Below, piece after piece: positions 1 through 45,033 of a stretch of 45,033 nt of DNA. The notes under the pieces are model-generated. The model made no database searches and was not told where the DNA came from. It was given only the letters and a program-made list of their open reading frames with translations. Position 1 is the first letter of the stretch, and each line of letters opens with the position of its first letter. Source of the DNA: a virus. The position numbers and the translations under genes are program-made. The stretch covers positions 1 through 45,033 of IMG/VR virus record IMGVR_UViG_3300025921_000033; one strand, given 5' to 3'.

Positions 1-69
1 TATTTTGAATAGCTCATACTGTTTTATTTTTTTGATATTCATGGGTCAAATTTTTGACGGGGCGGCTCG

Positions 70-294
70 ATGTTTCTGGAAAGATTAAAGTTTTGGGATA
101 GTTGTTGGTATTGTAATAAGCTTTTTTGGTTTCGAAAAAGAGAACTTATTAAAGTCAAGGTGTTAGACGGCGAGATAGAGATGCACTTTTGTAAAGGATG
201 CGCCGAAATAGTTTATGAGATAGAGAGCCATGAAAAAACACGATATTCGGAGCGTGCTGGACAATACATCGGCGAAGACGGAAACGACGAGTGA
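70..294 (+). CDS. Small CxxC/CxxC zinc-binding-like protein
   Basis: This 74-residue protein of unknown role has two Cys-x2-Cys pairs, one near the N-terminus (SCWYCNK) and one mid-protein (FCKGCAE), about 25 residues apart. That spacing suits a treble-clef or zinc-ribbon fold. Its 3' end overlaps the start of the gp62 gene by 65 bases in another frame, so the two may be translationally coupled. The first 69 bases of the window hold no gene I can support; one frame is open from the left edge to base 106 but resembles nothing I know. No function is assigned. Confidence 0.6.
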   Translation: MFLERLKFWDSCWYCNKLFWFRKRELIKVKVLDGEIEMHFCKGCAEIVYEIESHEKTRYSERAGQYIGEDGNDE

Positions 295-733
295 GCACGT
301 TACAGAGTTTAGCCCTTGGCGCTATCTTGATTCTATTGTCATGGGGACAGGGGGTGATCTTACTAGCGATGCTCTCTTTCACCGAAAGCCTGATGACGGG
401 GGTTATAATCCTTTCCTTGTCAATAGCATGCTTTCTCGCTACCCCGACACTTTGCCTTTTGCTTATGCCATGAATCGGGCCATCGTGAATGGCCTAAGTT
501 GGAAAAACCATTACCTTTATCTCTACCATGCCATTCCTAAAAAGAAGCGTTGGTCGGGTCGCATGAGCAAGGCTAAGCGGACAGACGACAAGATTGTCGA
601 GGCCATTTCCGAGTACACTAAAGAGAATAGTGTAAGGGCTCGGGAGTACATGAGATTCTTGAGTGAGGAACAACAAAAATTGATTTGTGACGCAAAGGGT
701 GGCGTTAAACGAAATGACGCAAAAACAGGATGA
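230..733 (+). CDS. 62: Clamp loader small subunit, T4 gp62-like
   Basis: This is the probable small subunit of the sliding-clamp loader, which with gp44 places the gp45 clamp on DNA for replication and late transcription. The central block (YNPFLVNSMLSRYPDTL, then YAMNR, then a basic PKKKRW motif, then a KEYY-like EYTKE stretch) follows the pattern of phage clamp-loader A-subunit proteins in T4-like phages. Length, 167 residues, is close to the T4 protein (187). The next gene is regA, the same order as T4 (44-62-regA), which strongly supports the call. The N-terminal 40 residues are not recognisable and the true start could be further in. Confidence 0.8.
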   Translation: MKKHDIRSVLDNTSAKTETTSEHVTEFSPWRYLDSIVMGTGGDLTSDALFHRKPDDGGYNPFLVNSMLSRYPDTLPFAYAMNRAIVNGLSWKNHYLYLYHAIPKKKRWSGRMSKAKRTDDKIVEAISEYTKENSVRAREYMRFLSEEQQKLICDAKGGVKRNDAKTG

Positions 734-1136
734 CATTTTCCGTAGCCTAGGGGTCGAAGTAAAGTTCAAAAACCCGAACGACTTTCACAAAGTCAAAGAA
801 ACTTTGGAGAGAATTGGCATTCCCAGTCGCAAAGGGAAGATTTTATATCAGAGCTGCCATGTCTTGCATAAGCAAGGCCGATATGCCATTATGCATTTCA
901 AGGAACTATTTTCCCTTGATGGCAAGCCCAGTAATTTTGATGAAGAAGACAAAGCCCGGCGCAATACTATTGCCACTCTCTTAGAGGAGTGGGGTTTGGT
1001 GAAGGTGCTGGAGCCGGAGAGGATTGAAGAACCTCGCTCACCTTTAACACAGCTAAAGATTCTTAAGTTCTCGGAAAAGGCCGAGTGGGAATTACAAGCA
1101 AAGTATACTATCGGAAAGAAGCGAAGGGAATTCTAA
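714..1136 (+). CDS. regA: RegA translational repressor
   Basis: This is T4 RegA-like: an RNA-binding protein that represses translation of many early phage mRNAs by covering their start regions. From about residue 15 the protein follows T4 RegA closely: KVKETLERIGI, then LYQSCHVLHKQGRYAIMHFKE, then DEEDKARR and LLEEWGLV, ending with a KYTIG-type C-terminus. Length (140 residues) is close to T4 RegA (122). I chose ATG 714; a GTG at 687 is in frame but lies deeper inside gp62. The gene overlaps the 3' end of gp62 by 20 bases. In T4 the gene for DNA polymerase (43) follows; here unknown genes follow instead. Confidence 0.93.
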   Translation: MTQKQDDIFRSLGVEVKFKNPNDFHKVKETLERIGIPSRKGKILYQSCHVLHKQGRYAIMHFKELFSLDGKPSNFDEEDKARRNTIATLLEEWGLVKVLEPERIEEPRSPLTQLKILKFSEKAEWELQAKYTIGKKRREF

Positions 1137-1137
1137 G

Positions 1138-1695
1138 ATGAGTGGTGTAGAAGATATTACGAATAAACTATGGAAAGTGCAGCATCTTCAACATCGGGTT
1201 GTTGGCATCTCGGGCATTGCTCAGATTCATCATGAGTGCGCCATTGTCGCTGATAATGGTAGTAAGATAGCTGCGATTAGTCTTGAATTTCTTGGATTAG
1301 AGCCCTTGGTGCAGGCTGAGGCTGAGTGGAAGTTGGCCGAACATGTAGCCGAGGCCCATAATACTTGGCTTGCTATGAAAGGCCAACCGGTTCTTGAGAG
1401 GAAGCCGAGAGAAGAGTTGACCTCTGTTGCTGAGAGGCTTACTAATGGGAATCGAGGTAAGTGGTTTACCGATGGAACCAGGGACGTGAAGGCAAAGGAT
1501 TGCCCGCCCGGTTTCCGCCCCGGTCGCAGTGGCGCCTTTAAGAGAAAGAGTGTAGGTCATGAAGAAGCCCCGCAAGCCCAAGATGCCCAAAGCCAGGAGC
1601 CTCAACACCAAGTTCAAGCCGAAAGTGTTGGTGCCGAAGACAGAGTACAAGCGGTCCCTTTCTCGCAAACTGGAGAAGGATGGTATCGACCATAA
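1138..1695 (+). CDS. Hypothetical protein, Gln-rich C-terminus
   Basis: This 185-residue protein starts one base after the regA stop, so it is probably co-translated with it. Residues 1-90 look like a compact domain. Residues 90-130 are basic and Gly-rich (GNRGKWFTDGTRD, PGFRPGRSG). The last 45 residues are a low-complexity Gln/Glu/Ala run that coincides with a second frame encoding a small basic protein (1559-1699), so the low complexity may be a by-product of that overlap. No family recognised. Confidence 0.65.
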   Translation: MSGVEDITNKLWKVQHLQHRVVGISGIAQIHHECAIVADNGSKIAAISLEFLGLEPLVQAEAEWKLAEHVAEAHNTWLAMKGQPVLERKPREELTSVAERLTNGNRGKWFTDGTRDVKAKDCPPGFRPGRSGAFKRKSVGHEEAPQAQDAQSQEPQHQVQAESVGAEDRVQAVPFSQTGEGWYRP

Positions 1696-1699
1696 CTAA
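1559..1699 (+). CDS. Small basic protein, overlapping frame
   Basis: A 46-residue Lys/Arg/Pro-rich frame (MKKPRKPKMPKARSLNTKF at its start) overlaps the 3' end of the preceding gene by 137 bases and ends exactly one base before the next ATG (TAAATG). The regular basic composition looks more like a real phage protein than the Gln-rich text in the competing frame. The Shine-Dalgarno (SD) match (AGAGAAAGAG) is weak. It could be a nucleic-acid-binding protein, but that is inferred only from charge. Confidence 0.45.
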   Translation: MKKPRKPKMPKARSLNTKFKPKVLVPKTEYKRSLSRKLEKDGIDHN

Positions 1700-2092
1700 A
1701 TGGACAAAGGCGAAAAGCTCTTAGAATCCTTCGCTAGGAGAGATGATTCGGAGCTTCTTGACGCTTACGATGCCGGAGAAGTTGTTTCCTTCGTAGTCCC
1801 CTTTTTGGGGGATTACGTTATTCATGTCATGAAAGAAAACCTCAATCAAGATATCGAAGATTGGTTTTATGTCAGTGCCGACTATCAAGATTCAATGATC
1901 AAAAGGATTGAGGTTCTTTTGGACCATTACGGGGATTATCCACCGATGACACCGGGAGAAACTGCTGACATGGTTGTTATCGCCCGCTCATGGCTTGCCT
2001 ATGAGTTGTTGTATGGAGTGGGGGAGAGATATCTTCGAAAGACCATAAGTCGAGAAAACTTCAGTAAGCATCTTGAAAGGAAGAAAACATGA
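1700..2092 (+). CDS. Hypothetical acidic protein
   Basis: A 130-residue protein, mostly acidic and predicted helical, with a hydrophobic stretch around residues 28-45. The start follows a TAA by zero bases and the end overlaps the next ATG (ATGA). It sits in a run of co-directional small genes after regA. No known family or catalytic motif is seen. Confidence 0.7.
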   Translation: MDKGEKLLESFARRDDSELLDAYDAGEVVSFVVPFLGDYVIHVMKENLNQDIEDWFYVSADYQDSMIKRIEVLLDHYGDYPPMTPGETADMVVIARSWLAYELLYGVGERYLRKTISRENFSKHLERKKT

Positions 2093-2460
2093 TCGACAGC
2101 CTTAGACATTTGCAACTTTTGGACTCTTTTAAGGAGCGCCTTGACAACTTCATTCGGGCTCATGTGGAGAAACTGAGTTTTGATAAGGCTCAGTATGATA
2201 TTGAAGTATCAAAAGATGAGCCCGGTGGCCACACAAAGTACACCATCAATCTTCAAATTACCGATTACGGCCAGCAAGTTGTCCAACTCACTCCCCGCCA
2301 TGATGGATTCAGTATCAATGTCCACGTTGTCGAGAAGGGAAAGAAGACCATTCCTCAATTTTTGATTTCGATGTTCCACGAAGACTTGCTTGGGGAATAC
2401 TTGGATAACTCGGTGCCGGAGGTACCGGAGGGAAACGACCACAGCCACACGACGAAATAA
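2089..2460 (+). CDS. Hypothetical protein with QVVQL motif
   Basis: A 123-residue protein with a helical N-terminus (about residues 1-35) and a beta-rich middle (residues 40-95). The middle, Y-x4-SK-x2-P-x-G...YT-x-N...Q-VVQL...DG, can be laid against the protein at 12630-12974, so the two may be distant paralogues. The last 20 residues are His/Glu/Pro-rich. The start overlaps the preceding stop (ATGA). Function unknown. Confidence 0.7.
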   Translation: MIDSLRHLQLLDSFKERLDNFIRAHVEKLSFDKAQYDIEVSKDEPGGHTKYTINLQITDYGQQVVQLTPRHDGFSINVHVVEKGKKTIPQFLISMFHEDLLGEYLDNSVPEVPEGNDHSHTTK

Positions 2461-2465
2461 GTCTA

Positions 2466-2609
2466 GAGGGTGGCTGGCCGAAAACTAAGACATTCTTTTC
2501 GATTGTCGGGTTTATCTTTTTGGTTTGGTTGGCAGCTGTGGGGCTGATGCTCACTATGGCGGGGGTTATCTATGGAATTATTATTTTGAACTTGCTTAGT
2601 CTCCTCTGA
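2466..2609 (+). other. Possible small membrane protein frame, no clear start
   Basis: An open frame overlaps the end of the preceding gene and encodes a charged segment (GGWPKTK) followed by a long hydrophobic stretch of about 35 residues ending in TGA at 2609. It looks like a genuine transmembrane protein but has no ATG, GTG or good TTG start before the hydrophobic part; the frame is open back to 2409. It could start at a rare codon or be reached by a frameshift from the preceding gene. Role unknown. Confidence 0.3.
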
Positions 2610-2825
2610 TGGGTTAAGACTGGGCCGCAACCATTATCCGGGGGGTTGGTGACTGGACTGACCCCTTTGAAGACAGCTTGTGACAACCGTGGGTTTGGTT
2701 GTGTGTGTTGGGATTAGACCGCATCGTCTGTAGCTTCGACGGAAGTCTCCAGCTCAAGGGCTCCGGCCCCAATGCTCAGTATGGGTGGATGACCAGTGAT
2801 TGAGCCCTATGCAAACGGTGTGAAA
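2610..2825 (+). other. Gap with an RNase H-like peptide fragment
   Basis: Over 200 bases without a convincing complete gene. A frame starting at GTG 2705 encodes about 32 residues ending at 2803 and containing a D-G-S motif followed by NAQYGW, reminiscent of the first strand of RNase H-fold proteins, then stops. It may be a decayed or truncated gene. GC-rich inverted repeats (for example GGGGTTGG...CTGACCCC near 2641-2665) could form RNA structure. No tRNA was found here. Confidence 0.25.
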
Positions 2826-3290
2826 ATGCTTCAATATGTGACTGGAAATCTTCTCGACACGTCGGACCCATATATCGCTCACGGATGCAATTCTTCGGCC
2901 CGCATGGGAGCTGGCGTCGCCTTGCAAATTGCGAGGCGGTATCCTTGGGTGGCGGAGAAGTTCAAAGAGACGTATAAGTGGGAAGTTGGCTTTCATGGGC
3001 GGGGCGACGGTTTGCCGCTTGGGGCGGTATATGAGTATTCCCAACGAGACGCCCCTTATCGCATCCTTAACCTTATTACTCAAAGGGGCTATGGGCGGGA
3101 CGGCAAGAGATACTTGTCATATGATGCCCTAGATGACGCATTCCGGGCTGTGCGCAAGAAGATTGGAACCGCCCGACTCTCTATCCCCCGGATTGGCGCC
3201 GGGCTTGGTGGGGGCTCCTGGGTCATTGTAGCCGCCATTATTGAGGAGAACTTTCGGGACAGCGTTGTGACTGTGTGGGACTTGTCATGA
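2826..3290 (+). CDS. Macro-domain (ADP-ribose processing) protein
   Basis: This 154-residue protein is a stand-alone macro domain, a fold that binds ADP-ribose and often hydrolyses ADP-ribose-1''-phosphate or ADP-ribosyl adducts. The sequence shows the family signatures: GNLLD at residues 7-11, IAHGCN at 17-22, MGAGVALQI at 27-35 followed by YP, and the phosphate-binding loop PRIGAGLGGG near residues 120-130. ATG 2826 puts the first strand at the N-terminus as usual; a GTG at 2796 is also in frame. In a phage it could reverse host ADP-ribosylation or process ADP-ribose phosphate from RNA repair; the sequence alone does not decide. Confidence 0.88.
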   Translation: MLQYVTGNLLDTSDPYIAHGCNSSARMGAGVALQIARRYPWVAEKFKETYKWEVGFHGRGDGLPLGAVYEYSQRDAPYRILNLITQRGYGRDGKRYLSYDALDDAFRAVRKKIGTARLSIPRIGAGLGGGSWVIVAAIIEENFRDSVVTVWDLS

Positions 3291-3517
3291 AGTACGAGCC
3301 AAAGAAGTGCACCAACCCAAAATGTGATGGCTACTACTGCCAAGAAAGCTGGGATTGGAATTGCGTTGTTTGCGGGAGGGGTGGCCAGCCTTTCTTGACT
3401 TCTCCCGGTCCCCAAGGGCAAGTTGGATGGCTTCCTAAGACCAAGGGAGAAAAAATCTGGGCCATCAATAGGCTCTTCGAACGCTGTGGCAAGTCTGTCT
3501 TAGGAGTTGTCAAGTGA
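3287..3517 (+). CDS. Zinc-ribbon-like small protein
   Basis: A 76-residue protein whose N-terminal half holds six cysteines, including a C-x4-C, a C-x2-C and a YYCQ segment, consistent with a zinc ribbon. The C-terminal half is Pro/Gly-rich followed by a short helix. It overlaps the macro-domain gene by ATGA and the next gene by GTGA, so it is part of a tightly coupled run. Function unknown. Confidence 0.65.
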   Translation: MKYEPKKCTNPKCDGYYCQESWDWNCVVCGRGGQPFLTSPGPQGQVGWLPKTKGEKIWAINRLFERCGKSVLGVVK

Positions 3518-3723
3518 GGCGAGCAGCAAGACGGCGGCGGTGTAAAGAAAAGCGCCGGCTCAAGAGAGCCCATGCCGAGTTGTGGGATCTCATGGTCGAG
3601 GAAGTTCGAAATGAGCTAAACCAGGAAATCGTCAATTACGTGTCGGGTACAGGCCCGGCCCCAACTCCGATAACCTTTACCAAAGAAGGTATCGAGACAC
3701 TCTGGAGTAAATGGGCTAGATGA
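3514..3723 (+). CDS. Hypothetical basic N-terminus protein
   Basis: A 69-residue protein starting at GTG, which overlaps the preceding TGA. The first 20 residues are almost all Arg/Lys (RRAARRRRCKEKRRLKRA), suggesting RNA or DNA contact; the rest is a mixed helix. It ends in an overlap with the next ATG. No family recognised. Confidence 0.55.
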   Translation: MRRAARRRRCKEKRRLKRAHAELWDLMVEEVRNELNQEIVNYVSGTGPAPTPITFTKEGIETLWSKWAR

Positions 3724-4349
3724 AGATTCACTGGGCTAAAAATCCTCTTGAAACCGAGGTTGAGCTTGATACTCCGCAAGAGGAACTTCTTGTGAAGGCA
3801 CAACTTCGGGTAGATGAATTGAAGTACGTCCTTGGGGACATAGAGTTGGCGGTCGAGGACAATAATAAGATTGAAGACGCCATAGAAAATGTCTTTTCGG
3901 TTATTGCAAGGGCTGACGACCTTGTTCCGGCTTTTCGTAATTCTTTGATGGGCTCCCATCTGGGCGATTGTGTTTGTATAGCTGCCTCTTGCATCAAGTG
4001 TCGAACCGAGAGATTCCTGGGCATAAACACTATCAGGGGTCTCAACAAGCATGCGGGGGATGCTATAGCTGGGGCCTTTATCAAGGCAAAGTTCGAGACA
4101 AATGATGGTCATGACTATGACCTTAAGAAAGCCTTGGACTATCTGAAAAACTATAATCCGGAGACGGATTCAGATATTGCCAAGAATCTTGAGAAATATT
4201 CTTGGTATAGAAAATTTTTCCCCGAATGGAAGAAGGCTTCTAACGAAGCTTACGAGTGGTTAAAAATTTATCAGGAGCGACACTATCCCGACTATGACCA
4301 TGTTAAAGAAGACTTGGAAAAAGATTTGCGGTTGGTTTACTCTCTCTAA
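3720..4349 (+). CDS. Hypothetical protein, mostly helical
   Basis: A 209-residue protein, acidic and predicted largely helical, with a Cys pair region (CVCIAASCIKC, residues 80-90) that might bind metal or be incidental. The start overlaps the preceding stop (TAGATGA). No conserved catalytic motif or family is recognised. It lies directly before a metallophosphoesterase gene. Confidence 0.7.
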   Translation: MKIHWAKNPLETEVELDTPQEELLVKAQLRVDELKYVLGDIELAVEDNNKIEDAIENVFSVIARADDLVPAFRNSLMGSHLGDCVCIAASCIKCRTERFLGINTIRGLNKHAGDAIAGAFIKAKFETNDGHDYDLKKALDYLKNYNPETDSDIAKNLEKYSWYRKFFPEWKKASNEAYEWLKIYQERHYPDYDHVKEDLEKDLRLVYSL

Positions 4350-4360
4350 AAAGAAAAAAG

Positions 4361-5347
4361 ATGTTACTAGACAATTCTATACTATGCCAGATGGGAGAAA
4401 ATTTCGGGTCGGGGGGTGTATTCGGCCAGGGACAAGGCGACGGAAATAACCCGATGAAGGAGGATGACCCGCCTCTAAAGATTGTCTATGTCAGTGATTT
4501 GCATCTTGAGATAAATGGATGGAACAAGGATTCTGGTACAGCCAAGGGGTTTGAACCGGGAGATGTTCTTGTCTTGGCTGGAGATATTATTCCGGCTGCT
4601 TATATTCTTCCTCACCGTACCGACCCCGAAGCCCGCAAAAAGAAGTCATCGGTGAAGAGGTTTGCCAAGCAAATTTTTCCTCAGTATCGAAAAGTTATCA
4701 TGATTATGGGCAATCATGAGCACTATCATTATCGATATGAAGAAACTTATGATTCTTTGAAAGAGTGGTGGTCTCAGTGGCCCCAGATTTCTTTTGTGGA
4801 AAATGAAGTTGTGATTTTTGAGGGGGTGCGTTTTCTGTGCGCAACCCTTTGGACGGACATGGATGGAGCTAACCCCATTGCTATCCAAACTTGTGGATCT
4901 GGGATGAATGATTACCATTACATAAAGAGCGGTCTTGACTTTCGCCCGATTCGGCCGGACTATACCATTCGCCGTCATAAGGTATCCATGGAATTTTTGG
5001 AGGAAAATCTCGCAAAAGAGTGGGATGGGGTGACAGTTCTGGTCACGCATCATTCGCCGACTAACTACGGCTCAGCTCCTCAGTTTAGGGCCGGAAGGGG
5101 GTTAAATAGTGCGTACTATACTTCCCTAGAGGAGTGGATTCTTGACCGGCCACAGATTGCCGCATGGGTTCACGGACACACGCATTACACGCACACTATG
5201 CAGGTGGGCTCTACTTGGATTGTCGCTAACCAACTGGGGTACTATCTTGAGGGAAGGCGTTATTATGACTTTGCGGGCGACTGCTGGCTTGAGGTTAGGG
5301 ATGTCAATGGTGAAAAGAGGGTGGTGCCTTGTCAGCGGCAAAAATAA
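4361..5347 (+). CDS. Metallophosphoesterase (calcineurin-like)
   Basis: This is a two-metal phosphoesterase. The family motifs are in order: SDLHLE (residues 45-50), AGDI (73-76), GNHEHY (117-122), THHSP (near 230) and HGHTHYTH (near 272). These supply the metal-binding Asp, His and Asn residues. ATG 4361 has an A/G-rich leader; ATG 4454 (giving about 297 residues) starts just before the first beta strand and may be the real start, because the first 30 residues are Gly-rich and unlike the family. Substrate unknown: phage members range from nucleotide phosphatases to RNA or DNA end processing. A second member of the family is encoded at 7428-8126. Confidence 0.85.
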   Translation: MLLDNSILCQMGENFGSGGVFGQGQGDGNNPMKEDDPPLKIVYVSDLHLEINGWNKDSGTAKGFEPGDVLVLAGDIIPAAYILPHRTDPEARKKKSSVKRFAKQIFPQYRKVIMIMGNHEHYHYRYEETYDSLKEWWSQWPQISFVENEVVIFEGVRFLCATLWTDMDGANPIAIQTCGSGMNDYHYIKSGLDFRPIRPDYTIRRHKVSMEFLEENLAKEWDGVTVLVTHHSPTNYGSAPQFRAGRGLNSAYYTSLEEWILDRPQIAAWVHGHTHYTHTMQVGSTWIVANQLGYYLEGRRYYDFAGDCWLEVRDVNGEKRVVPCQRQK

Positions 5348-5604
5348 AAACTTCTGAGATTGCCAAAATTTCGGAAGTTGTCCAACGTTACCTCAGTCTT
5401 CGGCAGCAAATTTTTGAGTTTCAAGGTGTCCACGGAAAACGGGGCTCTCGCCTTGTATATCGACAAGGCGACGACGAGTACACTTTCAATCATTTCAGTT
5501 TGGAAGTGAAGAATTTTTTGCATTCACATTTTCATAGCCTGTCCCGAGAGGCCGATAATCTTCGTAAGGAAATTGAAGATGCCGGATTTGAATGCGATAT
5601 CTGA
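5329..5604 (+). CDS. Hypothetical helical protein
   Basis: A 91-residue protein that begins with TTG inside the end of the phosphoesterase gene and is mainly helical with heptad-like spacing at both ends, so a short coiled coil is possible. No domain recognised. Its end overlaps the next gene by 26 bases. Confidence 0.55.
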   Translation: MSAAKIKTSEIAKISEVVQRYLSLRQQIFEFQGVHGKRGSRLVYRQGDDEYTFNHFSLEVKNFLHSHFHSLSREADNLRKEIEDAGFECDI

Positions 5605-5830
5605 ATATCTTGGCGGCTCTCGGAATTTTGGCCATGGCAAGATCTGTGAATGTTGTCTAAAACCTATCGATGACCTTGCTGGTAATCCTGGAAAGTGGGG
5701 AAGTCGTTCTGGTGATTTTTGGTATCACTGGTCTTGCATTCGCAAGGCCGTGGATTATTTTGTGAAGTATACAGAAGGTACATACTTGTCTCCCCGAGAC
5801 CCCGAATGGCCCAACAAAGACGAATCATGA
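5579..5830 (+). CDS. Zinc-binding-like protein (CxxC...HxxC)
   Basis: An 83-residue protein with a CECC motif near residue 24 and a WYHWSC motif near residue 50, a pattern typical of single-zinc treble-clef fingers in phage proteins. ATG 5579 has an AAGGAAAT purine-rich leader; an in-frame TTG lies two codons upstream. The stop overlaps the next small gene (ATGATG). Function unknown. Confidence 0.6.
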   Translation: MPDLNAISEYLGGSRNFGHGKICECCLKPIDDLAGNPGKWGSRSGDFWYHWSCIRKAVDYFVKYTEGTYLSPRDPEWPNKDES

Positions 5831-5904
5831 TGCATCAGTGGATTTTCCTTGCGGGGGCGGTGTGTTTCATGGTAGGCACGATTCTCCAAATGCTAGGATG
5901 GTAA
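5827..5904 (+). CDS. Tiny single-span membrane protein
   Basis: A 25-residue protein that is almost one transmembrane helix (WIFLAGAVCFMVGTILQML). It starts at ATG overlapping the previous stop. Several such miniature membrane proteins occur in this genome (6161, 19592, 42096, 43206). Role unknown. Confidence 0.5.
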   Translation: MMHQWIFLAGAVCFMVGTILQMLGW

Positions 5905-5905
5905 C

Positions 5906-6148
5906 ATGTACGTTGTTGTTCACGACTTCCAAGGGCCAAACCAGACGCCGGGATGCGAGACCTATCAGCATCTTCACCAAGCTCTGGAAAGGATAATGTT
6001 GGTGGCGACTTGCACTTGCAAGTCGGACCCCTTACTTCTAGACACCAACTCTCTTGAAGGGGGGGTGGCATGGAATGGGCGGCACTGGAGTCCTGTCCTT
6101 CCCGAGACCAAGGTGGAATGGCTCCAAAGGCTTAAGATAGCTGTGTGA
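5906..6148 (+). CDS. Hypothetical protein
   Basis: An 80-residue protein starting one base after the previous stop. It contains a CTCK segment (residues 36-39) and several tryptophans in the C-terminal half. No family recognised; a small soluble domain seems likely. Confidence 0.55.
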   Translation: MYVVVHDFQGPNQTPGCETYQHLHQALERIMLVATCTCKSDPLLLDTNSLEGGVAWNGRHWSPVLPETKVEWLQRLKIAV

Positions 6149-6160
6149 GGTAGGACTATC

Positions 6161-6271
6161 ATGCCGTACTTCTTCTTCGGCTTTTTTGTTGGGGTTTGGT
6201 GGGCGTGTCTTGAAAGTGAGAAGCCCCGCCCCCATCGTTATTCGAGGCCAACTCTAGTGCACTCACGATGA
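6161..6271 (+). CDS. Tiny membrane-anchored protein
   Basis: A 36-residue protein: an aromatic hydrophobic stretch (YFFFGFFVGVWWACL) followed by a basic Pro/Arg/His tail. The leader TAGGACTATC is a weak SD and the stop overlaps the next ATG (ATGA), which supports real translation. Function unknown. Confidence 0.5.
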   Translation: MPYFFFGFFVGVWWACLESEKPRPHRYSRPTLVHSR

Positions 6272-7005
6272 AACCCGAAACCGTTAAAGTTGTAGAATCC
6301 AAGGATGAGTTCGGCGACTTTGTTCGTGATCATCCTTCTTTTGGTGTCATTGGTGCCAGCCGATGCTCAGGGCGAGTTACCCTAGCGGGTTCGTCCTTGA
6401 AGCACCATGGCTACATCACGATTCGCATTAACTACGCTCGGGAGCGGGTTTCCCACACTCATTCGACCTTCATGGCATCGAACCGTCTTGAGGCATGCAT
6501 CGCCGAAGTGGCGCTGTCCGAGGCTCAGTGGGCATCCTTCGTGTCAACCCTGAATGTCGGTTCGGGCGTGCCTTGCACGGTCGAGTATGCTAAGGACGGC
6601 AAGATCAAGAGGCATCCATATATCGAGGATGAATCTTTTAACGAGCGCCGGGAAGCTGACATACGCCGTAAGACGGCCGAGATGCAAGCGCAGTTAAAAA
6701 GAGCCGTGGGCGCCTTGGACGAGCTTCTTAAAGAAAAAACTATCTCCAAAAAGAAGCTGGCCGAAGTGCGTAGTTTGTTTACTCAGCCAGTAGATAATGG
6801 TCCGTCTAACATGGAGCATATCGCTAACATGTTGACTGAGCATAAGGACAATCTTCTGGAGTCGGCTAAAGCCGAAGTTGCGTCCATGGTAACTCGTATG
6901 CACATGGAATTTCCCGGAGTGTCTAAGGGAATTGAATTTGATAGCTCCGGGGATGAAGAACAGGCCCGGCTAGAGTACGTCACAGAAAATGGGGAGAGAA
7001 AATGA
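6268..7005 (+). CDS. Hypothetical protein with C-terminal coiled coil
   Basis: A 245-residue protein. The N-terminal 115 residues look like a mixed alpha/beta domain with one HTHSTF motif (residues 63-68). From about residue 128 to 225 the sequence is long charged helices (KTAEMQAQLKRAVGALDELL), suggesting a coiled coil and an oligomer. The C-terminus is acidic. Start and stop both overlap neighbours by ATGA. No family recognised. Confidence 0.75.
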   Translation: MKPETVKVVESKDEFGDFVRDHPSFGVIGASRCSGRVTLAGSSLKHHGYITIRINYARERVSHTHSTFMASNRLEACIAEVALSEAQWASFVSTLNVGSGVPCTVEYAKDGKIKRHPYIEDESFNERREADIRRKTAEMQAQLKRAVGALDELLKEKTISKKKLAEVRSLFTQPVDNGPSNMEHIANMLTEHKDNLLESAKAEVASMVTRMHMEFPGVSKGIEFDSSGDEEQARLEYVTENGERK

Positions 7006-7190
7006 CTGAGGTTGAAGCCCTGATATATGCTATCAAGCATTTGAAGGACTCAATCGTTGCAAATCCGGCTCTTGGAATGGCAGGGGCTGCCCCAAAAGCT
7101 GTGGCAAAGCTTGAGAGCATGCTTAAGAAAGAAGTTGGAATGAAAAGGGTAGCAGATGCTATCCAGAACACAACTAATCGGGGACGATAA
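7002..7190 (+). CDS. Hypothetical helical protein
   Basis: A 62-residue protein, probably two or three helices with an Ala-rich turn. It overlaps the previous stop by ATGA and is followed by the next gene after two bases. No motif recognised. Confidence 0.55.
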   Translation: MTEVEALIYAIKHLKDSIVANPALGMAGAAPKAVAKLESMLKKEVGMKRVADAIQNTTNRGR

Positions 7191-7192
7191 AA

Positions 7193-7435
7193 ATGGCGGG
7201 TGCTAGAGGAAGGCGTTGTGTCAAAAGAGGTTCCCCCTGTGAGGGGACGGTGACATATCAAGTTTGGCACCTATTTGTCAATAATCTCGGGGTCAAGATT
7301 GATGTTCTAAAGCTTACAAAGGAACTTGGCATAAAAAACACTCATGCCACGATCCAAAGGATAAACGATAACTACATGCTTGATATCCGTCGCTGTGGAT
7401 ATGGGGTTTACGTTTTGGACGAGATTTATGAGTAG
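7193..7435 (+). CDS. Hypothetical protein, possible DNA-binding
   Basis: An 80-residue protein with a basic N-terminus (GARGRRCVKRG) and a helical middle (VLKLTKELGIKNTHATIQRI) that resembles a helix-turn-helix by spacing only. It ends with a TAG overlapping the start of the second phosphoesterase gene. Function unknown. Confidence 0.55.
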   Translation: MAGARGRRCVKRGSPCEGTVTYQVWHLFVNNLGVKIDVLKLTKELGIKNTHATIQRINDNYMLDIRRCGYGVYVLDEIYE

Positions 7436-8126
7436 AAACATCTGGCTTATCTCGGATACGCACTTTGGCCACAAAAATATTATCAGGTTTGTGAATAAAG
7501 ACGGGATTCATATTCGCCGCCGCCAAGACGGTGATGGCGGTTGGCGGCCATTTTGTGATATCCACGAGCACAATCAATACCTCACAGAGAAGTGGAATTC
7601 GGTTGTCAAGCCCGAGGACCATGTTTGGCACGGCGGCGACTTTGGTTCTTTTTCAGCCAAGCGTCACCTAAATGGGGTGATCAATCTTATCGTGGGAAAT
7701 CACGACGAAGATTTCCAGCATTATGTCAACGGCGAAGTTACTGAGTACATTGTTGATGCCGATGGTAAGTATGTCCCAGATGATGACCCTCGCTTGCGCA
7801 AGATGATTATCCACTGGGGTTTTCGCAAGATTCAGCAGCGCACTCCTGGCTTCAAGAAAATCCGAGAGAGCCGGCTGTGGGGCGAGCAAGAGCACCATGT
7901 CGCTGGCCTTCGGTTTCTCCAAACACATCGCCCGGTAAACATGCTTAGGGGGGGCGACCCTCTCCGTAAGTTTCAGTTTAATGTCCATGGGCACACTCAT
8001 GGACACACGGTTCTTTTTGCGGGGACTCCCGACGAGCTGTTCTACAATATTTCGGTGGAACAACTAGATGATTATACTCCCGTCCACATAGAAGAAGTGG
8101 CCAAAGAGCTAAAAAAACGTCTCTAG
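7428..8126 (+). CDS. Metallophosphoesterase, second copy
   Basis: A 232-residue calcineurin-like phosphoesterase. Motifs in order: ISDTHFGHKNI at residues 8-18, HGGDFGS near 70, VGNHDE near 89, THRPV near 169 and VHGHTHGH near 187. This DTHFGH type is common in bacteria and phages, and is usually treated as a nucleotide or nucleic-acid phosphatase. ATG 7428 is preferred because it starts the first strand and overlaps the preceding stop. It is not a close copy of the enzyme at 4361-5347; the motif spacing differs. Substrate unknown. Confidence 0.87.
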   Translation: MSRNIWLISDTHFGHKNIIRFVNKDGIHIRRRQDGDGGWRPFCDIHEHNQYLTEKWNSVVKPEDHVWHGGDFGSFSAKRHLNGVINLIVGNHDEDFQHYVNGEVTEYIVDADGKYVPDDDPRLRKMIIHWGFRKIQQRTPGFKKIRESRLWGEQEHHVAGLRFLQTHRPVNMLRGGDPLRKFQFNVHGHTHGHTVLFAGTPDELFYNISVEQLDDYTPVHIEEVAKELKKRL

Positions 8127-8153
8127 CTATTTGGCGCTTTTATCGTCCAAAAC

Positions 8154-8188
8154 GCCCTGTTATGGTGTTTTTAAGCACCAAAGAGGGC
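8154..8188 (+). promoter_or_regulatory. Hairpin covering the SD of the next gene
   Basis: Two stacked stems, GCCCT(8154-8158)/AGGGC(8184-8188) and TGGTG(8163-8167)/CACCA(8176-8180), close an 8-base T-rich loop. The likely SD of the next gene (AGAGGG, 8182-8187) lies in the 3' strand, six bases before ATG 8194, so folding would block translation. No T-tract follows, so it is not a terminator. It may be a translational control site. Confidence 0.5.
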
Positions 8189-8193
8189 ACCCA

Positions 8194-8517
8194 ATGAGCA
8201 TCGATAACGGCACGTATATCCTAGAAACTAAGGATGGGTATCGTGTTGCGCAAATGCATGCGGCCGAGAATCTTTCGAGGTTTCCCGAGTATGCAGTGGC
8301 AACTTTCAAAAGTTCTGAAGTAATAAAAAGCCTGCTTGACGCCCAAACCAAGGCCCATTATACCGATAAGGAGAGCCCGACAGAGTACGGCGTGCACCTG
8401 ATACGGGAATACAAAAACTTAACGTTTCAGGAGCTAATCGATGGGAAAGCCAGTGTTCACTATCATAACCAAGATCAATTGCCCTTGGTGTATGAAAGCA
8501 AAACTGGCTTTGAATAA
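8194..8517 (+). CDS. Hypothetical protein
   Basis: A 107-residue protein preceded by a hairpin that contains its SD. The beginning (NGTYILETKDGYRVA) has the look of a phage protein that binds nucleic acid or modulates an enzyme, but no family is recognised. It overlaps the glutaredoxin gene by 77 bases in another frame. Confidence 0.6.
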   Translation: MSIDNGTYILETKDGYRVAQMHAAENLSRFPEYAVATFKSSEVIKSLLDAQTKAHYTDKESPTEYGVHLIREYKNLTFQELIDGKASVHYHNQDQLPLVYESKTGFE

Positions 8518-8761
8518 TTCGGGTTTTGTTTATAAGGAAATGCAGATAGGAAAGGATATAAACCTCGACCAAGTAAAAAAGAATTTTCCAGATCAGAGAA
8601 TGGTGCCTATTGTTTTGATGCAGAGTGACCCGGAAGCACCCCGGAAAATCTTGGGGTCATATGACGACCTGATGAAGTACTTGGATACAATGGATGGTGG
8701 TAGAAAGGATGAGAAGAAAGACGATAGCTCGACGGATTGCCACGGAAGCCCATGCGAGTGA
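8441..8761 (+). CDS. Glutaredoxin
   Basis: A 106-residue glutaredoxin/thioredoxin-fold protein. The redox motif CPWC is at residues 14-17 after a beta strand (FTIITKI); the cis-proline motif VPIV is near residue 55 and GSYDDLMKYL near 72 forms the glutathione-binding end. In T4-like phages such proteins reduce ribonucleotide reductase in dNTP synthesis. The last 25 residues are a charged extension ending in a second Cys pair. The gene overlaps both neighbours. Confidence 0.85.
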   Translation: MGKPVFTIITKINCPWCMKAKLALNNSGFVYKEMQIGKDINLDQVKKNFPDQRMVPIVLMQSDPEAPRKILGSYDDLMKYLDTMDGGRKDEKKDDSSTDCHGSPCE

Positions 8762-9008
8762 GACTGATTCGGCGCTCAACAAGCGTTCGGTTATTGCTCT
8801 CCTAAACAAGGGTCTGTGCAAGATTAATTTCCGTCGAGAGGATGGGCAGTTCCGCCGTATGTTTGGAACTCTCAACCAACGGGTGGCTCCGATGATGGAG
8901 TACCCGAATGAGGCAACCCGGAATCTCGTTACTCTCTGGGATGTTTCGGCAGCAGGATATCGGTCGTTCCGTATGGAGCGTCTGATTCGGATTGAGTTGG
9001 TCGGGTAA
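8709..9008 (+). CDS. SH3-like beta-barrel phage protein (DUF2693-like)
   Basis: A 99-residue protein. The block INFRREDGQFRRMFGTLN followed by TLWDVSAAGYRSFRMERL matches the pattern of a widespread small phage family with an SH3-type beta barrel (a K/R-x-x-D/N-G...R-x-M/F-x-x-T start and a W-D-x...G-x-R-S-F-R end). ATG 8709 fits an AAAGGA leader; an in-frame ATG at 8694 is also possible. Overlaps the glutaredoxin gene. Biochemical role unknown. Confidence 0.65.
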   Translation: MRRKTIARRIATEAHASETDSALNKRSVIALLNKGLCKINFRREDGQFRRMFGTLNQRVAPMMEYPNEATRNLVTLWDVSAAGYRSFRMERLIRIELVG

Positions 9009-9126
9009 GGTTCCCCGATTTGGCAGATGGGTTCGAAGCTCACTCGCCGCCCAGAATTTTTGGGTCAACTTGCCCCGCCGTGGGGGGAAATCTGCGGATA
9101 GAGATGGGGGGCGAACCACCCCTATC
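9009..9126 (+). ncRNA. Structured non-coding patch, several hairpins
   Basis: No gene is seen between 9009 and 9326. Three short inverted repeats lie in a row: CCCA/TGGG (9050-9064), CCCC/GGGG (9073-9085) and GATAG/CTATC enclosing GGGG/CCCC (9097-9126). They run directly into a tRNA-like sequence. T4 encodes stable RNAs next to its tRNAs, so a small structured RNA is possible. This rests on by-eye base pairing only. Confidence 0.35.
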
Positions 9127-9128
9127 TT

Positions 9129-9211
9129 GAGGGGGATGTAGCTCAACTGTCATAGAGCGCCCGACCACTAGGCGTCGGGAGATGTAGGTGGAAATCCTAC
9201 TGCCCTCGCCA
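9129..9211 (+). tRNA. tRNA-like sequence, degenerate or unusual
   Basis: The sequence has a D-arm (GCTC 9141-9144 / GAGC 9155-9158), an anticodon-type stem (CCCGAC 9160-9165 / GTCGGG 9174-9179), a T-arm (GTAGG 9184-9188 / CCTAC 9196-9200 with a 7-base loop) and an encoded CCA (9209-9211). Oddities: the anticodon loop is 8 bases (CACTAGGC) with six pairs instead of 7 and five, the T-loop lacks the TTC consensus, and the acceptor stem has mismatches whichever register is used. The anticodon is therefore unclear (CTA, TAG or AGG). It may be a decaying tRNA, an unusual tRNA or a tRNA mimic. Confidence 0.5.
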
Positions 9212-9216
9212 GTTTC

Positions 9217-9236
9217 TTAGACGGGCGGTCGTCTAA
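9217..9236 (+). promoter_or_regulatory. Perfect 7-bp hairpin after the tRNA-like element
   Basis: TTAGACG and CGTCTAA flank a 6-base loop six bases after the CCA end. It could be an RNA processing or stability signal for the upstream RNA; there is no T-tract, so termination is unlikely. Confidence 0.4.
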
Positions 9237-9326
9237 ATGTGGAAAGGACATCCCCCAATTACGGGGGAAAATGGGGCTCCCAAGGTTCCCCGCCCGGCCA
9301 ATTTTTATAATTTAGAGAAAGATAAA

Positions 9327-10463
9327 ATGACTGAGGAAGCTGTTATCACCAACAATGTTATTACTGATGAAGAAATTTCAGCGGCCCAAAAAATTCTAGG
9401 GGCCGCCCCGTCTGTAAAAGATGCTCTTCCGTCTTGGCGCACTGAAATGACCAAGAATGCTTGGGGGGGTACAGAGCTTCAACGGCATTGGTTGGGAGAA
9501 TTTCTTGGGGAAGAAGTTCTTCAAGACTTCCAAATTATTCTGGGCCGGTTGCCCGAGGACGGTAAGCTTGCCGACGACAAGTGGCGAATTCTTTGGGTTC
9601 ATGACCTTGCTTCAGATCCGTGCAATGCCCATCTAAAGAATGGTGGATGGAAGAAGTTCCATGCAATTGCTTTTGTAAGCAACTGGCAAAAAGACCAGTT
9701 TCTTCAGATGTATCAAATTCCGCCTAGCAAGACGGTAGTGGTGCAGAATGCCATCAAGCCGATTGTTCCGGATATTGCTTATAAGCAAGGTTCTACAACT
9801 TTCAATATCATCTATCACACAACGCCGCACCGGGGTCTTGAGATCCTTGTGCCAGTGATGGAGAGGCTTTCTCAGAATTTCCCCGATAAGGTTCATCTTG
9901 ACGTATACTCCTCTTTTGGTGTCTATGGATGGGCACAAAGAGACGAGCCGTATAAGCACATTTTCAAAACTATTTCGGAGCATCCGGCCATGGCTTATCA
10001 TGGTTCGGTACACAACGATGTGGTGAGGGAAGCTCTTCGCACGAAGGCGCATTGTTTTGCCTACCCAAGCATCTGGCCCGAGACCAGTTGTATCAGTCTT
10101 ATGGAGGCCATGAGCGCCGGTTGCTTGTGCGTCCACCCCAACTTTGCGGCGTTGCCGGAGACGGCAGCAAATTGGACTCTCATGTATAATATGCATGAAA
10201 ATCCAAATCAGCATGCGGTCACTATCTATTCGATGCTTGCCACAGCAGTTGATAATCATTTCAACAATGATAAGATGAACCTTTATCGACGGGCCGAGAA
10301 TCAATCGGCTTATTCTGACACTTTCTATAACTGGGAAATCAGAAAGTACCAGTGGAAGTCTTTCCTTGAAAATGTCAAGAAGCTGCCGAGAGAGATGCCA
10401 AAGGACAGCGTGGAATTTGTCTTTGATACCAGCAATCCACATGAGTCTGGTTTTCGGGCGTGA
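9327..10463 (+). CDS. Glycosyltransferase, GT-B fold (GT1/GT4-like)
   Basis: A 378-residue retaining-type glycosyltransferase. Visible signs: NAWGGTELQRHW near residue 50, the type of N-terminal nucleotide-sugar loop seen in these enzymes; HTTPHRGLEILVPVMERL near 170, the start of the donor-binding domain; and SIWPETSCISLMEAMSAGCL near 255-275, the E-x7-E donor-binding segment. ATG 9327 has an AGAGAAAGAT leader. Upstream frame extension to 9237 is possible but covers hairpin DNA. Target unknown: phage enzymes of this type glucosylate DNA bases, virion proteins or host surface. The neighbouring nucleotide genes make modified DNA a reasonable guess. Confidence 0.82.
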   Translation: MTEEAVITNNVITDEEISAAQKILGAAPSVKDALPSWRTEMTKNAWGGTELQRHWLGEFLGEEVLQDFQIILGRLPEDGKLADDKWRILWVHDLASDPCNAHLKNGGWKKFHAIAFVSNWQKDQFLQMYQIPPSKTVVVQNAIKPIVPDIAYKQGSTTFNIIYHTTPHRGLEILVPVMERLSQNFPDKVHLDVYSSFGVYGWAQRDEPYKHIFKTISEHPAMAYHGSVHNDVVREALRTKAHCFAYPSIWPETSCISLMEAMSAGCLCVHPNFAALPETAANWTLMYNMHENPNQHAVTIYSMLATAVDNHFNNDKMNLYRRAENQSAYSDTFYNWEIRKYQWKSFLENVKKLPREMPKDSVEFVFDTSNPHESGFRA

Positions 10464-10783
10464 CGTTAACGACTGATAGCGATAAGCGCAAAGAAATCCC
10501 GGTGGCTTCAGGCTGCCTGGATTACTTTCCGGACGCTCTAGCAGCGGTTGCCGAGCTGTCTTACTTTGGAAGCCAAAAACACAATCCTGGCCAACCAATG
10601 TTTTGGAATCGAGCGTTGTCGGGAGACGAGGCGGATGCTCTTATCCGCCATTTTCTTGAGCGGGGAGCGATAGATACCGATGGCATTCGGCACTCGGCTA
10701 AGGTAGCATGGCGGGCGTTGGCTCTCTTGCAGAAGGAGCTTGAGGCTGCTATGGAACTTCCGATGTCGAGGGGAAGCAAGTGA
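10460..10783 (+). CDS. dATP/dGTP pyrophosphohydrolase-like protein
   Basis: A 107-residue all-helical protein. The order [19 protein letters not shown]...W, then a conserved helix ending [10 protein letters not shown], then a helix around [18 protein letters not shown], follows the phage family annotated as dATP/dGTP diphosphohydrolase N-terminal domain (DUF5664). These proteins shape the dNTP pool by removing pyrophosphate. The gene overlaps the glycosyltransferase by ATGA-type overlap and the thyA GTG by GTGA, so it is one translational unit with both. Confidence 0.65.
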
Positions 10784-11637
10784 AAGAATACCTGAATCTC
10801 CTTACCGATTGCCTTCATGGCGTCGAGAAATCCGACCGCACGGGAACCGGCACTTACTCAGTGTTCGGGAGACAGATTCGGTTTGACCTGTCCAAAGGGT
10901 TCCCTCTTGTTACCACTAAGAAGGTGCACTGGAAATCGGTGGTTGGTGAGCTTCTTTGGTTTCTTGAGGGGTCCACGAATGCCGCCCATCTGAAAGAGAA
11001 GTATGGGGTTTCGATTTGGGATGAGTGGGCTGATAAGAAAGGCGACCTTGGGCCGATCTATGGCCAACAGTGGCGGACATGGGGACTTGGAGATTCTGAA
11101 AAATATTGGCACCGTGGCATTGATCAGATTAAAGAGTTGGTAGATGGTCTCAAAAACAATCCAGATTCCCGCCGACACGTGGTATCATCCTGGAATGTTG
11201 CCGAGCTTCCAAGTATGGCCCTCGCCCCATGTCACTGTCTCTTTCAGTGCTACGTGGAACCTCCTCAGTATCCCGGAAATTTCCACGAAGTTGGAATGGA
11301 AGAACCTAAGGCCCGGCTATCTCTTCATCTATACCAACGCTCAGCCGATGTGTTCTTGGGAGTACCTTTTAACATTGCTTCCTATGCGCTCCTTACATAC
11401 CTTCTGGCGCACGTATGCGACTACGAGGTTGGAGAGTTTGTACACAGTTTCGGGGACCTCCACCTTTACAAGAACCATGTCAAACAAGCTATTTTACAGC
11501 TTGCCCGAAATCCAAAGTCTTTGCCGACACTTCTTCTAAATCAGGACAAAAAGGACATTTTCGCATTTACTCCGGATGATATCGGGCTTTTTGGTTATGA
11601 CCCCGACCCAAATATTCCGGCCCCGGTTGCAGTCTAA
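10780..11637 (+). CDS. thyA: Thymidylate synthase ThyA
   Basis: This 285-residue enzyme methylates dUMP to dTMP with methylene-tetrahydrofolate. Catalytic Cys151 is in the PCHCLFQ motif; Arg21 in DRTGTGT and the RRHVVSSWN block (131-139) bind phosphate; [16 protein letters not shown] (187-202) carries Asn198, the residue that selects dUMP over dCMP in this superfamily. Length fits the bacterial enzyme. The start codon is GTG, overlapping the previous TGA. Phage relatives include dUMP hydroxymethylases, which by-eye reading cannot exclude. Confidence 0.93.
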
Positions 11638-11681
11638 GCTCAGAAAATAAATACATGCAAAGATTGCCTAAGGAGGCTTTT

Positions 11682-12041
11682 GTGGCCGACGAGAACAAGG
11701 TTGTAGCTTTTCCCCGGACTCACAAAGGCCATCCAAAAACAAAGGAAGATGCTGAAGCTGTTGTTGGTTTAATGGTTGAAGAATACGTTGAGGAAATTCT
11801 TGATTTCCTTGGCCCTTTAATTTTTGACCAGCTTAGGATAGCCGGCGTAAAAAGTGATGATAAGTCTTTTATCCCAGACTTCACGATGATTCATGAATCC
11901 ATCAAAAGCCTGATGCTAAAGAATTGGGGGGAGTATCATCCTATCCAATCCATTGCCGAGGAAATTTTCGACCCGGCCAAGGATAATATCAAAATCGAAA
12001 TTAACATCAACGGGAAAGCTACAGCTGAATTTCTACCATGA
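11682..12041 (+). CDS. Hypothetical protein
   Basis: A 119-residue protein. I chose GTG 11682 because a perfect AAGGAGG (11670-11676) sits five bases upstream; an in-frame ATG at 11655 lacks an SD. The N-terminus is basic (VVAFPRTHKGHPK); the middle is helical and acidic; the C-terminus is a beta hairpin (IKIEININGKATAEF). The AAATAAATAC stretch at 11645-11654 resembles T4-type late promoters (TATAAATA) loosely. No family recognised. Confidence 0.65.
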   Translation: MADENKVVAFPRTHKGHPKTKEDAEAVVGLMVEEYVEEILDFLGPLIFDQLRIAGVKSDDKSFIPDFTMIHESIKSLMLKNWGEYHPIQSIAEEIFDPAKDNIKIEININGKATAEFLP

Positions 12042-12457
12042 GCAGAAAACAAAGACTAACAATTCATGAGATTCTAAAGGCGGTCGATGAACTTACCGGA
12101 CCGGCCAAGATTCAAGCCCTGAGAGAGAACTGGAGCCCGGCTTTGGCTGCCGTGCTCAAGTATGCCCTGGACCCTAGCGTTAAGTGGGCTTTGCCCGCTG
12201 GCGCCCCGCCTATCGAGCGGCGAGAGGAGACGATTGAGCCGGACGTACTTCGGGTGGATGCCCGTCGTCTGTATCTCTTCGTCGAAGGGGGCCATCCCAC
12301 TCTTAAGCCTAAGCGTAGGGAACAGCTTTTTGTAAATATGATTAAGATTATGTCGGCAGAGGAAGCAGGTTTGGTTATTGCCATAAAAGATAAGAAGTGG
12401 CCGTTTAAGACCATTACGGCCAAACTTGTTAATGAGGCTATTCCGGGCTCTGTGTAA
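12038..12457 (+). CDS. DUF6433-like conserved phage protein
   Basis: A 139-residue protein following the pattern of a family widespread in T4-like phages: an N-terminal IHEILKAVDE helix, ALRENWSPALAAVLKYALDPSVKWALP, a short loop, then RLYLFVEGG and a C-terminal helix with KRREQLFVNMIKIMSAEEAGLV ending near KLVNEAIPG. The biochemical role is unknown to me. It overlaps both neighbours (ATGA and TAATG). Confidence 0.7.
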   Translation: MSRKQRLTIHEILKAVDELTGPAKIQALRENWSPALAAVLKYALDPSVKWALPAGAPPIERREETIEPDVLRVDARRLYLFVEGGHPTLKPKRREQLFVNMIKIMSAEEAGLVIAIKDKKWPFKTITAKLVNEAIPGSV

Positions 12458-12621
12458 TGGGTAAGTCTAGAAATGACCGGCACCGGCGCCGGGATTATGA
12501 TGACCGGGAAGTTGATGAGCGTCGAGACGAGAGGCGACGACGCAAGCATCAAAAGAGGTGGAAAGACGAATCGGGTCAAGATTTGGCTTATAACAATAAC
12601 GGGTACGTGGAAACGGAGTAA
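12457..12621 (+). CDS. Small highly charged protein
   Basis: A 54-residue protein dominated by Arg, Asp, Glu, His and Lys, probably one charged helix followed by a polar tail (LAYNNNGYVETE). The ATG overlaps the previous TAA. In T4-like phages small charged proteins often occur at this spot; function unknown. Confidence 0.55.
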   Translation: MGKSRNDRHRRRDYDDREVDERRDERRRRKHQKRWKDESGQDLAYNNNGYVETE

Positions 12622-12629
12622 AGAAAAAG

Positions 12630-12974
12630 ATGCCTTGGATTGAAGTTCCGGATTTTGGCTCTCTTGTTGCAGGTTGGGTTGACGCTGTTGACGGCGCTCT
12701 TCACGACGCCGGAGATGCGGTATTCGGCAAGGATCTCAAGTATGAGGTTGTGCAGAGCAAGGCCCCAACCGGGGCGAGCCTTTACACCGTGAATATTTCC
12801 CTGGAAAACGGAGACGTGCAGGTTGTCCAGCTTGTTTTTGACGGCTCTACTTTCCACACATTCTTTCAAAGAAACCCCAGCCTTGATTCCCGCACCGCTG
12901 CTTTTATTGCGCAGTTTGTGACAGCAATGCAAAGCCAGTGGGTTCTTGACCCTGAAAAGGTTGCGGTAAAGTAA
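12630..12974 (+). CDS. Hypothetical protein, QVVQL-motif paralogue
   Basis: A 114-residue protein with an amphipathic N-terminus (residues 1-35) and a beta-rich middle (KYEVVQSK...LYTVNISLENGD-QVVQLVFDG) that lines up with the protein at 2089-2460. Both may be diverged copies of one small phage domain. An AAAGAAAAAG leader precedes the ATG. Function unknown. Confidence 0.65.
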   Translation: MPWIEVPDFGSLVAGWVDAVDGALHDAGDAVFGKDLKYEVVQSKAPTGASLYTVNISLENGDVQVVQLVFDGSTFHTFFQRNPSLDSRTAAFIAQFVTAMQSQWVLDPEKVAVK

Positions 12975-13216
12975 TGCCGACTTACACTTTCCTCGACAAA
13001 AATACGGGTAAGGAATGGACCGAAACTATGTCCATTTCTTCCCGTACAGAGTTCCTTGAAAAAAATCCTAACGTCGAGCAACTTGTAACTGGTGCCCCCA
13101 TGATTGTCAGTGGCATCAATACATTTGGTCATAAACGAACGGTTGACACGGATTTTAGGTCTAAGCTGAAAGCCATTAAAAAGGCTAATCCGAAAAGCGA
13201 CATGTTCGTACCGTGA
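12974..13216 (+). CDS. FmdB-like small phage protein lacking cysteines
   Basis: An 80-residue protein of a type common in T4-like phages: MPTYTFLDKNTGKEW, then MSISSRTEFLEKNPNVEQL, then a GINTFGHKR turn and a basic tail. The beginning resembles FmdB zinc-ribbon proteins, but the two CxxC pairs are absent, so no zinc site remains. The ATG overlaps the previous TAA. Role unknown; its place before phoH is often seen in such phages. Confidence 0.6.
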   Translation: MPTYTFLDKNTGKEWTETMSISSRTEFLEKNPNVEQLVTGAPMIVSGINTFGHKRTVDTDFRSKLKAIKKANPKSDMFVP

Positions 13217-13242
13217 CGGAGTAATATAAACTAGGAGCTATT

Positions 13243-14028
13243 CTGATTCACAAGAGAGAGATCCGGAAGAGCCGTCGCCAAAAAGAAAATACTGAGGCCC
13301 TTCCAAAAACTTCGCTCACTCTTCGCTCGATAAAGCCTTTAACAAGGAATCAATCTTTCACCTTCGACGAATATCAAGACGGTCAAAATTTATTTCTTCA
13401 TGGCATGGCCGGGACCGGCAAGAGTTTTCTGGCTTGCTTTCTCGCTCTAGACCAAATTTTTAATGACCACGGCGGTCCCAAAAAGCTTGTGATTGTGCGC
13501 TCGTCTGTGCCAAGCCGAGATATGGGCTTCCTTCCCGGTAGTGTTAAGGACAAGGCAGCCGAGTACGAGGCTCCCTACAAAGCCATGATTGGCGAGCTGT
13601 TTGGCCGGGCCGACGCTTATCAAGTCCTTAAATCCAAGTTTATCGTCGAGTTCATGAGCACAAGCTATGTGCGAGGAATCACTCTGACAGACAGTATCGT
13701 GATTGTTGATGAAATCCAGAACATGACTTTTCACGAAGCAAGTTCGGTTATTACTCGCCTGGGTAAAAATTGCCGCTTGATTATCTGCGGGGATCGTAGG
13801 CAAAATGACCTTACTAATAACAGTCGGGACGTGTGGAAACTCTTAAATATTACGGAGCGGATGAAGTCGTTTAGTCATGTAGATTTTGCAGTGCAGGATA
13901 TTGTAAGGTCGGGATTTGTCAAGGAATTCCTCCTAGCAACCTTGGCCGAAGAGCGAGAGGAAAGGGAGAGGTTGAAGGCCCAAGAATCGCCTTCTAAACC
14001 TGTGTCGTATGGGTCGTCATTATTTTGA
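13243..14028 (+). CDS. phoH: PhoH-like ATPase, non-ATG start
   Basis: A PhoH-family P-loop ATPase of about 262 residues. Walker A GMAGTGKS is at residues 54-61, Walker B VIVDE at 152-156, and the family motifs RSSVPSRDMGFLPG and CGDRRQND are clear. The first ATG (13405) falls inside Walker A, so the real start must be upstream. The frame is open to the left, and AGGAG (13233-13237) lies five bases before CTG 13243 and eight before ATT 13246. A CTG or ATT start is therefore likely and CTG is used here. TATAAAC at 13225-13231 could be a late-promoter-like element. Confidence 0.85.
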   Translation: MIHKREIRKSRRQKENTEALPKTSLTLRSIKPLTRNQSFTFDEYQDGQNLFLHGMAGTGKSFLACFLALDQIFNDHGGPKKLVIVRSSVPSRDMGFLPGSVKDKAAEYEAPYKAMIGELFGRADAYQVLKSKFIVEFMSTSYVRGITLTDSIVIVDEIQNMTFHEASSVITRLGKNCRLIICGDRRQNDLTNNSRDVWKLLNITERMKSFSHVDFAVQDIVRSGFVKEFLLATLAEEREERERLKAQESPSKPVSYGSSLF

Positions 14029-14692
14029 GCATAGCCTCTTAAAAAAATACGAAATCGTCCGAGACGATGAGAATCCATCCGGAAGACACTATCAAACCCC
14101 GGACGGTTACTTCCCGAGTGTCACCACTGTCCTAGCCAAGGTCAAGGGGGATGAGTGGTTAGATGAGTGGCGGAAGTCCATAGGCTATGAGAAAGCCGCC
14201 AAAATCAGTACGCAGGCTAAGAACAGGGGCACCCAACTTCACAAACTCTTAGAAGACTATATTATGAATAAGGACGACTGGGCGACCTCTTGCATGCCCA
14301 GTGCCCTCGAAAATTTTCTGCGAATCAAGCCTTGGCTTGATAGTTGTCTAGAATGCGTAATGGGCTCGGAATTCGGGGTCTATTCGAGTCATTATAAGAC
14401 GGCCGGCACGATAGACCTTGCCGGAGTTTGGAAAAATAAGAATAGCATAGTAGACCTTAAGACTGCCCGGCGATGTCGAAAACGTGAAGATTACGTTCAC
14501 TATTTTGTCCAGACAGCAGTTTATGGCCTCATGCTTAACGAGCGCCTAGGTGTCCCGGTCATTGATCAAGTTGTTATCTTGATGCTTGCTGATGACCAGC
14601 CCCTTCCGTATATTTGGGAAGAACCCATTTCCAAGTATGAACCTCTGGTGAAAAATATTTTTGTGAGGAACGCCGTCGCTCCTTTGGGGTGA
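14009..14692 (+). CDS. PD-(D/E)XK nuclease (phage exonuclease-like)
   Basis: A 227-residue nuclease of the RecB/Cas4-like PD-(D/E)XK superfamily. Motifs: SVTTVLAKVKG near 37-47, RGTQLHKLLE (73-82), GTID with Asp136 and IVDLKTA with Asp149 and Lys151, and a following QTAVYGLML helix (about 170). This arrangement is the one seen in T4-like phage exonucleases. It overlaps the phoH gene by 20 bases. Likely used in DNA processing, recombination or host DNA breakdown. Confidence 0.82.
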   Translation: MGRHYFEHSLLKKYEIVRDDENPSGRHYQTPDGYFPSVTTVLAKVKGDEWLDEWRKSIGYEKAAKISTQAKNRGTQLHKLLEDYIMNKDDWATSCMPSALENFLRIKPWLDSCLECVMGSEFGVYSSHYKTAGTIDLAGVWKNKNSIVDLKTARRCRKREDYVHYFVQTAVYGLMLNERLGVPVIDQVVILMLADDQPLPYIWEEPISKYEPLVKNIFVRNAVAPLG

Positions 14693-14695
14693 GCG

Positions 14696-15199
14696 ATGGA
14701 TCTTTCCGCCCGAGGCAAGAGTACTAAGCTTAGTCGGAAAGAGGTTATCGAGGCGGTAGGGTTTTTCTACTCTCTCTTGGTACCTAGTAAACGCTCTCGA
14801 AAGCTGATTCGCATTGTAGTCTATTTTAAGCCCATGCCATGGAAAATGCATGGGCAGACTTATACTATGCGGGGCCACCAACAAGGCCGAAACCCCAAGT
14901 CGTTCTGTATACAACTTAACAACCGACTCTCTCGACACAAGCAACTTCAAGCCCTTGCTCACGAACTTGTGCACGTTAAGCAGTTTGCCCAAAATGAGCT
15001 TGGGGTTTCGGACACCCGCAAGGGGCAGACATTTACCAAGTGGAAGAGATCTACGGTTAACGAGACCAAGAGAGATTATTACGAGTTGCCGTGGGAGATA
15101 GAGGCATTTGGCCGAGAGGTTGGGTTGTACAAACGGTACACCAAGTTTCTTAAGACTTCTCACGAAAAGTTGACAGCCGACTCTAAAAATAATTCTTGA
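14696..15199 (+). CDS. SprT-like zinc metalloprotease
   Basis: A 167-residue protein with the zinc-binding HELVH motif (residues 89-93) in LAHELVHVKQF, and PWEIEAFGREV near residue 133, which supplies the third ligand Glu. The helix-HExxH layout is that of SprT-like phage metallopeptidases. The target is unknown; SprT relatives cut proteins crosslinked to DNA. It is translated four bases after the nuclease gene. Confidence 0.72.
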   Translation: MDLSARGKSTKLSRKEVIEAVGFFYSLLVPSKRSRKLIRIVVYFKPMPWKMHGQTYTMRGHQQGRNPKSFCIQLNNRLSRHKQLQALAHELVHVKQFAQNELGVSDTRKGQTFTKWKRSTVNETKRDYYELPWEIEAFGREVGLYKRYTKFLKTSHEKLTADSKNNS

Positions 15200-15224
15200 A
15201 TTCTCTCTTGGGACTTGGTATCTT
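15196..15224 (+). promoter_or_regulatory. Sigma70-type promoter before the AAA+ gene
   Basis: TTGAAT (15196-15201) and TATCTT (15219-15224) are separated by 17 bases, a good host sigma70 match. It overlaps the 3' end of the protease gene and would start the presumed early region. Confidence 0.55.
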
Positions 15225-15230
15225 CTCCTT

Positions 15231-15242
15231 AACACAAGTGTT
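15231..15242 (+). promoter_or_regulatory. 12-base palindrome, possible operator
   Basis: AACACAAGTGTT is a perfect inverted repeat located just after the -10 box, at about the expected transcription start and before an SD (GGGAG, 15243-15247). A repressor binding there would block the AAA+ gene. Confidence 0.35.
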
Positions 15243-15256
15243 GGGAGACACACATC

Positions 15257-16294
15257 ATGGACCTTACTGGCATCCAGACCTATTGGCTGCAAAAGCGGGG
15301 ACTTCCTACGCTTCGCAGCGGCGCCCCCCGTGAAGTGGTTAAGGAGAGGCTTCTTAAGCATCTCATTAATCATCCAAACGACTTACCGGGCTTTCAACCC
15401 AACTACCGACACAATCTTGAGACCGTGAAGGCGGCCCTTCGGGATGCCCTTGGTGGCAAGGCAGTTGTCAACATCGACAGTGCCGAAGTTCTTCCGGTCG
15501 AGACCGACGAAGAAATCACGGTTCGTTGGGGTAAAAAGCTTACCTCCTATGAAAGGATGGTGCAGTCCGTCGTTGACCAGAAACTACGGGCTTTGTCGGT
15601 CTTCGGCAACGGCGGCTTTGGCAAGACCTACATTGCCATGACGGCCTTGCAAAGGAAGTATCAAGAATTCGAGCACAACGGCCTCGACCTTCATTGGAAG
15701 TGGATAAAGGGCGGAGTTTCGGCCATCGGTCTTTACCGGGCGCTTTTTGAGATGCGAGACGGCAACACGCTGCTTATCGACGATAGCGATGTGGTCTTTG
15801 GAGATCGAGACATCATCGGCCTCTTGAAATCCGCCCTGGACACAACCGAGCGTCGCCTAATCTCTTGGGAGAAAGAGATTCGGGCCACGGACAAGGATGG
15901 CGAGCAGTTGCCCCGCAACTTTGTCTTCAACGGGCAAGCTATCTTCCTATCCAACATCCCTATCCATGAAGTGATAGAGAAAGGTACCTCAATCTCCCCA
16001 CACCTTGAAGCCTTGCGATCCAGATGCCACACTATCGACCTGACGGTGCGCAGCGAGCGAGAGAAGCTTGTTGTTATCCGGAGCCGAGCACTTATCATCA
16101 TGAACAAGTTGCTCCCGGATGACGCCTTCCGGCCCTTGGCTGTCCACAGCATCTGGAGCTATCTTGAGAGAAAGGCCAAGGACAAGAAGCTGGTCGAGTT
16201 CTCGCTTCGCACGGTGCACAAGGCGGTGGAGTTGTATAACGCCTATGGCGCAACCGATTGGACGGGCGAGGCCGACAACAGCTTGTGCAAGTAG
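15257..16294 (+). CDS. AAA+ family ATPase
   Basis: A 345-residue P-loop ATPase. Walker A GNGGFGKT is at residues 117-124, Walker B TLLIDDSD at 171-178, and a sensor-type Asn is in AIFLSNIP near 233. A basic C-terminal part (RSEREKLVVIRSRA) follows. Residues 1-95 form an N-terminal domain of unknown kind. The layout resembles phage ATPases related to DnaC-type loaders, but I cannot assign a partner. It has its own promoter and higher GC than the replication genes before it. Confidence 0.75.
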   Translation: MDLTGIQTYWLQKRGLPTLRSGAPREVVKERLLKHLINHPNDLPGFQPNYRHNLETVKAALRDALGGKAVVNIDSAEVLPVETDEEITVRWGKKLTSYERMVQSVVDQKLRALSVFGNGGFGKTYIAMTALQRKYQEFEHNGLDLHWKWIKGGVSAIGLYRALFEMRDGNTLLIDDSDVVFGDRDIIGLLKSALDTTERRLISWEKEIRATDKDGEQLPRNFVFNGQAIFLSNIPIHEVIEKGTSISPHLEALRSRCHTIDLTVRSEREKLVVIRSRALIIMNKLLPDDAFRPLAVHSIWSYLERKAKDKKLVEFSLRTVHKAVELYNAYGATDWTGEADNSLCK

Positions 16295-16305
16295 GAGAAA
16301 AGCAT

Positions 16306-16428
16306 ATGTTTGGTGTTTCTGGTATTTGTGAGATGGTTGTCGTCTTTGACGACGGCACTTACAAGTATGTGCCCGAGCACATGGCAATCCTTTGGTATGA
16401 CTGGCAAGGGGAGTATCATCCTCTATGA
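16306..16428 (+). CDS. Small hypothetical protein
   Basis: A 40-residue protein (MFGVSGICEMVVVFDDGTYK at its start), mostly beta-like. TAGGAGAA directly upstream is a strong SD overlapping the stop of the AAA+ gene. A terminator follows, so this is the last gene of that transcript. Function unknown. Confidence 0.6.
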   Translation: MFGVSGICEMVVVFDDGTYKYVPEHMAILWYDWQGEYHPL

Positions 16429-16477
16429 TGGACGCTATCTTACTTTATTGGCCGTGAGTTCACGAACATGTGATTGG

Positions 16478-16506
16478 AAAGGGGGCCGCTTGGCTCCCTT
16501 TTTTTG
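16478..16506 (+). terminator. Rho-independent terminator
   Basis: GGGGGCC (16481-16487) pairs with GGCTCCC (16492-16498) around a GCTT loop and is followed by seven T. It ends the AAA+ gene transcript and is immediately followed by the next promoter. Confidence 0.85.
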
Positions 16507-16535
16507 TTGACGGCCCGAAATCCAATTCTTATATT
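16507..16535 (+). promoter_or_regulatory. Sigma70-type promoter, copy 1
   Basis: TTGACG (16507-16512) and TATATT (16530-16535) with 17-base spacing. From 16517 to 16540 it is identical over 24 bases to the promoter at 16781-16809. It drives the gene at 16561. Confidence 0.75.
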
Positions 16536-16560
16536 TCAGGCAGGCAAAAGGAGACACGCC

Positions 16561-16779
16561 ATGAACCTGAAGTATCAGTTCCACGAGGCTTTCGGGAGCT
16601 TCAGCGAAGGCCCCGGCACCCCGACTGCCCATGCGTTGGTAAACGCCACGTCTCAGGCTTACTTGTATGATGTGGTCACTCTCAACACCTACATCGGGAT
16701 CTTGGAGACGACTCGGGCTTACTATCCCCCGGCCGGCGAGATCTTGAAGAGCGTCAAGAGGAGTATCACGAAGTTGTGA
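16561..16779 (+). CDS. Hypothetical early protein
   Basis: A 72-residue protein with its own promoter and a strong SD (AAAAGGAGA). It is helical with several aromatic residues (AYLYDVVTLNTYIGIL). Similar small promoter-served genes are typical of host-takeover regions. No family recognised. Confidence 0.7.
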   Translation: MNLKYQFHEAFGSFSEGPGTPTAHALVNATSQAYLYDVVTLNTYIGILETTRAYYPPAGEILKSVKRSITKL

Positions 16780-16780
16780 A

Positions 16781-16809
16781 TTGACTGGTCGAAATCCAAT
16801 TCTTATATT
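16781..16809 (+). promoter_or_regulatory. Sigma70-type promoter, copy 2
   Basis: TTGACT (16781-16786) and TATATT (16804-16809) with 17-base spacing; bases 16791-16814 repeat 16517-16540 exactly. It drives the genes at 16838 and 17047. Confidence 0.75.
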
Positions 16810-16837
16810 TCAGGTGCCAACAAAGAGGAGACCGGCC

Positions 16838-17053
16838 ATGTACTTCAACAACTTCACCCAGACTCACGAAGCCGAGTGCGTCGAGATGAAGCGGGGCCGC
16901 TGCGGCCTAGAGGCTTGGTACATCAAGATTGGCTTTGCGGGCTTCAATACCCGTGCCAACAATCGCCAAGGCTACCGCACCAAGGCAGCTGCCGAGAAGG
17001 TGGTGCGAACCCTTCAACGTGACCCCGTTGTGATTGCTGTCACGTCATGCTAA
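16838..17053 (+). CDS. Hypothetical early protein
   Basis: A 71-residue protein, basic, with the look of a small alpha/beta fold (CGLEAWYIKIGFAGFNTRA, then a helix TKAAAEKVVRTLQRD). AGAGGAGA precedes the ATG. It ends in a 7-base overlap with the next gene. Function unknown. Confidence 0.68.
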   Translation: MYFNNFTQTHEAECVEMKRGRCGLEAWYIKIGFAGFNTRANNRQGYRTKAAAEKVVRTLQRDPVVIAVTSC

Positions 17054-17298
17054 CTCGCCGCCAGCGCCGCAATCAAGAGGTTGTGAAGGCTATGACCCCA
17101 ACCACCCCAAAGCGCCCCCGACTCCAGAACGAAGGCTATTGGGACCGAAGCAATGCCGAGCTACTTTGGATTGTCAAGGATGCCGGCCTTGCTGCCCAGG
17201 CCAATCGGGACCGGCCCGAAGCTGAGGCCAAGTATCTTGATCAACATAACGACGCTTGCACTGTGCTGGGCTGGCGTCGGAAGCACTATCTGGTATGA
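17047..17298 (+). CDS. Hypothetical early protein
   Basis: An 83-residue basic protein with an Arg-rich N-terminus (MLTRRQRRNQ) and a helical middle (ELLWIVKDAGLAAQANRD). It is coupled to the gene before it and followed by a terminator. Function unknown. Confidence 0.62.
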   Translation: MLTRRQRRNQEVVKAMTPTTPKRPRLQNEGYWDRSNAELLWIVKDAGLAAQANRDRPEAEAKYLDQHNDACTVLGWRRKHYLV

Positions 17299-17302
17299 AA
17301 TC

Positions 17303-17324
17303 GGGGGGCTTTGCCCCCTTTTTT
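17303..17324 (+). terminator. Rho-independent terminator
   Basis: GGGGGC (17304-17309) and GCCCCC (17313-17318) around a TTT loop, followed by six T. It ends the early plus-strand transcript; the convergent minus-strand gene stops at 17324. Confidence 0.85.
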
Positions 17325-17527
17325 CATTCGGTGGTGTCGTGGCCGTTGAGGGCCGGCTTATGATCATCAAGTCTTGGTGATTGGCCATTACTTGCTAGCC
17401 AAACTCTTCCGTCTTCAGTCATATTTTTGACGAGTTCGGCCATGGCGTAAGCGATGGCTCTGTCGTGGGGGCTAAGAGGGTTAAGAATGAGGCGTCGGCG
17501 ACCTGTCGAGTCTCGGGATTCTACCAT
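17324..17527 (-). CDS. Small hypothetical protein, tandem paralogue A
   Basis: A 67-residue protein that is clearly related to the next minus-strand gene (17631-17816): both begin with M, two or three residues, RDSxGRRR, an LNP, then HD-[RK]-A-[IL]-AYAM-[AT]-EL, K, MTE, GR and WL. Such shared sequence shows that both are real and arose by duplication. An SD (GGAG) lies eight bases before ATG 17527. The C-terminal tail differs between copies. Function unknown; a small helical domain is likely. Confidence 0.72.
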   Translation of the reverse strand: MVESRDSTGRRRLILNPLSPHDRAIAYAMAELVKNMTEDGRVWLASNGQSPRLDDHKPALNGHDTTE

Positions 17528-17596
17528 TTTTGGATCTCCAGTTGAGTAAGACGTGGGTATGGCGTATCATCGTATCAATGTGACATTATTACATTT

Positions 17597-17610
17597 GGTT
17601 AAAATTAACC
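17597..17610 (-). promoter_or_regulatory. 14-base inverted repeat, possible operator
   Basis: GGTTAAAATTAACC is a perfect palindrome about 70 bases upstream of the minus-strand gene 17324-17527, next to a TAATAAT stretch that could serve as a -10 box. A near copy with one extra base occurs at 17915-17929 upstream of the paralogous gene. The placement suggests one DNA-binding protein controls both. Confidence 0.5.
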
Positions 17611-17617
17611 CTTGGGA

Positions 17618-17641
17618 CAAAAATGGGGGCTCAAGGCCCCC
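17618..17641 (-). terminator. Terminator containing a stop codon in its loop
   Basis: On the minus strand GGGGGC-CTTGA-GCCCCC is followed by ATTTTTG. The TGA stop of gene 17631-17816 lies in the loop, so the coding sequence runs into the terminator. Confidence 0.7.
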
Positions 17642-17816
17642 CTTTCTTGTCTGGCTTTTCCTGTTGCAGAATATCAAGGCAACAGTTGTCCAAGAGCCAT
17701 TTTCTTCCGCATTCGGTCATTCCTTTGGCCAGTTCGGTCATGGCATAGGCCAAGGCTTTGTCGTGGGGGTTCAAGAGTGGTCGGCGTCTACCTTTTGAAT
17801 CCCTAGCTTCCTTCAC
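17631..17816 (-). CDS. Small hypothetical protein, tandem paralogue B
   Basis: A 61-residue protein related to the product of 17324-17527 over its first 45 residues (RDSKGRRRPLLNPHDKALAY and the following MTE...GR-KWL). Start codon is GTG with an AGGAGA SD. The tail is Cys- and Lys-containing and ends within the terminator hairpin. Function unknown. Confidence 0.7.
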   Translation of the reverse strand: MKEARDSKGRRRPLLNPHDKALAYAMTELAKGMTECGRKWLLDNCCLDILQQEKPDKKGGP

Positions 17817-17914
17817 TTTCTTCTCCTAACCGGGTGTGGATCTCCTAAGCTTTTGGTAGAGCCCCCCCCATATGAGAAATCTATGGGCGACTTCCCAAGG
17901 GTGGTTGTTCGAAA

Positions 17915-17929
17915 GGTTAATTTTTAACC
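17915..17929. promoter_or_regulatory. 15-base inverted repeat, second copy
   Basis: GGTTAATTTTTAACC lies between the divergent genes 17631-17816 (minus) and 18024-18959 (plus), about 100 bases from each start. It matches the repeat at 17597-17610 apart from one base in the centre. It may be an operator serving one or both directions. Confidence 0.5.
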
Positions 17930-17965
17930 AATCGCCCAATCTCTTAAATTCTTTTTCGGGCCGTC

Positions 17966-17994
17966 TTGACAGAAATCGGTCACTCGATTACATT
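17966..17994 (+). promoter_or_regulatory. Sigma70-type promoter before DUF932 gene
   Basis: TTGACA (17966-17971) and TACATT (17989-17994) with 17-base spacing. The leader ends with GAAAGGAGACACCC before ATG 18024. Confidence 0.7.
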
Positions 17995-18023
17995 CCTATT
18001 ATCGAAACCGAAAGGAGACACCC

Positions 18024-18959
18024 ATGTACTCTCACATTGAAAACTACGATTGGAAGACTGGCGCCCATGGCGACAAGTCTGTCCTGGACATGTTCCGGGA
18101 AGCTGGCCTTCTTTATCGAGTAGAGAAGCGCCGCCTTGGCTACTTGGATGACGATGGTACTTTCGTCCCGTCCAAAATTAACCGCAACCACACCCTCAAG
18201 GTGGCCGGCGCCAAGACTGAGTTCGATGGCATCTCCGCCGATTGGAATCTTTTCCAGCCGGAGCAACTTGCCGAGTGGACCGAGCAGGTTGTCGAGAAGT
18301 TCGGCTTGATTCCGCACGCAGCCGGCGCTTTTGACGGCTCGGACAACCACGGCCAGATTGGTTGGTTTCAGGCCAAGCTTCCGGGCGATTTTGAGGTTTT
18401 CCGGGATGACTTCTACCTTCCTCTTCTGACGGTCACGAACCAACAGAAGTATGGCACGACTTGGGGCGGTGGTTTTTCCAACATCCGCATCTGGTGCAAG
18501 AACAGCTTCCATGCTGCCGACGCCTCGCTCCAGATCCGGCTTACCCATCGGGCTGAGTTTGACGAGAAGGCCGTCAGCGAGCAGATCGAGCAGATTGCGG
18601 CGGAGTGGATTGGCTTCAAGGAGAAGATCGAGTTCATCGGTTCCAAGAAGTTGACCACGGGCAAGGCCATCAAGGAGTACTTTGAGGCCCTGTTTCCGCC
18701 GAAGGGCGACGAGCCCGGTCGTATCCTTGGCAAGGTGGTCAACGCCATGGAGACGCAGCCCGGCGCCGAGGTTCGGGAAGGTTCTTGGTATCAGGCTTTC
18801 AACGCTGTGACTTATACCGTTGATCACCTGTTGCTCCAATCCAACCCGGCTTCGCAGGCCCGCCAGGCCATGATTGGCAAGGCTGAGCTGAAGCGGAAGG
18901 CGCTCAAGCTAGCCGTCGATGCAGCGGCCAAGTCACCGGGTCTTCTGGTAGCAGCGTAA
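18024..18959 (+). CDS. DUF932-family protein
   Basis: A 311-residue protein of the DUF932 type (phage/plasmid-like protein). Signs: an N-terminal FREAGLLYRVEKRRLGYLDDDGTFV region, an inner ISADWNLFQPEQLAEW segment corresponding to the family's conserved tyrosine/phenylalanine-P-x-Q block, and DFYLPLLTVTNQ followed by FSNIRIWCKNSF, matching the family's conserved RxxCxN-like motif. The biochemical role is unknown; homologues occur in phages and plasmids. It has its own strong promoter, the highest GC of the window, and is followed by paired hairpins. Confidence 0.78.
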   Translation: MYSHIENYDWKTGAHGDKSVLDMFREAGLLYRVEKRRLGYLDDDGTFVPSKINRNHTLKVAGAKTEFDGISADWNLFQPEQLAEWTEQVVEKFGLIPHAAGAFDGSDNHGQIGWFQAKLPGDFEVFRDDFYLPLLTVTNQQKYGTTWGGGFSNIRIWCKNSFHAADASLQIRLTHRAEFDEKAVSEQIEQIAAEWIGFKEKIEFIGSKKLTTGKAIKEYFEALFPPKGDEPGRILGKVVNAMETQPGAEVREGSWYQAFNAVTYTVDHLLLQSNPASQARQAMIGKAELKRKALKLAVDAAAKSPGLLVAA

Positions 18960-18961
18960 AC

Positions 18962-19022
18962 AGCGGAGAACGGGAACCAACCCCGCCGCTGGGGGGGGGA
19001 CAGGAACCAACCCTGTCCCCCC
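18962..19022 (+). promoter_or_regulatory. Twin hairpins with identical AACCAAC loops
   Basis: Hairpin 1: AGCGG/CCGCT (18962-18966, 18986-18990) plus CGGG/CCCG (18971-18974, 18982-18985) with loop AACCAAC (18975-18981). Hairpin 2: an 11-bp stem (18994-19004 with 19012-19022) with the same loop AACCAAC (19005-19011). No T-tract follows. The pair sits between the DUF932 stop and the SD of the Imm-like gene, so it may be a protein-binding RNA element, an RNA end-protecting element or an attenuator. Confidence 0.6.
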
Positions 19023-19042
19023 ACATCCAAAGGAGGAAACCA

Positions 19043-19264
19043 ATGGACGCTTTTATCCTAATCGGGGGCTTTCTGATTCTCTATATGCTCCCGTCTATCG
19101 TCGCTGTCATCCGTGGCCATGAGCAAAAGGGGATGATTATCGTGGCCAATATTTTCTTGGCTTGGACTTTTATTTTCTGGGCCGTTCTTTTGGTCTTGTC
19201 TTTCTACCGGGAAGAGGTTACTAAGGTAGAAATCATCAAGCCCGTGAAGGTGTTGCGAGGATAA
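19043..19264 (+). CDS. imm: Imm-like superinfection exclusion membrane protein
   Basis: A 73-residue protein with two membrane spans (residues 2-22 and 35-56). The ILYMLPSIVAVIRGHEQKGMI loop followed by VANIFLAWTFIFWAVLLV matches the Imm_superinfect family, of which T4 Imm is the prototype: it sits in the inner membrane and blocks DNA entry of later phages. A strong SD (AAAGGAGGAAA) precedes the start. Placement in the early region fits fast expression. Confidence 0.82.
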   Translation: MDAFILIGGFLILYMLPSIVAVIRGHEQKGMIIVANIFLAWTFIFWAVLLVLSFYREEVTKVEIIKPVKVLRG

Positions 19265-19265
19265 T

Positions 19266-19592
19266 GTGCGCCGACTTGTTTTATTATTTGCGATACTTGC
19301 GTTATCGTCCCCAACACCCGCATCCGCAAAGGGCGGTGGAGGTCACGGTGGAGGCGGCCATGCCGGAGCACATGGAAGCTCGCATGGAACAGGGACAGGC
19401 GCCCACACGGGGGAAGGGGCGCATCCCACGCCGTCTCCCCATGCACAAGAGTCCGCTCATTCGTCCCCCGCCGCCCCGTCCGTAGGCTATCGGCCTTGGT
19501 GGTGTTGGTGGTGCCACGGCACATCATCGCACCATCAGAAATGCGAGCAAAAGAACTTGAACGGCGCAATTGGTCAAAAGGAATGTAAGTGA
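19266..19592 (+). CDS. Secreted Gly/His-rich protein
   Basis: A 108-residue protein starting at GTG, overlapping the Imm-like stop. It begins with a typical signal peptide (RRLVLLFAILALSSPTPASA, cleavage after ASA near residue 22). The mature part is a Gly/His/Ser/Ala repeat run (residues 22-70) and a Trp/Cys-rich motif WWCWWCHG followed by a Cys-containing tail. Periplasmic or surface location is likely; metal binding by the histidines is possible. Close coupling to imm suggests a role in exclusion. Confidence 0.6.
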   Translation: MRRLVLLFAILALSSPTPASAKGGGGHGGGGHAGAHGSSHGTGTGAHTGEGAHPTPSPHAQESAHSSPAAPSVGYRPWWCWWCHGTSSHHQKCEQKNLNGAIGQKECK

Positions 19593-19669
19593 TGGAAATT
19601 GATACCGTTCTTTGGATTTTTTTGGGGGCGTGCCTTGGCACGGTCATCGCCATGCTGATTGCAGGATAA
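19592..19669 (+). CDS. Tiny single-span membrane protein
   Basis: A 25-residue protein that is almost all one membrane helix (LWIFLGACLGTVIAMLIAG). The ATG overlaps the previous TGA, so the three genes imm-like, secreted and this one form one unit. Bases 19670-19782 hold no gene I can support. Confidence 0.5.
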   Translation: MEIDTVLWIFLGACLGTVIAMLIAG

Positions 19670-19782
19670 CGGATTCGCCCAACCGTTTCTCTGACTGTTA
19701 GGTGGAAGGAAGCAGTAGGGTCTGATCAACCTGAAGCCATCCACAAACCAGTTATCAACGGAGAGTGCACACGGGCGGATAG

Positions 19783-19822
19783 CCCCGGAAGGGAAGTCTC
19801 CTCTCCTTTCCGGGGTTTTTTT
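19783..19822 (+). terminator. Rho-independent terminator
   Basis: CCCCGGAA (19783-19790) pairs with TTCCGGGG (19808-19815), followed by seven T (19816-19822). It ends the imm-like operon and faces the end of a minus-strand gene. Confidence 0.85.
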
Positions 19823-19825
19823 ATT

Positions 19826-20086
19826 TCAGTCGTCGTAAAAATGTCCCCAGCGCACTAGGGCAGAGTTTCGGCCTCCCAAAACTCTGCTTTGTATCATCTT
19901 GTCGTAGTCAAATTCCCTTCGAGGAATCTGACCTTTTTTGATTGCATATCGGATCTGGTCGGGAGAGATTGGAATTTGCTCCATTATCTCTTTGTAAGAC
20001 AGATTTGCGTCTTGTCCGATTCTTACCAGCTTATCGAAAAGTTCCCCGCTTATTGGGCTTCGACGTTTTGGCTTCACCCCTGCCAC
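19826..20086 (-). CDS. Small putative DNA-binding protein
   Basis: An 86-residue basic protein with a short helix-turn-helix-like centre (LSYKEIMEQIPISPDQIRYAI, read in pieces: YKEIMEQI, then SPDQIRYAIKKG), similar to homing-type or sigma-like HTH motifs that recognise DNA. It follows the endolysin gene by three bases on the same strand and may be co-transcribed. Function unknown. Confidence 0.55.
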   Translation of the reverse strand: MAGVKPKRRSPISGELFDKLVRIGQDANLSYKEIMEQIPISPDQIRYAIKKGQIPRREFDYDKMIQSRVLGGRNSALVRWGHFYDD

Positions 20087-20089
20087 CTT

Positions 20090-20734
20090 TCATTTTGCGA
20101 GTGCCGTCACTTCTGGGGGCACTACAGCCACAGATGCAAAAGCCTTGGGGGGGATAGCCATGACGCAATCGGCTGCCGTGCTAGGCCATCTCCAGCCGAT
20201 GCAGAGGCTTTTGGTCTTGCGCTCGACGTTGACCGAGCCCCCCAACCCCTGATTACCCCCAAGGATATAGTAGAAGTTGTCATCCTCGCCAACTAGAAAA
20301 CCGACATGACCCCCACCGTTACGGACGAAAGTCATGATAGTACCCCACATCGGCCGGGCCAATGCGACACCATATCTCGCCCAACTACGAGCCCACAGCG
20401 GACTAGTGCAATCGGGGAAACCGTTCTTAACCAAGCAGTAATCGACAAAGAGACCGCACCACGGCACAGCGTCACTATAATATTCTCTTTGCACTTCTTT
20501 ACTAAGAACTTTTTTCCATCCCATGATGATGGGGTTGCTCTCGCCACCGGGAGTTTCGTGGACACCCTGAAGCTCGATAGCCGTTAGCATCCAAGGTGGA
20601 ACAACTTTAGCTGGTACGACCGGGGGGGGAGCTGGGGGCGTTGGCTCTTCTTTGAGAAGGGTCATGTTTTTGGCCCATTCGGTCCAAAGATCTGTTAGGG
20701 AATCACTCAATTTTTTGCAGAGTGTATCAGTCAT
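20090..20734 (-). CDS. Endolysin, cysteine amidase/peptidase (TIGR02594/CHAP-like)
   Basis: A 214-residue probable cell-wall lytic enzyme. The N-terminal 30 residues are helical, residues 31-47 a Pro-rich linker, and the enzyme domain covers about 48-195. Catalytic Cys93 is in DAVPWCGLFVDYCL and His143 in GGGHVGFLVGE, a pattern of the TIGR02594 branch of the NlpC/P60-CHAP fold. No signal peptide or membrane span is seen, so release would depend on a holin. The giant tail protein (27978-33485) contains a related module. Confidence 0.82.
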   Translation of the reverse strand: MTDTLCKKLSDSLTDLWTEWAKNMTLLKEEPTPPAPPPVVPAKVVPPWMLTAIELQGVHETPGGESNPIIMGWKKVLSKEVQREYYSDAVPWCGLFVDYCLVKNGFPDCTSPLWARSWARYGVALARPMWGTIMTFVRNGGGHVGFLVGEDDNFYYILGGNQGLGGSVNVERKTKSLCIGWRWPSTAADCVMAIPPKAFASVAVVPPEVTALAK

Positions 20735-20794
20735 TGACGTGCTCTCAGAAGTTTGTTAATTGGGGACTTGGATATTTAGAAAGCAGAAAGAGAG

Positions 20795-21259
20795 ATGCGA
20801 AAAGTCATCGTCATTGATATGGACGGGACTCTAGTGAATGTCCTAAAAATTCAGCCGTTTCTTCATACGAAACCCCGAAATTGGAAAGCATTTTTTGCGG
20901 GACTTCCTTTGTGCCCGCCAATCGAGACAACCCTTGATTATATCCGCATGCTCGTAAATGACGGGCGCCAGTGGGTTGTTGGTACTGCCCGTCCCGAAGA
21001 ACAGCTTGATATCACCTTGGCCAATCTTCGTCATTTTGGTCTGACGGGGCATTATGCTCCTTTCAAGATTTATCATCGACCTGATAAAGATTATCGAGTG
21101 GATGATATCATCAAGGTTGAAATGGCCCAGAAAATGCGCCAGGATGGTCTAGAAATTTCGCTGTGGCTTGATGATAAAGAATCAGTATGTAACGCTTTAA
21201 GAGATATTGGAATTACTGTCTGGCATGTTGCGAAGTGCACAAGAAAAAACGAGGATTAA
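20795..21259 (+). CDS. 3'-phosphatase, PNK C-terminal-like (HAD)
   Basis: A 154-residue HAD-fold phosphatase. Motif I is DMDGTL with Asp8 and Asp10. The later block (D-x-R-V-D-D-I-I-K near residue 104-112, then SLWLDDKESVCNALRDIGITVWHVA) closely follows the phosphatase half of T4 polynucleotide kinase (PseT), which removes 3' and 2',3'-cyclic phosphates from RNA ends. In T4 this half is fused to the kinase; here the kinase is at 22750-23523 and the RNA ligase lies between. An AAAGAGAG SD precedes ATG 20795. Confidence 0.85.
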   Translation: MRKVIVIDMDGTLVNVLKIQPFLHTKPRNWKAFFAGLPLCPPIETTLDYIRMLVNDGRQWVVGTARPEEQLDITLANLRHFGLTGHYAPFKIYHRPDKDYRVDDIIKVEMAQKMRQDGLEISLWLDDKESVCNALRDIGITVWHVAKCTRKNED

Positions 21260-21417
21260 AACACTGGATTCGGCTTCGCTGCATTATTAGGCACGAAGAC
21301 CGCAGTCGGTCCGCAGCCATTTGGATTCCTATCCACGGATATAAGGATCAAGACCAGTCTTATCGGTCTTGTCATCTTTGTCCTATTTGTAAATTACCCA
21401 TGAAAGAAGTTCCGTGA
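21235..21417 (+). CDS. Small zinc-ribbon-like protein
   Basis: A 60-residue basic protein starting at GTG within the previous gene and ending in an overlap with the ligase start (GTGA). Its C-terminus has CHLCPICK, a close Cys cluster that may bind zinc. The Arg/Lys-rich N-terminal half would suit RNA contact. It sits in the RNA-repair unit, but its role is unknown. Confidence 0.5.
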   Translation: MHKKKRGLKHWIRLRCIIRHEDRSRSAAIWIPIHGYKDQDQSYRSCHLCPICKLPMKEVP

Positions 21418-22571
21418 ATTATCAGTTTCCGATGATCTACCATATTGACCAAGTTATCCCTCATATAGAAAACCACGAAGGTTTTATCGTGGCCAAAAGA
21501 GATAACTACGATGTGGTCAACTACGTCTCAGTTGTTGATGCTTTTCCGAAAGTTGAGGAAGTGGGCGAGGGAGATGCTGTCCGGCGTGAGTGCCGAGGTA
21601 TGATTTTCGATAAGCAGGGAAAGATTGTCCGGCGCCCGTTCCACAAGTTTTTCAACGTCGGGGAGCGTCTAGAGACGCACGAAAGTAAAATCGACTGGAC
21701 CAGGAAACATGTCTACCTCGATAAGCTTGACGGCTCGATGGTGACACCCTTCTTGGATAAGGGACAGCATCTCCGCTGGGCTACCAAGATGGGTATTACC
21801 GAAGTGGCGATGCAGGCCGAAGTGCATGTGGCCAAAAATCAAAAGTATATCGATTTTGCCACAGCATGCCTGGATATTCCGGGAGATGAAGTCACTCCCA
21901 TTTTTGAGTGGTGTAGTCGCAAGCAAAGAATCGTAGTGGACTATCCCGAGGACCAATTGATTTTGACGGGCATGCGAGCCCTTAACTCGGGATACTACTA
22001 TCCTTACGATTCAATGAAAAGGGTTGCCACCAACTATGGGATTCCGGTGGTGGATTCTATTCCTCCTATCGATTGGAATGTTCTGGGGGATGCCGAAGGC
22101 ATGGAGGGGGTGGTTATTCGCTTCCTCGACGGCCACATGCTCAAGCTCAAAAGCTCTTGGTATGTGGGAATCCACAAGGCCCTCTCGGGATTGGTTTGGG
22201 AGAAAGACATTCTTCGATTCATCTATGAAGATAAGCTTGATGACGTGCTACCGTTCCTTTCGGTCGATGATCAAAACCGAGTTGATAATTATGCTGGCTT
22301 AGTACGGATTGGCTTTAATGCTACTTTGGTTCAAATCCAAAAAGCTTCGAAAGAAGCTCATGAAATGGGCCGAAAGAACTTTGGGTTAGCAGAAAAGATG
22401 TATCCAAAGATGGTGCGAGCAGTTGTTTTTGATACTTGGGAAGACGAAAATCCCGACTACGCCAAATGCTTACTTGAGAAAGTTAAAAAACATCTTAACT
22501 CTCAATCAGGAGTTGACAAGATTAGAGGGGTGGTCCACGCTAAGCCGTGGAAGTTTAGGGCGGGGGAGTGA
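21414..22571 (+). CDS. rnlA: RNA ligase 1 (T4 Rnl1-like)
   Basis: A 385-residue ATP-dependent RNA ligase that seals broken tRNA after phosphatase/kinase repair. Nucleotidyl-transferase motifs in order: ECRG (59-62), FHKFFNVGE (76-84), motif I KLDGS with lysine 104 as the AMP-accepting residue, IFEW (163-166), EGVVI (231-235) and motif V LKLK (243-246). Length (374 in T4) and the N-terminal ECRG-FHKFFN signature identify the Rnl1 family. The start codon is GTG. Its neighbours are the phosphatase and kinase halves of a split PNK. Confidence 0.95.
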   Translation: MNYQFPMIYHIDQVIPHIENHEGFIVAKRDNYDVVNYVSVVDAFPKVEEVGEGDAVRRECRGMIFDKQGKIVRRPFHKFFNVGERLETHESKIDWTRKHVYLDKLDGSMVTPFLDKGQHLRWATKMGITEVAMQAEVHVAKNQKYIDFATACLDIPGDEVTPIFEWCSRKQRIVVDYPEDQLILTGMRALNSGYYYPYDSMKRVATNYGIPVVDSIPPIDWNVLGDAEGMEGVVIRFLDGHMLKLKSSWYVGIHKALSGLVWEKDILRFIYEDKLDDVLPFLSVDDQNRVDNYAGLVRIGFNATLVQIQKASKEAHEMGRKNFGLAEKMYPKMVRAVVFDTWEDENPDYAKCLLEKVKKHLNSQSGVDKIRGVVHAKPWKFRAGE

Positions 22572-22753
22572 TGAGCGGCTTTTTCCAGACGGTCTGGGAT
22601 TCTTTCATATGGCATCATGCTACCGACCTAATTGTTTGTGCCATCCTAGCGATTGTGTTTGTCTTGTGGATGGGCGCCGCATACTTTATGCACCTATACA
22701 AGCGTATAAAGACAAAGATTTACTTTTGGAAGAAACACGGAATCAAGCTATGA
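22571..22753 (+). CDS. Small membrane protein
   Basis: A 60-residue protein with one membrane span (residues 21-43) and a basic C-terminal tail (KRIKTKIYFWKKHGIK). It overlaps the ligase by TGATG and the kinase by ATGA, so it is translated with the repair genes. A connection to repair is unclear. Confidence 0.6.
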   Translation: MSGFFQTVWDSFIWHHATDLIVCAILAIVFVLWMGAAYFMHLYKRIKTKIYFWKKHGIKL

Positions 22754-23523
22754 GCAAACAGCCCGAGTTAAGAATGCTTGTGGGTCTTCCCTTGTCGGGG
22801 AAGACGACCTTTCGCCGTCACATGTGGGCTGATTATCTAAGAAGTGTTCCTGTAATTTCTTCGGATGATTATATTGAGGCGATGGGGCAACTTCATCAGT
22901 TAGATTATAATGACGCTTTCCCGATTTTCATCGACGCCGCCAACAAGGCTTGTTTTGCGATGGCGCAATATTCGGCGTCTAGGGGCCACAACGTAATTTG
23001 GGATCAGACAAATCTTACTGAGAAGTCCCGGAAAAGTAAGCTTGCATTTTTTCATGACAAGTCGAACTGGACCTATAAGAAAGTTGCTTACTATTTCATA
23101 CCACCCGACCATTCTTTACTTTTGAAGAGGCAAGACAGAAGGATTGATAAAAAAATTCCCGAGAATGTTCTTTTGTCTATGCGAGACCAACTTCAAATTC
23201 CGGGATTAAGCGAGGGATTTGACCAGATTATTCATGTCTGCGGCAAATCGGGGGGAATTGTATTTGACTCCGCCGAAAATAAGTTTTACGACGCCGCCGA
23301 GAAACCTTCCCAAGACATCCCAAAAAAGTCTCGTAAAGAGCGTCTAAAAGAAGATATGATTGCCGTTTATAAGATGCGATTTGAGGAAGCCGTTGTACCT
23401 TCCGCCAAGCTGAAGGTGCGTATGGATTTCCTCCAGCAACTGGCTTTGGTGGAAGAGAAACCTTTTATTTCGGATGCTTTAATTGAGGAAGTCGATGGCT
23501 ATCTCGGATACAGCGAACACTAA
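22750..23523 (+). CDS. 5'-polynucleotide kinase
   Basis: A 257-residue P-loop kinase. Walker A GLPLSGKT is at residues 12-19; SSDDY (35-40 region) matches the acceptor-binding Asp of T4 PNK, and DQTNLT near residue 90 is the family's DxTNL motif; a lid-type RQDRR segment follows near 120. The first 170 residues correspond to the kinase half of T4 PseT; the C-terminal 85 residues are a charged helical extension, not a phosphatase. With the phosphatase at 20795 and Rnl1 it forms a tRNA repair set. ATG 22750 overlaps the preceding TGA. Confidence 0.87.
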   Translation: MSKQPELRMLVGLPLSGKTTFRRHMWADYLRSVPVISSDDYIEAMGQLHQLDYNDAFPIFIDAANKACFAMAQYSASRGHNVIWDQTNLTEKSRKSKLAFFHDKSNWTYKKVAYYFIPPDHSLLLKRQDRRIDKKIPENVLLSMRDQLQIPGLSEGFDQIIHVCGKSGGIVFDSAENKFYDAAEKPSQDIPKKSRKERLKEDMIAVYKMRFEEAVVPSAKLKVRMDFLQQLALVEEKPFISDALIEEVDGYLGYSEH

Positions 23524-23746
23524 TCTAGTTTTGGCCTTTGCCAATAATATCGCCAAAGAGCTAGAGGAAATTGTTTGGGCCAAAGATGTATCCTATCTTG
23601 AAGCGGCCTTGCTTTGGTGCCAGGAGAAAGGGTATCCGGAGGAAGAGCTGGGGGAGATCCTGAAGAAGCATTCAATTTCGTCGATGATTGAGCAAGATGC
23701 CGAGGCTCTACACTTCCTAAAGAAAAAAGGAAGGTTGCCGGTATGA
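23495..23746 (+). CDS. 33: Late transcription coactivator gp33-like
   Basis: An 83-residue protein. The core EEIVWAKDVSYLEAALLWCQEKG, read as a helix, then YPEEELGEILKKHSISSMIEQDAEALHFL, follows the T4 gp33/transcription-coactivator pattern (a SYLEA motif and a C-terminal helix). T4 gp33 links RNA polymerase to the sliding clamp for late promoters. The following genes gp59 and gp32 are in the T4 order. ATG 23495 is used with GAGGAAG upstream; a TTG at 23483 is also in frame. Confidence 0.75.
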   Translation: MAISDTANTNLVLAFANNIAKELEEIVWAKDVSYLEAALLWCQEKGYPEEELGEILKKHSISSMIEQDAEALHFLKKKGRLPV

Positions 23747-23820
23747 ATGGTGGAGATTGGGTGCTATGGATTGGTTTATGTTTTTGTCTGGGGTATGCGC
23801 TGGGTTCGCTTTTGGTATAG
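23743..23820 (+). CDS. Tiny membrane protein, overlapping pair 1
   Basis: A 25-residue hydrophobic protein (WVLWIGLCFCLGYALGSLLV). The ATG overlaps the gp33 stop. A second hydrophobic frame starts inside it at 23766. Role unknown. Confidence 0.4.
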   Translation: MNGGDWVLWIGLCFCLGYALGSLLV

Positions 23821-23879
23821 TTTTCACCACAGTGTTTTTCTACATGGTCCTGTGTGCTATTAAGAGCTGGAAAGACTAA
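23766..23879 (+). CDS. Tiny membrane protein, overlapping pair 2
   Basis: A 37-residue protein with one membrane span and a basic end (IKSWKD). It starts within the 23743 gene in another frame and ends one base before the next ATG. Overlapping hydrophobic pairs recall phage lysis genes, but no lipobox is seen. Confidence 0.45.
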   Translation: MDWFMFLSGVCAGFAFGIVFTTVFFYMVLCAIKSWKD

Positions 23880-24095
23880 ATGATGTACTTTCAGTGTAAG
23901 TTTTCCCAGGGTTACATGATTCAGACCGCTTGGATAGAAGAGCGAGGGGCCAGGGTTGGCGCTCTAATCGAGCTTAAAGGGGAAGAGGGTCTTTGGAAGG
24001 TCGAGGAGGTTAATCAACCCGGCCGAGACGCCAAATGGCTCCAGGAAAATTCTGTCAAGGTCAAAAAAGACTGGAATAAGTTGAATAACGTGTGA
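23880..24095 (+). CDS. Hypothetical SH3-like protein
   Basis: A 71-residue protein that looks beta-rich (YFQCKFSQGYMIQTAWIEE, GALIELKGEEGLWKVEEV). Similar small barrels occur next to gp59 in T4-like phages. Its end overlaps the gp59 start. Function unknown. Confidence 0.6.
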   Translation: MMYFQCKFSQGYMIQTAWIEERGARVGALIELKGEEGLWKVEEVNQPGRDAKWLQENSVKVKKDWNKLNNV

Positions 24096-24694
24096 TGGGA
24101 CCAAAAGCGACTTACGAGCTGTATCTAGCTCTGAAACTCCATTTTACGTCGGATTACGACTTCCACAAATACGGCGGCAAAGTATCAGCCAAGGTTGTGG
24201 ATTCGCTCGACAAGAAAGGGCGCATGCGCTTCTCGCTTGAGAAGATTGGGAAGATGCGAGATCCGAAGGGATTTATGCTTTCTAATATTCTCGCCGACCC
24301 TGACTGGAAACCTTTTGATGCCAGGGATGACCGAAGCAAGTTTCGCTATAACCAATGGCTACAAAAGAGCGAGGCTTTACGGCATACGTTTGAGAATGAC
24401 CTTAATCGACTAATCTTCCCTTTCCATAAAAACTTCCTTTGTGGGGAGCATCCGCCCAGCCTTTTGTTGACGTGGATGTCCGGCTCGATTGATGTCACGA
24501 CGGTGATCATTCTCTTGGCTCTGACGGGGGCTGGCCCGAAGTGGCTCAAGTATTTGGACGAGTGTCAGAGCCCAATGTACCACTCTACTTTTCGTCTTAC
24601 CAAGGCAGTCAATTTTTTGGATTTCAAGAGGGATGTTTTTAGAAAAATGGTGATTGAAAAGTTTTCGGATGACTATGCCGGAGTGCCGGCGTAA
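24095..24694 (+). CDS. 59: Helicase loader gp59-like
   Basis: A 199-residue helical protein resembling T4 gp59, which loads the gp41 helicase onto gp32-covered DNA at forks. Support: the N-terminal YELYLALKLHFTSDYDFHKYGGKVS motif (a Y-x-L/LALK...DY-K-Y block shared by the family), the SLDKKGRMRFSLEKI stretch, length (217 in T4), and position between gp33 and gp32 exactly as in T4. ATG 24095 overlaps the preceding TGA; a GTG one codon upstream is possible. Confidence 0.82.
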   Translation: MGPKATYELYLALKLHFTSDYDFHKYGGKVSAKVVDSLDKKGRMRFSLEKIGKMRDPKGFMLSNILADPDWKPFDARDDRSKFRYNQWLQKSEALRHTFENDLNRLIFPFHKNFLCGEHPPSLLLTWMSGSIDVTTVIILLALTGAGPKWLKYLDECQSPMYHSTFRLTKAVNFLDFKRDVFRKMVIEKFSDDYAGVPA

Positions 24695-24714
24695 GGTGCA
24701 CTAAATATTATCAG

Positions 24715-24757
24715 CCCCGAGGTAATGGGGTGAAAGCAACTTAAAGTTCTAAAGGAA
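24715..24757 (+). promoter_or_regulatory. gp32 leader with small hairpin and SD
   Basis: CCCC (24715-24718) and GGGG (24727-24730) form a short hairpin, followed by an A-rich unstructured leader with AAAGGAA (24751-24757) before ATG 24765. T4 gene 32 has an autoregulatory leader with a pseudoknot and unstructured region; this leader is comparable in layout but a pseudoknot is not evident. Confidence 0.4.
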
Positions 24758-24764
24758 TACTAAA

Positions 24765-25724
24765 ATGGCTCTAGATTTTTCTACTCTAAAAAACATGTCC
24801 GGTTCTTCTGCCTTGGCCGATGTTGCCAAGGAATTTGAAAAGATGCAGAAGAAGGCTTATGAAAAGGATGACGATACCTACTGGTATCCAAATACCGACA
24901 AAGCCGGCAACGCTCGTTGCGAAATTCGTTTTCTCCCCGCCTCAGTAAGCGATATCGAAGAGTTCCTGAAAAAGGGTATCGATAAGGCTCCGCCGTTTGT
25001 GCGAATCTATTCTTATAGCATCAAGTATAACGGCAAGTACTATATCGAGAATTCTCTTGAAACTCTTGGTCAAACCGACCCGGTTTCAGAGATTTGGAGC
25101 CGCTTATATCGGGAGCTTGGCAAGGATCATCCGACAGTAGTGCTGCTTGCTCGCAAGATGCAGTTTGTGTCGAATATTCTGGTGGTCAAGGACCAACACA
25201 ATCCGGAAAACAATGGCACTGTCCGGCGTTTCCGTTATGGTGTGAAAATCTTCAACAAGCTCAAGGCAAAGATGGAGCCGGAAGATGATGACGCTCCGGT
25301 CAACCCATTTGACCCATGGGAGGGAATGAACCTCAAGTTGAATATCAAGAAAGTCAAGGACTTCCGTAACTACGATGATTCCGAGTGGAAGGTTCCGAGC
25401 AAGCTTGGCACTGATGCTGAGATTGAGACTCTGTGGCGCCAGTGCCATAGTCTTCAAGAAGTTATTGCTCCGAAGCATTTCAAGAGCTATGACGAGTTGA
25501 AGTCTCGCATTACCCAAATCCTTGGGGCAAGCATTGTTGGTGGGGGAACCGTTTCTCCGGTTCTTGAGCAAAAAGTTCTTGAGGAAGTTGTTACGGCTCG
25601 GGAAAAGGTTGACCCGCCTCCGTTTGATCCTCCTTACACGACTAATGGTCAACCTGTGACGGCGGTTAATGACGAAGAGGCTGCTCGGGTTGCTCTCTTT
25701 CAGAAGATAGCGAGAGGCGAATAA
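24765..25724 (+). CDS. 32: Single-stranded DNA-binding protein gp32-like
   Basis: A 319-residue T4 gp32-type protein that coats ssDNA in replication and repair. The core matches: CEIRFLPAS (52-60), KYNGKYYIEN (87-96), FVSNILVVKDQHNPENNGTVR with FRYGVKIFNKL and PWEGMNLKLNIKKV and DFRNYDDSEW. The striking difference is at residues 96-110: T4 has cysteines for a structural zinc here (ENC...CPVC), but this protein reads ENSLETLGQTDPVSE, so all three cysteines are lost. The C-terminus is only mildly acidic. It is a solid homologue without the zinc site. Confidence 0.93.
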   Translation: MALDFSTLKNMSGSSALADVAKEFEKMQKKAYEKDDDTYWYPNTDKAGNARCEIRFLPASVSDIEEFLKKGIDKAPPFVRIYSYSIKYNGKYYIENSLETLGQTDPVSEIWSRLYRELGKDHPTVVLLARKMQFVSNILVVKDQHNPENNGTVRRFRYGVKIFNKLKAKMEPEDDDAPVNPFDPWEGMNLKLNIKKVKDFRNYDDSEWKVPSKLGTDAEIETLWRQCHSLQEVIAPKHFKSYDELKSRITQILGASIVGGGTVSPVLEQKVLEEVVTAREKVDPPPFDPPYTTNGQPVTAVNDEEAARVALFQKIARGE

Positions 25725-25740
25725 GCCTCTCGAATTGGCC

Positions 25741-25766
25741 GGTGAGGGAGAACAGCCCGCCCTCAC
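25741..25766 (+). promoter_or_regulatory. Hairpin after gp32
   Basis: GTGAGGG and CCCTCAC, in 25741-25766, form a 7-bp stem downstream of the gp32 stop. There is no T-tract directly after it; the T-run at 25811-25817 is 45 bases away. It may stabilise the gp32 mRNA or act in attenuation. Confidence 0.4.
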
Positions 25767-25830
25767 GTAGGTAAGAGCTGGACGGGCGTTATTAAGTGCC
25801 AGCCGCCGCAATTTTTTATTGGAGAATGAA

Positions 25831-26400
25831 ATGAGGGGTTTTCGAGACAGACCTATTCCGTCTATCGGGGAGTTTGCTGAGTGGTCGGTGCGAGAGATTA
25901 TTCGGCAAAAGGTTCGAATTCCGTCTTTTGCTGCTTTTGATGTTGACCTTTGGCAGGACCATGTATTGTCGTGGCAAGGCAAGCCGATGCTGATTCCAAG
26001 CATCAAAGGTGTGCGGAATCAAGACAAGTGCTCGGAAATAGAAAGGTGGAGAACGGTAGCTCCTCACCTTGGGGGGTTCTCGGTTTGCCCAATTTTCTCC
26101 GATGGCACTAACTCTTGGACTTTGCTAGACATTGCCGAAAATTTTAGTTGGGAAGAAAACAAACGCATTACTTTCCCTGATTGGATGAATTTTTCGGAAA
26201 CACCACTTAGTCCATTTTTCCATGTTAATAAGGAAAACAGAATTCCTTTGCCCGATGCCCTTGTGATTCGTCGGTATCTGATCAAGGAAAAAAAGTTGGG
26301 GCGAGAAAGAGTATTCAGCCCCGACGACTTTGTGAAGTATATCGAGGACGAGCTGAAGCTAGCTATGGAACGCTACCGGTCTCCGGTGACTACGGAATAA
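25831..26400 (+). CDS. Hypothetical protein
   Basis: A 189-residue protein with GGAG six bases before ATG 25831. It is mixed alpha/beta, with conserved-looking blocks (FPDWMNFSETPLSPFFHV, RIPLPDALVIRRYLI) but no known catalytic motif. It ends with an 11-base overlap with the convergent LuxR gene. Role unknown. Confidence 0.7.
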   Translation: MRGFRDRPIPSIGEFAEWSVREIIRQKVRIPSFAAFDVDLWQDHVLSWQGKPMLIPSIKGVRNQDKCSEIERWRTVAPHLGGFSVCPIFSDGTNSWTLLDIAENFSWEENKRITFPDWMNFSETPLSPFFHVNKENRIPLPDALVIRRYLIKEKKLGRERVFSPDDFVKYIEDELKLAMERYRSPVTTE

Positions 26401-27154
26401 GAGACTTGCGTAAGGCCAAGGCAACTGCTTGAGTGCGGTTGCTGGCCCCCAGCTTGTTCTGCGCCTTTTTCAAGTGACTGCGAACAGTCTCCTCACCAAT
26501 TTCGAGGGCTTTGGCAGTTTCATGAATCTGGGCGCCCATGGAAGCAAGCCGCAGGATTGCAAGTTCTCTCGCTGTCAACTGGACTTGCTCGGTTATGGTT
26601 GGGTCAGCCTCGGCGAGCTGATTCAAACGTAGGGCCGCAAAGCTGGCGGCGGCATAGAGTACAATGCGGATGGGTTCGGTCAGAATATTGGATAGCTCTT
26701 GACGAGACCAGAAGACGAATGCCCATCGGCCGCCTACTGGGCAAGTCAGTCCATCTCGAATTCCGTGTTTGGTGGCCAAATCATACAGCCAATTGTCAAC
26801 TCCAATCGGCTGGAACTTTCTCCTAATCTCTGTCCATGTGTATGTGGCCATGCTGGAGGCGGCCAAAAACATAACTGGACGGAACTTTCCGTGGGCAAGA
26901 GACTGGTACTCTTCCCACAGCCCCTTAGACACGCTGCCGTGTATGAAGACTGACTTTCCCAACTTGAGGGAATCCCAGTCTCCGGATTTCAGCGGAAGCC
27001 TAGCCGCTCCAAAGACCGATAGCATCGGCAAGTGGTGAGCGGTGGCGTCGTGAAGCTCATTCAGTACGTCGCACGAAGAACGTAGCTGCCCACTACGACA
27101 AGCGTAGTTAACAACTATCTCGGTAAAAGCCGAGAGGTTGACTGATTCTTTCAT
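26390..27154 (-). CDS. LuxR-family quorum-sensing-type regulator
   Basis: A 254-residue transcription factor with a C-terminal LuxR helix-turn-helix (193-252): LTARELAILRLASMGAQIHE, ETAKALEIGEETVRSHLKKA and NKLGASNRTQAVALAL are textbook. Residues 20-180 resemble the autoinducer-binding fold (the GIRDGLTCPV strand near 131-140, W107 in TYTWTEI). The usual ligand-contacting D-P pair appears as R92-P93 and the W-x3-Y pair as W80-x2-Y83, so acyl-homoserine-lactone binding is doubtful. It may be a host-acquired 'solo' sensing host density. ATG 27154 sits 17 bases after the end of a tRNA on the same strand. Confidence 0.82.
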   Translation of the reverse strand: MKESVNLSAFTEIVVNYACRSGQLRSSCDVLNELHDATAHHLPMLSVFGAARLPLKSGDWDSLKLGKSVFIHGSVSKGLWEEYQSLAHGKFRPVMFLAASSMATYTWTEIRRKFQPIGVDNWLYDLATKHGIRDGLTCPVGGRWAFVFWSRQELSNILTEPIRIVLYAAASFAALRLNQLAEADPTITEQVQLTARELAILRLASMGAQIHETAKALEIGEETVRSHLKKAQNKLGASNRTQAVALALRKSLIP

Positions 27155-27171
27155 TTTTGGCGTCCCGCAGC

Positions 27172-27248
27172 TGGTGCGCAAGGTGGGATTCGAACCCACA
27201 CTGAACGGGGCTTAAGCCCGACGCCTCTACCAGTTGGGCTACTTGCGC
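27172..27248 (-). tRNA. tRNA with UAA anticodon (Leu by codon)
   Basis: A complete cloverleaf with encoded CCA. Acceptor GCGCAAG/CTTGCGC is a perfect 7 bp; T-arm GTGGG-TTCGAAT-CCCAC is canonical; the anticodon loop CTTAAGC gives UAA, reading leucine codon UUA. The variable region is only five bases (TCAGT), whereas bacterial tRNA-Leu has a long variable arm. The D-stem is three pairs and base 27-43 is a T-T mismatch. So identity by structure is in doubt. It lies 17 bases upstream of the LuxR-type gene on the same strand. Confidence 0.9.
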
Positions 27249-27251
27249 CTG

Positions 27252-27296
27252 AAAAAAACGAAGGAAACCCGGACACCGCCAAGGCGACCGGGTTTC
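27252..27296 (-). terminator. Rho-independent terminator
   Basis: On the minus strand GAAACCCGG (27296-27288) pairs with CCGGGTTTC (27272-27264), with more pairs inside, followed by a run of seven T (27258-27252). It ends the transcript of gene 27322-27639 ahead of the tRNA. Confidence 0.85.
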
Positions 27297-27321
27297 TCTT
27301 TCGGCCTAGCAAAGAGCCATG

Positions 27322-27639
27322 TTAGGCGGCCTTGATGCCCAGATTCTTGAGGGCATCGACGGCTCCGACCGTGGAAGGCTTGGCCTTTTTGGTCTTGCCG
27401 GTCGAAACGGGCTTGTGCTGCTTGCGCTTCATCAGCGCCCGGTTCCAAAAGCGGTCGTAGCCGAAGTTGTTGATAAGGAGGTCGAGGGTCGGGTCGATCT
27501 CGGAATCAACCTCAACGGACGCTGCCTTGGCCTTCTTCTGGGCCTCATTCAGAAGCCGCTTGGCCTCGGCAATCGCATCCGGGCCGCCCTTGACGATATC
27601 CTCGATAGACGTTGCTCGTAGTTGCTCAGTCTGGGTCAT
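27322..27639 (-). CDS. Small basic protein with own promoter
   Basis: A 105-residue Lys/Ala-rich protein. Residues 1-50 are a helical, acidic region (IEDIVKGGPDAIAEAKRLLN); residues 70-105 are very basic (RKQHKPVSTGKTKKAKPSTV), which suggests nucleic-acid binding. It has a sigma70-type promoter, an AAAGGAGAAA SD and a terminator, so it is an independent early-type unit. No family recognised. Confidence 0.7.
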   Translation of the reverse strand: MTQTEQLRATSIEDIVKGGPDAIAEAKRLLNEAQKKAKAASVEVDSEIDPTLDLLINNFGYDRFWNRALMKRKQHKPVSTGKTKKAKPSTVGAVDALKNLGIKAA

Positions 27640-27683
27640 TCCATTTTCTCCTTTGCATGACCGATAACTGCCTTAGGTGTCCA

Positions 27684-27712
27684 AGATATAAATGTAGCCA
27701 TGAAGTTGTCAA
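27684..27712 (-). promoter_or_regulatory. Sigma70-type promoter (minus)
   Basis: On the minus strand TTGACA (27712-27707) is followed at 16 bases by TATATC (27690-27685), or at 17 bases by ATATCT. It drives the gene at 27322-27639. Confidence 0.7.
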
Positions 27713-27981
27713 GGGGTTGGCGCAAAAAGATTGTCGCATCGGTCTTAGATTCTGCCTGTGAGCACATGCACAATCATGGGTTGGCCATGACTATTATCAT
27801 GGCAGCTAGAGGGGTACTAGAGGGAGATGACTCCCCCGAAATGTTGAGGTTCGTGCTAAATTCGTGGAGTGCTTCTTCCCCCTTGTATGTGATGCCTCTC
27901 TCCCCTATCTCTCTAGTGCGAGTTACACGGCACGGGGAAGACGGCCGAAGAAGGGTGGGGGAAACCTCACCCTTCTTTTAA
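27700..27981 (+). CDS. Doubtful hypothetical protein
   Basis: A 93-residue frame starting inside the minus-strand promoter. No SD is seen; AGATATAAATG just upstream resembles a T4-type late promoter. The stop codon lies in the T-run of a terminator hairpin, which is better on the plus strand, hinting at real plus-strand transcription. It may be a true late gene or an artefact between two convergent units. Confidence 0.35.
   Translation: MKLSRGWRKKIVASVLDSACEHMHNHGLAMTIIMAARGVLEGDDSPEMLRFVLNSWSASSPLYVMPLSPISLVRVTRHGEDGRRRVGETSPFF
27948..27981. terminator. Terminator between convergent units
   Basis: AAGAAGGGTG (27948-27957) pairs with CACCCTTCTT (27968-27977), 10 bp, followed by TTTAAT on the plus strand. 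On the minus strand it lies just after the giant tail gene stop but without a good T-run there. Confidence 0.7.
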
Positions 27982-30900
27982 TATTGGCGGCCTCGGTGCG
28001 TGTCGCCCCATCCGCTCATGATTGGGTTCGACTCGTTTTCGGGCGAGTGCACCGGGCAACCGATGTGATCACGGTCTCCGCCGTCGCCGCTGGCCGCTGC
28101 TTGCCCGCCGCCGCCCCTTCCTGGGGTAAATGGCCGGTGCCCTTGGTTCGGCGATTGCCCGCCTGAGCTGGCCCCAGCGGGCATATGGCGCCGGGTTATA
28201 TGTCTTGACGCTTGGCCTCTTTGCCGATCCGGGGTTGCGTTCTGGGCGTGTTGTCCTCTTGGTCTAACGTTTGCGGCCTGTGGTTGGTTCGCTGGGCGCT
28301 GGCGTCTTTGTTGTCCTTGCCCCGCCGCCGCTCGACCATGAGCTTGAGCATTATGAGGCGCTGCCCTGGCTGAATGGTCAGCTTGAACTTGTTGGGGAGT
28401 ACCCCCTTCTCCTCGCCGTCCCCGGCGAGCTGTAGGTTGGGGCTCGGCGCTGGCTACTTGTTGCCCGCCTCTTCCCCCAGCATAACGTTGGGCGGCCGAA
28501 AGACGCCGATCTAGATGAGGCACACCGGGCCGCTCAAAAGTATTCATGAAAGAACTTGTAGAGCTTTGCACATCTCCGGTACGACGAATTGCCGCAATAG
28601 AATTCTTGTACTTCCCGTCGAGGTCATGACGAAGCATCGCATAGTTGCCTTCATAAGAAGACGTGCTTAGGCCACGCTGGGCGGCCAGACTTTCGAATTC
28701 ACGGCGTCGAGGCCCAGTCCACTGGGCGATACCAAGTCCCCCCCGACCCGAGCGTTGTCCTTGTTCTTGCATCTGGCGGAATCCTCCGGACTCATGATGC
28801 AGATTTCCGACGATGCCCGCCGCTTGATGACTTGAGAGGCCATAGTCTCTCATCAAATCTCCGTGAAGTCGTTGTCCCCAACTTCCTCCGGCCGACTGGA
28901 CTTGCTGCGCCTGGGCGCCCTCGGAAGACCCCGTTCGATTGTGGGCATGACCAGTGTGATCATGACCTTCCATGGATTGAACCGAAACATCCCCTTGTAG
29001 AGCCCCGCTAGGATGAGATAGGTCAGGAAGATTCACGTTTCTTCCAATAACATCATTGATGCCTGAAAGGTTTTTGGGATTTCCAAGATATTGACGAAAC
29101 GGCTGGTCCTGAAATTCTGCTTGGTTGGGCGCCGAGCGAGCAAGAGATTGCTCGGCATTTGTCATAACTTGATTCATCTGAGGCCCATACTGGTCTCGTA
29201 GTTGGGCACGCTGGGCTGGGGACAGCCTATTCATGTACTCAGCTGTGAATGCCATATTTCCAAGGAAGCCTCCGGCATTTACTTGCTTGCTGCCGGCGTC
29301 CATTTGCAAGTGCTGGTCGTGAGTATAGGCGTTTACTTCATCAAGGAGTCCGCCCCCAAGATCTTGGGCTGATGCCGAACTTCTTTGCCCCATGTAAGTG
29401 TCAAATTGGAGATTCTGGCCTCTAATCCCAAAAGCTTCTCGTTTGACAAGAGAATCTGGTCTAGGAAGGTTAAGTTTATTATCAGGATTTACGAAAGGAA
29501 TATATCCGTTAGCGGTCCATAGTCCCCCTCCGGCGTTGCCCGGTGTTGAGAGAGCATGGATTGCTTCATGGCCTTTGGTGTCAGGAGTGCCTTGGGTATC
29601 TCTGTAAACTTTGGCAGCATCACGGTTTCCAGCCATCGCTCTTTGAAGAGCTGGCCCAACTTGACCGGGTTGGATTGACCCGGCATTAGACTGAGGGGTA
29701 ACGGTTGCTGGAGTCGGGGAACTTCCGGTATCGGTATGCGGGGAAGAGCCATCTTGTTGTGGTGCTCGACCATTTCTAAGGTGGTTGGCAAAGTTACCAT
29801 TAAGATTATGCTGCCCGCTTCCTTGGTTTTGAGAAAGATTTTGAGAAAGAGACGGGGCGTTTCCGGGAGCCGATTGCGGCAACATTTCTGGTGTTGCTCG
29901 GCGAACATCGGTCCACTGATTTGGTCTATAAGGATATCTGTTTAGATTATTACCCTGAAGAACATCTAAGCCATTTTCGGATTGGACAAGAACGCCGACA
30001 TGGCCTGTGCCCCCTTGTCGAGGCCGATAGACAACATCGCCGGTGCGGGGAGTACCATCGGCTGCTTGTCCCCAATTACGGAAAGAGGCGGCTGTCGAGT
30101 TTGTGCCTCGAATATCGACGTTATTATCTTTTAACCAGGAACGCACAAAGTCAGCACACCAAGCATGTCGGGTAGTGCCACCGGCGCCCCGCAAAAATTG
30201 TTCCATTTCGGCGCCACGCCCACCGCCCTGGAATCCCATCATTCTAGTTGCGTGTTGAAGGGCAGCGCCGGTTAAAGGTTTGCCGCTGCGCATTGCCTCA
30301 ATCACCGAAGCATTAGATGTCCCAGTAGTGGCCGCTGCACCTTGCTGGCCCCCTTGTCCTCTGCCTTGATTTCCTGATTGCTGTGCTATCTGATTTTCGG
30401 CTTGGTTATAACCTTGCATCAGGTTTTCTCGGAATCGGGCCGAGGCTGCGTGACCGCCTCGGACGCCGCCGAAGTCGTTAAAGGTTTCTCCCCCGATTGA
30501 AACTCGACCACCCTGATGTCTTACGTTGGGGTCGTTTCCAGATCCTTGATCAGTGGCCCCTCGGATTTGATTTGAACCTCTTAAGGCTTCATCAATATTT
30601 CCGCTGTAACGATTATATTGCTGCTCGTTGATATTAGGAAGAGCACCCCTTCGAATAGGACCATAAAACTGATTCCGGCCCGAACGATTTAAGTAATCGG
30701 AGATAGTAGTTCTTTGACCAGTCTGCTGCTCCATCAACTCAAGACGATTGAACATGCTTTCCATAACAGCAGTACCCGCCCTGGGGTTTTCTGCCTGGAT
30801 AAGTCTAGCTAACTTCCGACGTAGTTCGGGGTCGCCATTTATTTCTTGCTGGAATCTTTGTCGGCGCTGGGCGAGATATGCGGCCCCGCCCCCCGACCCA

Positions 30901-33485
30901 AGGTCGGTGCCCCCGGAAGTTCTGTCGCCGCCACTGATAGCGCCGTTTGAGCCTTGCTGAGGAGACCTTGCCCCGCCCCCGGAATATCCTCCCCCGCCGC
31001 TGCCATAGGGTTCAAATCCCCCCGATGTTCCGATTCTTCCGGCGATACCACCCCCATAACCAATATCGTTTACGGTGCTGCCGGGAGTAGTATATCCAGA
31101 TCCGGGAGCTGGACGCACATTTCGGCCAGTGTTTGGCTGTCCAAACACCATGCTTGCCCCGTAATTTCCAAGCTGGGTTCCTCCAGCTACTGAGCCATAT
31201 AGATCAGGCGGCCCCATACCCGATTGTTCGGGGCTGATTTTATTTTGATATTCTCTAAGATGGTTGGCAAAACGACCATGTAAGTTATGATGGCGCTGCG
31301 CTGAAGATGTTTGGTTGCGGCTTCCCCCGCCCCACCAGTTTTTGAGGCGCTGCATAACAGAAGGGGGAGTGATTTGTTGGGTGGAACCTTTGTTGGGTTG
31401 CCGTTCCGCCCCAAAACTCCCTCCAGTAGAGAATCCTCGATTTCTTAAGTGATTGGCAAAACGACCATGCAAGTTATGGTGTTTTATCCCAAGTCGTTGT
31501 TCAAGGTCTCGGCGAAGGTCGTGTTCACTGCCCATCCGAGGACTGAACATCTCTTGTAGATTTTGAGGAGGCAAAGGTACCTTACCGTAGTTCGGTCCTT
31601 CCTTTCCTCCGTATTGCTCAGGTACCCACGCCTGAAGAATCTCTTCAATGATTTTGATGGCTTGCAACACCATCACGACATCCAAAGTGACACCAATTCC
31701 TCGGAAGATAAGGCTTACAGCTTGCTTCCATCCCATGGAGCGAACAGCTTCCATGACTTTCTCAGGTCCGCCAAAACGGCGAATAGCTTCTTCTACCTTA
31801 TTTCGGCTAAGCCCCGAACCTGGAGAACTTTGGCGACCATAGCCCGAACCATGAAAGCCTCGCTCTTGAGAAAGAGCGTCTTGCATTCTCGAATCGTATG
31901 GTCTTACCGTTTCTTGGACGGATGAGAAGGGCCGGGAGCGAAAGTTGTCCCGGTATTGTTGCTCTACCTCCGCTAGTCTGTCTCTTAAACTTGAAGGTCG
32001 AGTATGTTCTTGAACCGAAGAAAATGGCCGAGAACGGAAGTTGTCTCGATATCTTTGCTCGGCTTGGGAATGACGATTGTCGTGTGGTCGAACGTGTTCT
32101 TGAATTGCAGAAAATGGGCGAGAACGAAGATTTTGTCTTTGGGCTCCCTCGGCCGAACTAAACCGACGACTCTCAGCCTCTCTCTGTTGAGAAAAGCTTT
32201 GCTCGGCGCCCTGTCTCCCCATATTTCTCAGGCGATTATCTATTTTGCTTTCAAGGGCTTTGATTTTTTGGTCTACCGCCGCCCCAATATTCATTTTGCT
32301 ATAAAGTTGTTGGATGGCCCCTGATGAAAGCTTTAGATTCTGGGTATCAATGGTCACGGTGCCGGCTGAGATAAGAACTTCACTTCCTCGAATGACGAAT
32401 TGACCGGCCGCCTTAAACTTCATGCTGCCTTTTGAGACAAATTCAAGTCTTTCGACTTCAAGTTTATCTTTTAAGACTTCGGGGAGCATTTTCTTTAGCC
32501 CCTCGATAGCTTCCTTTTCTTGGTCTTTTGAGTTCCCCCCATGACCAGAGAAAGATCCCTGGAATCCCATAGATGAGCCATAGTTGCCCAGCTGTCCGCC
32601 CTGGAATCCGCCCCCATAGCCTCGAATGGTGCCGGGAGCATCGCCCATCCATCCGCCCCCGGCGTTAGACGGCACGCCTCCTGGATATGCTCCCCCAAAA
32701 CCAAATTGGTTGGCGAGAGCTTGGCCAAATCCCTGGCCATGGTACATGTTGCGGCCGATGCCAAAGGCATCATAGGCTAGAAGACCTAAGCCAATACCGG
32801 GGATTGCTCGACCGGCTAGACGCCCAAGAAAACCTGCCCCGGCCCGTGCTGCCCCCCGAAACCCAAGAGCCCTGGCGGCCCCTCCAGCCGCTGCCCGGCC
32901 CCCTCTATAAAGTCCGTATCCAGCTGCTGCCGCATGAAGCCATGGGTGATTCTGGCCATATTGAATGCCCCCGCCCATGCCTCCAAAGGCGCCCATTTGA
33001 CCCATAGAGCCAAGAGACTGTACGCCGCCCTGACCCATGCCTTCATACCGCATGCGGTTGAAAGCCATTTCAAATCGGTCTTGTTGGCGCTTAAGGCCGG
33101 CGACATCGGAGCGCAAAATCTGAATGGCCCGGCTATGCTCGGACAAGCTTTTTGCAATCGCCTGATTATTTTGGCGAAGACTTTTTAGAAGGTTGTTGTA
33201 GGCCCCGGTAAACTTATGATCAACCTCCTCGATATCCGTGACCCCGCCCGGATGCAAATTTTGAGGAAGGCGAGCCGGCTGGAAGGTGCTAAGTCCAAAT
33301 CCAACATTTGAAATAGAGTTAGTCAGTCTCTCAGGGACAAGCGATTCCCGTACAGAGGACACGGCGTTCCACATATTCCGGCCCTGCATATACAGAGAGC
33401 CGGCTGTGGTTTGACTTACTGACTGAGAAAGACGAGCGGCGGTATAACCAAGCGCAAATCTTCCAAGATTACCCCAAAAAGGCAT
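27978..33485 (-). CDS. Giant multi-enzyme tail protein (lysozyme, cysteine peptidase, metallopeptidase modules)
   Basis: An 1835-residue, Gly/Gln/Ser/Arg-rich tail protein. Residues 100-140 look coiled; 170-260 are Gly/Ala-rich and hydrophobic. Around 450-520 a RYRDNFRSRPFSSVQE-type unit recurs three times; HNLxGxFANHLR occurs near 670, 735 and 1235. Module 1 (about 1095-1200) is NlpC/P60-CHAP-like: Cys in HAWCADFVRSWL, His in GTGHVGVLV. Module 2 (about 1300-1420) has HEAIH and then LDEVNAYTH, a gluzincin-like zinc site. Module 3 (about 1540-1630) matches phage tail lysozyme: LSSHQAAGIVGNLHHESGGF and GLGIAQWTG. Directly after the tail chaperone genes, as a tape measure would be, it probably is a tape-measure or hub-associated protein that opens the cell wall. 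Low-complexity sequence makes length-to-tail inference unsafe. Confidence 0.8.
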   Translation of the reverse strand: MPFWGNLGRFALGYTAARLSQSVSQTTAGSLYMQGRNMWNAVSSVRESLVPERLTNSISNVGFGLSTFQPARLPQNLHPGGVTDIEEVDHKFTGAYNNLLKSLRQNNQAIAKSLSEHSRAIQILRSDVAGLKRQQDRFEMAFNRMRYEGMGQGGVQSLGSMGQMGAFGGMGGGIQYGQNHPWLHAAAAGYGLYRGGRAAAGGAARALGFRGAARAGAGFLGRLAGRAIPGIGLGLLAYDAFGIGRNMYHGQGFGQALANQFGFGGAYPGGVPSNAGGGWMGDAPGTIRGYGGGFQGGQLGNYGSSMGFQGSFSGHGGNSKDQEKEAIEGLKKMLPEVLKDKLEVERLEFVSKGSMKFKAAGQFVIRGSEVLISAGTVTIDTQNLKLSSGAIQQLYSKMNIGAAVDQKIKALESKIDNRLRNMGRQGAEQSFSQQREAESRRFSSAEGAQRQNLRSRPFSAIQEHVRPHDNRHSQAEQRYRDNFRSRPFSSVQEHTRPSSLRDRLAEVEQQYRDNFRSRPFSSVQETVRPYDSRMQDALSQERGFHGSGYGRQSSPGSGLSRNKVEEAIRRFGGPEKVMEAVRSMGWKQAVSLIFRGIGVTLDVVMVLQAIKIIEEILQAWVPEQYGGKEGPNYGKVPLPPQNLQEMFSPRMGSEHDLRRDLEQRLGIKHHNLHGRFANHLRNRGFSTGGSFGAERQPNKGSTQQITPPSVMQRLKNWWGGGSRNQTSSAQRHHNLHGRFANHLREYQNKISPEQSGMGPPDLYGSVAGGTQLGNYGASMVFGQPNTGRNVRPAPGSGYTTPGSTVNDIGYGGGIAGRIGTSGGFEPYGSGGGGYSGGGARSPQQGSNGAISGGDRTSGGTDLGSGGGAAYLAQRRQRFQQEINGDPELRRKLARLIQAENPRAGTAVMESMFNRLELMEQQTGQRTTISDYLNRSGRNQFYGPIRRGALPNINEQQYNRYSGNIDEALRGSNQIRGATDQGSGNDPNVRHQGGRVSIGGETFNDFGGVRGGHAASARFRENLMQGYNQAENQIAQQSGNQGRGQGGQQGAAATTGTSNASVIEAMRSGKPLTGAALQHATRMMGFQGGGRGAEMEQFLRGAGGTTRHAWCADFVRSWLKDNNVDIRGTNSTAASFRNWGQAADGTPRTGDVVYRPRQGGTGHVGVLVQSENGLDVLQGNNLNRYPYRPNQWTDVRRATPEMLPQSAPGNAPSLSQNLSQNQGSGQHNLNGNFANHLRNGRAPQQDGSSPHTDTGSSPTPATVTPQSNAGSIQPGQVGPALQRAMAGNRDAAKVYRDTQGTPDTKGHEAIHALSTPGNAGGGLWTANGYIPFVNPDNKLNLPRPDSLVKREAFGIRGQNLQFDTYMGQRSSASAQDLGGGLLDEVNAYTHDQHLQMDAGSKQVNAGGFLGNMAFTAEYMNRLSPAQRAQLRDQYGPQMNQVMTNAEQSLARSAPNQAEFQDQPFRQYLGNPKNLSGINDVIGRNVNLPDLSHPSGALQGDVSVQSMEGHDHTGHAHNRTGSSEGAQAQQVQSAGGSWGQRLHGDLMRDYGLSSHQAAGIVGNLHHESGGFRQMQEQGQRSGRGGLGIAQWTGPRRREFESLAAQRGLSTSSYEGNYAMLRHDLDGKYKNSIAAIRRTGDVQSSTSSFMNTFERPGVPHLDRRLSAAQRYAGGRGGQQVASAEPQPTARRGRRGEGGTPQQVQADHSARAAPHNAQAHGRAAAGQGQQRRQRPANQPQAANVRPRGQHAQNATPDRQRGQASRHITRRHMPAGASSGGQSPNQGHRPFTPGRGGGGQAAASGDGGDRDHIGCPVHSPENESNPIMSGWGDTHRGRQY

Positions 33486-33515
33486 TATCTTCCTATCGTG
33501 CTCATGACACGATAT

Positions 33516-33740
33516 TTACCAAGTAAGACCGGGAACGGCCCCTTGGAATGTCGGCTGAGGAATTTGTTGCTTAGGAGCTGACTGAGCTTCTTCTATTTTT
33601 TGGAGTTCTTTTTGGAGCATAGCGACATAAACATTAAGCTCCCACGGCATCATGCCCTCCAGATCAGTTATTGAATACTTGTGATGATAAGACAAGCTAT
33701 GCAATAAACTGAAGTAACTCTGGAGGCTTTGATGGCACAT
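33516..33740 (-). CDS. 51: Tail chaperone-like protein (gp51-type)
   Basis: A 74-residue protein, FSLLHSLSYHHKYSITDLEG then MMPWELNVYVAMLQKELQ, similar in outline to T4-type gp51 baseplate hub assembly proteins, which sit next to gp26. Its ATG overlaps the gp26-like stop (TAATG). A -1 shift at TTTTTTC (33755-33749) would instead fuse it to the gp26-like protein with no stop between. Either way it would be made at low level. Gene order chaperone-chaperone-giant tail protein mirrors lambda G-T-H. Confidence 0.6.
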   Translation of the reverse strand: MCHQSLQSYFSLLHSLSYHHKYSITDLEGMMPWELNVYVAMLQKELQKIEEAQSAPKQQIPQPTFQGAVPGLTW

Positions 33741-34459
33741 TAGAAAGAGAAAAAATCAAATAGCGAAGTCAGAGCAATCGAACGCTCGGTACCTTTAGAG
33801 TTTGTGTATTTGATTTCATGCTTTAGATTTGGGGCGCCCTGCCAAAACTTTTTGATATCCTCAAGAGCTTTGCCGGGGATTGACTCGATGAATTCTTGCA
33901 GGTCTTCGGTTTTTACCTCAGCCAAATCGTACTTCTTTCCGCCCGCTTCCTCGATATGGGAGATGGTGTGCTTTAGAAGGCGCTCAAGTTCTTCGGTGCC
34001 GTTCTTTGGCACGTCTCCAAGGAATAGGGCGGCTCGGGGATAGCGCATTCCCAGCTTCACGCTCCCGCAATCGATAACCGAGGTCGTAACCTTAGTCATA
34101 TCCACCTGAATCTCATCCAGGTTAATGCTGAAATCATAGACCTTATCGTCTTCTGGGTCCCGATAAGAGACTTTGACGACATTCTCGACGCTGATTGCTC
34201 GTAGTTTCAGGAATAGCCATTCCAAGTCGGCCATGGCCAACTTTTCGGCATCAAAGTCTTTTTCTTGGACGCAATTCTGCACGATTTGTTGAACGGCCCG
34301 CAGGACTTCTTTCTGATAGTTGGCCCCTTCGGCCGATGCCGCTTCCTTTGCCATTAGAAGAATTTTCTCTTCCTTTACCAGGAAGGGTCGGACTTTCAGA
34401 ATTTTGCCGTTAGTTGGGAGCGTCAGGTCAGTAAGAGGGTATTGAATCTTAGGAAGCAT
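33740..34459 (-). CDS. 26: Baseplate hub assembly protein gp26-like
   Basis: A 239-residue protein of the T4 baseplate (gp26) type. The start (PLTDLTLPTNGKILKVRPFLVKEEKILLMA) with the central LFLKLRAISVENVVKV and NKVYDFSINLDEI-like block is typical of that family, which acts in hub assembly and probably chaperones the tape measure. It ends SLFDFFSF; the DNA of that end contains the slippery heptamer. SD AAAGGTGGAAA precedes the start. Confidence 0.8.
   Translation of the reverse strand: MLPKIQYPLTDLTLPTNGKILKVRPFLVKEEKILLMAKEAASAEGANYQKEVLRAVQQIVQNCVQEKDFDAEKLAMADLEWLFLKLRAISVENVVKVSYRDPEDDKVYDFSINLDEIQVDMTKVTTSVIDCGSVKLGMRYPRAALFLGDVPKNGTEELERLLKHTISHIEEAGGKKYDLAEVKTEDLQEFIESIPGKALEDIKKFWQGAPNLKHEIKYTNSKGTERSIALTSLFDFFSF
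33749..33755 (-). promoter_or_regulatory. Probable -1 ribosomal frameshift site TTTTTTC
   Basis: On the minus strand, read in the gp26-like frame GAT-TTT-TTC, the bases T-TTT-TTC form the canonical X-XXY-YYZ heptamer. A -1 slip continues CTC-TTT-CTA-ATG into the frame of the gp51-like gene without a stop. This would make a gp26-gp51 fusion in addition to the short gp26-like product. Confidence 0.6.
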
Positions 34460-34526
34460 TTTCCACCTTTGGTCTATAAATGAAGCATGAAGGCCCTTCG
34501 TGGGCTATTAATGGCTCAAAAAGTAG

Positions 34527-35225
34527 TTAGGTCAGCCGCACCATAGTATTATATGGGTTTCCGCCGATGTACCAATCTCGGAAGTTCATTGAGACCCCAA
34601 ATCGCATGAATTGGTTGTTTTCGGCCCAATGCAAATTCACGTCACTGACGAAAATCGGCCAAGCATCCCGAAGTACTACGCTCAAGGTTTGCTGGCCGGT
34701 TTGGTCAAAGAGGGTGACTTGCACCATTCCTTCATAATCAATTTTGTAACTGACTTCATAGGGATCTTGGGGTTGGGGAGCGCCGCCTACAACTCTTGTG
34801 TGAGTGGCCGGAGCTGGAGTACCTCCGCTCATATCATAGTTGGTTGCGAGCTGGCACCACTTTGTAAAAAATGTCCAGTTTTCCATCTGGCCGTCAGCAT
34901 AGAAGATAAGCCCCATGTCTTGGAATCCGGCCCGGAAAGGCTTTTTTTCCGGAATACCATAGGCATAGCGATTCACTTCTTGACTCATCAAAATGACACC
35001 GGGAAGGTGAGCCCCCTCACACCAAAAATGCAATTGTTGAAGGAGGTTTTGGCCCGTAAAAGTTTGGCTTTGCGAACTTGCCGGACTTTGCACTCCGGCC
35101 TTAGTGATTTGCCCCATCATGGCTTGAGGCGGACTTATAGTCACCAAGAACTTATTCGGTCTTTGAAAACCGCCCTTGGCATTTATGATATCGATAAATT
35201 GCTGGATATTAAATCCAAGAGGCAT
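34527..35225 (-). CDS. 54: Tail-tube-type baseplate protein (gp54/gp19-like)
   Basis: A 232-residue protein with a tail-tube fold: FQRPNKFLVTISPP near residue 20, FWCEGAHLPGVILMS around 67, then FRAGFQDMGLIFYADG and a C-terminal RDAWPIFVSDVNLHWAENNQ with FGVSMNFRDWYI. This matches T4 gp19/gp54-like beta-barrels. Location among baseplate genes and length (T4 gp54 320, gp19 163) make a baseplate tube-initiator (gp54-like) more likely than the main tube protein, but the exact class is inferred. Confidence 0.7.
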   Translation of the reverse strand: MPLGFNIQQFIDIINAKGGFQRPNKFLVTISPPQAMMGQITKAGVQSPASSQSQTFTGQNLLQQLHFWCEGAHLPGVILMSQEVNRYAYGIPEKKPFRAGFQDMGLIFYADGQMENWTFFTKWCQLATNYDMSGGTPAPATHTRVVGGAPQPQDPYEVSYKIDYEGMVQVTLFDQTGQQTLSVVLRDAWPIFVSDVNLHWAENNQFMRFGVSMNFRDWYIGGNPYNTMVRLT

Positions 35226-35920
35226 TAAGAAATATCAGCCTTTTTTCGGGATTGAGACCATATCTGGTATTTACTGATAGAACCGCCAAAATTGCCTTTG
35301 TTGCCCCCGCCGCCCTTTTCGAAGCGTTCGACATTTGGTAGAGACAGGAAAATATGCCATTCGTCGGGCGGCACAATATAGAAACGACTTTTGACGTGAT
35401 TGGCCAAGTAACGCTTGAAACACGGGCGAAAGAGTTTGGTGCGAGCTGCGCCTTTTAGGAGGCGATAGGTGAGCAAGAGGCGCCGCTGCTCGCCGATGCG
35501 ACTTCCCCCAATGTCGATAAGTGCGGCAAATAGCCGCATTCTATCCTGGGGGTTTAGGTAGTGCAGGTTGATGGCATAGAAGCCGTGAGGGGCTAGCTGG
35601 ACAATGAATCCGACCGGAAGCCGGTCATAGTATGGAAGGGTCTTTTTGTGTTTTGGGTCGTAAAACCACATCATCATCATGCCAAGAGTACGGGAACTAA
35701 TCCTGTTACCAGGAACTAGGCGTTCGGGATTATCTCGCATAATTTTGTTGACATTGACATTGGATGCCAACATCTTCATGTTGCGGGTAAACCACTCCCG
35801 CACATCTTTTGCTTCCATCTTACTGACGGAAGGAAGAGACTTGCCGGCTTTTGTCTTGAAAAGCCGGCGAATTTTCTCTATTTCGGTGCCTTGAAAGTCA
35901 TTAGTCGGCGGTTTTGGCAT
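35225..35920 (-). CDS. Virion-associated protein, conserved in T4-like phages
   Basis: A 231-residue basic protein. The block MMMMWFYDPKHKKTLPYYDR, LPVGFIVQLAPHGFYAINLHYLNPQDRMRLF resembles a family found beside tail or head genes in T4-like phages with the signature YDPKxKxxLPYYDxxP...G..GINLHYLPP. Its role is unsure. ATG 35920 has an AAGGAGGACA SD. The start lies inside the preceding gene. Confidence 0.65.
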   Translation of the reverse strand: MPKPPTNDFQGTEIEKIRRLFKTKAGKSLPSVSKMEAKDVREWFTRNMKMLASNVNVNKIMRDNPERLVPGNRISSRTLGMMMMWFYDPKHKKTLPYYDRLPVGFIVQLAPHGFYAINLHYLNPQDRMRLFAALIDIGGSRIGEQRRLLLTYRLLKGAARTKLFRPCFKRYLANHVKSRFYIVPPDEWHIFLSLPNVERFEKGGGGNKGNFGGSISKYQIWSQSRKKADIS

Positions 35921-36161
35921 TGTCCTCCTTATAGACTTTCTTCCAAAGGCACACTGTATGCCACCAATCCCAGACGGACTCGTCTTTCTCAGATGGGATG
36001 CGGCTCGACCACCAGATTGACTCAAAGACCTTGTTGCCGCAGCCCGGACAAGGCGTTGCGTCGGGGAACTTGGACATGCTGATTATGCGTCGCCGCTCGT
36101 CATACGTCACGCCCCCGAAAAGGAGGGGGTTGTGCAGTCTCTCGCTATCATCGGCCGCCAT
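35901..36161 (-). CDS. Zinc-binding-like small protein
   Basis: An 86-residue protein with CPGCGNK (near 38) and a later WHTVC (near 68), suggesting a zinc finger. Flanked by virion genes on the minus strand and overlapping both. Function unknown. Confidence 0.6.
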   Translation of the reverse strand: MAADDSERLHNPLLFGGVTYDERRRIISMSKFPDATPCPGCGNKVFESIWWSSRIPSEKDESVWDWWHTVCLWKKVYKEDNAKTAD

Positions 36162-36642
36162 GGATGGCTTGCTCCTCAGTTAGAATCACGAACCTGTTGT
36201 GGTTGTTCTTAGTGACAACTACAAAGGTGGCACCACGTTTCTGACACCAATCGGCAGCTGCCCGCCACTTGGATTGATTCTGTATCCATGTAAGACACTC
36301 ATGCATGTATGTCGAGGCTTTTTTACCACGATTGCGAACGGGCTTCGTGATTTCATTCGGAGGCTTAATTTCGACCACGACAGTGCTGTGGCTGCCATCC
36401 TTCTCCTTTTGGCGGATAATCATGTCAGGGAAGTACCGGGCCATCCTCTCTTTTACAGGATTGTAGTAGGGAATTACAATTTCTTCCGAACCCCAAGAAA
36501 GTACATCTTCGTTTAGGTCTAACTTGTTCATAAATTCTGCTTCCCAGCCGGAGCGGAATACAATGTTATGGACATTGCCTACGTATTTCGTCGGATTTTT
36601 GGGGGTATACTTACCCTTGTGATATTCTCTGGCCATCTGCAT
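36148..36642 (-). CDS. 4: Head completion protein gp4-like
   Basis: A 164-residue protein of the T4 gp4 (head completion) family, which carries a nuclease-like fold and trims or protects the packaged DNA before tail joining. Matches include NPTKYVGNVHNIVFRSGWEAEFMNKLD, then DVLSWGSEEIVIPYYNPVK, RYFPDMII, VVVEIKPPNEITKP and WRAAADWCQKRGATFVV. Two adjacent ATGs (36642 or 36636) are possible. It stands head-to-head with the gp48 gene, only 35 bases apart. Confidence 0.85.
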   Translation of the reverse strand: MQMAREYHKGKYTPKNPTKYVGNVHNIVFRSGWEAEFMNKLDLNEDVLSWGSEEIVIPYYNPVKERMARYFPDMIIRQKEKDGSHSTVVVEIKPPNEITKPVRNRGKKASTYMHECLTWIQNQSKWRAAADWCQKRGATFVVVTKNNHNRFVILTEEQAIHGGR

Positions 36643-36677
36643 GTAAATAAAAAGGAATTCATCAAAGGATACTTAGA

Positions 36678-37730
36678 TTGGCGTTTGTCCCTTTCGGAAC
36701 CTCTGGCACTCAGCAAGGTACCCCGCAAAACCTTAACAGAGCTAGTCCATTTACGAGCGGGGCCACTGCCCAAGCTCAGGGGGGCTCGGTTGGGGGGGTT
36801 AGTATTGGGGCGCCCTCAAGCCCCCAGACGATTCAGAACAACCTCTCTAGTCTCCAGTCGGTAAGCACGATGCTCTATCCGACCGCCGACTTCCCAAAGT
36901 ATTATATGAGATTTCAGATAAATCAGTATTCTCGGGCTGGACTTTTGGAAGTGGGACCGCTTAATGAAATTGGAAATATCTTTTTGCCTTTAAGTCAGGT
37001 GATGGTTGATGCTCTAAACGTCGAGTATGACCAAAAGGCCCTTGGGACTTTCACTGGAGAAATGGTTAACATTGCGCAGAAAGTGAGAGAAGGTCTTCAC
37101 ATGGGAAGTGGCGCCACCCTTGATCCAGGAAATAGTCGTAACGCCGTATCTTCTTCAGCGAGCGTAAATGATTCTTTGCAATCTCTCCTAAGACAAGGGG
37201 CCGCCTTTGCTCCAAACGTTGGGGGAATCAACTTCGGCGAGGCGGCCCAGGCTTTCTTTGGAATTGCCCCAAACCAGTTCTTGACCATCTTGCTTCAAGG
37301 TCCGAAGTACAAGATGTTTGAATTTCAGTGGAAGTTTTCGCCAAACACCCCTCAAGATGCGATTCAACTCGGAAGAGTTATCCGCATGTTTCAGCGCCAG
37401 ATGAGCCCATCGATTGCTCCCTCGGGAGCTGTGTGGGGATATCCTGCCATCTGGCGAATCGGTATTCTTCCGAATCCTTTGCAGATGTATAAGTTTAAGC
37501 CGGCCGTACTAACCACTTTCACAGCCAACTACGCCCCCGAAGGTCAGCCGGCCTTTTATCGGCCCGACCCCGCAACAAATAATGTCGGCTCACCGGTAAT
37601 TGTTGACGTGTCGGCTCGCTTTATCGAAATCGAGTACTGGCTGACGAATGACTTCTCCGAAGTCAATGACCCGTGGGATGCTTCTCAGCACGGAAATACT
37701 CCATCATCAATTAACCCGAATCCACAATAA
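36678..37730 (+). CDS. 48: Baseplate tail-tube cap gp48-like
   Basis: A 350-residue protein. The block LYPTADFPKYYMRFQINQYSR (read in parts) near residue 67-90 and the C-terminal VDVSARFIEIEYWLTNDF match T4-type gp48, which caps the baseplate as the site where the tail tube starts. Residues 1-60 are low-complexity Gly/Ser/Gln. The start is TTG (36678) with AAGGAT upstream. gp53 follows directly. Confidence 0.75.
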   Translation: MAFVPFGTSGTQQGTPQNLNRASPFTSGATAQAQGGSVGGVSIGAPSSPQTIQNNLSSLQSVSTMLYPTADFPKYYMRFQINQYSRAGLLEVGPLNEIGNIFLPLSQVMVDALNVEYDQKALGTFTGEMVNIAQKVREGLHMGSGATLDPGNSRNAVSSSASVNDSLQSLLRQGAAFAPNVGGINFGEAAQAFFGIAPNQFLTILLQGPKYKMFEFQWKFSPNTPQDAIQLGRVIRMFQRQMSPSIAPSGAVWGYPAIWRIGILPNPLQMYKFKPAVLTTFTANYAPEGQPAFYRPDPATNNVGSPVIVDVSARFIEIEYWLTNDFSEVNDPWDASQHGNTPSSINPNPQ

Positions 37731-38656
37731 TGTCCGAATATTATTTCCAGAAGTTTCCGCAAATCAATTATAACGGGGCAAATTGCGTCGATATTACTCG
37801 CCGAGTCACTTTGGCGACGACGGATCTTACTAGCCTTCCAACCGCTTTCTATGCCTACGACGTACCCGAAGGTCAGAGGGCGGACCTTACTGCTTACGGA
37901 TACTATCAAGATTCCTACATGGATTGGCTCATCTATCTTGTGAACGGAATTATTGATCCGATGTATGACTGGCCTCTGACTGATTTTGATTTTCAGTCCT
38001 TTATGAGAGACAAGTATGTGAATGATGGGGGCATCGACATTCAACAACAGCGTACAAAATTTTATACGAATAACTGGGCAAATGACGACATAACCATTTC
38101 TCCCGACTTTTATGCAAATACTATTCCGGAAGGAGCGAAAAAATACTATCAGGCGGTCTTTGGGCAGAAAGGTAAAGTGATAAAGTATGCTCGGTTAGAA
38201 GCTGACTGGGTGGCCGATACAAACATGATTGTTGCGGTGCAAGTGGCGAATGCCGCTGCCTACCAAGACTCAGAGCTTTGCTTCATGTGGAACAACGGGG
38301 TACAGGTAGGTCGGTGCGAGCTTGAGCAGATTTATGCAGCCAACAACACCCTCTTTATCCGCCACGTCGAGGGGAACACCGAAGCCAACATCATCACCTC
38401 AAACACCGAATGGCTGAATAATCTATATCTGGCCGGCTGGTTTTCGGGGGCAAATCAGCAAATATCAAACAACGAACTTGTCATCGAAATTATTCCGCTT
38501 GAGGAGTTTAGTTTCTGGGCGCCGGTAAGTGTCTATGATTGGGAGCAACAAAAGAACGCATCAAAACGCTCTCTTTATCTTCTCGACCCGAATTATGCGA
38601 CCCAAGCGGCCGAACAACTTCGGGTAGACCTAGCAAATAACGGGGCAATCACATGA
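37730..38656 (+). CDS. 53: Baseplate wedge protein gp53-like
   Basis: A 308-residue protein. After TAFYAYDVPEGQRADLTAYG the block YYQDSYMDWLIYLVNGIIDP followed by YDWPLTD corresponds to the gp53 signature in T4 (Y-x-PQLYWVLL..N..YDPYYGW). gp53 bridges neighbouring wedges in the contractile baseplate. Its central region (80-250) is longer than in T4 (196). The start overlaps the gp48 stop (TAATG). Confidence 0.82.
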   Translation: MSEYYFQKFPQINYNGANCVDITRRVTLATTDLTSLPTAFYAYDVPEGQRADLTAYGYYQDSYMDWLIYLVNGIIDPMYDWPLTDFDFQSFMRDKYVNDGGIDIQQQRTKFYTNNWANDDITISPDFYANTIPEGAKKYYQAVFGQKGKVIKYARLEADWVADTNMIVAVQVANAAAYQDSELCFMWNNGVQVGRCELEQIYAANNTLFIRHVEGNTEANIITSNTEWLNNLYLAGWFSGANQQISNNELVIEIIPLEEFSFWAPVSVYDWEQQKNASKRSLYLLDPNYATQAAEQLRVDLANNGAIT

Positions 38657-38937
38657 CAATAAAACTTAATGAGGTCGCTCCCCCAGGCAGGGAGAAACAG
38701 GTTTTGGAACTTAAAAAGAAGTTTCCAAAAGGGTCTTCTTCTCCTTTCAAGATTGCTTGGGCATCTTATAATAAGAAAAAGCCCCTAAGAGAAATTGTAG
38801 AAGCGGATATCATGACGACCGGGATTAGTCTCTTGGGAATGCTGGCCCCAAGGAAAGGAAGCCCCGCCCCGGTTCCTAAAATCAATCAACAAAAACAAAA
38901 AACTCTCGGAATTGGAGCAACTAAAGGTTATCGCTAA
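38653..38937 (+). CDS. Small basic virion-region protein
   Basis: A 94-residue protein with the N-terminal motif APPGREKQVLELKKKFPKG followed by SPFKIAWASYNKK, a short peptide pattern common in phage structural proteins. The rest is Lys/Pro/Gly-rich. Both ends overlap neighbours (ATGA, TAATG). Possibly a minor virion protein. Confidence 0.65.
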   Translation: MTIKLNEVAPPGREKQVLELKKKFPKGSSSPFKIAWASYNKKKPLREIVEADIMTTGISLLGMLAPRKGSPAPVPKINQQKQKTLGIGATKGYR

Positions 38938-40157
38938 TGGCTTTTGGATCTGGCTTTCAGACTACTAAGTGTCGCCCCCGAGTTCTTACTATGAAAGGGG
39001 TGGACATTCGTACTCTTGTTGTGGAGTTCAACGTCTATGGCACCATTCACAAGCCCTATCTGACCGGCAAGATGCACCTCAACGATGAGACCAACTTGAT
39101 TGAGGGTATGGCGATTCAAGGGGGAGAAGAAGTTGTATATTCGTGGGATTGCGGAGGAGTCACTTTTGCCGGAAGCCTAAAGCTTCTTTCGATGACAGGG
39201 GAGCAACCGGAGCCGGCTAATCGTTCGCAGAAGTATACAATCGATATGATTGGAAATGAATACTTTAAGGACAAGGCCAATATCGTCCAGCAGTCTTTCC
39301 AGGGTATGCCGGGCTCAGCGGCCATCGCCGCTATCCATGGTCAGTACATCGGGGGCGGGCTCCAGATGCGAGCATCCTCGGGGATGCTGAGCAAAGAAAG
39401 TTTTGTTGTGTCGGGAAAGAATCCTTTCACCGCAATTGATGACATTAAGCGCCACTCCAGCTGGGGAACTACCGAAAATCCCGTATATTTTAGGTCTTAT
39501 GCAAGTATGGTACTTGCCACCATTGGCTCTCTTTTGGGGGCAAAAGGAGGCACCAAGTTTATCCAGAAAACTACTTGGGGGGTAAACTGGCTTCAAGACC
39601 AAACCGATACTGTTTTCGCAATCATCTCGATTGTTGCTAAGGCAAATGGTACATGTGCCGCCCCCGGCCATAGAGGTGCTGTGGGGGCCATCGCCGGAGC
39701 CCTTTCGCAAGCAATGTCCATGTTTGACATCCGGACTCTTGAGCAAGTCATGAACAAGATGGGGACGGGCATGGGAAGTATTGGCGGTCTGAGTGGCGTT
39801 GGGGGTGGCAATGGGGGAAAACCCAACTACCACTTGAATGATTCGGCCTCGCAAGACGCTGCCCAGAATCCCCTAAGCAATTCCACCACTGATCAGCTAC
39901 AGACGGCGGCCATGAAGGGAGGACGCACCTTTATCGTCAAGGTGCCGGTCCAGGGCGGACTCTTTCTAGACGTAGGAGGGGGAGTATCCTTGCAACTTAT
40001 TCCGCCTCAGGGGGGCGGAAATGCTTCGACATCGGTTGCTTCTGGTGATTACCTTGTGACAGAACTTGCCCACTCTTTTGCTCTTGACGACCGGGAGTTT
40101 GGTGCGGTATCTATTTTCACGGCTACCCAAAGCGCCTTGGAGGTTGCAGCGGCATGA
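38937..40157 (+). CDS. 27: Baseplate hub protein gp27-like
   Basis: A 406-residue protein in the place of gp27, the trimeric hub to which the gp5 spike binds. The N-terminal FNVYGTIHKPYLTGKMHLNDE and EGGEEVVYSWD-like region, FVVSGKNPFTAIDDIKRHSS, and the C-terminal SGDYLVTELAHSFALDDREF are typical of hub/late-control-D-like proteins. A Gly-rich stretch (residues 280-310) is an insertion. It overlaps both neighbours. Confidence 0.72.
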   Translation: MAFGSGFQTTKCRPRVLTMKGVDIRTLVVEFNVYGTIHKPYLTGKMHLNDETNLIEGMAIQGGEEVVYSWDCGGVTFAGSLKLLSMTGEQPEPANRSQKYTIDMIGNEYFKDKANIVQQSFQGMPGSAAIAAIHGQYIGGGLQMRASSGMLSKESFVVSGKNPFTAIDDIKRHSSWGTTENPVYFRSYASMVLATIGSLLGAKGGTKFIQKTTWGVNWLQDQTDTVFAIISIVAKANGTCAAPGHRGAVGAIAGALSQAMSMFDIRTLEQVMNKMGTGMGSIGGLSGVGGGNGGKPNYHLNDSASQDAAQNPLSNSTTDQLQTAAMKGGRTFIVKVPVQGGLFLDVGGGVSLQLIPPQGGGNASTSVASGDYLVTELAHSFALDDREFGAVSIFTATQSALEVAAA

Positions 40158-40681
40158 CGTGTGTGGTCATCGACTTTGATGCGTGGAAGACCCGGCCGAC
40201 TATGCGTGCCCCGGTAAAGCCGGTGGTTGTTAAGGAAGGGGAACCCAAAAAACAAGAAGAAGTTTATGTGCGCCGGAACAAGGCTGCCCAGTTCCTTGGT
40301 AGCATCAATTCGATGTACTGGCACAAATTCTCTTATCCTATCCTGGCGTCAAGATATCCGAAGAGTGTCCACTCTTTTGATGTTTTGGCCGGACACATCT
40401 TTAGCGTTTGGGGAAGCATTCTAGACGACAGCGATTTCCCCGTCACCCAGCCCGGAATCTGGTTTGCTAAACAGGAAGCATACGCTAGGGAAGACGAGAT
40501 AACCTCCTTTCTTTCTTGGCGACTGCGTAAATATCACGAGTGTGCTTCTTATTATGGCTACGATATAAAGATTATCGAAGAACATATAGCAAGCATACAT
40601 ATTTGGCACCAACGATTCCAGAACTTCTTCTTATACTACTATGCCACAAAATCACGGAACCGCACCATTCACGCCGTTTGA
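40154..40681 (+). CDS. Hypothetical baseplate-region protein
   Basis: A 175-residue protein with a basic Pro/Lys-rich N-terminus (residues 15-45) and a Tyr/Phe/Trp-rich C-terminus (HIWHQRFQNFFLYYYATK). It lies between gp27 and the OB-fold part of gp5 and overlaps both, so a hub role is likely (T4 gp28 is in the same neighbourhood), but no family is recognised. Confidence 0.65.
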   Translation: MTCVVIDFDAWKTRPTMRAPVKPVVVKEGEPKKQEEVYVRRNKAAQFLGSINSMYWHKFSYPILASRYPKSVHSFDVLAGHIFSVWGSILDDSDFPVTQPGIWFAKQEAYAREDEITSFLSWRLRKYHECASYYGYDIKIIEEHIASIHIWHQRFQNFFLYYYATKSRNRTIHAV

Positions 40682-41225
40682 TCCACCAAATTACTCCTAC
40701 GGGGGTGGTGGAGGCCGCCAGCTTATCATGACTGTTGTAAACCGCATGGACCCGGAAGAAGCCGGGCGAGTGCAGGTTCGGGTCTTTGGCTGGCAAAACG
40801 ATAAAGGTAACATTCCGGACGAGCAACTTCTTTGGGCTCGCCCGGAGGGTTCGCACAATAATCCTCTACAAGGTGGAATCGGTCTATCCCAAAACGGGTC
40901 TATGGAGAATTCCGTGGTCATCGGCCACATGCTCGATGGCTCGCAACAACTAATGTACACTGGAGGTGTGGGGCGCTCTGGTAAAGGTGGCCAGAGCGGG
41001 GGTGGTCAACTTGACACCAGTGGTCGCAATCATGACTCGCCTATCGCTTCTCGCTCGCCGAAGACAGGGGGCGCCTACAAACGCTTTGACAGCCAATCCA
41101 ATAACTATGGAAATGATTCGGTGCCGGCGTATGCAAGAAATGAGGCTAAAAATCAGTTTGGAATGACCCAAAGTCCACATAGCGATGAACAATCCTGGAC
41201 GCTTGGGTCATATCAGTGGGGATAA
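40641..41225 (+). CDS. 5: Tail spike OB-fold protein (gp5 N-terminal part)
   Basis: A 194-residue protein corresponding to the N-terminal OB-fold domain of T4 gp5: VVNRMDPEEAGRVQVRVFGWQND then QLLWARPEG and SVVIGHMLDGSQQLMYTG match the domain that binds gp27. Residues 108-194 are a Gly/Ser-rich tail with no lysozyme. The C-terminal needle is encoded separately at 42196-42798. So gp5 is split and lacks its lysozyme domain. Confidence 0.78.
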   Translation: MPQNHGTAPFTPFDPPNYSYGGGGGRQLIMTVVNRMDPEEAGRVQVRVFGWQNDKGNIPDEQLLWARPEGSHNNPLQGGIGLSQNGSMENSVVIGHMLDGSQQLMYTGGVGRSGKGGQSGGGQLDTSGRNHDSPIASRSPKTGGAYKRFDSQSNNYGNDSVPAYARNEAKNQFGMTQSPHSDEQSWTLGSYQWG

Positions 41226-41476
41226 AGATAGGGTCGAAAGTTCGACTTGTAGCGAATGTCGTGGCCCCAACTGGGCTTCGGACAGGAGAAGTTTATACTA
41301 TATCCGGCATAAATCGTTTTATACCGAATATAGCATGTGCCTTTCTTCTCAAAGAAATAAGAGAAGAAAATCGGTTCTACAATGACTACTTGTTTGAAGA
41401 GGTAAAAAATGAAAGTTGGCGATATCGTCTATTCGGCTACTACATCAGCAAAACTGAAAATAGTGGCTCTTTATGA
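41216..41476 (+). CDS. SH3-like small protein
   Basis: An 86-residue protein starting at GTG within the end of the previous gene. GSKVRLVANVVAPTGLRTGEVYTISG is a small SH3/KOW-like barrel typical of phage accessory proteins. The last 20 residues overlap the next gene in another frame. Function unknown. Confidence 0.6.
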   Translation: MGIKIGSKVRLVANVVAPTGLRTGEVYTISGINRFIPNIACAFLLKEIREENRFYNDYLFEEVKNESWRYRLFGYYISKTENSGSL

Positions 41477-41747
41477 GGATGAAGGACAAGAGCTAGCTGT
41501 TGTAAGGTCTTTTGATGGTTCGGAAGTCCCAATAATTTACCCAGTATCTAGATTAACTTCCACAATCTGTCCTTCTTTGAAGGATAATACCAAGACCAGG
41601 GATTTTATCTCGGGATTGGAGAAGTTGGTTGGGAGAGAGATTAAAGATCTTTCGATAAGGTGGACCCATCCAAACCAGAGACCGGTTACAATTTATCTGG
41701 AGATTAGTATATCAGAAGTTGCTACAAAATCTTTGGAGGTTTACTGA
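41409..41747 (+). CDS. Hypothetical protein
   Basis: A 112-residue protein with an N-terminal beta-rich part (VGDIVYSATTSAKLKIVALY, then a YPVSRL motif) and a mixed C-terminus. GAAGAGGTAAAA precedes ATG 41409. It overlaps the previous gene by 68 bases. No family recognised. Confidence 0.6.
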   Translation: MKVGDIVYSATTSAKLKIVALYEDEGQELAVVRSFDGSEVPIIYPVSRLTSTICPSLKDNTKTRDFISGLEKLVGREIKDLSIRWTHPNQRPVTIYLEISISEVATKSLEVY

Positions 41748-41749
41748 AA

Positions 41750-42094
41750 ATGCCATTTCACAGCGCAACAAATACGATCCGTAACTTAAACGGACAGAAT
41801 AAGTCGGGGGCCGTGGGCAAGCCGGCTCTGGACATGCTCAAGAAACTTGAGTCCATGAACGGCAACCCAACGATGGTGCAATCAGTGGGTGCCGGGGCTC
41901 TTGGGGCGATGCTCAAGGCTTTGTCTCAGAAGAAGAGTAAGAAAAGCCCTCTTGACCAGCAAGCAAACACTGCAAATTCCGAAGAGCTTTTGCAGCAAGC
42001 GTCCGAATTCGAGGCCCTTCAAGCCTCGATTGAAGAGCTTTTTGCCGAAGCTGGTAATGACCCTATCATTGGTCAGGATGTAAACGAGGTCTAA
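41750..42094 (+). CDS. Hypothetical helical protein
   Basis: A 114-residue protein: a polar N-terminus, an Ala/Gly-rich hydrophobic segment (SVGAGALGAMLKAL, residues 45-60), a Lys-rich turn, then an acidic helix (SEELLQQASEFEALQASIEEL). It is encoded between the two gp5 parts and might belong to the spike or hub. No family recognised. Confidence 0.6.
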   Translation: MPFHSATNTIRNLNGQNKSGAVGKPALDMLKKLESMNGNPTMVQSVGAGALGAMLKALSQKKSKKSPLDQQANTANSEELLQQASEFEALQASIEELFAEAGNDPIIGQDVNEV

Positions 42095-42095
42095 A

Positions 42096-42194
42096 ATGCC
42101 GAATCTGATTGTTGGGATTATCATCGGCGGATTTGGGGTCACGCTTTTTATGGCGGGATGTACTTGGTTAGTTTTTAAGTCTCTAGGGGGATAA
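42096..42194 (+). CDS. Tiny membrane protein
   Basis: A 32-residue protein with one membrane span (LIVGIIIGGFGVTLFMAG) and a Cys at residue 22, ending one base before the next gene begins. Role unknown. Confidence 0.5.
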   Translation: MPNLIVGIIIGGFGVTLFMAGCTWLVFKSLGG

Positions 42195-42195
42195 G

Positions 42196-42798
42196 ATGGC
42201 AGCAAGTGGTGGTGGCGGAGGCAGTGGGGGCGGCCAAAATGGCGGCCAAGGACAAAAAAACCGACTTCCTAAAGGACACCAGGAAGACGGAAGTACTCCC
42301 CAGTACCCTTACAATCAGGTTTTTGTGTCTGAAGCTGGGCACGAAGTTCACTTTGATAACACCCCAGGAAAAGAGCGAATCTTTATTGGACACAAGTCCG
42401 GGACTTATTCCGAAATTGGTCCGGATGGGTCTATGAAACACTTTAGCGTGGGACAGAGCATCAATTACAAGAAAGGCGGAATGTCCATGACCGTCAATCA
42501 AAACCATGATATGAAGGTGGCCGGACATCACCGCTTCAATGTGGACGGGGGGAGTCATATCGAGACAGCCGGGGACAGCAATCAAGTCACGGCAGGGCAT
42601 TCTCAGTCAGTTGTTGGGGGAAACTCTAAGACGGCCACAGCCGGAAACGCCTATCATGGTGTAAAGGGCGACCATAACGTAAACGTGACTGGAAAAATGG
42701 ATATGAAGGTCAAGGGTAGTATCCAAATGCAGGGACAGAGTTCTTTCAATCTAAAGGGCAATGTCCAGATTAACAATGTGAAACAGGTGGGTGATTAA
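42196..42798 (+). CDS. 5: Tail spike needle, beta-helix (gp5 C-terminal part)
   Basis: A 200-residue protein. Residues 1-20 are Gly/Ser-rich. From about 35 the sequence NQVFVSEAGHEVHFDNTPGKERI, IGHKSGTYSEIGPDGSM is the typical neck of VgrG/gp5C needles. Residues 80-190 are a repeat of V-x-G-x-(3-5) units (GDSNQVTAGHSQSVVGGNSK, GDHNVNVTGKMDMKVKGS), the triple-stranded beta-helix that pierces the outer membrane. No lysozyme domain is seen. Confidence 0.82.
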   Translation: MAASGGGGGSGGGQNGGQGQKNRLPKGHQEDGSTPQYPYNQVFVSEAGHEVHFDNTPGKERIFIGHKSGTYSEIGPDGSMKHFSVGQSINYKKGGMSMTVNQNHDMKVAGHHRFNVDGGSHIETAGDSNQVTAGHSQSVVGGNSKTATAGNAYHGVKGDHNVNVTGKMDMKVKGSIQMQGQSSFNLKGNVQINNVKQVGD

Positions 42799-42800
42799 AA

Positions 42801-42920
42801 ATGATTGGGGCTCTTCTTCAACGATTCCCTCTTTGGGTTCGATATATTTTGTTTCCGATTTTTCTCGCTATATTTGGGAATTGCGTGGGTGCTGGATGGA
42901 GGCCCTTGGGCGTGGCTTAA
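42801..42920 (+). CDS. Small membrane protein, possible frameshift
   Basis: A 39-residue protein with a membrane span (WVRYILFPIFLAIFG). In another frame, joined at about 42870, a plausible tail continues (IAWVLDGGPWAWLKDQKFRR) to a stop at 42966. A combined product would be a natural membrane protein with a basic tail. So the gene may be frameshifted or read by a shift. No function known. Confidence 0.45.
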   Translation: MIGALLQRFPLWVRYILFPIFLAIFGNCVGAGWRPLGVA

Positions 42921-42993
42921 AGACCAGAAGTTTCGGCGGGACGTAAGGCGACGGGCTCGGGGGTAAATATCCGAAAAGGAGTATGGTTTCCCG

Positions 42994-43206
42994 ATGGCCG
43001 ACCCATTCAAAAACAACACTGGCGTAGTCAAAAATAAGCCGATGGGGAGCACCCTTGGCATGGCTGGTCATGTGGCTAAGAGTGTGGGGTCGGGGATTGT
43101 TAGTAGTGCGCTATCGGCGCATCCGATGGGACGGTTGGTGAAGTCTGTTTATAAAACGGCAGTTTCGGCTGCTCAAGACTACCGAAAGAAAACAGGAGGA
43201 CTCTAA
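42994..43206 (+). CDS. Hypothetical Gly/Ser-rich protein
   Basis: A 70-residue protein with an amphipathic middle (MAGHVAKSVGSGIVSSALSA) and a basic end (AAQDYRKKTGG). An AAAAGGAG SD lies about 10 bases upstream. It precedes the gp25-like gene. Function unknown. Confidence 0.55.
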   Translation: MADPFKNNTGVVKNKPMGSTLGMAGHVAKSVGSGIVSSALSAHPMGRLVKSVYKTAVSAAQDYRKKTGGL

Positions 43207-43286
43207 TGATTTTCGTAATCGGCGTTTTGGTCGGCGGGCTTATCGTCCACGGTTCTTATCGTGTGGCCAATCGTAAGAAGAAGTAA
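43206..43286 (+). CDS. Tiny membrane protein
   Basis: A 26-residue protein, one membrane span (FVIGVLVGGLIVHGSY) with a basic tail (RVANRKKK). Its ATG overlaps the previous TAA. Role unknown. Confidence 0.5.
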   Translation: MIFVIGVLVGGLIVHGSYRVANRKKK

Positions 43287-43288
43287 AA

Positions 43289-43735
43289 TTGCCACGTGCA
43301 GAAAAGTTTACTGCTGCCTCTAAGCAGCTTGTTTACTACAGTGACATAAATTGGCAGTTTCAGACAAATCCGACATCGGGGAATCTTGATGTCGAGAAAA
43401 ACGCCGCCGCTGTACGGCAGTCTTTGCGCCTTCTTATGCTGACGAATTTGGGAGAGGCGCCTTATCAGCCTCTCAAGGGGTCGAAGGTCCAGAATGGTCT
43501 TTTCGACCCCGTTGATCAAATGACGGCTGACATTCTACAGTCTTCAATCGAACAAGCTTTTATATACGAGCCTCGGGCTAGAAATATTCAAGTCCAAGTA
43601 ACTGCCCAAGAAGGGGACCAATTTGGTAGTGACGGGGATGATACTCCCGGATATTTTGTGGCAATCGCTTTTGAAATTGTAAATCTTGGCCCCCAAATTT
43701 TCACTCTAAACACAATTTTGAAAAGGGTCCGATGA
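43289..43735 (+). CDS. 25: Baseplate wedge protein gp25-like
   Basis: A 148-residue protein of the gpW/gp25 family, which in contractile tails sits at the inner edge of the wedge and starts the sheath. AAAVRQSLRLLMLTNLGEAPYQPLKGSKV, read in parts, is the hallmark (a V-x-x-S/A-L-x-L/I-L-x-T...GE-x-P-x-P-x-x-G). The start is TTG with an AAGAAGAAG leader. T4 gp25 is 132 residues. Confidence 0.9.
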   Translation: MPRAEKFTAASKQLVYYSDINWQFQTNPTSGNLDVEKNAAAVRQSLRLLMLTNLGEAPYQPLKGSKVQNGLFDPVDQMTADILQSSIEQAFIYEPRARNIQVQVTAQEGDQFGSDGDDTPGYFVAIAFEIVNLGPQIFTLNTILKRVR

Positions 43736-43953
43736 AAGTTTTTCTTCTGTCTATTATTGTTGTTTGGACTTTTAATGGCGAGCGTCACGCCGGATCTCAA
43801 GAGTTCTCGACACAGTTTCCAACTGTAGAGGAATGCACCAAAGAACTTGAGACCCTACAAAAAGGGCTCCCCGAGAACTTTAAGAAACAGGGAGCCCTTG
43901 ATGTCGAGGTTTTTGGCAAGTGCGAGATGTGGGGTAAGCCGGTTAAAGAATAA
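43732..43953 (+). CDS. Small secreted protein
   Basis: A 73-residue protein with a hydrophobic N-terminus (FLLSIIVVWTF, residues 4-14) that may be a short signal or anchor, and two cysteines (VEECTKELE, FGKCEMW) in the rest that could form a disulphide in the periplasm. It overlaps the gp25-like gene (ATGA) and ends next to a convergent gene. Function unknown. Confidence 0.6.
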   Translation: MKVFLLSIIVVWTFNGERHAGSQEFSTQFPTVEECTKELETLQKGLPENFKKQGALDVEVFGKCEMWGKPVKE

Positions 43954-44278
43954 AGGCCCACGTCGCCCCCCAAATCATATCCTTGTCTTGTTCAAGAATA
44001 TCCTCGGGGTTGGTTGCTTCTAGTGCCCGCCTACAGGCTGCAACTACATCACTTGCATAAGCGAATTCATCGGCCACATCTTCTCCGTCAATCCTGAGAC
44101 CAGCCACTGTGGCATCGTCCAGAGCCTGAGACAACACAATTTCGGTTGTCTTGCGAAAATGATAAAACAGTTGGGAAGCAGTCGAGTGTTCTTTCTTCAT
44201 CAGCCCGGTGACGTAGTAATCCGGATTGAGGATTTTCGATGTTTTGATATCGGCCACGATTTTCACAGGTTTCTCCAA
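43943..44278 (-). CDS. Hypothetical protein
   Basis: A 111-residue protein with a beta start (PVKIVADIKTSKI) and helices later. No motif is recognised. It ends with an 11-base overlap against the convergent gene and starts inside the preceding minus-strand gene. Confidence 0.65.
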   Translation of the reverse strand: MEKPVKIVADIKTSKILNPDYYVTGLMKKEHSTASQLFYHFRKTTEIVLSQALDDATVAGLRIDGEDVADEFAYASDVVAACRRALEATNPEDILEQDKDMIWGATWAFIL

Positions 44279-44529
44279 TCCTCGGTTTTACCGTCCGTCC
44301 AGAATTCTAGCTCGGCGGTTTTGATGATTTCTTCCAAGATGGACTTTTTGCAGTAAGCCTTCTTGAGAAGATCCTTGGCGTGCGTCATTAGCTCTTTCTT
44401 TGACATTAAGTCTGTGTTAGGTCGAAGAAGAGCATCGGGATAGAGTTGCCTGTCAAGAGATAGAAGAATCGGAATCCAGTTTGCCCGATTTTTTTCTGCC
44501 AGAAGCTTTTTTCGTTGTTCGCTTATCAT
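44263..44529 (-). CDS. Hypothetical helical protein
   Basis: An 88-residue basic helical protein (LLAEKNRANWIPILLSLDRQ start, Lys-rich middle). It overlaps both neighbours in the minus-strand operon. Function unknown. Confidence 0.6.
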   Translation of the reverse strand: MISEQRKKLLAEKNRANWIPILLSLDRQLYPDALLRPNTDLMSKKELMTHAKDLLKKAYCKKSILEEIIKTAELEFWTDGKTEDWRNL

Positions 44530-44641
44530 CTTTTGGCTTTGCTGCTTTTGTTGTTTCGGACATCACCCAAGACCTTAGTCTCATGTCCAAGGGTAGAGTG
44601 TGAAGCACGGCGGTATTCCTTTCGCCGTGAATATAGTTCAA
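44453..44641 (-). CDS. Small Lys-rich protein
   Basis: A 62-residue frame with a TTG start overlapping the previous TGA, or 36 residues from ATG 44563. The C-terminal part is a Lys/Asp/Ser run (KPKDDKRTTKKASGRKKSGK) that could contact nucleic acid. Start uncertain; function unknown. Confidence 0.45.
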   Translation of the reverse strand: MNYIHGERNTAVLHTLPLDMRLRSWVMSETTKAAKPKDDKRTTKKASGRKKSGKLDSDSSIS

Positions 44642-44877
44642 GAACTAGTGACTGTCAAGTCATCTAATCGCAGGACCACTCTCAAAATTTTGTCCCTCTC
44701 GGGTCCGTCTGGAGTCCAGTCGGCCTTAGTGTTTAAGGCTTCTTTGAGGGCGTCGAGGATGGCGTTGTGGTCGTATAGATTAACCAGTCTTACAACTTCC
44801 GCCTTAAGCTCTACTTTCACTTCCTCTTCCCCCTCTTGCCACGTGTCCCACCACCAATAAGGTTGTCGCCAGAACAT
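44638..44877 (-). CDS. Hypothetical protein
   Basis: A 79-residue protein with a Trp-rich start (MFWRQPYWWWDTW) then acidic helices (EEEVKVELKAEVVRLVNL). ATG 44877 has GGGGGAG eight bases upstream. First gene of the minus-strand operon at this end. Function unknown. Confidence 0.6.
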   Translation of the reverse strand: MFWRQPYWWWDTWQEGEEEVKVELKAEVVRLVNLYDHNAILDALKEALNTKADWTPDGPERDKILRVVLRLDDLTVTSS

Positions 44878-44950
44878 TTTGTTGGCTCCCCCTTGACATC
44901 TCTTGGAGATAACAACAACTATCTTGATGGTCAAGTAGGAGATTGGATGA

Positions 44951-45033
44951 ATGGAACACCTTGAAGCCGCCTATCCCTATGTTCCGCTCCGCAACAAGAG
45001 CAACGTGCACCAAGAGAAGCCCGGCCCTCGCTA
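44951..45033 (+). CDS. Start of a gene cut by the window edge
   Basis: A plus-strand frame starts at ATG 44951 with AGGAG nine bases upstream and stays open to the end of the window (MEHLEAAYPYVPLRNKSNV...). The product cannot be identified from 27 residues. Confidence 0.5.
   Translation, partial: MEHLEAAYPYVPLRNKSNVHQEKPGPR

Follow-up and report, generated by a model that had tools for sequence, protein, structure and literature searches.

The phage quorum receptors with a worked-out role that we found in the literature belong to temperate phages, where they serve the lysis–lysogeny choice. A gene for a LuxR-type regulator on a 45,033-bp viral DNA fragment, the whole of which is referred to here as the window, raises the question of what such a regulator could serve when its carrier, judged by gene content, is a T4-type phage with no such choice known and the residue that should meet the signal has reversed its charge.

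The luxR gene and its surroundings

The original prediction, made from the sequence alone, had placed luxR 17 bases after a tRNA on the same strand, and both the ORF and the tRNA proved to be real (Table 1). The start codon is preceded by a weak Shine–Dalgarno sequence (CGGGA, 8 nt upstream). Relatives of the convergent ORF at the other end of the gene were absent from the viral contigs searched. The GC3 value of luxR (0.58) is ordinary for this phage, whose remaining genes span 0.41–0.78, thus the gene is not a recent arrival. A chimeric contig was also considered and seems improbable, because luxR is packed tightly among the genes of the fragment and its GC3 is ordinary.

Table 1 Coordinates of the luxR locus and its source record
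Feature	Position (bp)	Strand	Remarks
Window	1–45,033		IMG/VR virus record IMGVR_UViG_3300025921_000033, linear fragment
Convergent ORF	25,831–26,400	+	Shares its last 11 bp with the end of luxR
LuxR-type regulator gene (luxR)	26,390–27,154	−	254 aa, ATG at 27,154
C-terminal LuxR/GerE helix-turn-helix	26,414–26,581	−	Residues 192–247; Pfam; E178/L182/G188 of TraR kept
N-terminal autoinducer-binding domain	26,603–27,088	−	Residues ~23–184; profile, model, Pfam match below cut-off
Arg92 codon (CGT)	26,879–26,881	−	Position of TraR Asp70; alignments
Leu79 codon	26,918–26,920	−	Position of TraR Trp57; HMM alignment
Spacer	27,155–27,171	−	17 nt, tRNA 3′ CCA to luxR start codon
tRNA-Leu	27,172–27,248	−	Anticodon UAA, CCA encoded; Rfam tRNA 59.9 bits
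Terminator-like hairpin and seven-T tract	27,252–27,296	−	Directly upstream of the tRNA
105-aa ORF	27,322–27,639	−	Upstream; possible first gene of the unit
Sigma-70-like promoter match	27,683–27,712	−	TTGACA-18-TATCTT, upstream of the 105-aa ORF

Identity of the protein

The C-terminal LuxR helix-turn-helix named in the original prediction was matched by the Pfam model GerE with 47.5 bits (cut-off 23.5), while the model of the N-terminal domain, Autoind_bind (PF03472), reached 19.5 bits (E 7.5e-4) and stayed under its cut-off of 23, which is a detection threshold and not a biological definition; at their own cut-offs, the Pfam searches thus recovered the first of the two families but not the second. 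A profile was built from the ligand domains of 62 bacterial LuxRs, with the studied protein left out. It scored 34.8 bits against residues 1–186 (E 1.4e-8 in a search space of 24,736), compared with a maximum of 7.0 bits among 2,000 shuffles; the test is slightly biased by the fact that part of the profile set had been gathered with the studied protein as query. The same profile gave 89.8 bits with the ligand domain of the LuxR of phage ARM81ld. The matches of the studied protein obtained with phmmer included QscR, RhlR, SdiA, and TraR.

The AlphaFold model (pLDDT 74.7, 11-row alignment) matched QscR, SdiA, and RhlR along almost its entire length (Foldseek E values as low as 2e-10), and its ligand domain resembled the solved structures of CepR2 (Z 15.2, rmsd 2.8 Å, 158 residues) and LasR (Z 14.4, rmsd 2.7 Å); as the alignment consisted of LuxR homologues, these also shaped the model, which is therefore no independent evidence. 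Modelling from the sequence alone gave an uninformative result (pLDDT 40.7), although from residue 107 its secondary-structure elements come in almost the same order. The viral structure library returned matches to the helix-turn-helix and, for the N-terminal half, just weak PAS/GAF-like ones. The profile score and the match of the model to CepR2 and LasR bear out the autoinducer-binding fold, whose proposed landmarks (W107, G135, and GLTCPV) are present as given. The alternative, a protein with neither an Autoind_bind match nor similarity of fold, failed because both exist. We concluded that the phage protein is very probably a LuxR-type two-domain protein, and since the three DNA-binding residues E178, L182, and G188 of TraR are all kept, it likely binds DNA.

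The altered ligand pocket

In AHL receptors the conserved Asp bonds the AHL amide, and Trp57 stands at the lactone end. These receptors share the TraR residues W57, Y61, D70, P71, W85, and G113 (PMC4414361; PMC10134790), at which positions the phage protein has L79, Y83, R92, P93, W107, and G135; that is, four of the six are kept and the motif WYDPWG has become LYRPWG. The replacement of the Asp–Pro pair by Arg92–Pro93, read by eye in the original prediction, was confirmed, as Arg92 aligns with Asp70 of TraR in phmmer (query 91–253 against TraR 69–234), MAFFT, and the HMM alignment. The altered pocket supposed there gained a second change, Leu79 at the W57 position, which had not been noticed. 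The CGT codon is two changes away from GAT, thus a single sequencing error does not explain Arg92.

Among the bacterial LuxRs with a residue at the D70 position, Asp occurred in 58 of 60, Asn and Ser in one each, and Arg in none; at the W57 position, 49 of 58 had Trp, seven Phe, one Tyr, and one Ala. Asp was likewise present in 24 of the 25 full-length LuxRs from other viral contigs (among the matches listed). In one LuxR on a viral contig, Ser replaces the conserved Asp, which makes this another altered pocket. PluR and PauR sense other molecules, and replacing the Asp at the D70 position impaired signal recognition, while the larger D75E damaged overall function (PMC4414361). In a survey of bacterial LuxR solos, D70A/R/Q/N was reported from the hchA-adjacent group and W57L from others (PMC4338825), and with D70R listed among these solos, the change is rare, yet it has a precedent. 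The exchange of Asp70 for Arg together with that of Trp57 for Leu makes classical AHL sensing less likely, not more, and from the residues we consider it unlikely. Arg92 could in principle make new ligand contacts, and Trp80, lying beside Leu79, might replace Trp57.

The carrier phage

By its gene content the carrier is a T4-type phage, in agreement with the original prediction. The T4 core genes on the 45-kb fragment were recognized by PHROG matches to the ssDNA-binding protein (272 bits), head closure (166 bits), baseplate hub (155 bits), baseplate wedge (108 bits), and tail tube (107 bits), and Pfam identified a T4 RNA ligase 1 family protein. The ssDNA-binding protein is approximately 38–45% identical to homologues from cyanophages and T4-like environmental contigs, and the nearest isolates by tail tube are Caulobacter phage Cr30, Stenotrophomonas phages, and Rhizobium phage RHph_I1_18. 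Neither a tyrosine integrase (PF00589) nor a LuxI (PF00765) was found on the 45-kb fragment, which is an incomplete genome. The phage is putatively virulent.

Several other genes of the fragment deserve mention. A Macro-domain protein (2,796–3,287, + strand; PF01661, 23.8 bits, barely above the cut-off of 22) possibly handles ADP-ribose for the phage. At 21,414–23,523 (+ strand), the T4 RNA ligase 1 family protein adjoins an AAA_33 (polynucleotide-kinase-like) protein recognized by Pfam, and the two, which share the fragment with the phage tRNA, likely act together in RNA repair. The 1,835-aa Gly/Gln-rich protein encoded at 27,978–33,485 (− strand) is tail-lysozyme- or hub-like, with only about 185 residues matching the PHROG baseplate hub and tail lysozyme family.

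Relatives and distribution

No close relative of the phage protein was found in the phage, viral, and genome collections searched. The 84,980 bacterial and archaeal genomes contained no close match, which argues against a recent capture from a host. Close viral relatives were not found by protein search, alignment, or the LuxR C-terminal pattern; in viral sequences this pattern returned three GerE-only proteins, and one homologue alignment was too divergent to serve in such scans. The phage protein is nearest to alphaproteobacterial LuxRs from Ensifer (34–35% identity), Sinorhizobium (33%), an Asticcacaulis plasmid, where the gene lies beside luxI (32%), and a further alphaproteobacterial genome (33% over 240 residues). 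In the tree, the phage protein was placed near Rhizobiaceae solos on the longest branch (2.05 changes per site), and the length of this branch makes the placement unsafe. The phage LuxR is known from one contig, with no close relative to reveal selection.

A LuxR or GerE protein occurred in none of the 160 related viral fragments, many of them short, which had been found via the ssDNA-binding and hub proteins. A pattern scan of other viral contigs detected at least 25 full-length LuxRs, some of which may stem from host DNA bordering prophages; among the matches listed, no T4 core genes lay on the 1–15 kb covered around them. Two viral contigs carry two full-length AHL-type LuxR genes apiece. 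The best "phage" match, Pseudomonas phage Y5 (OQ572407.1), was rejected as an unverified record with a host rhl-like region; it contains P. aeruginosa-like rhamnolipid and rhlR genes and probably includes host DNA.

The tRNA, the hairpin, and expression

The original prediction assumed one transcript for the tRNA and luxR, which was supported in one part and questioned in another: no sigma-70-like promoter was found between them, but a strong terminator-like hairpin that it had not recorded stands directly before the tRNA. The arms of the hairpin (27,264–27,296; −23.2 kcal/mol, z −4.8; also recorded as repeat I3) are followed by the seven-T tract (27,252–27,258), 3 nt from the tRNA. Consequently, the tRNA and luxR would be read only past the terminator or from an unseen promoter. 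Their co-transcription is plausible, and the arrangement suggests that terminator read-through may express both. The 105-aa ORF has neither a PHROG nor a Pfam match. The sigma-70-like site upstream of this ORF is weak evidence, since one such match was found versus 1.1 expected by chance; from that site to the end of luxR, including the tRNA–luxR gap, there was no other sigma-70-like promoter, and no T4 late-type TATAAATA was found in the 45-kb window. The scan was limited to the promoter types that it covered, and other phage promoters could change this picture of expression.

The tRNA-Leu is the sole tRNA of the fragment and reads UUA, the rarest Leu codon (35 of 629 in the genes counted), thus codon supply offers no obvious reason to keep it. 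Permuted tmRNA genes were detected by ARAGORN in many related T4-like contigs, several of them beyond the hub gene, in the stretch where the studied phage has its tRNA.

Possible roles of the phage LuxR

We tentatively favor the reading, to which we give slightly less than an even chance, that the phage protein is a non-canonical LuxR solo regulating genes without the usual AHL. An alphaproteobacterial LuxR would have been captured long ago by a T4-type phage, and its ligand half, having lost both the amide-bonding Asp and the lactone-side Trp, would be independent of the host AHL, either folded and active by itself or tuned to another ligand. During infection, the protein would recognize lux-box-like sites and hold either host quorum-type promoters or phage genes at a fixed output; eight lux-box-like dyads (18–20 bp) were found on the fragment versus five expected, a frequency no higher than in shuffles, and none of them stands out. 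Transcription past the terminator that precedes the tRNA would give rise to a tRNA–luxR RNA, from which tRNA processing would free the luxR mRNA with a 17-nt leader. In a bolder form, the pocket would have been rebuilt so that a T4-type, non-lysogenic phage turns the host quorum regulon on or off at any density, the dose of this density-blind regulator being set by terminator read-through and tRNA processing. We regard this combination as rather doubtful; if true, it would amount to quorum hijack, not eavesdropping. A direct test is possible, as host quorum genes could be seen either to run without signal or to be blocked.

The protein might instead compete with a host LuxR, keeping quorum-controlled (possibly anti-phage) genes off through inactive mixed dimers or occupation of lux boxes. 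The dimer-forming fold and the altered pocket would suit such a competitor, and precedents exist both in TrlR, which makes inactive heterodimers with TraR (PMC11655674), and in the phage protein Aqs1, an inhibitor of LasR and of antiphage defences under quorum control (PMC8383118). However, the DNA-binding domain of the phage protein is complete, unlike that of TrlR, and its 26–35% identity to host LuxRs makes mixed dimers uncertain; we consider this role unlikely. It is quite improbable that the protein is a working AHL receptor in which Arg92 and Trp80 rearrange the pocket, letting the phage sense host density as ARM81ld may. Although the motif residues Tyr83, Pro93, Trp107, and Gly135 are kept and the LuxRs of ARM81ld and an A. 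popoffii phage bind host AHLs (PMC6456758), the amide-bonding Asp is replaced by an Arg seen in none of the 60 bacterial LuxRs compared, Trp57 is replaced by Leu, and a T4-type phage has no known lysis–lysogeny choice to inform. We also see little chance that it is a receptor for another host small molecule, like the non-AHL LuxR solos: solos with D70A/R/Q/N (hchA-adjacent) and W57L exist (PMC4338825) and the NCBIfam hchA-neighbor family matches the C-terminal part, but this match is confined to residues 162–251 and its 42 bits stay below the cut-off of 215.6, and the W57M and Y61W changes of plant-responsive solos are not present. That the gene is a functionless passenger, taken up from a host and now in decay, is very improbable. 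Although no branch of the tree is longer (2.05 changes per site) and related viral fragments lack such a gene, the 254-codon frame is intact, the DNA-binding residues and core fold are kept, and the gene is tightly packed between a tRNA on one side and a convergent gene on the other.

Comparison with known systems

The closest parallels in architecture are the LuxR of ARM81ld (p37) and that of the A. popoffii phage (PMC6456758), which also have ligand and GerE domains and no adjacent LuxI. ARM81ld, however, is a linear-plasmid temperate phage with an xre–luxR pair and its LuxR binds C4-HSL, whereas the studied phage is T4-type, with a tRNA–luxR order and the change of Asp70 to Arg; in pairwise BLASTP the two proteins matched in the helix-turn-helix only (36% over 59 aa). 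The xre–luxR–luxI modules of Roseobacter prophages (PMC13345283) are likewise alphaproteobacterial phage quorum-sensing regulators, but they belong to temperate prophages, include LuxI, and form a lysis–lysogeny switch, while neither an XRE regulator nor LuxI is next to the phage luxR, whose neighbors are the tRNA and ORFs without an assigned family. Roseophages also carry LuxR-annotated genes (PMC11288001), and a metagenomic "Myoviridae" (MH622937) has been cited with LuxR/LuxI (PMC6456758).

Among the bacterial proteins, TraR, SdiA, RhlR, QscR, and LasR resemble the phage protein in overall fold and agree with it at four of the six pocket positions and at all three DNA-binding positions, but differ from its LYRPWG in their intact WYDPWG. 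The hchA-neighbor solos (PMC4338825) have no LuxI (none was found on the 45-kb fragment either) and are similar in their two domains and pocket changes including D70R, but they are chromosomal and vary at Y61 and P71, which are kept in the phage protein. The plant-associated solos OryR and XccR have W57M and Y61W (PMC10134790), where the phage protein has L79 and Y83. TrlR has a missing or broken DNA-binding domain, in contrast to the complete GerE domain found here, and the small GerE-only proteins of phages (three viral loci and BFVD matches) share the C-terminal helix-turn-helix but lack the ligand domain. Phage LuxRs were thus already known from ARM81ld-type phages and Roseobacter prophage modules, and no earlier LuxR-type receptor of a T4-type phage was found in the literature or among the viral LuxR loci listed; what the present locus adds is the T4-type carrier, the linkage to a tRNA with its preceding terminator, and the charge reversal at a key residue.
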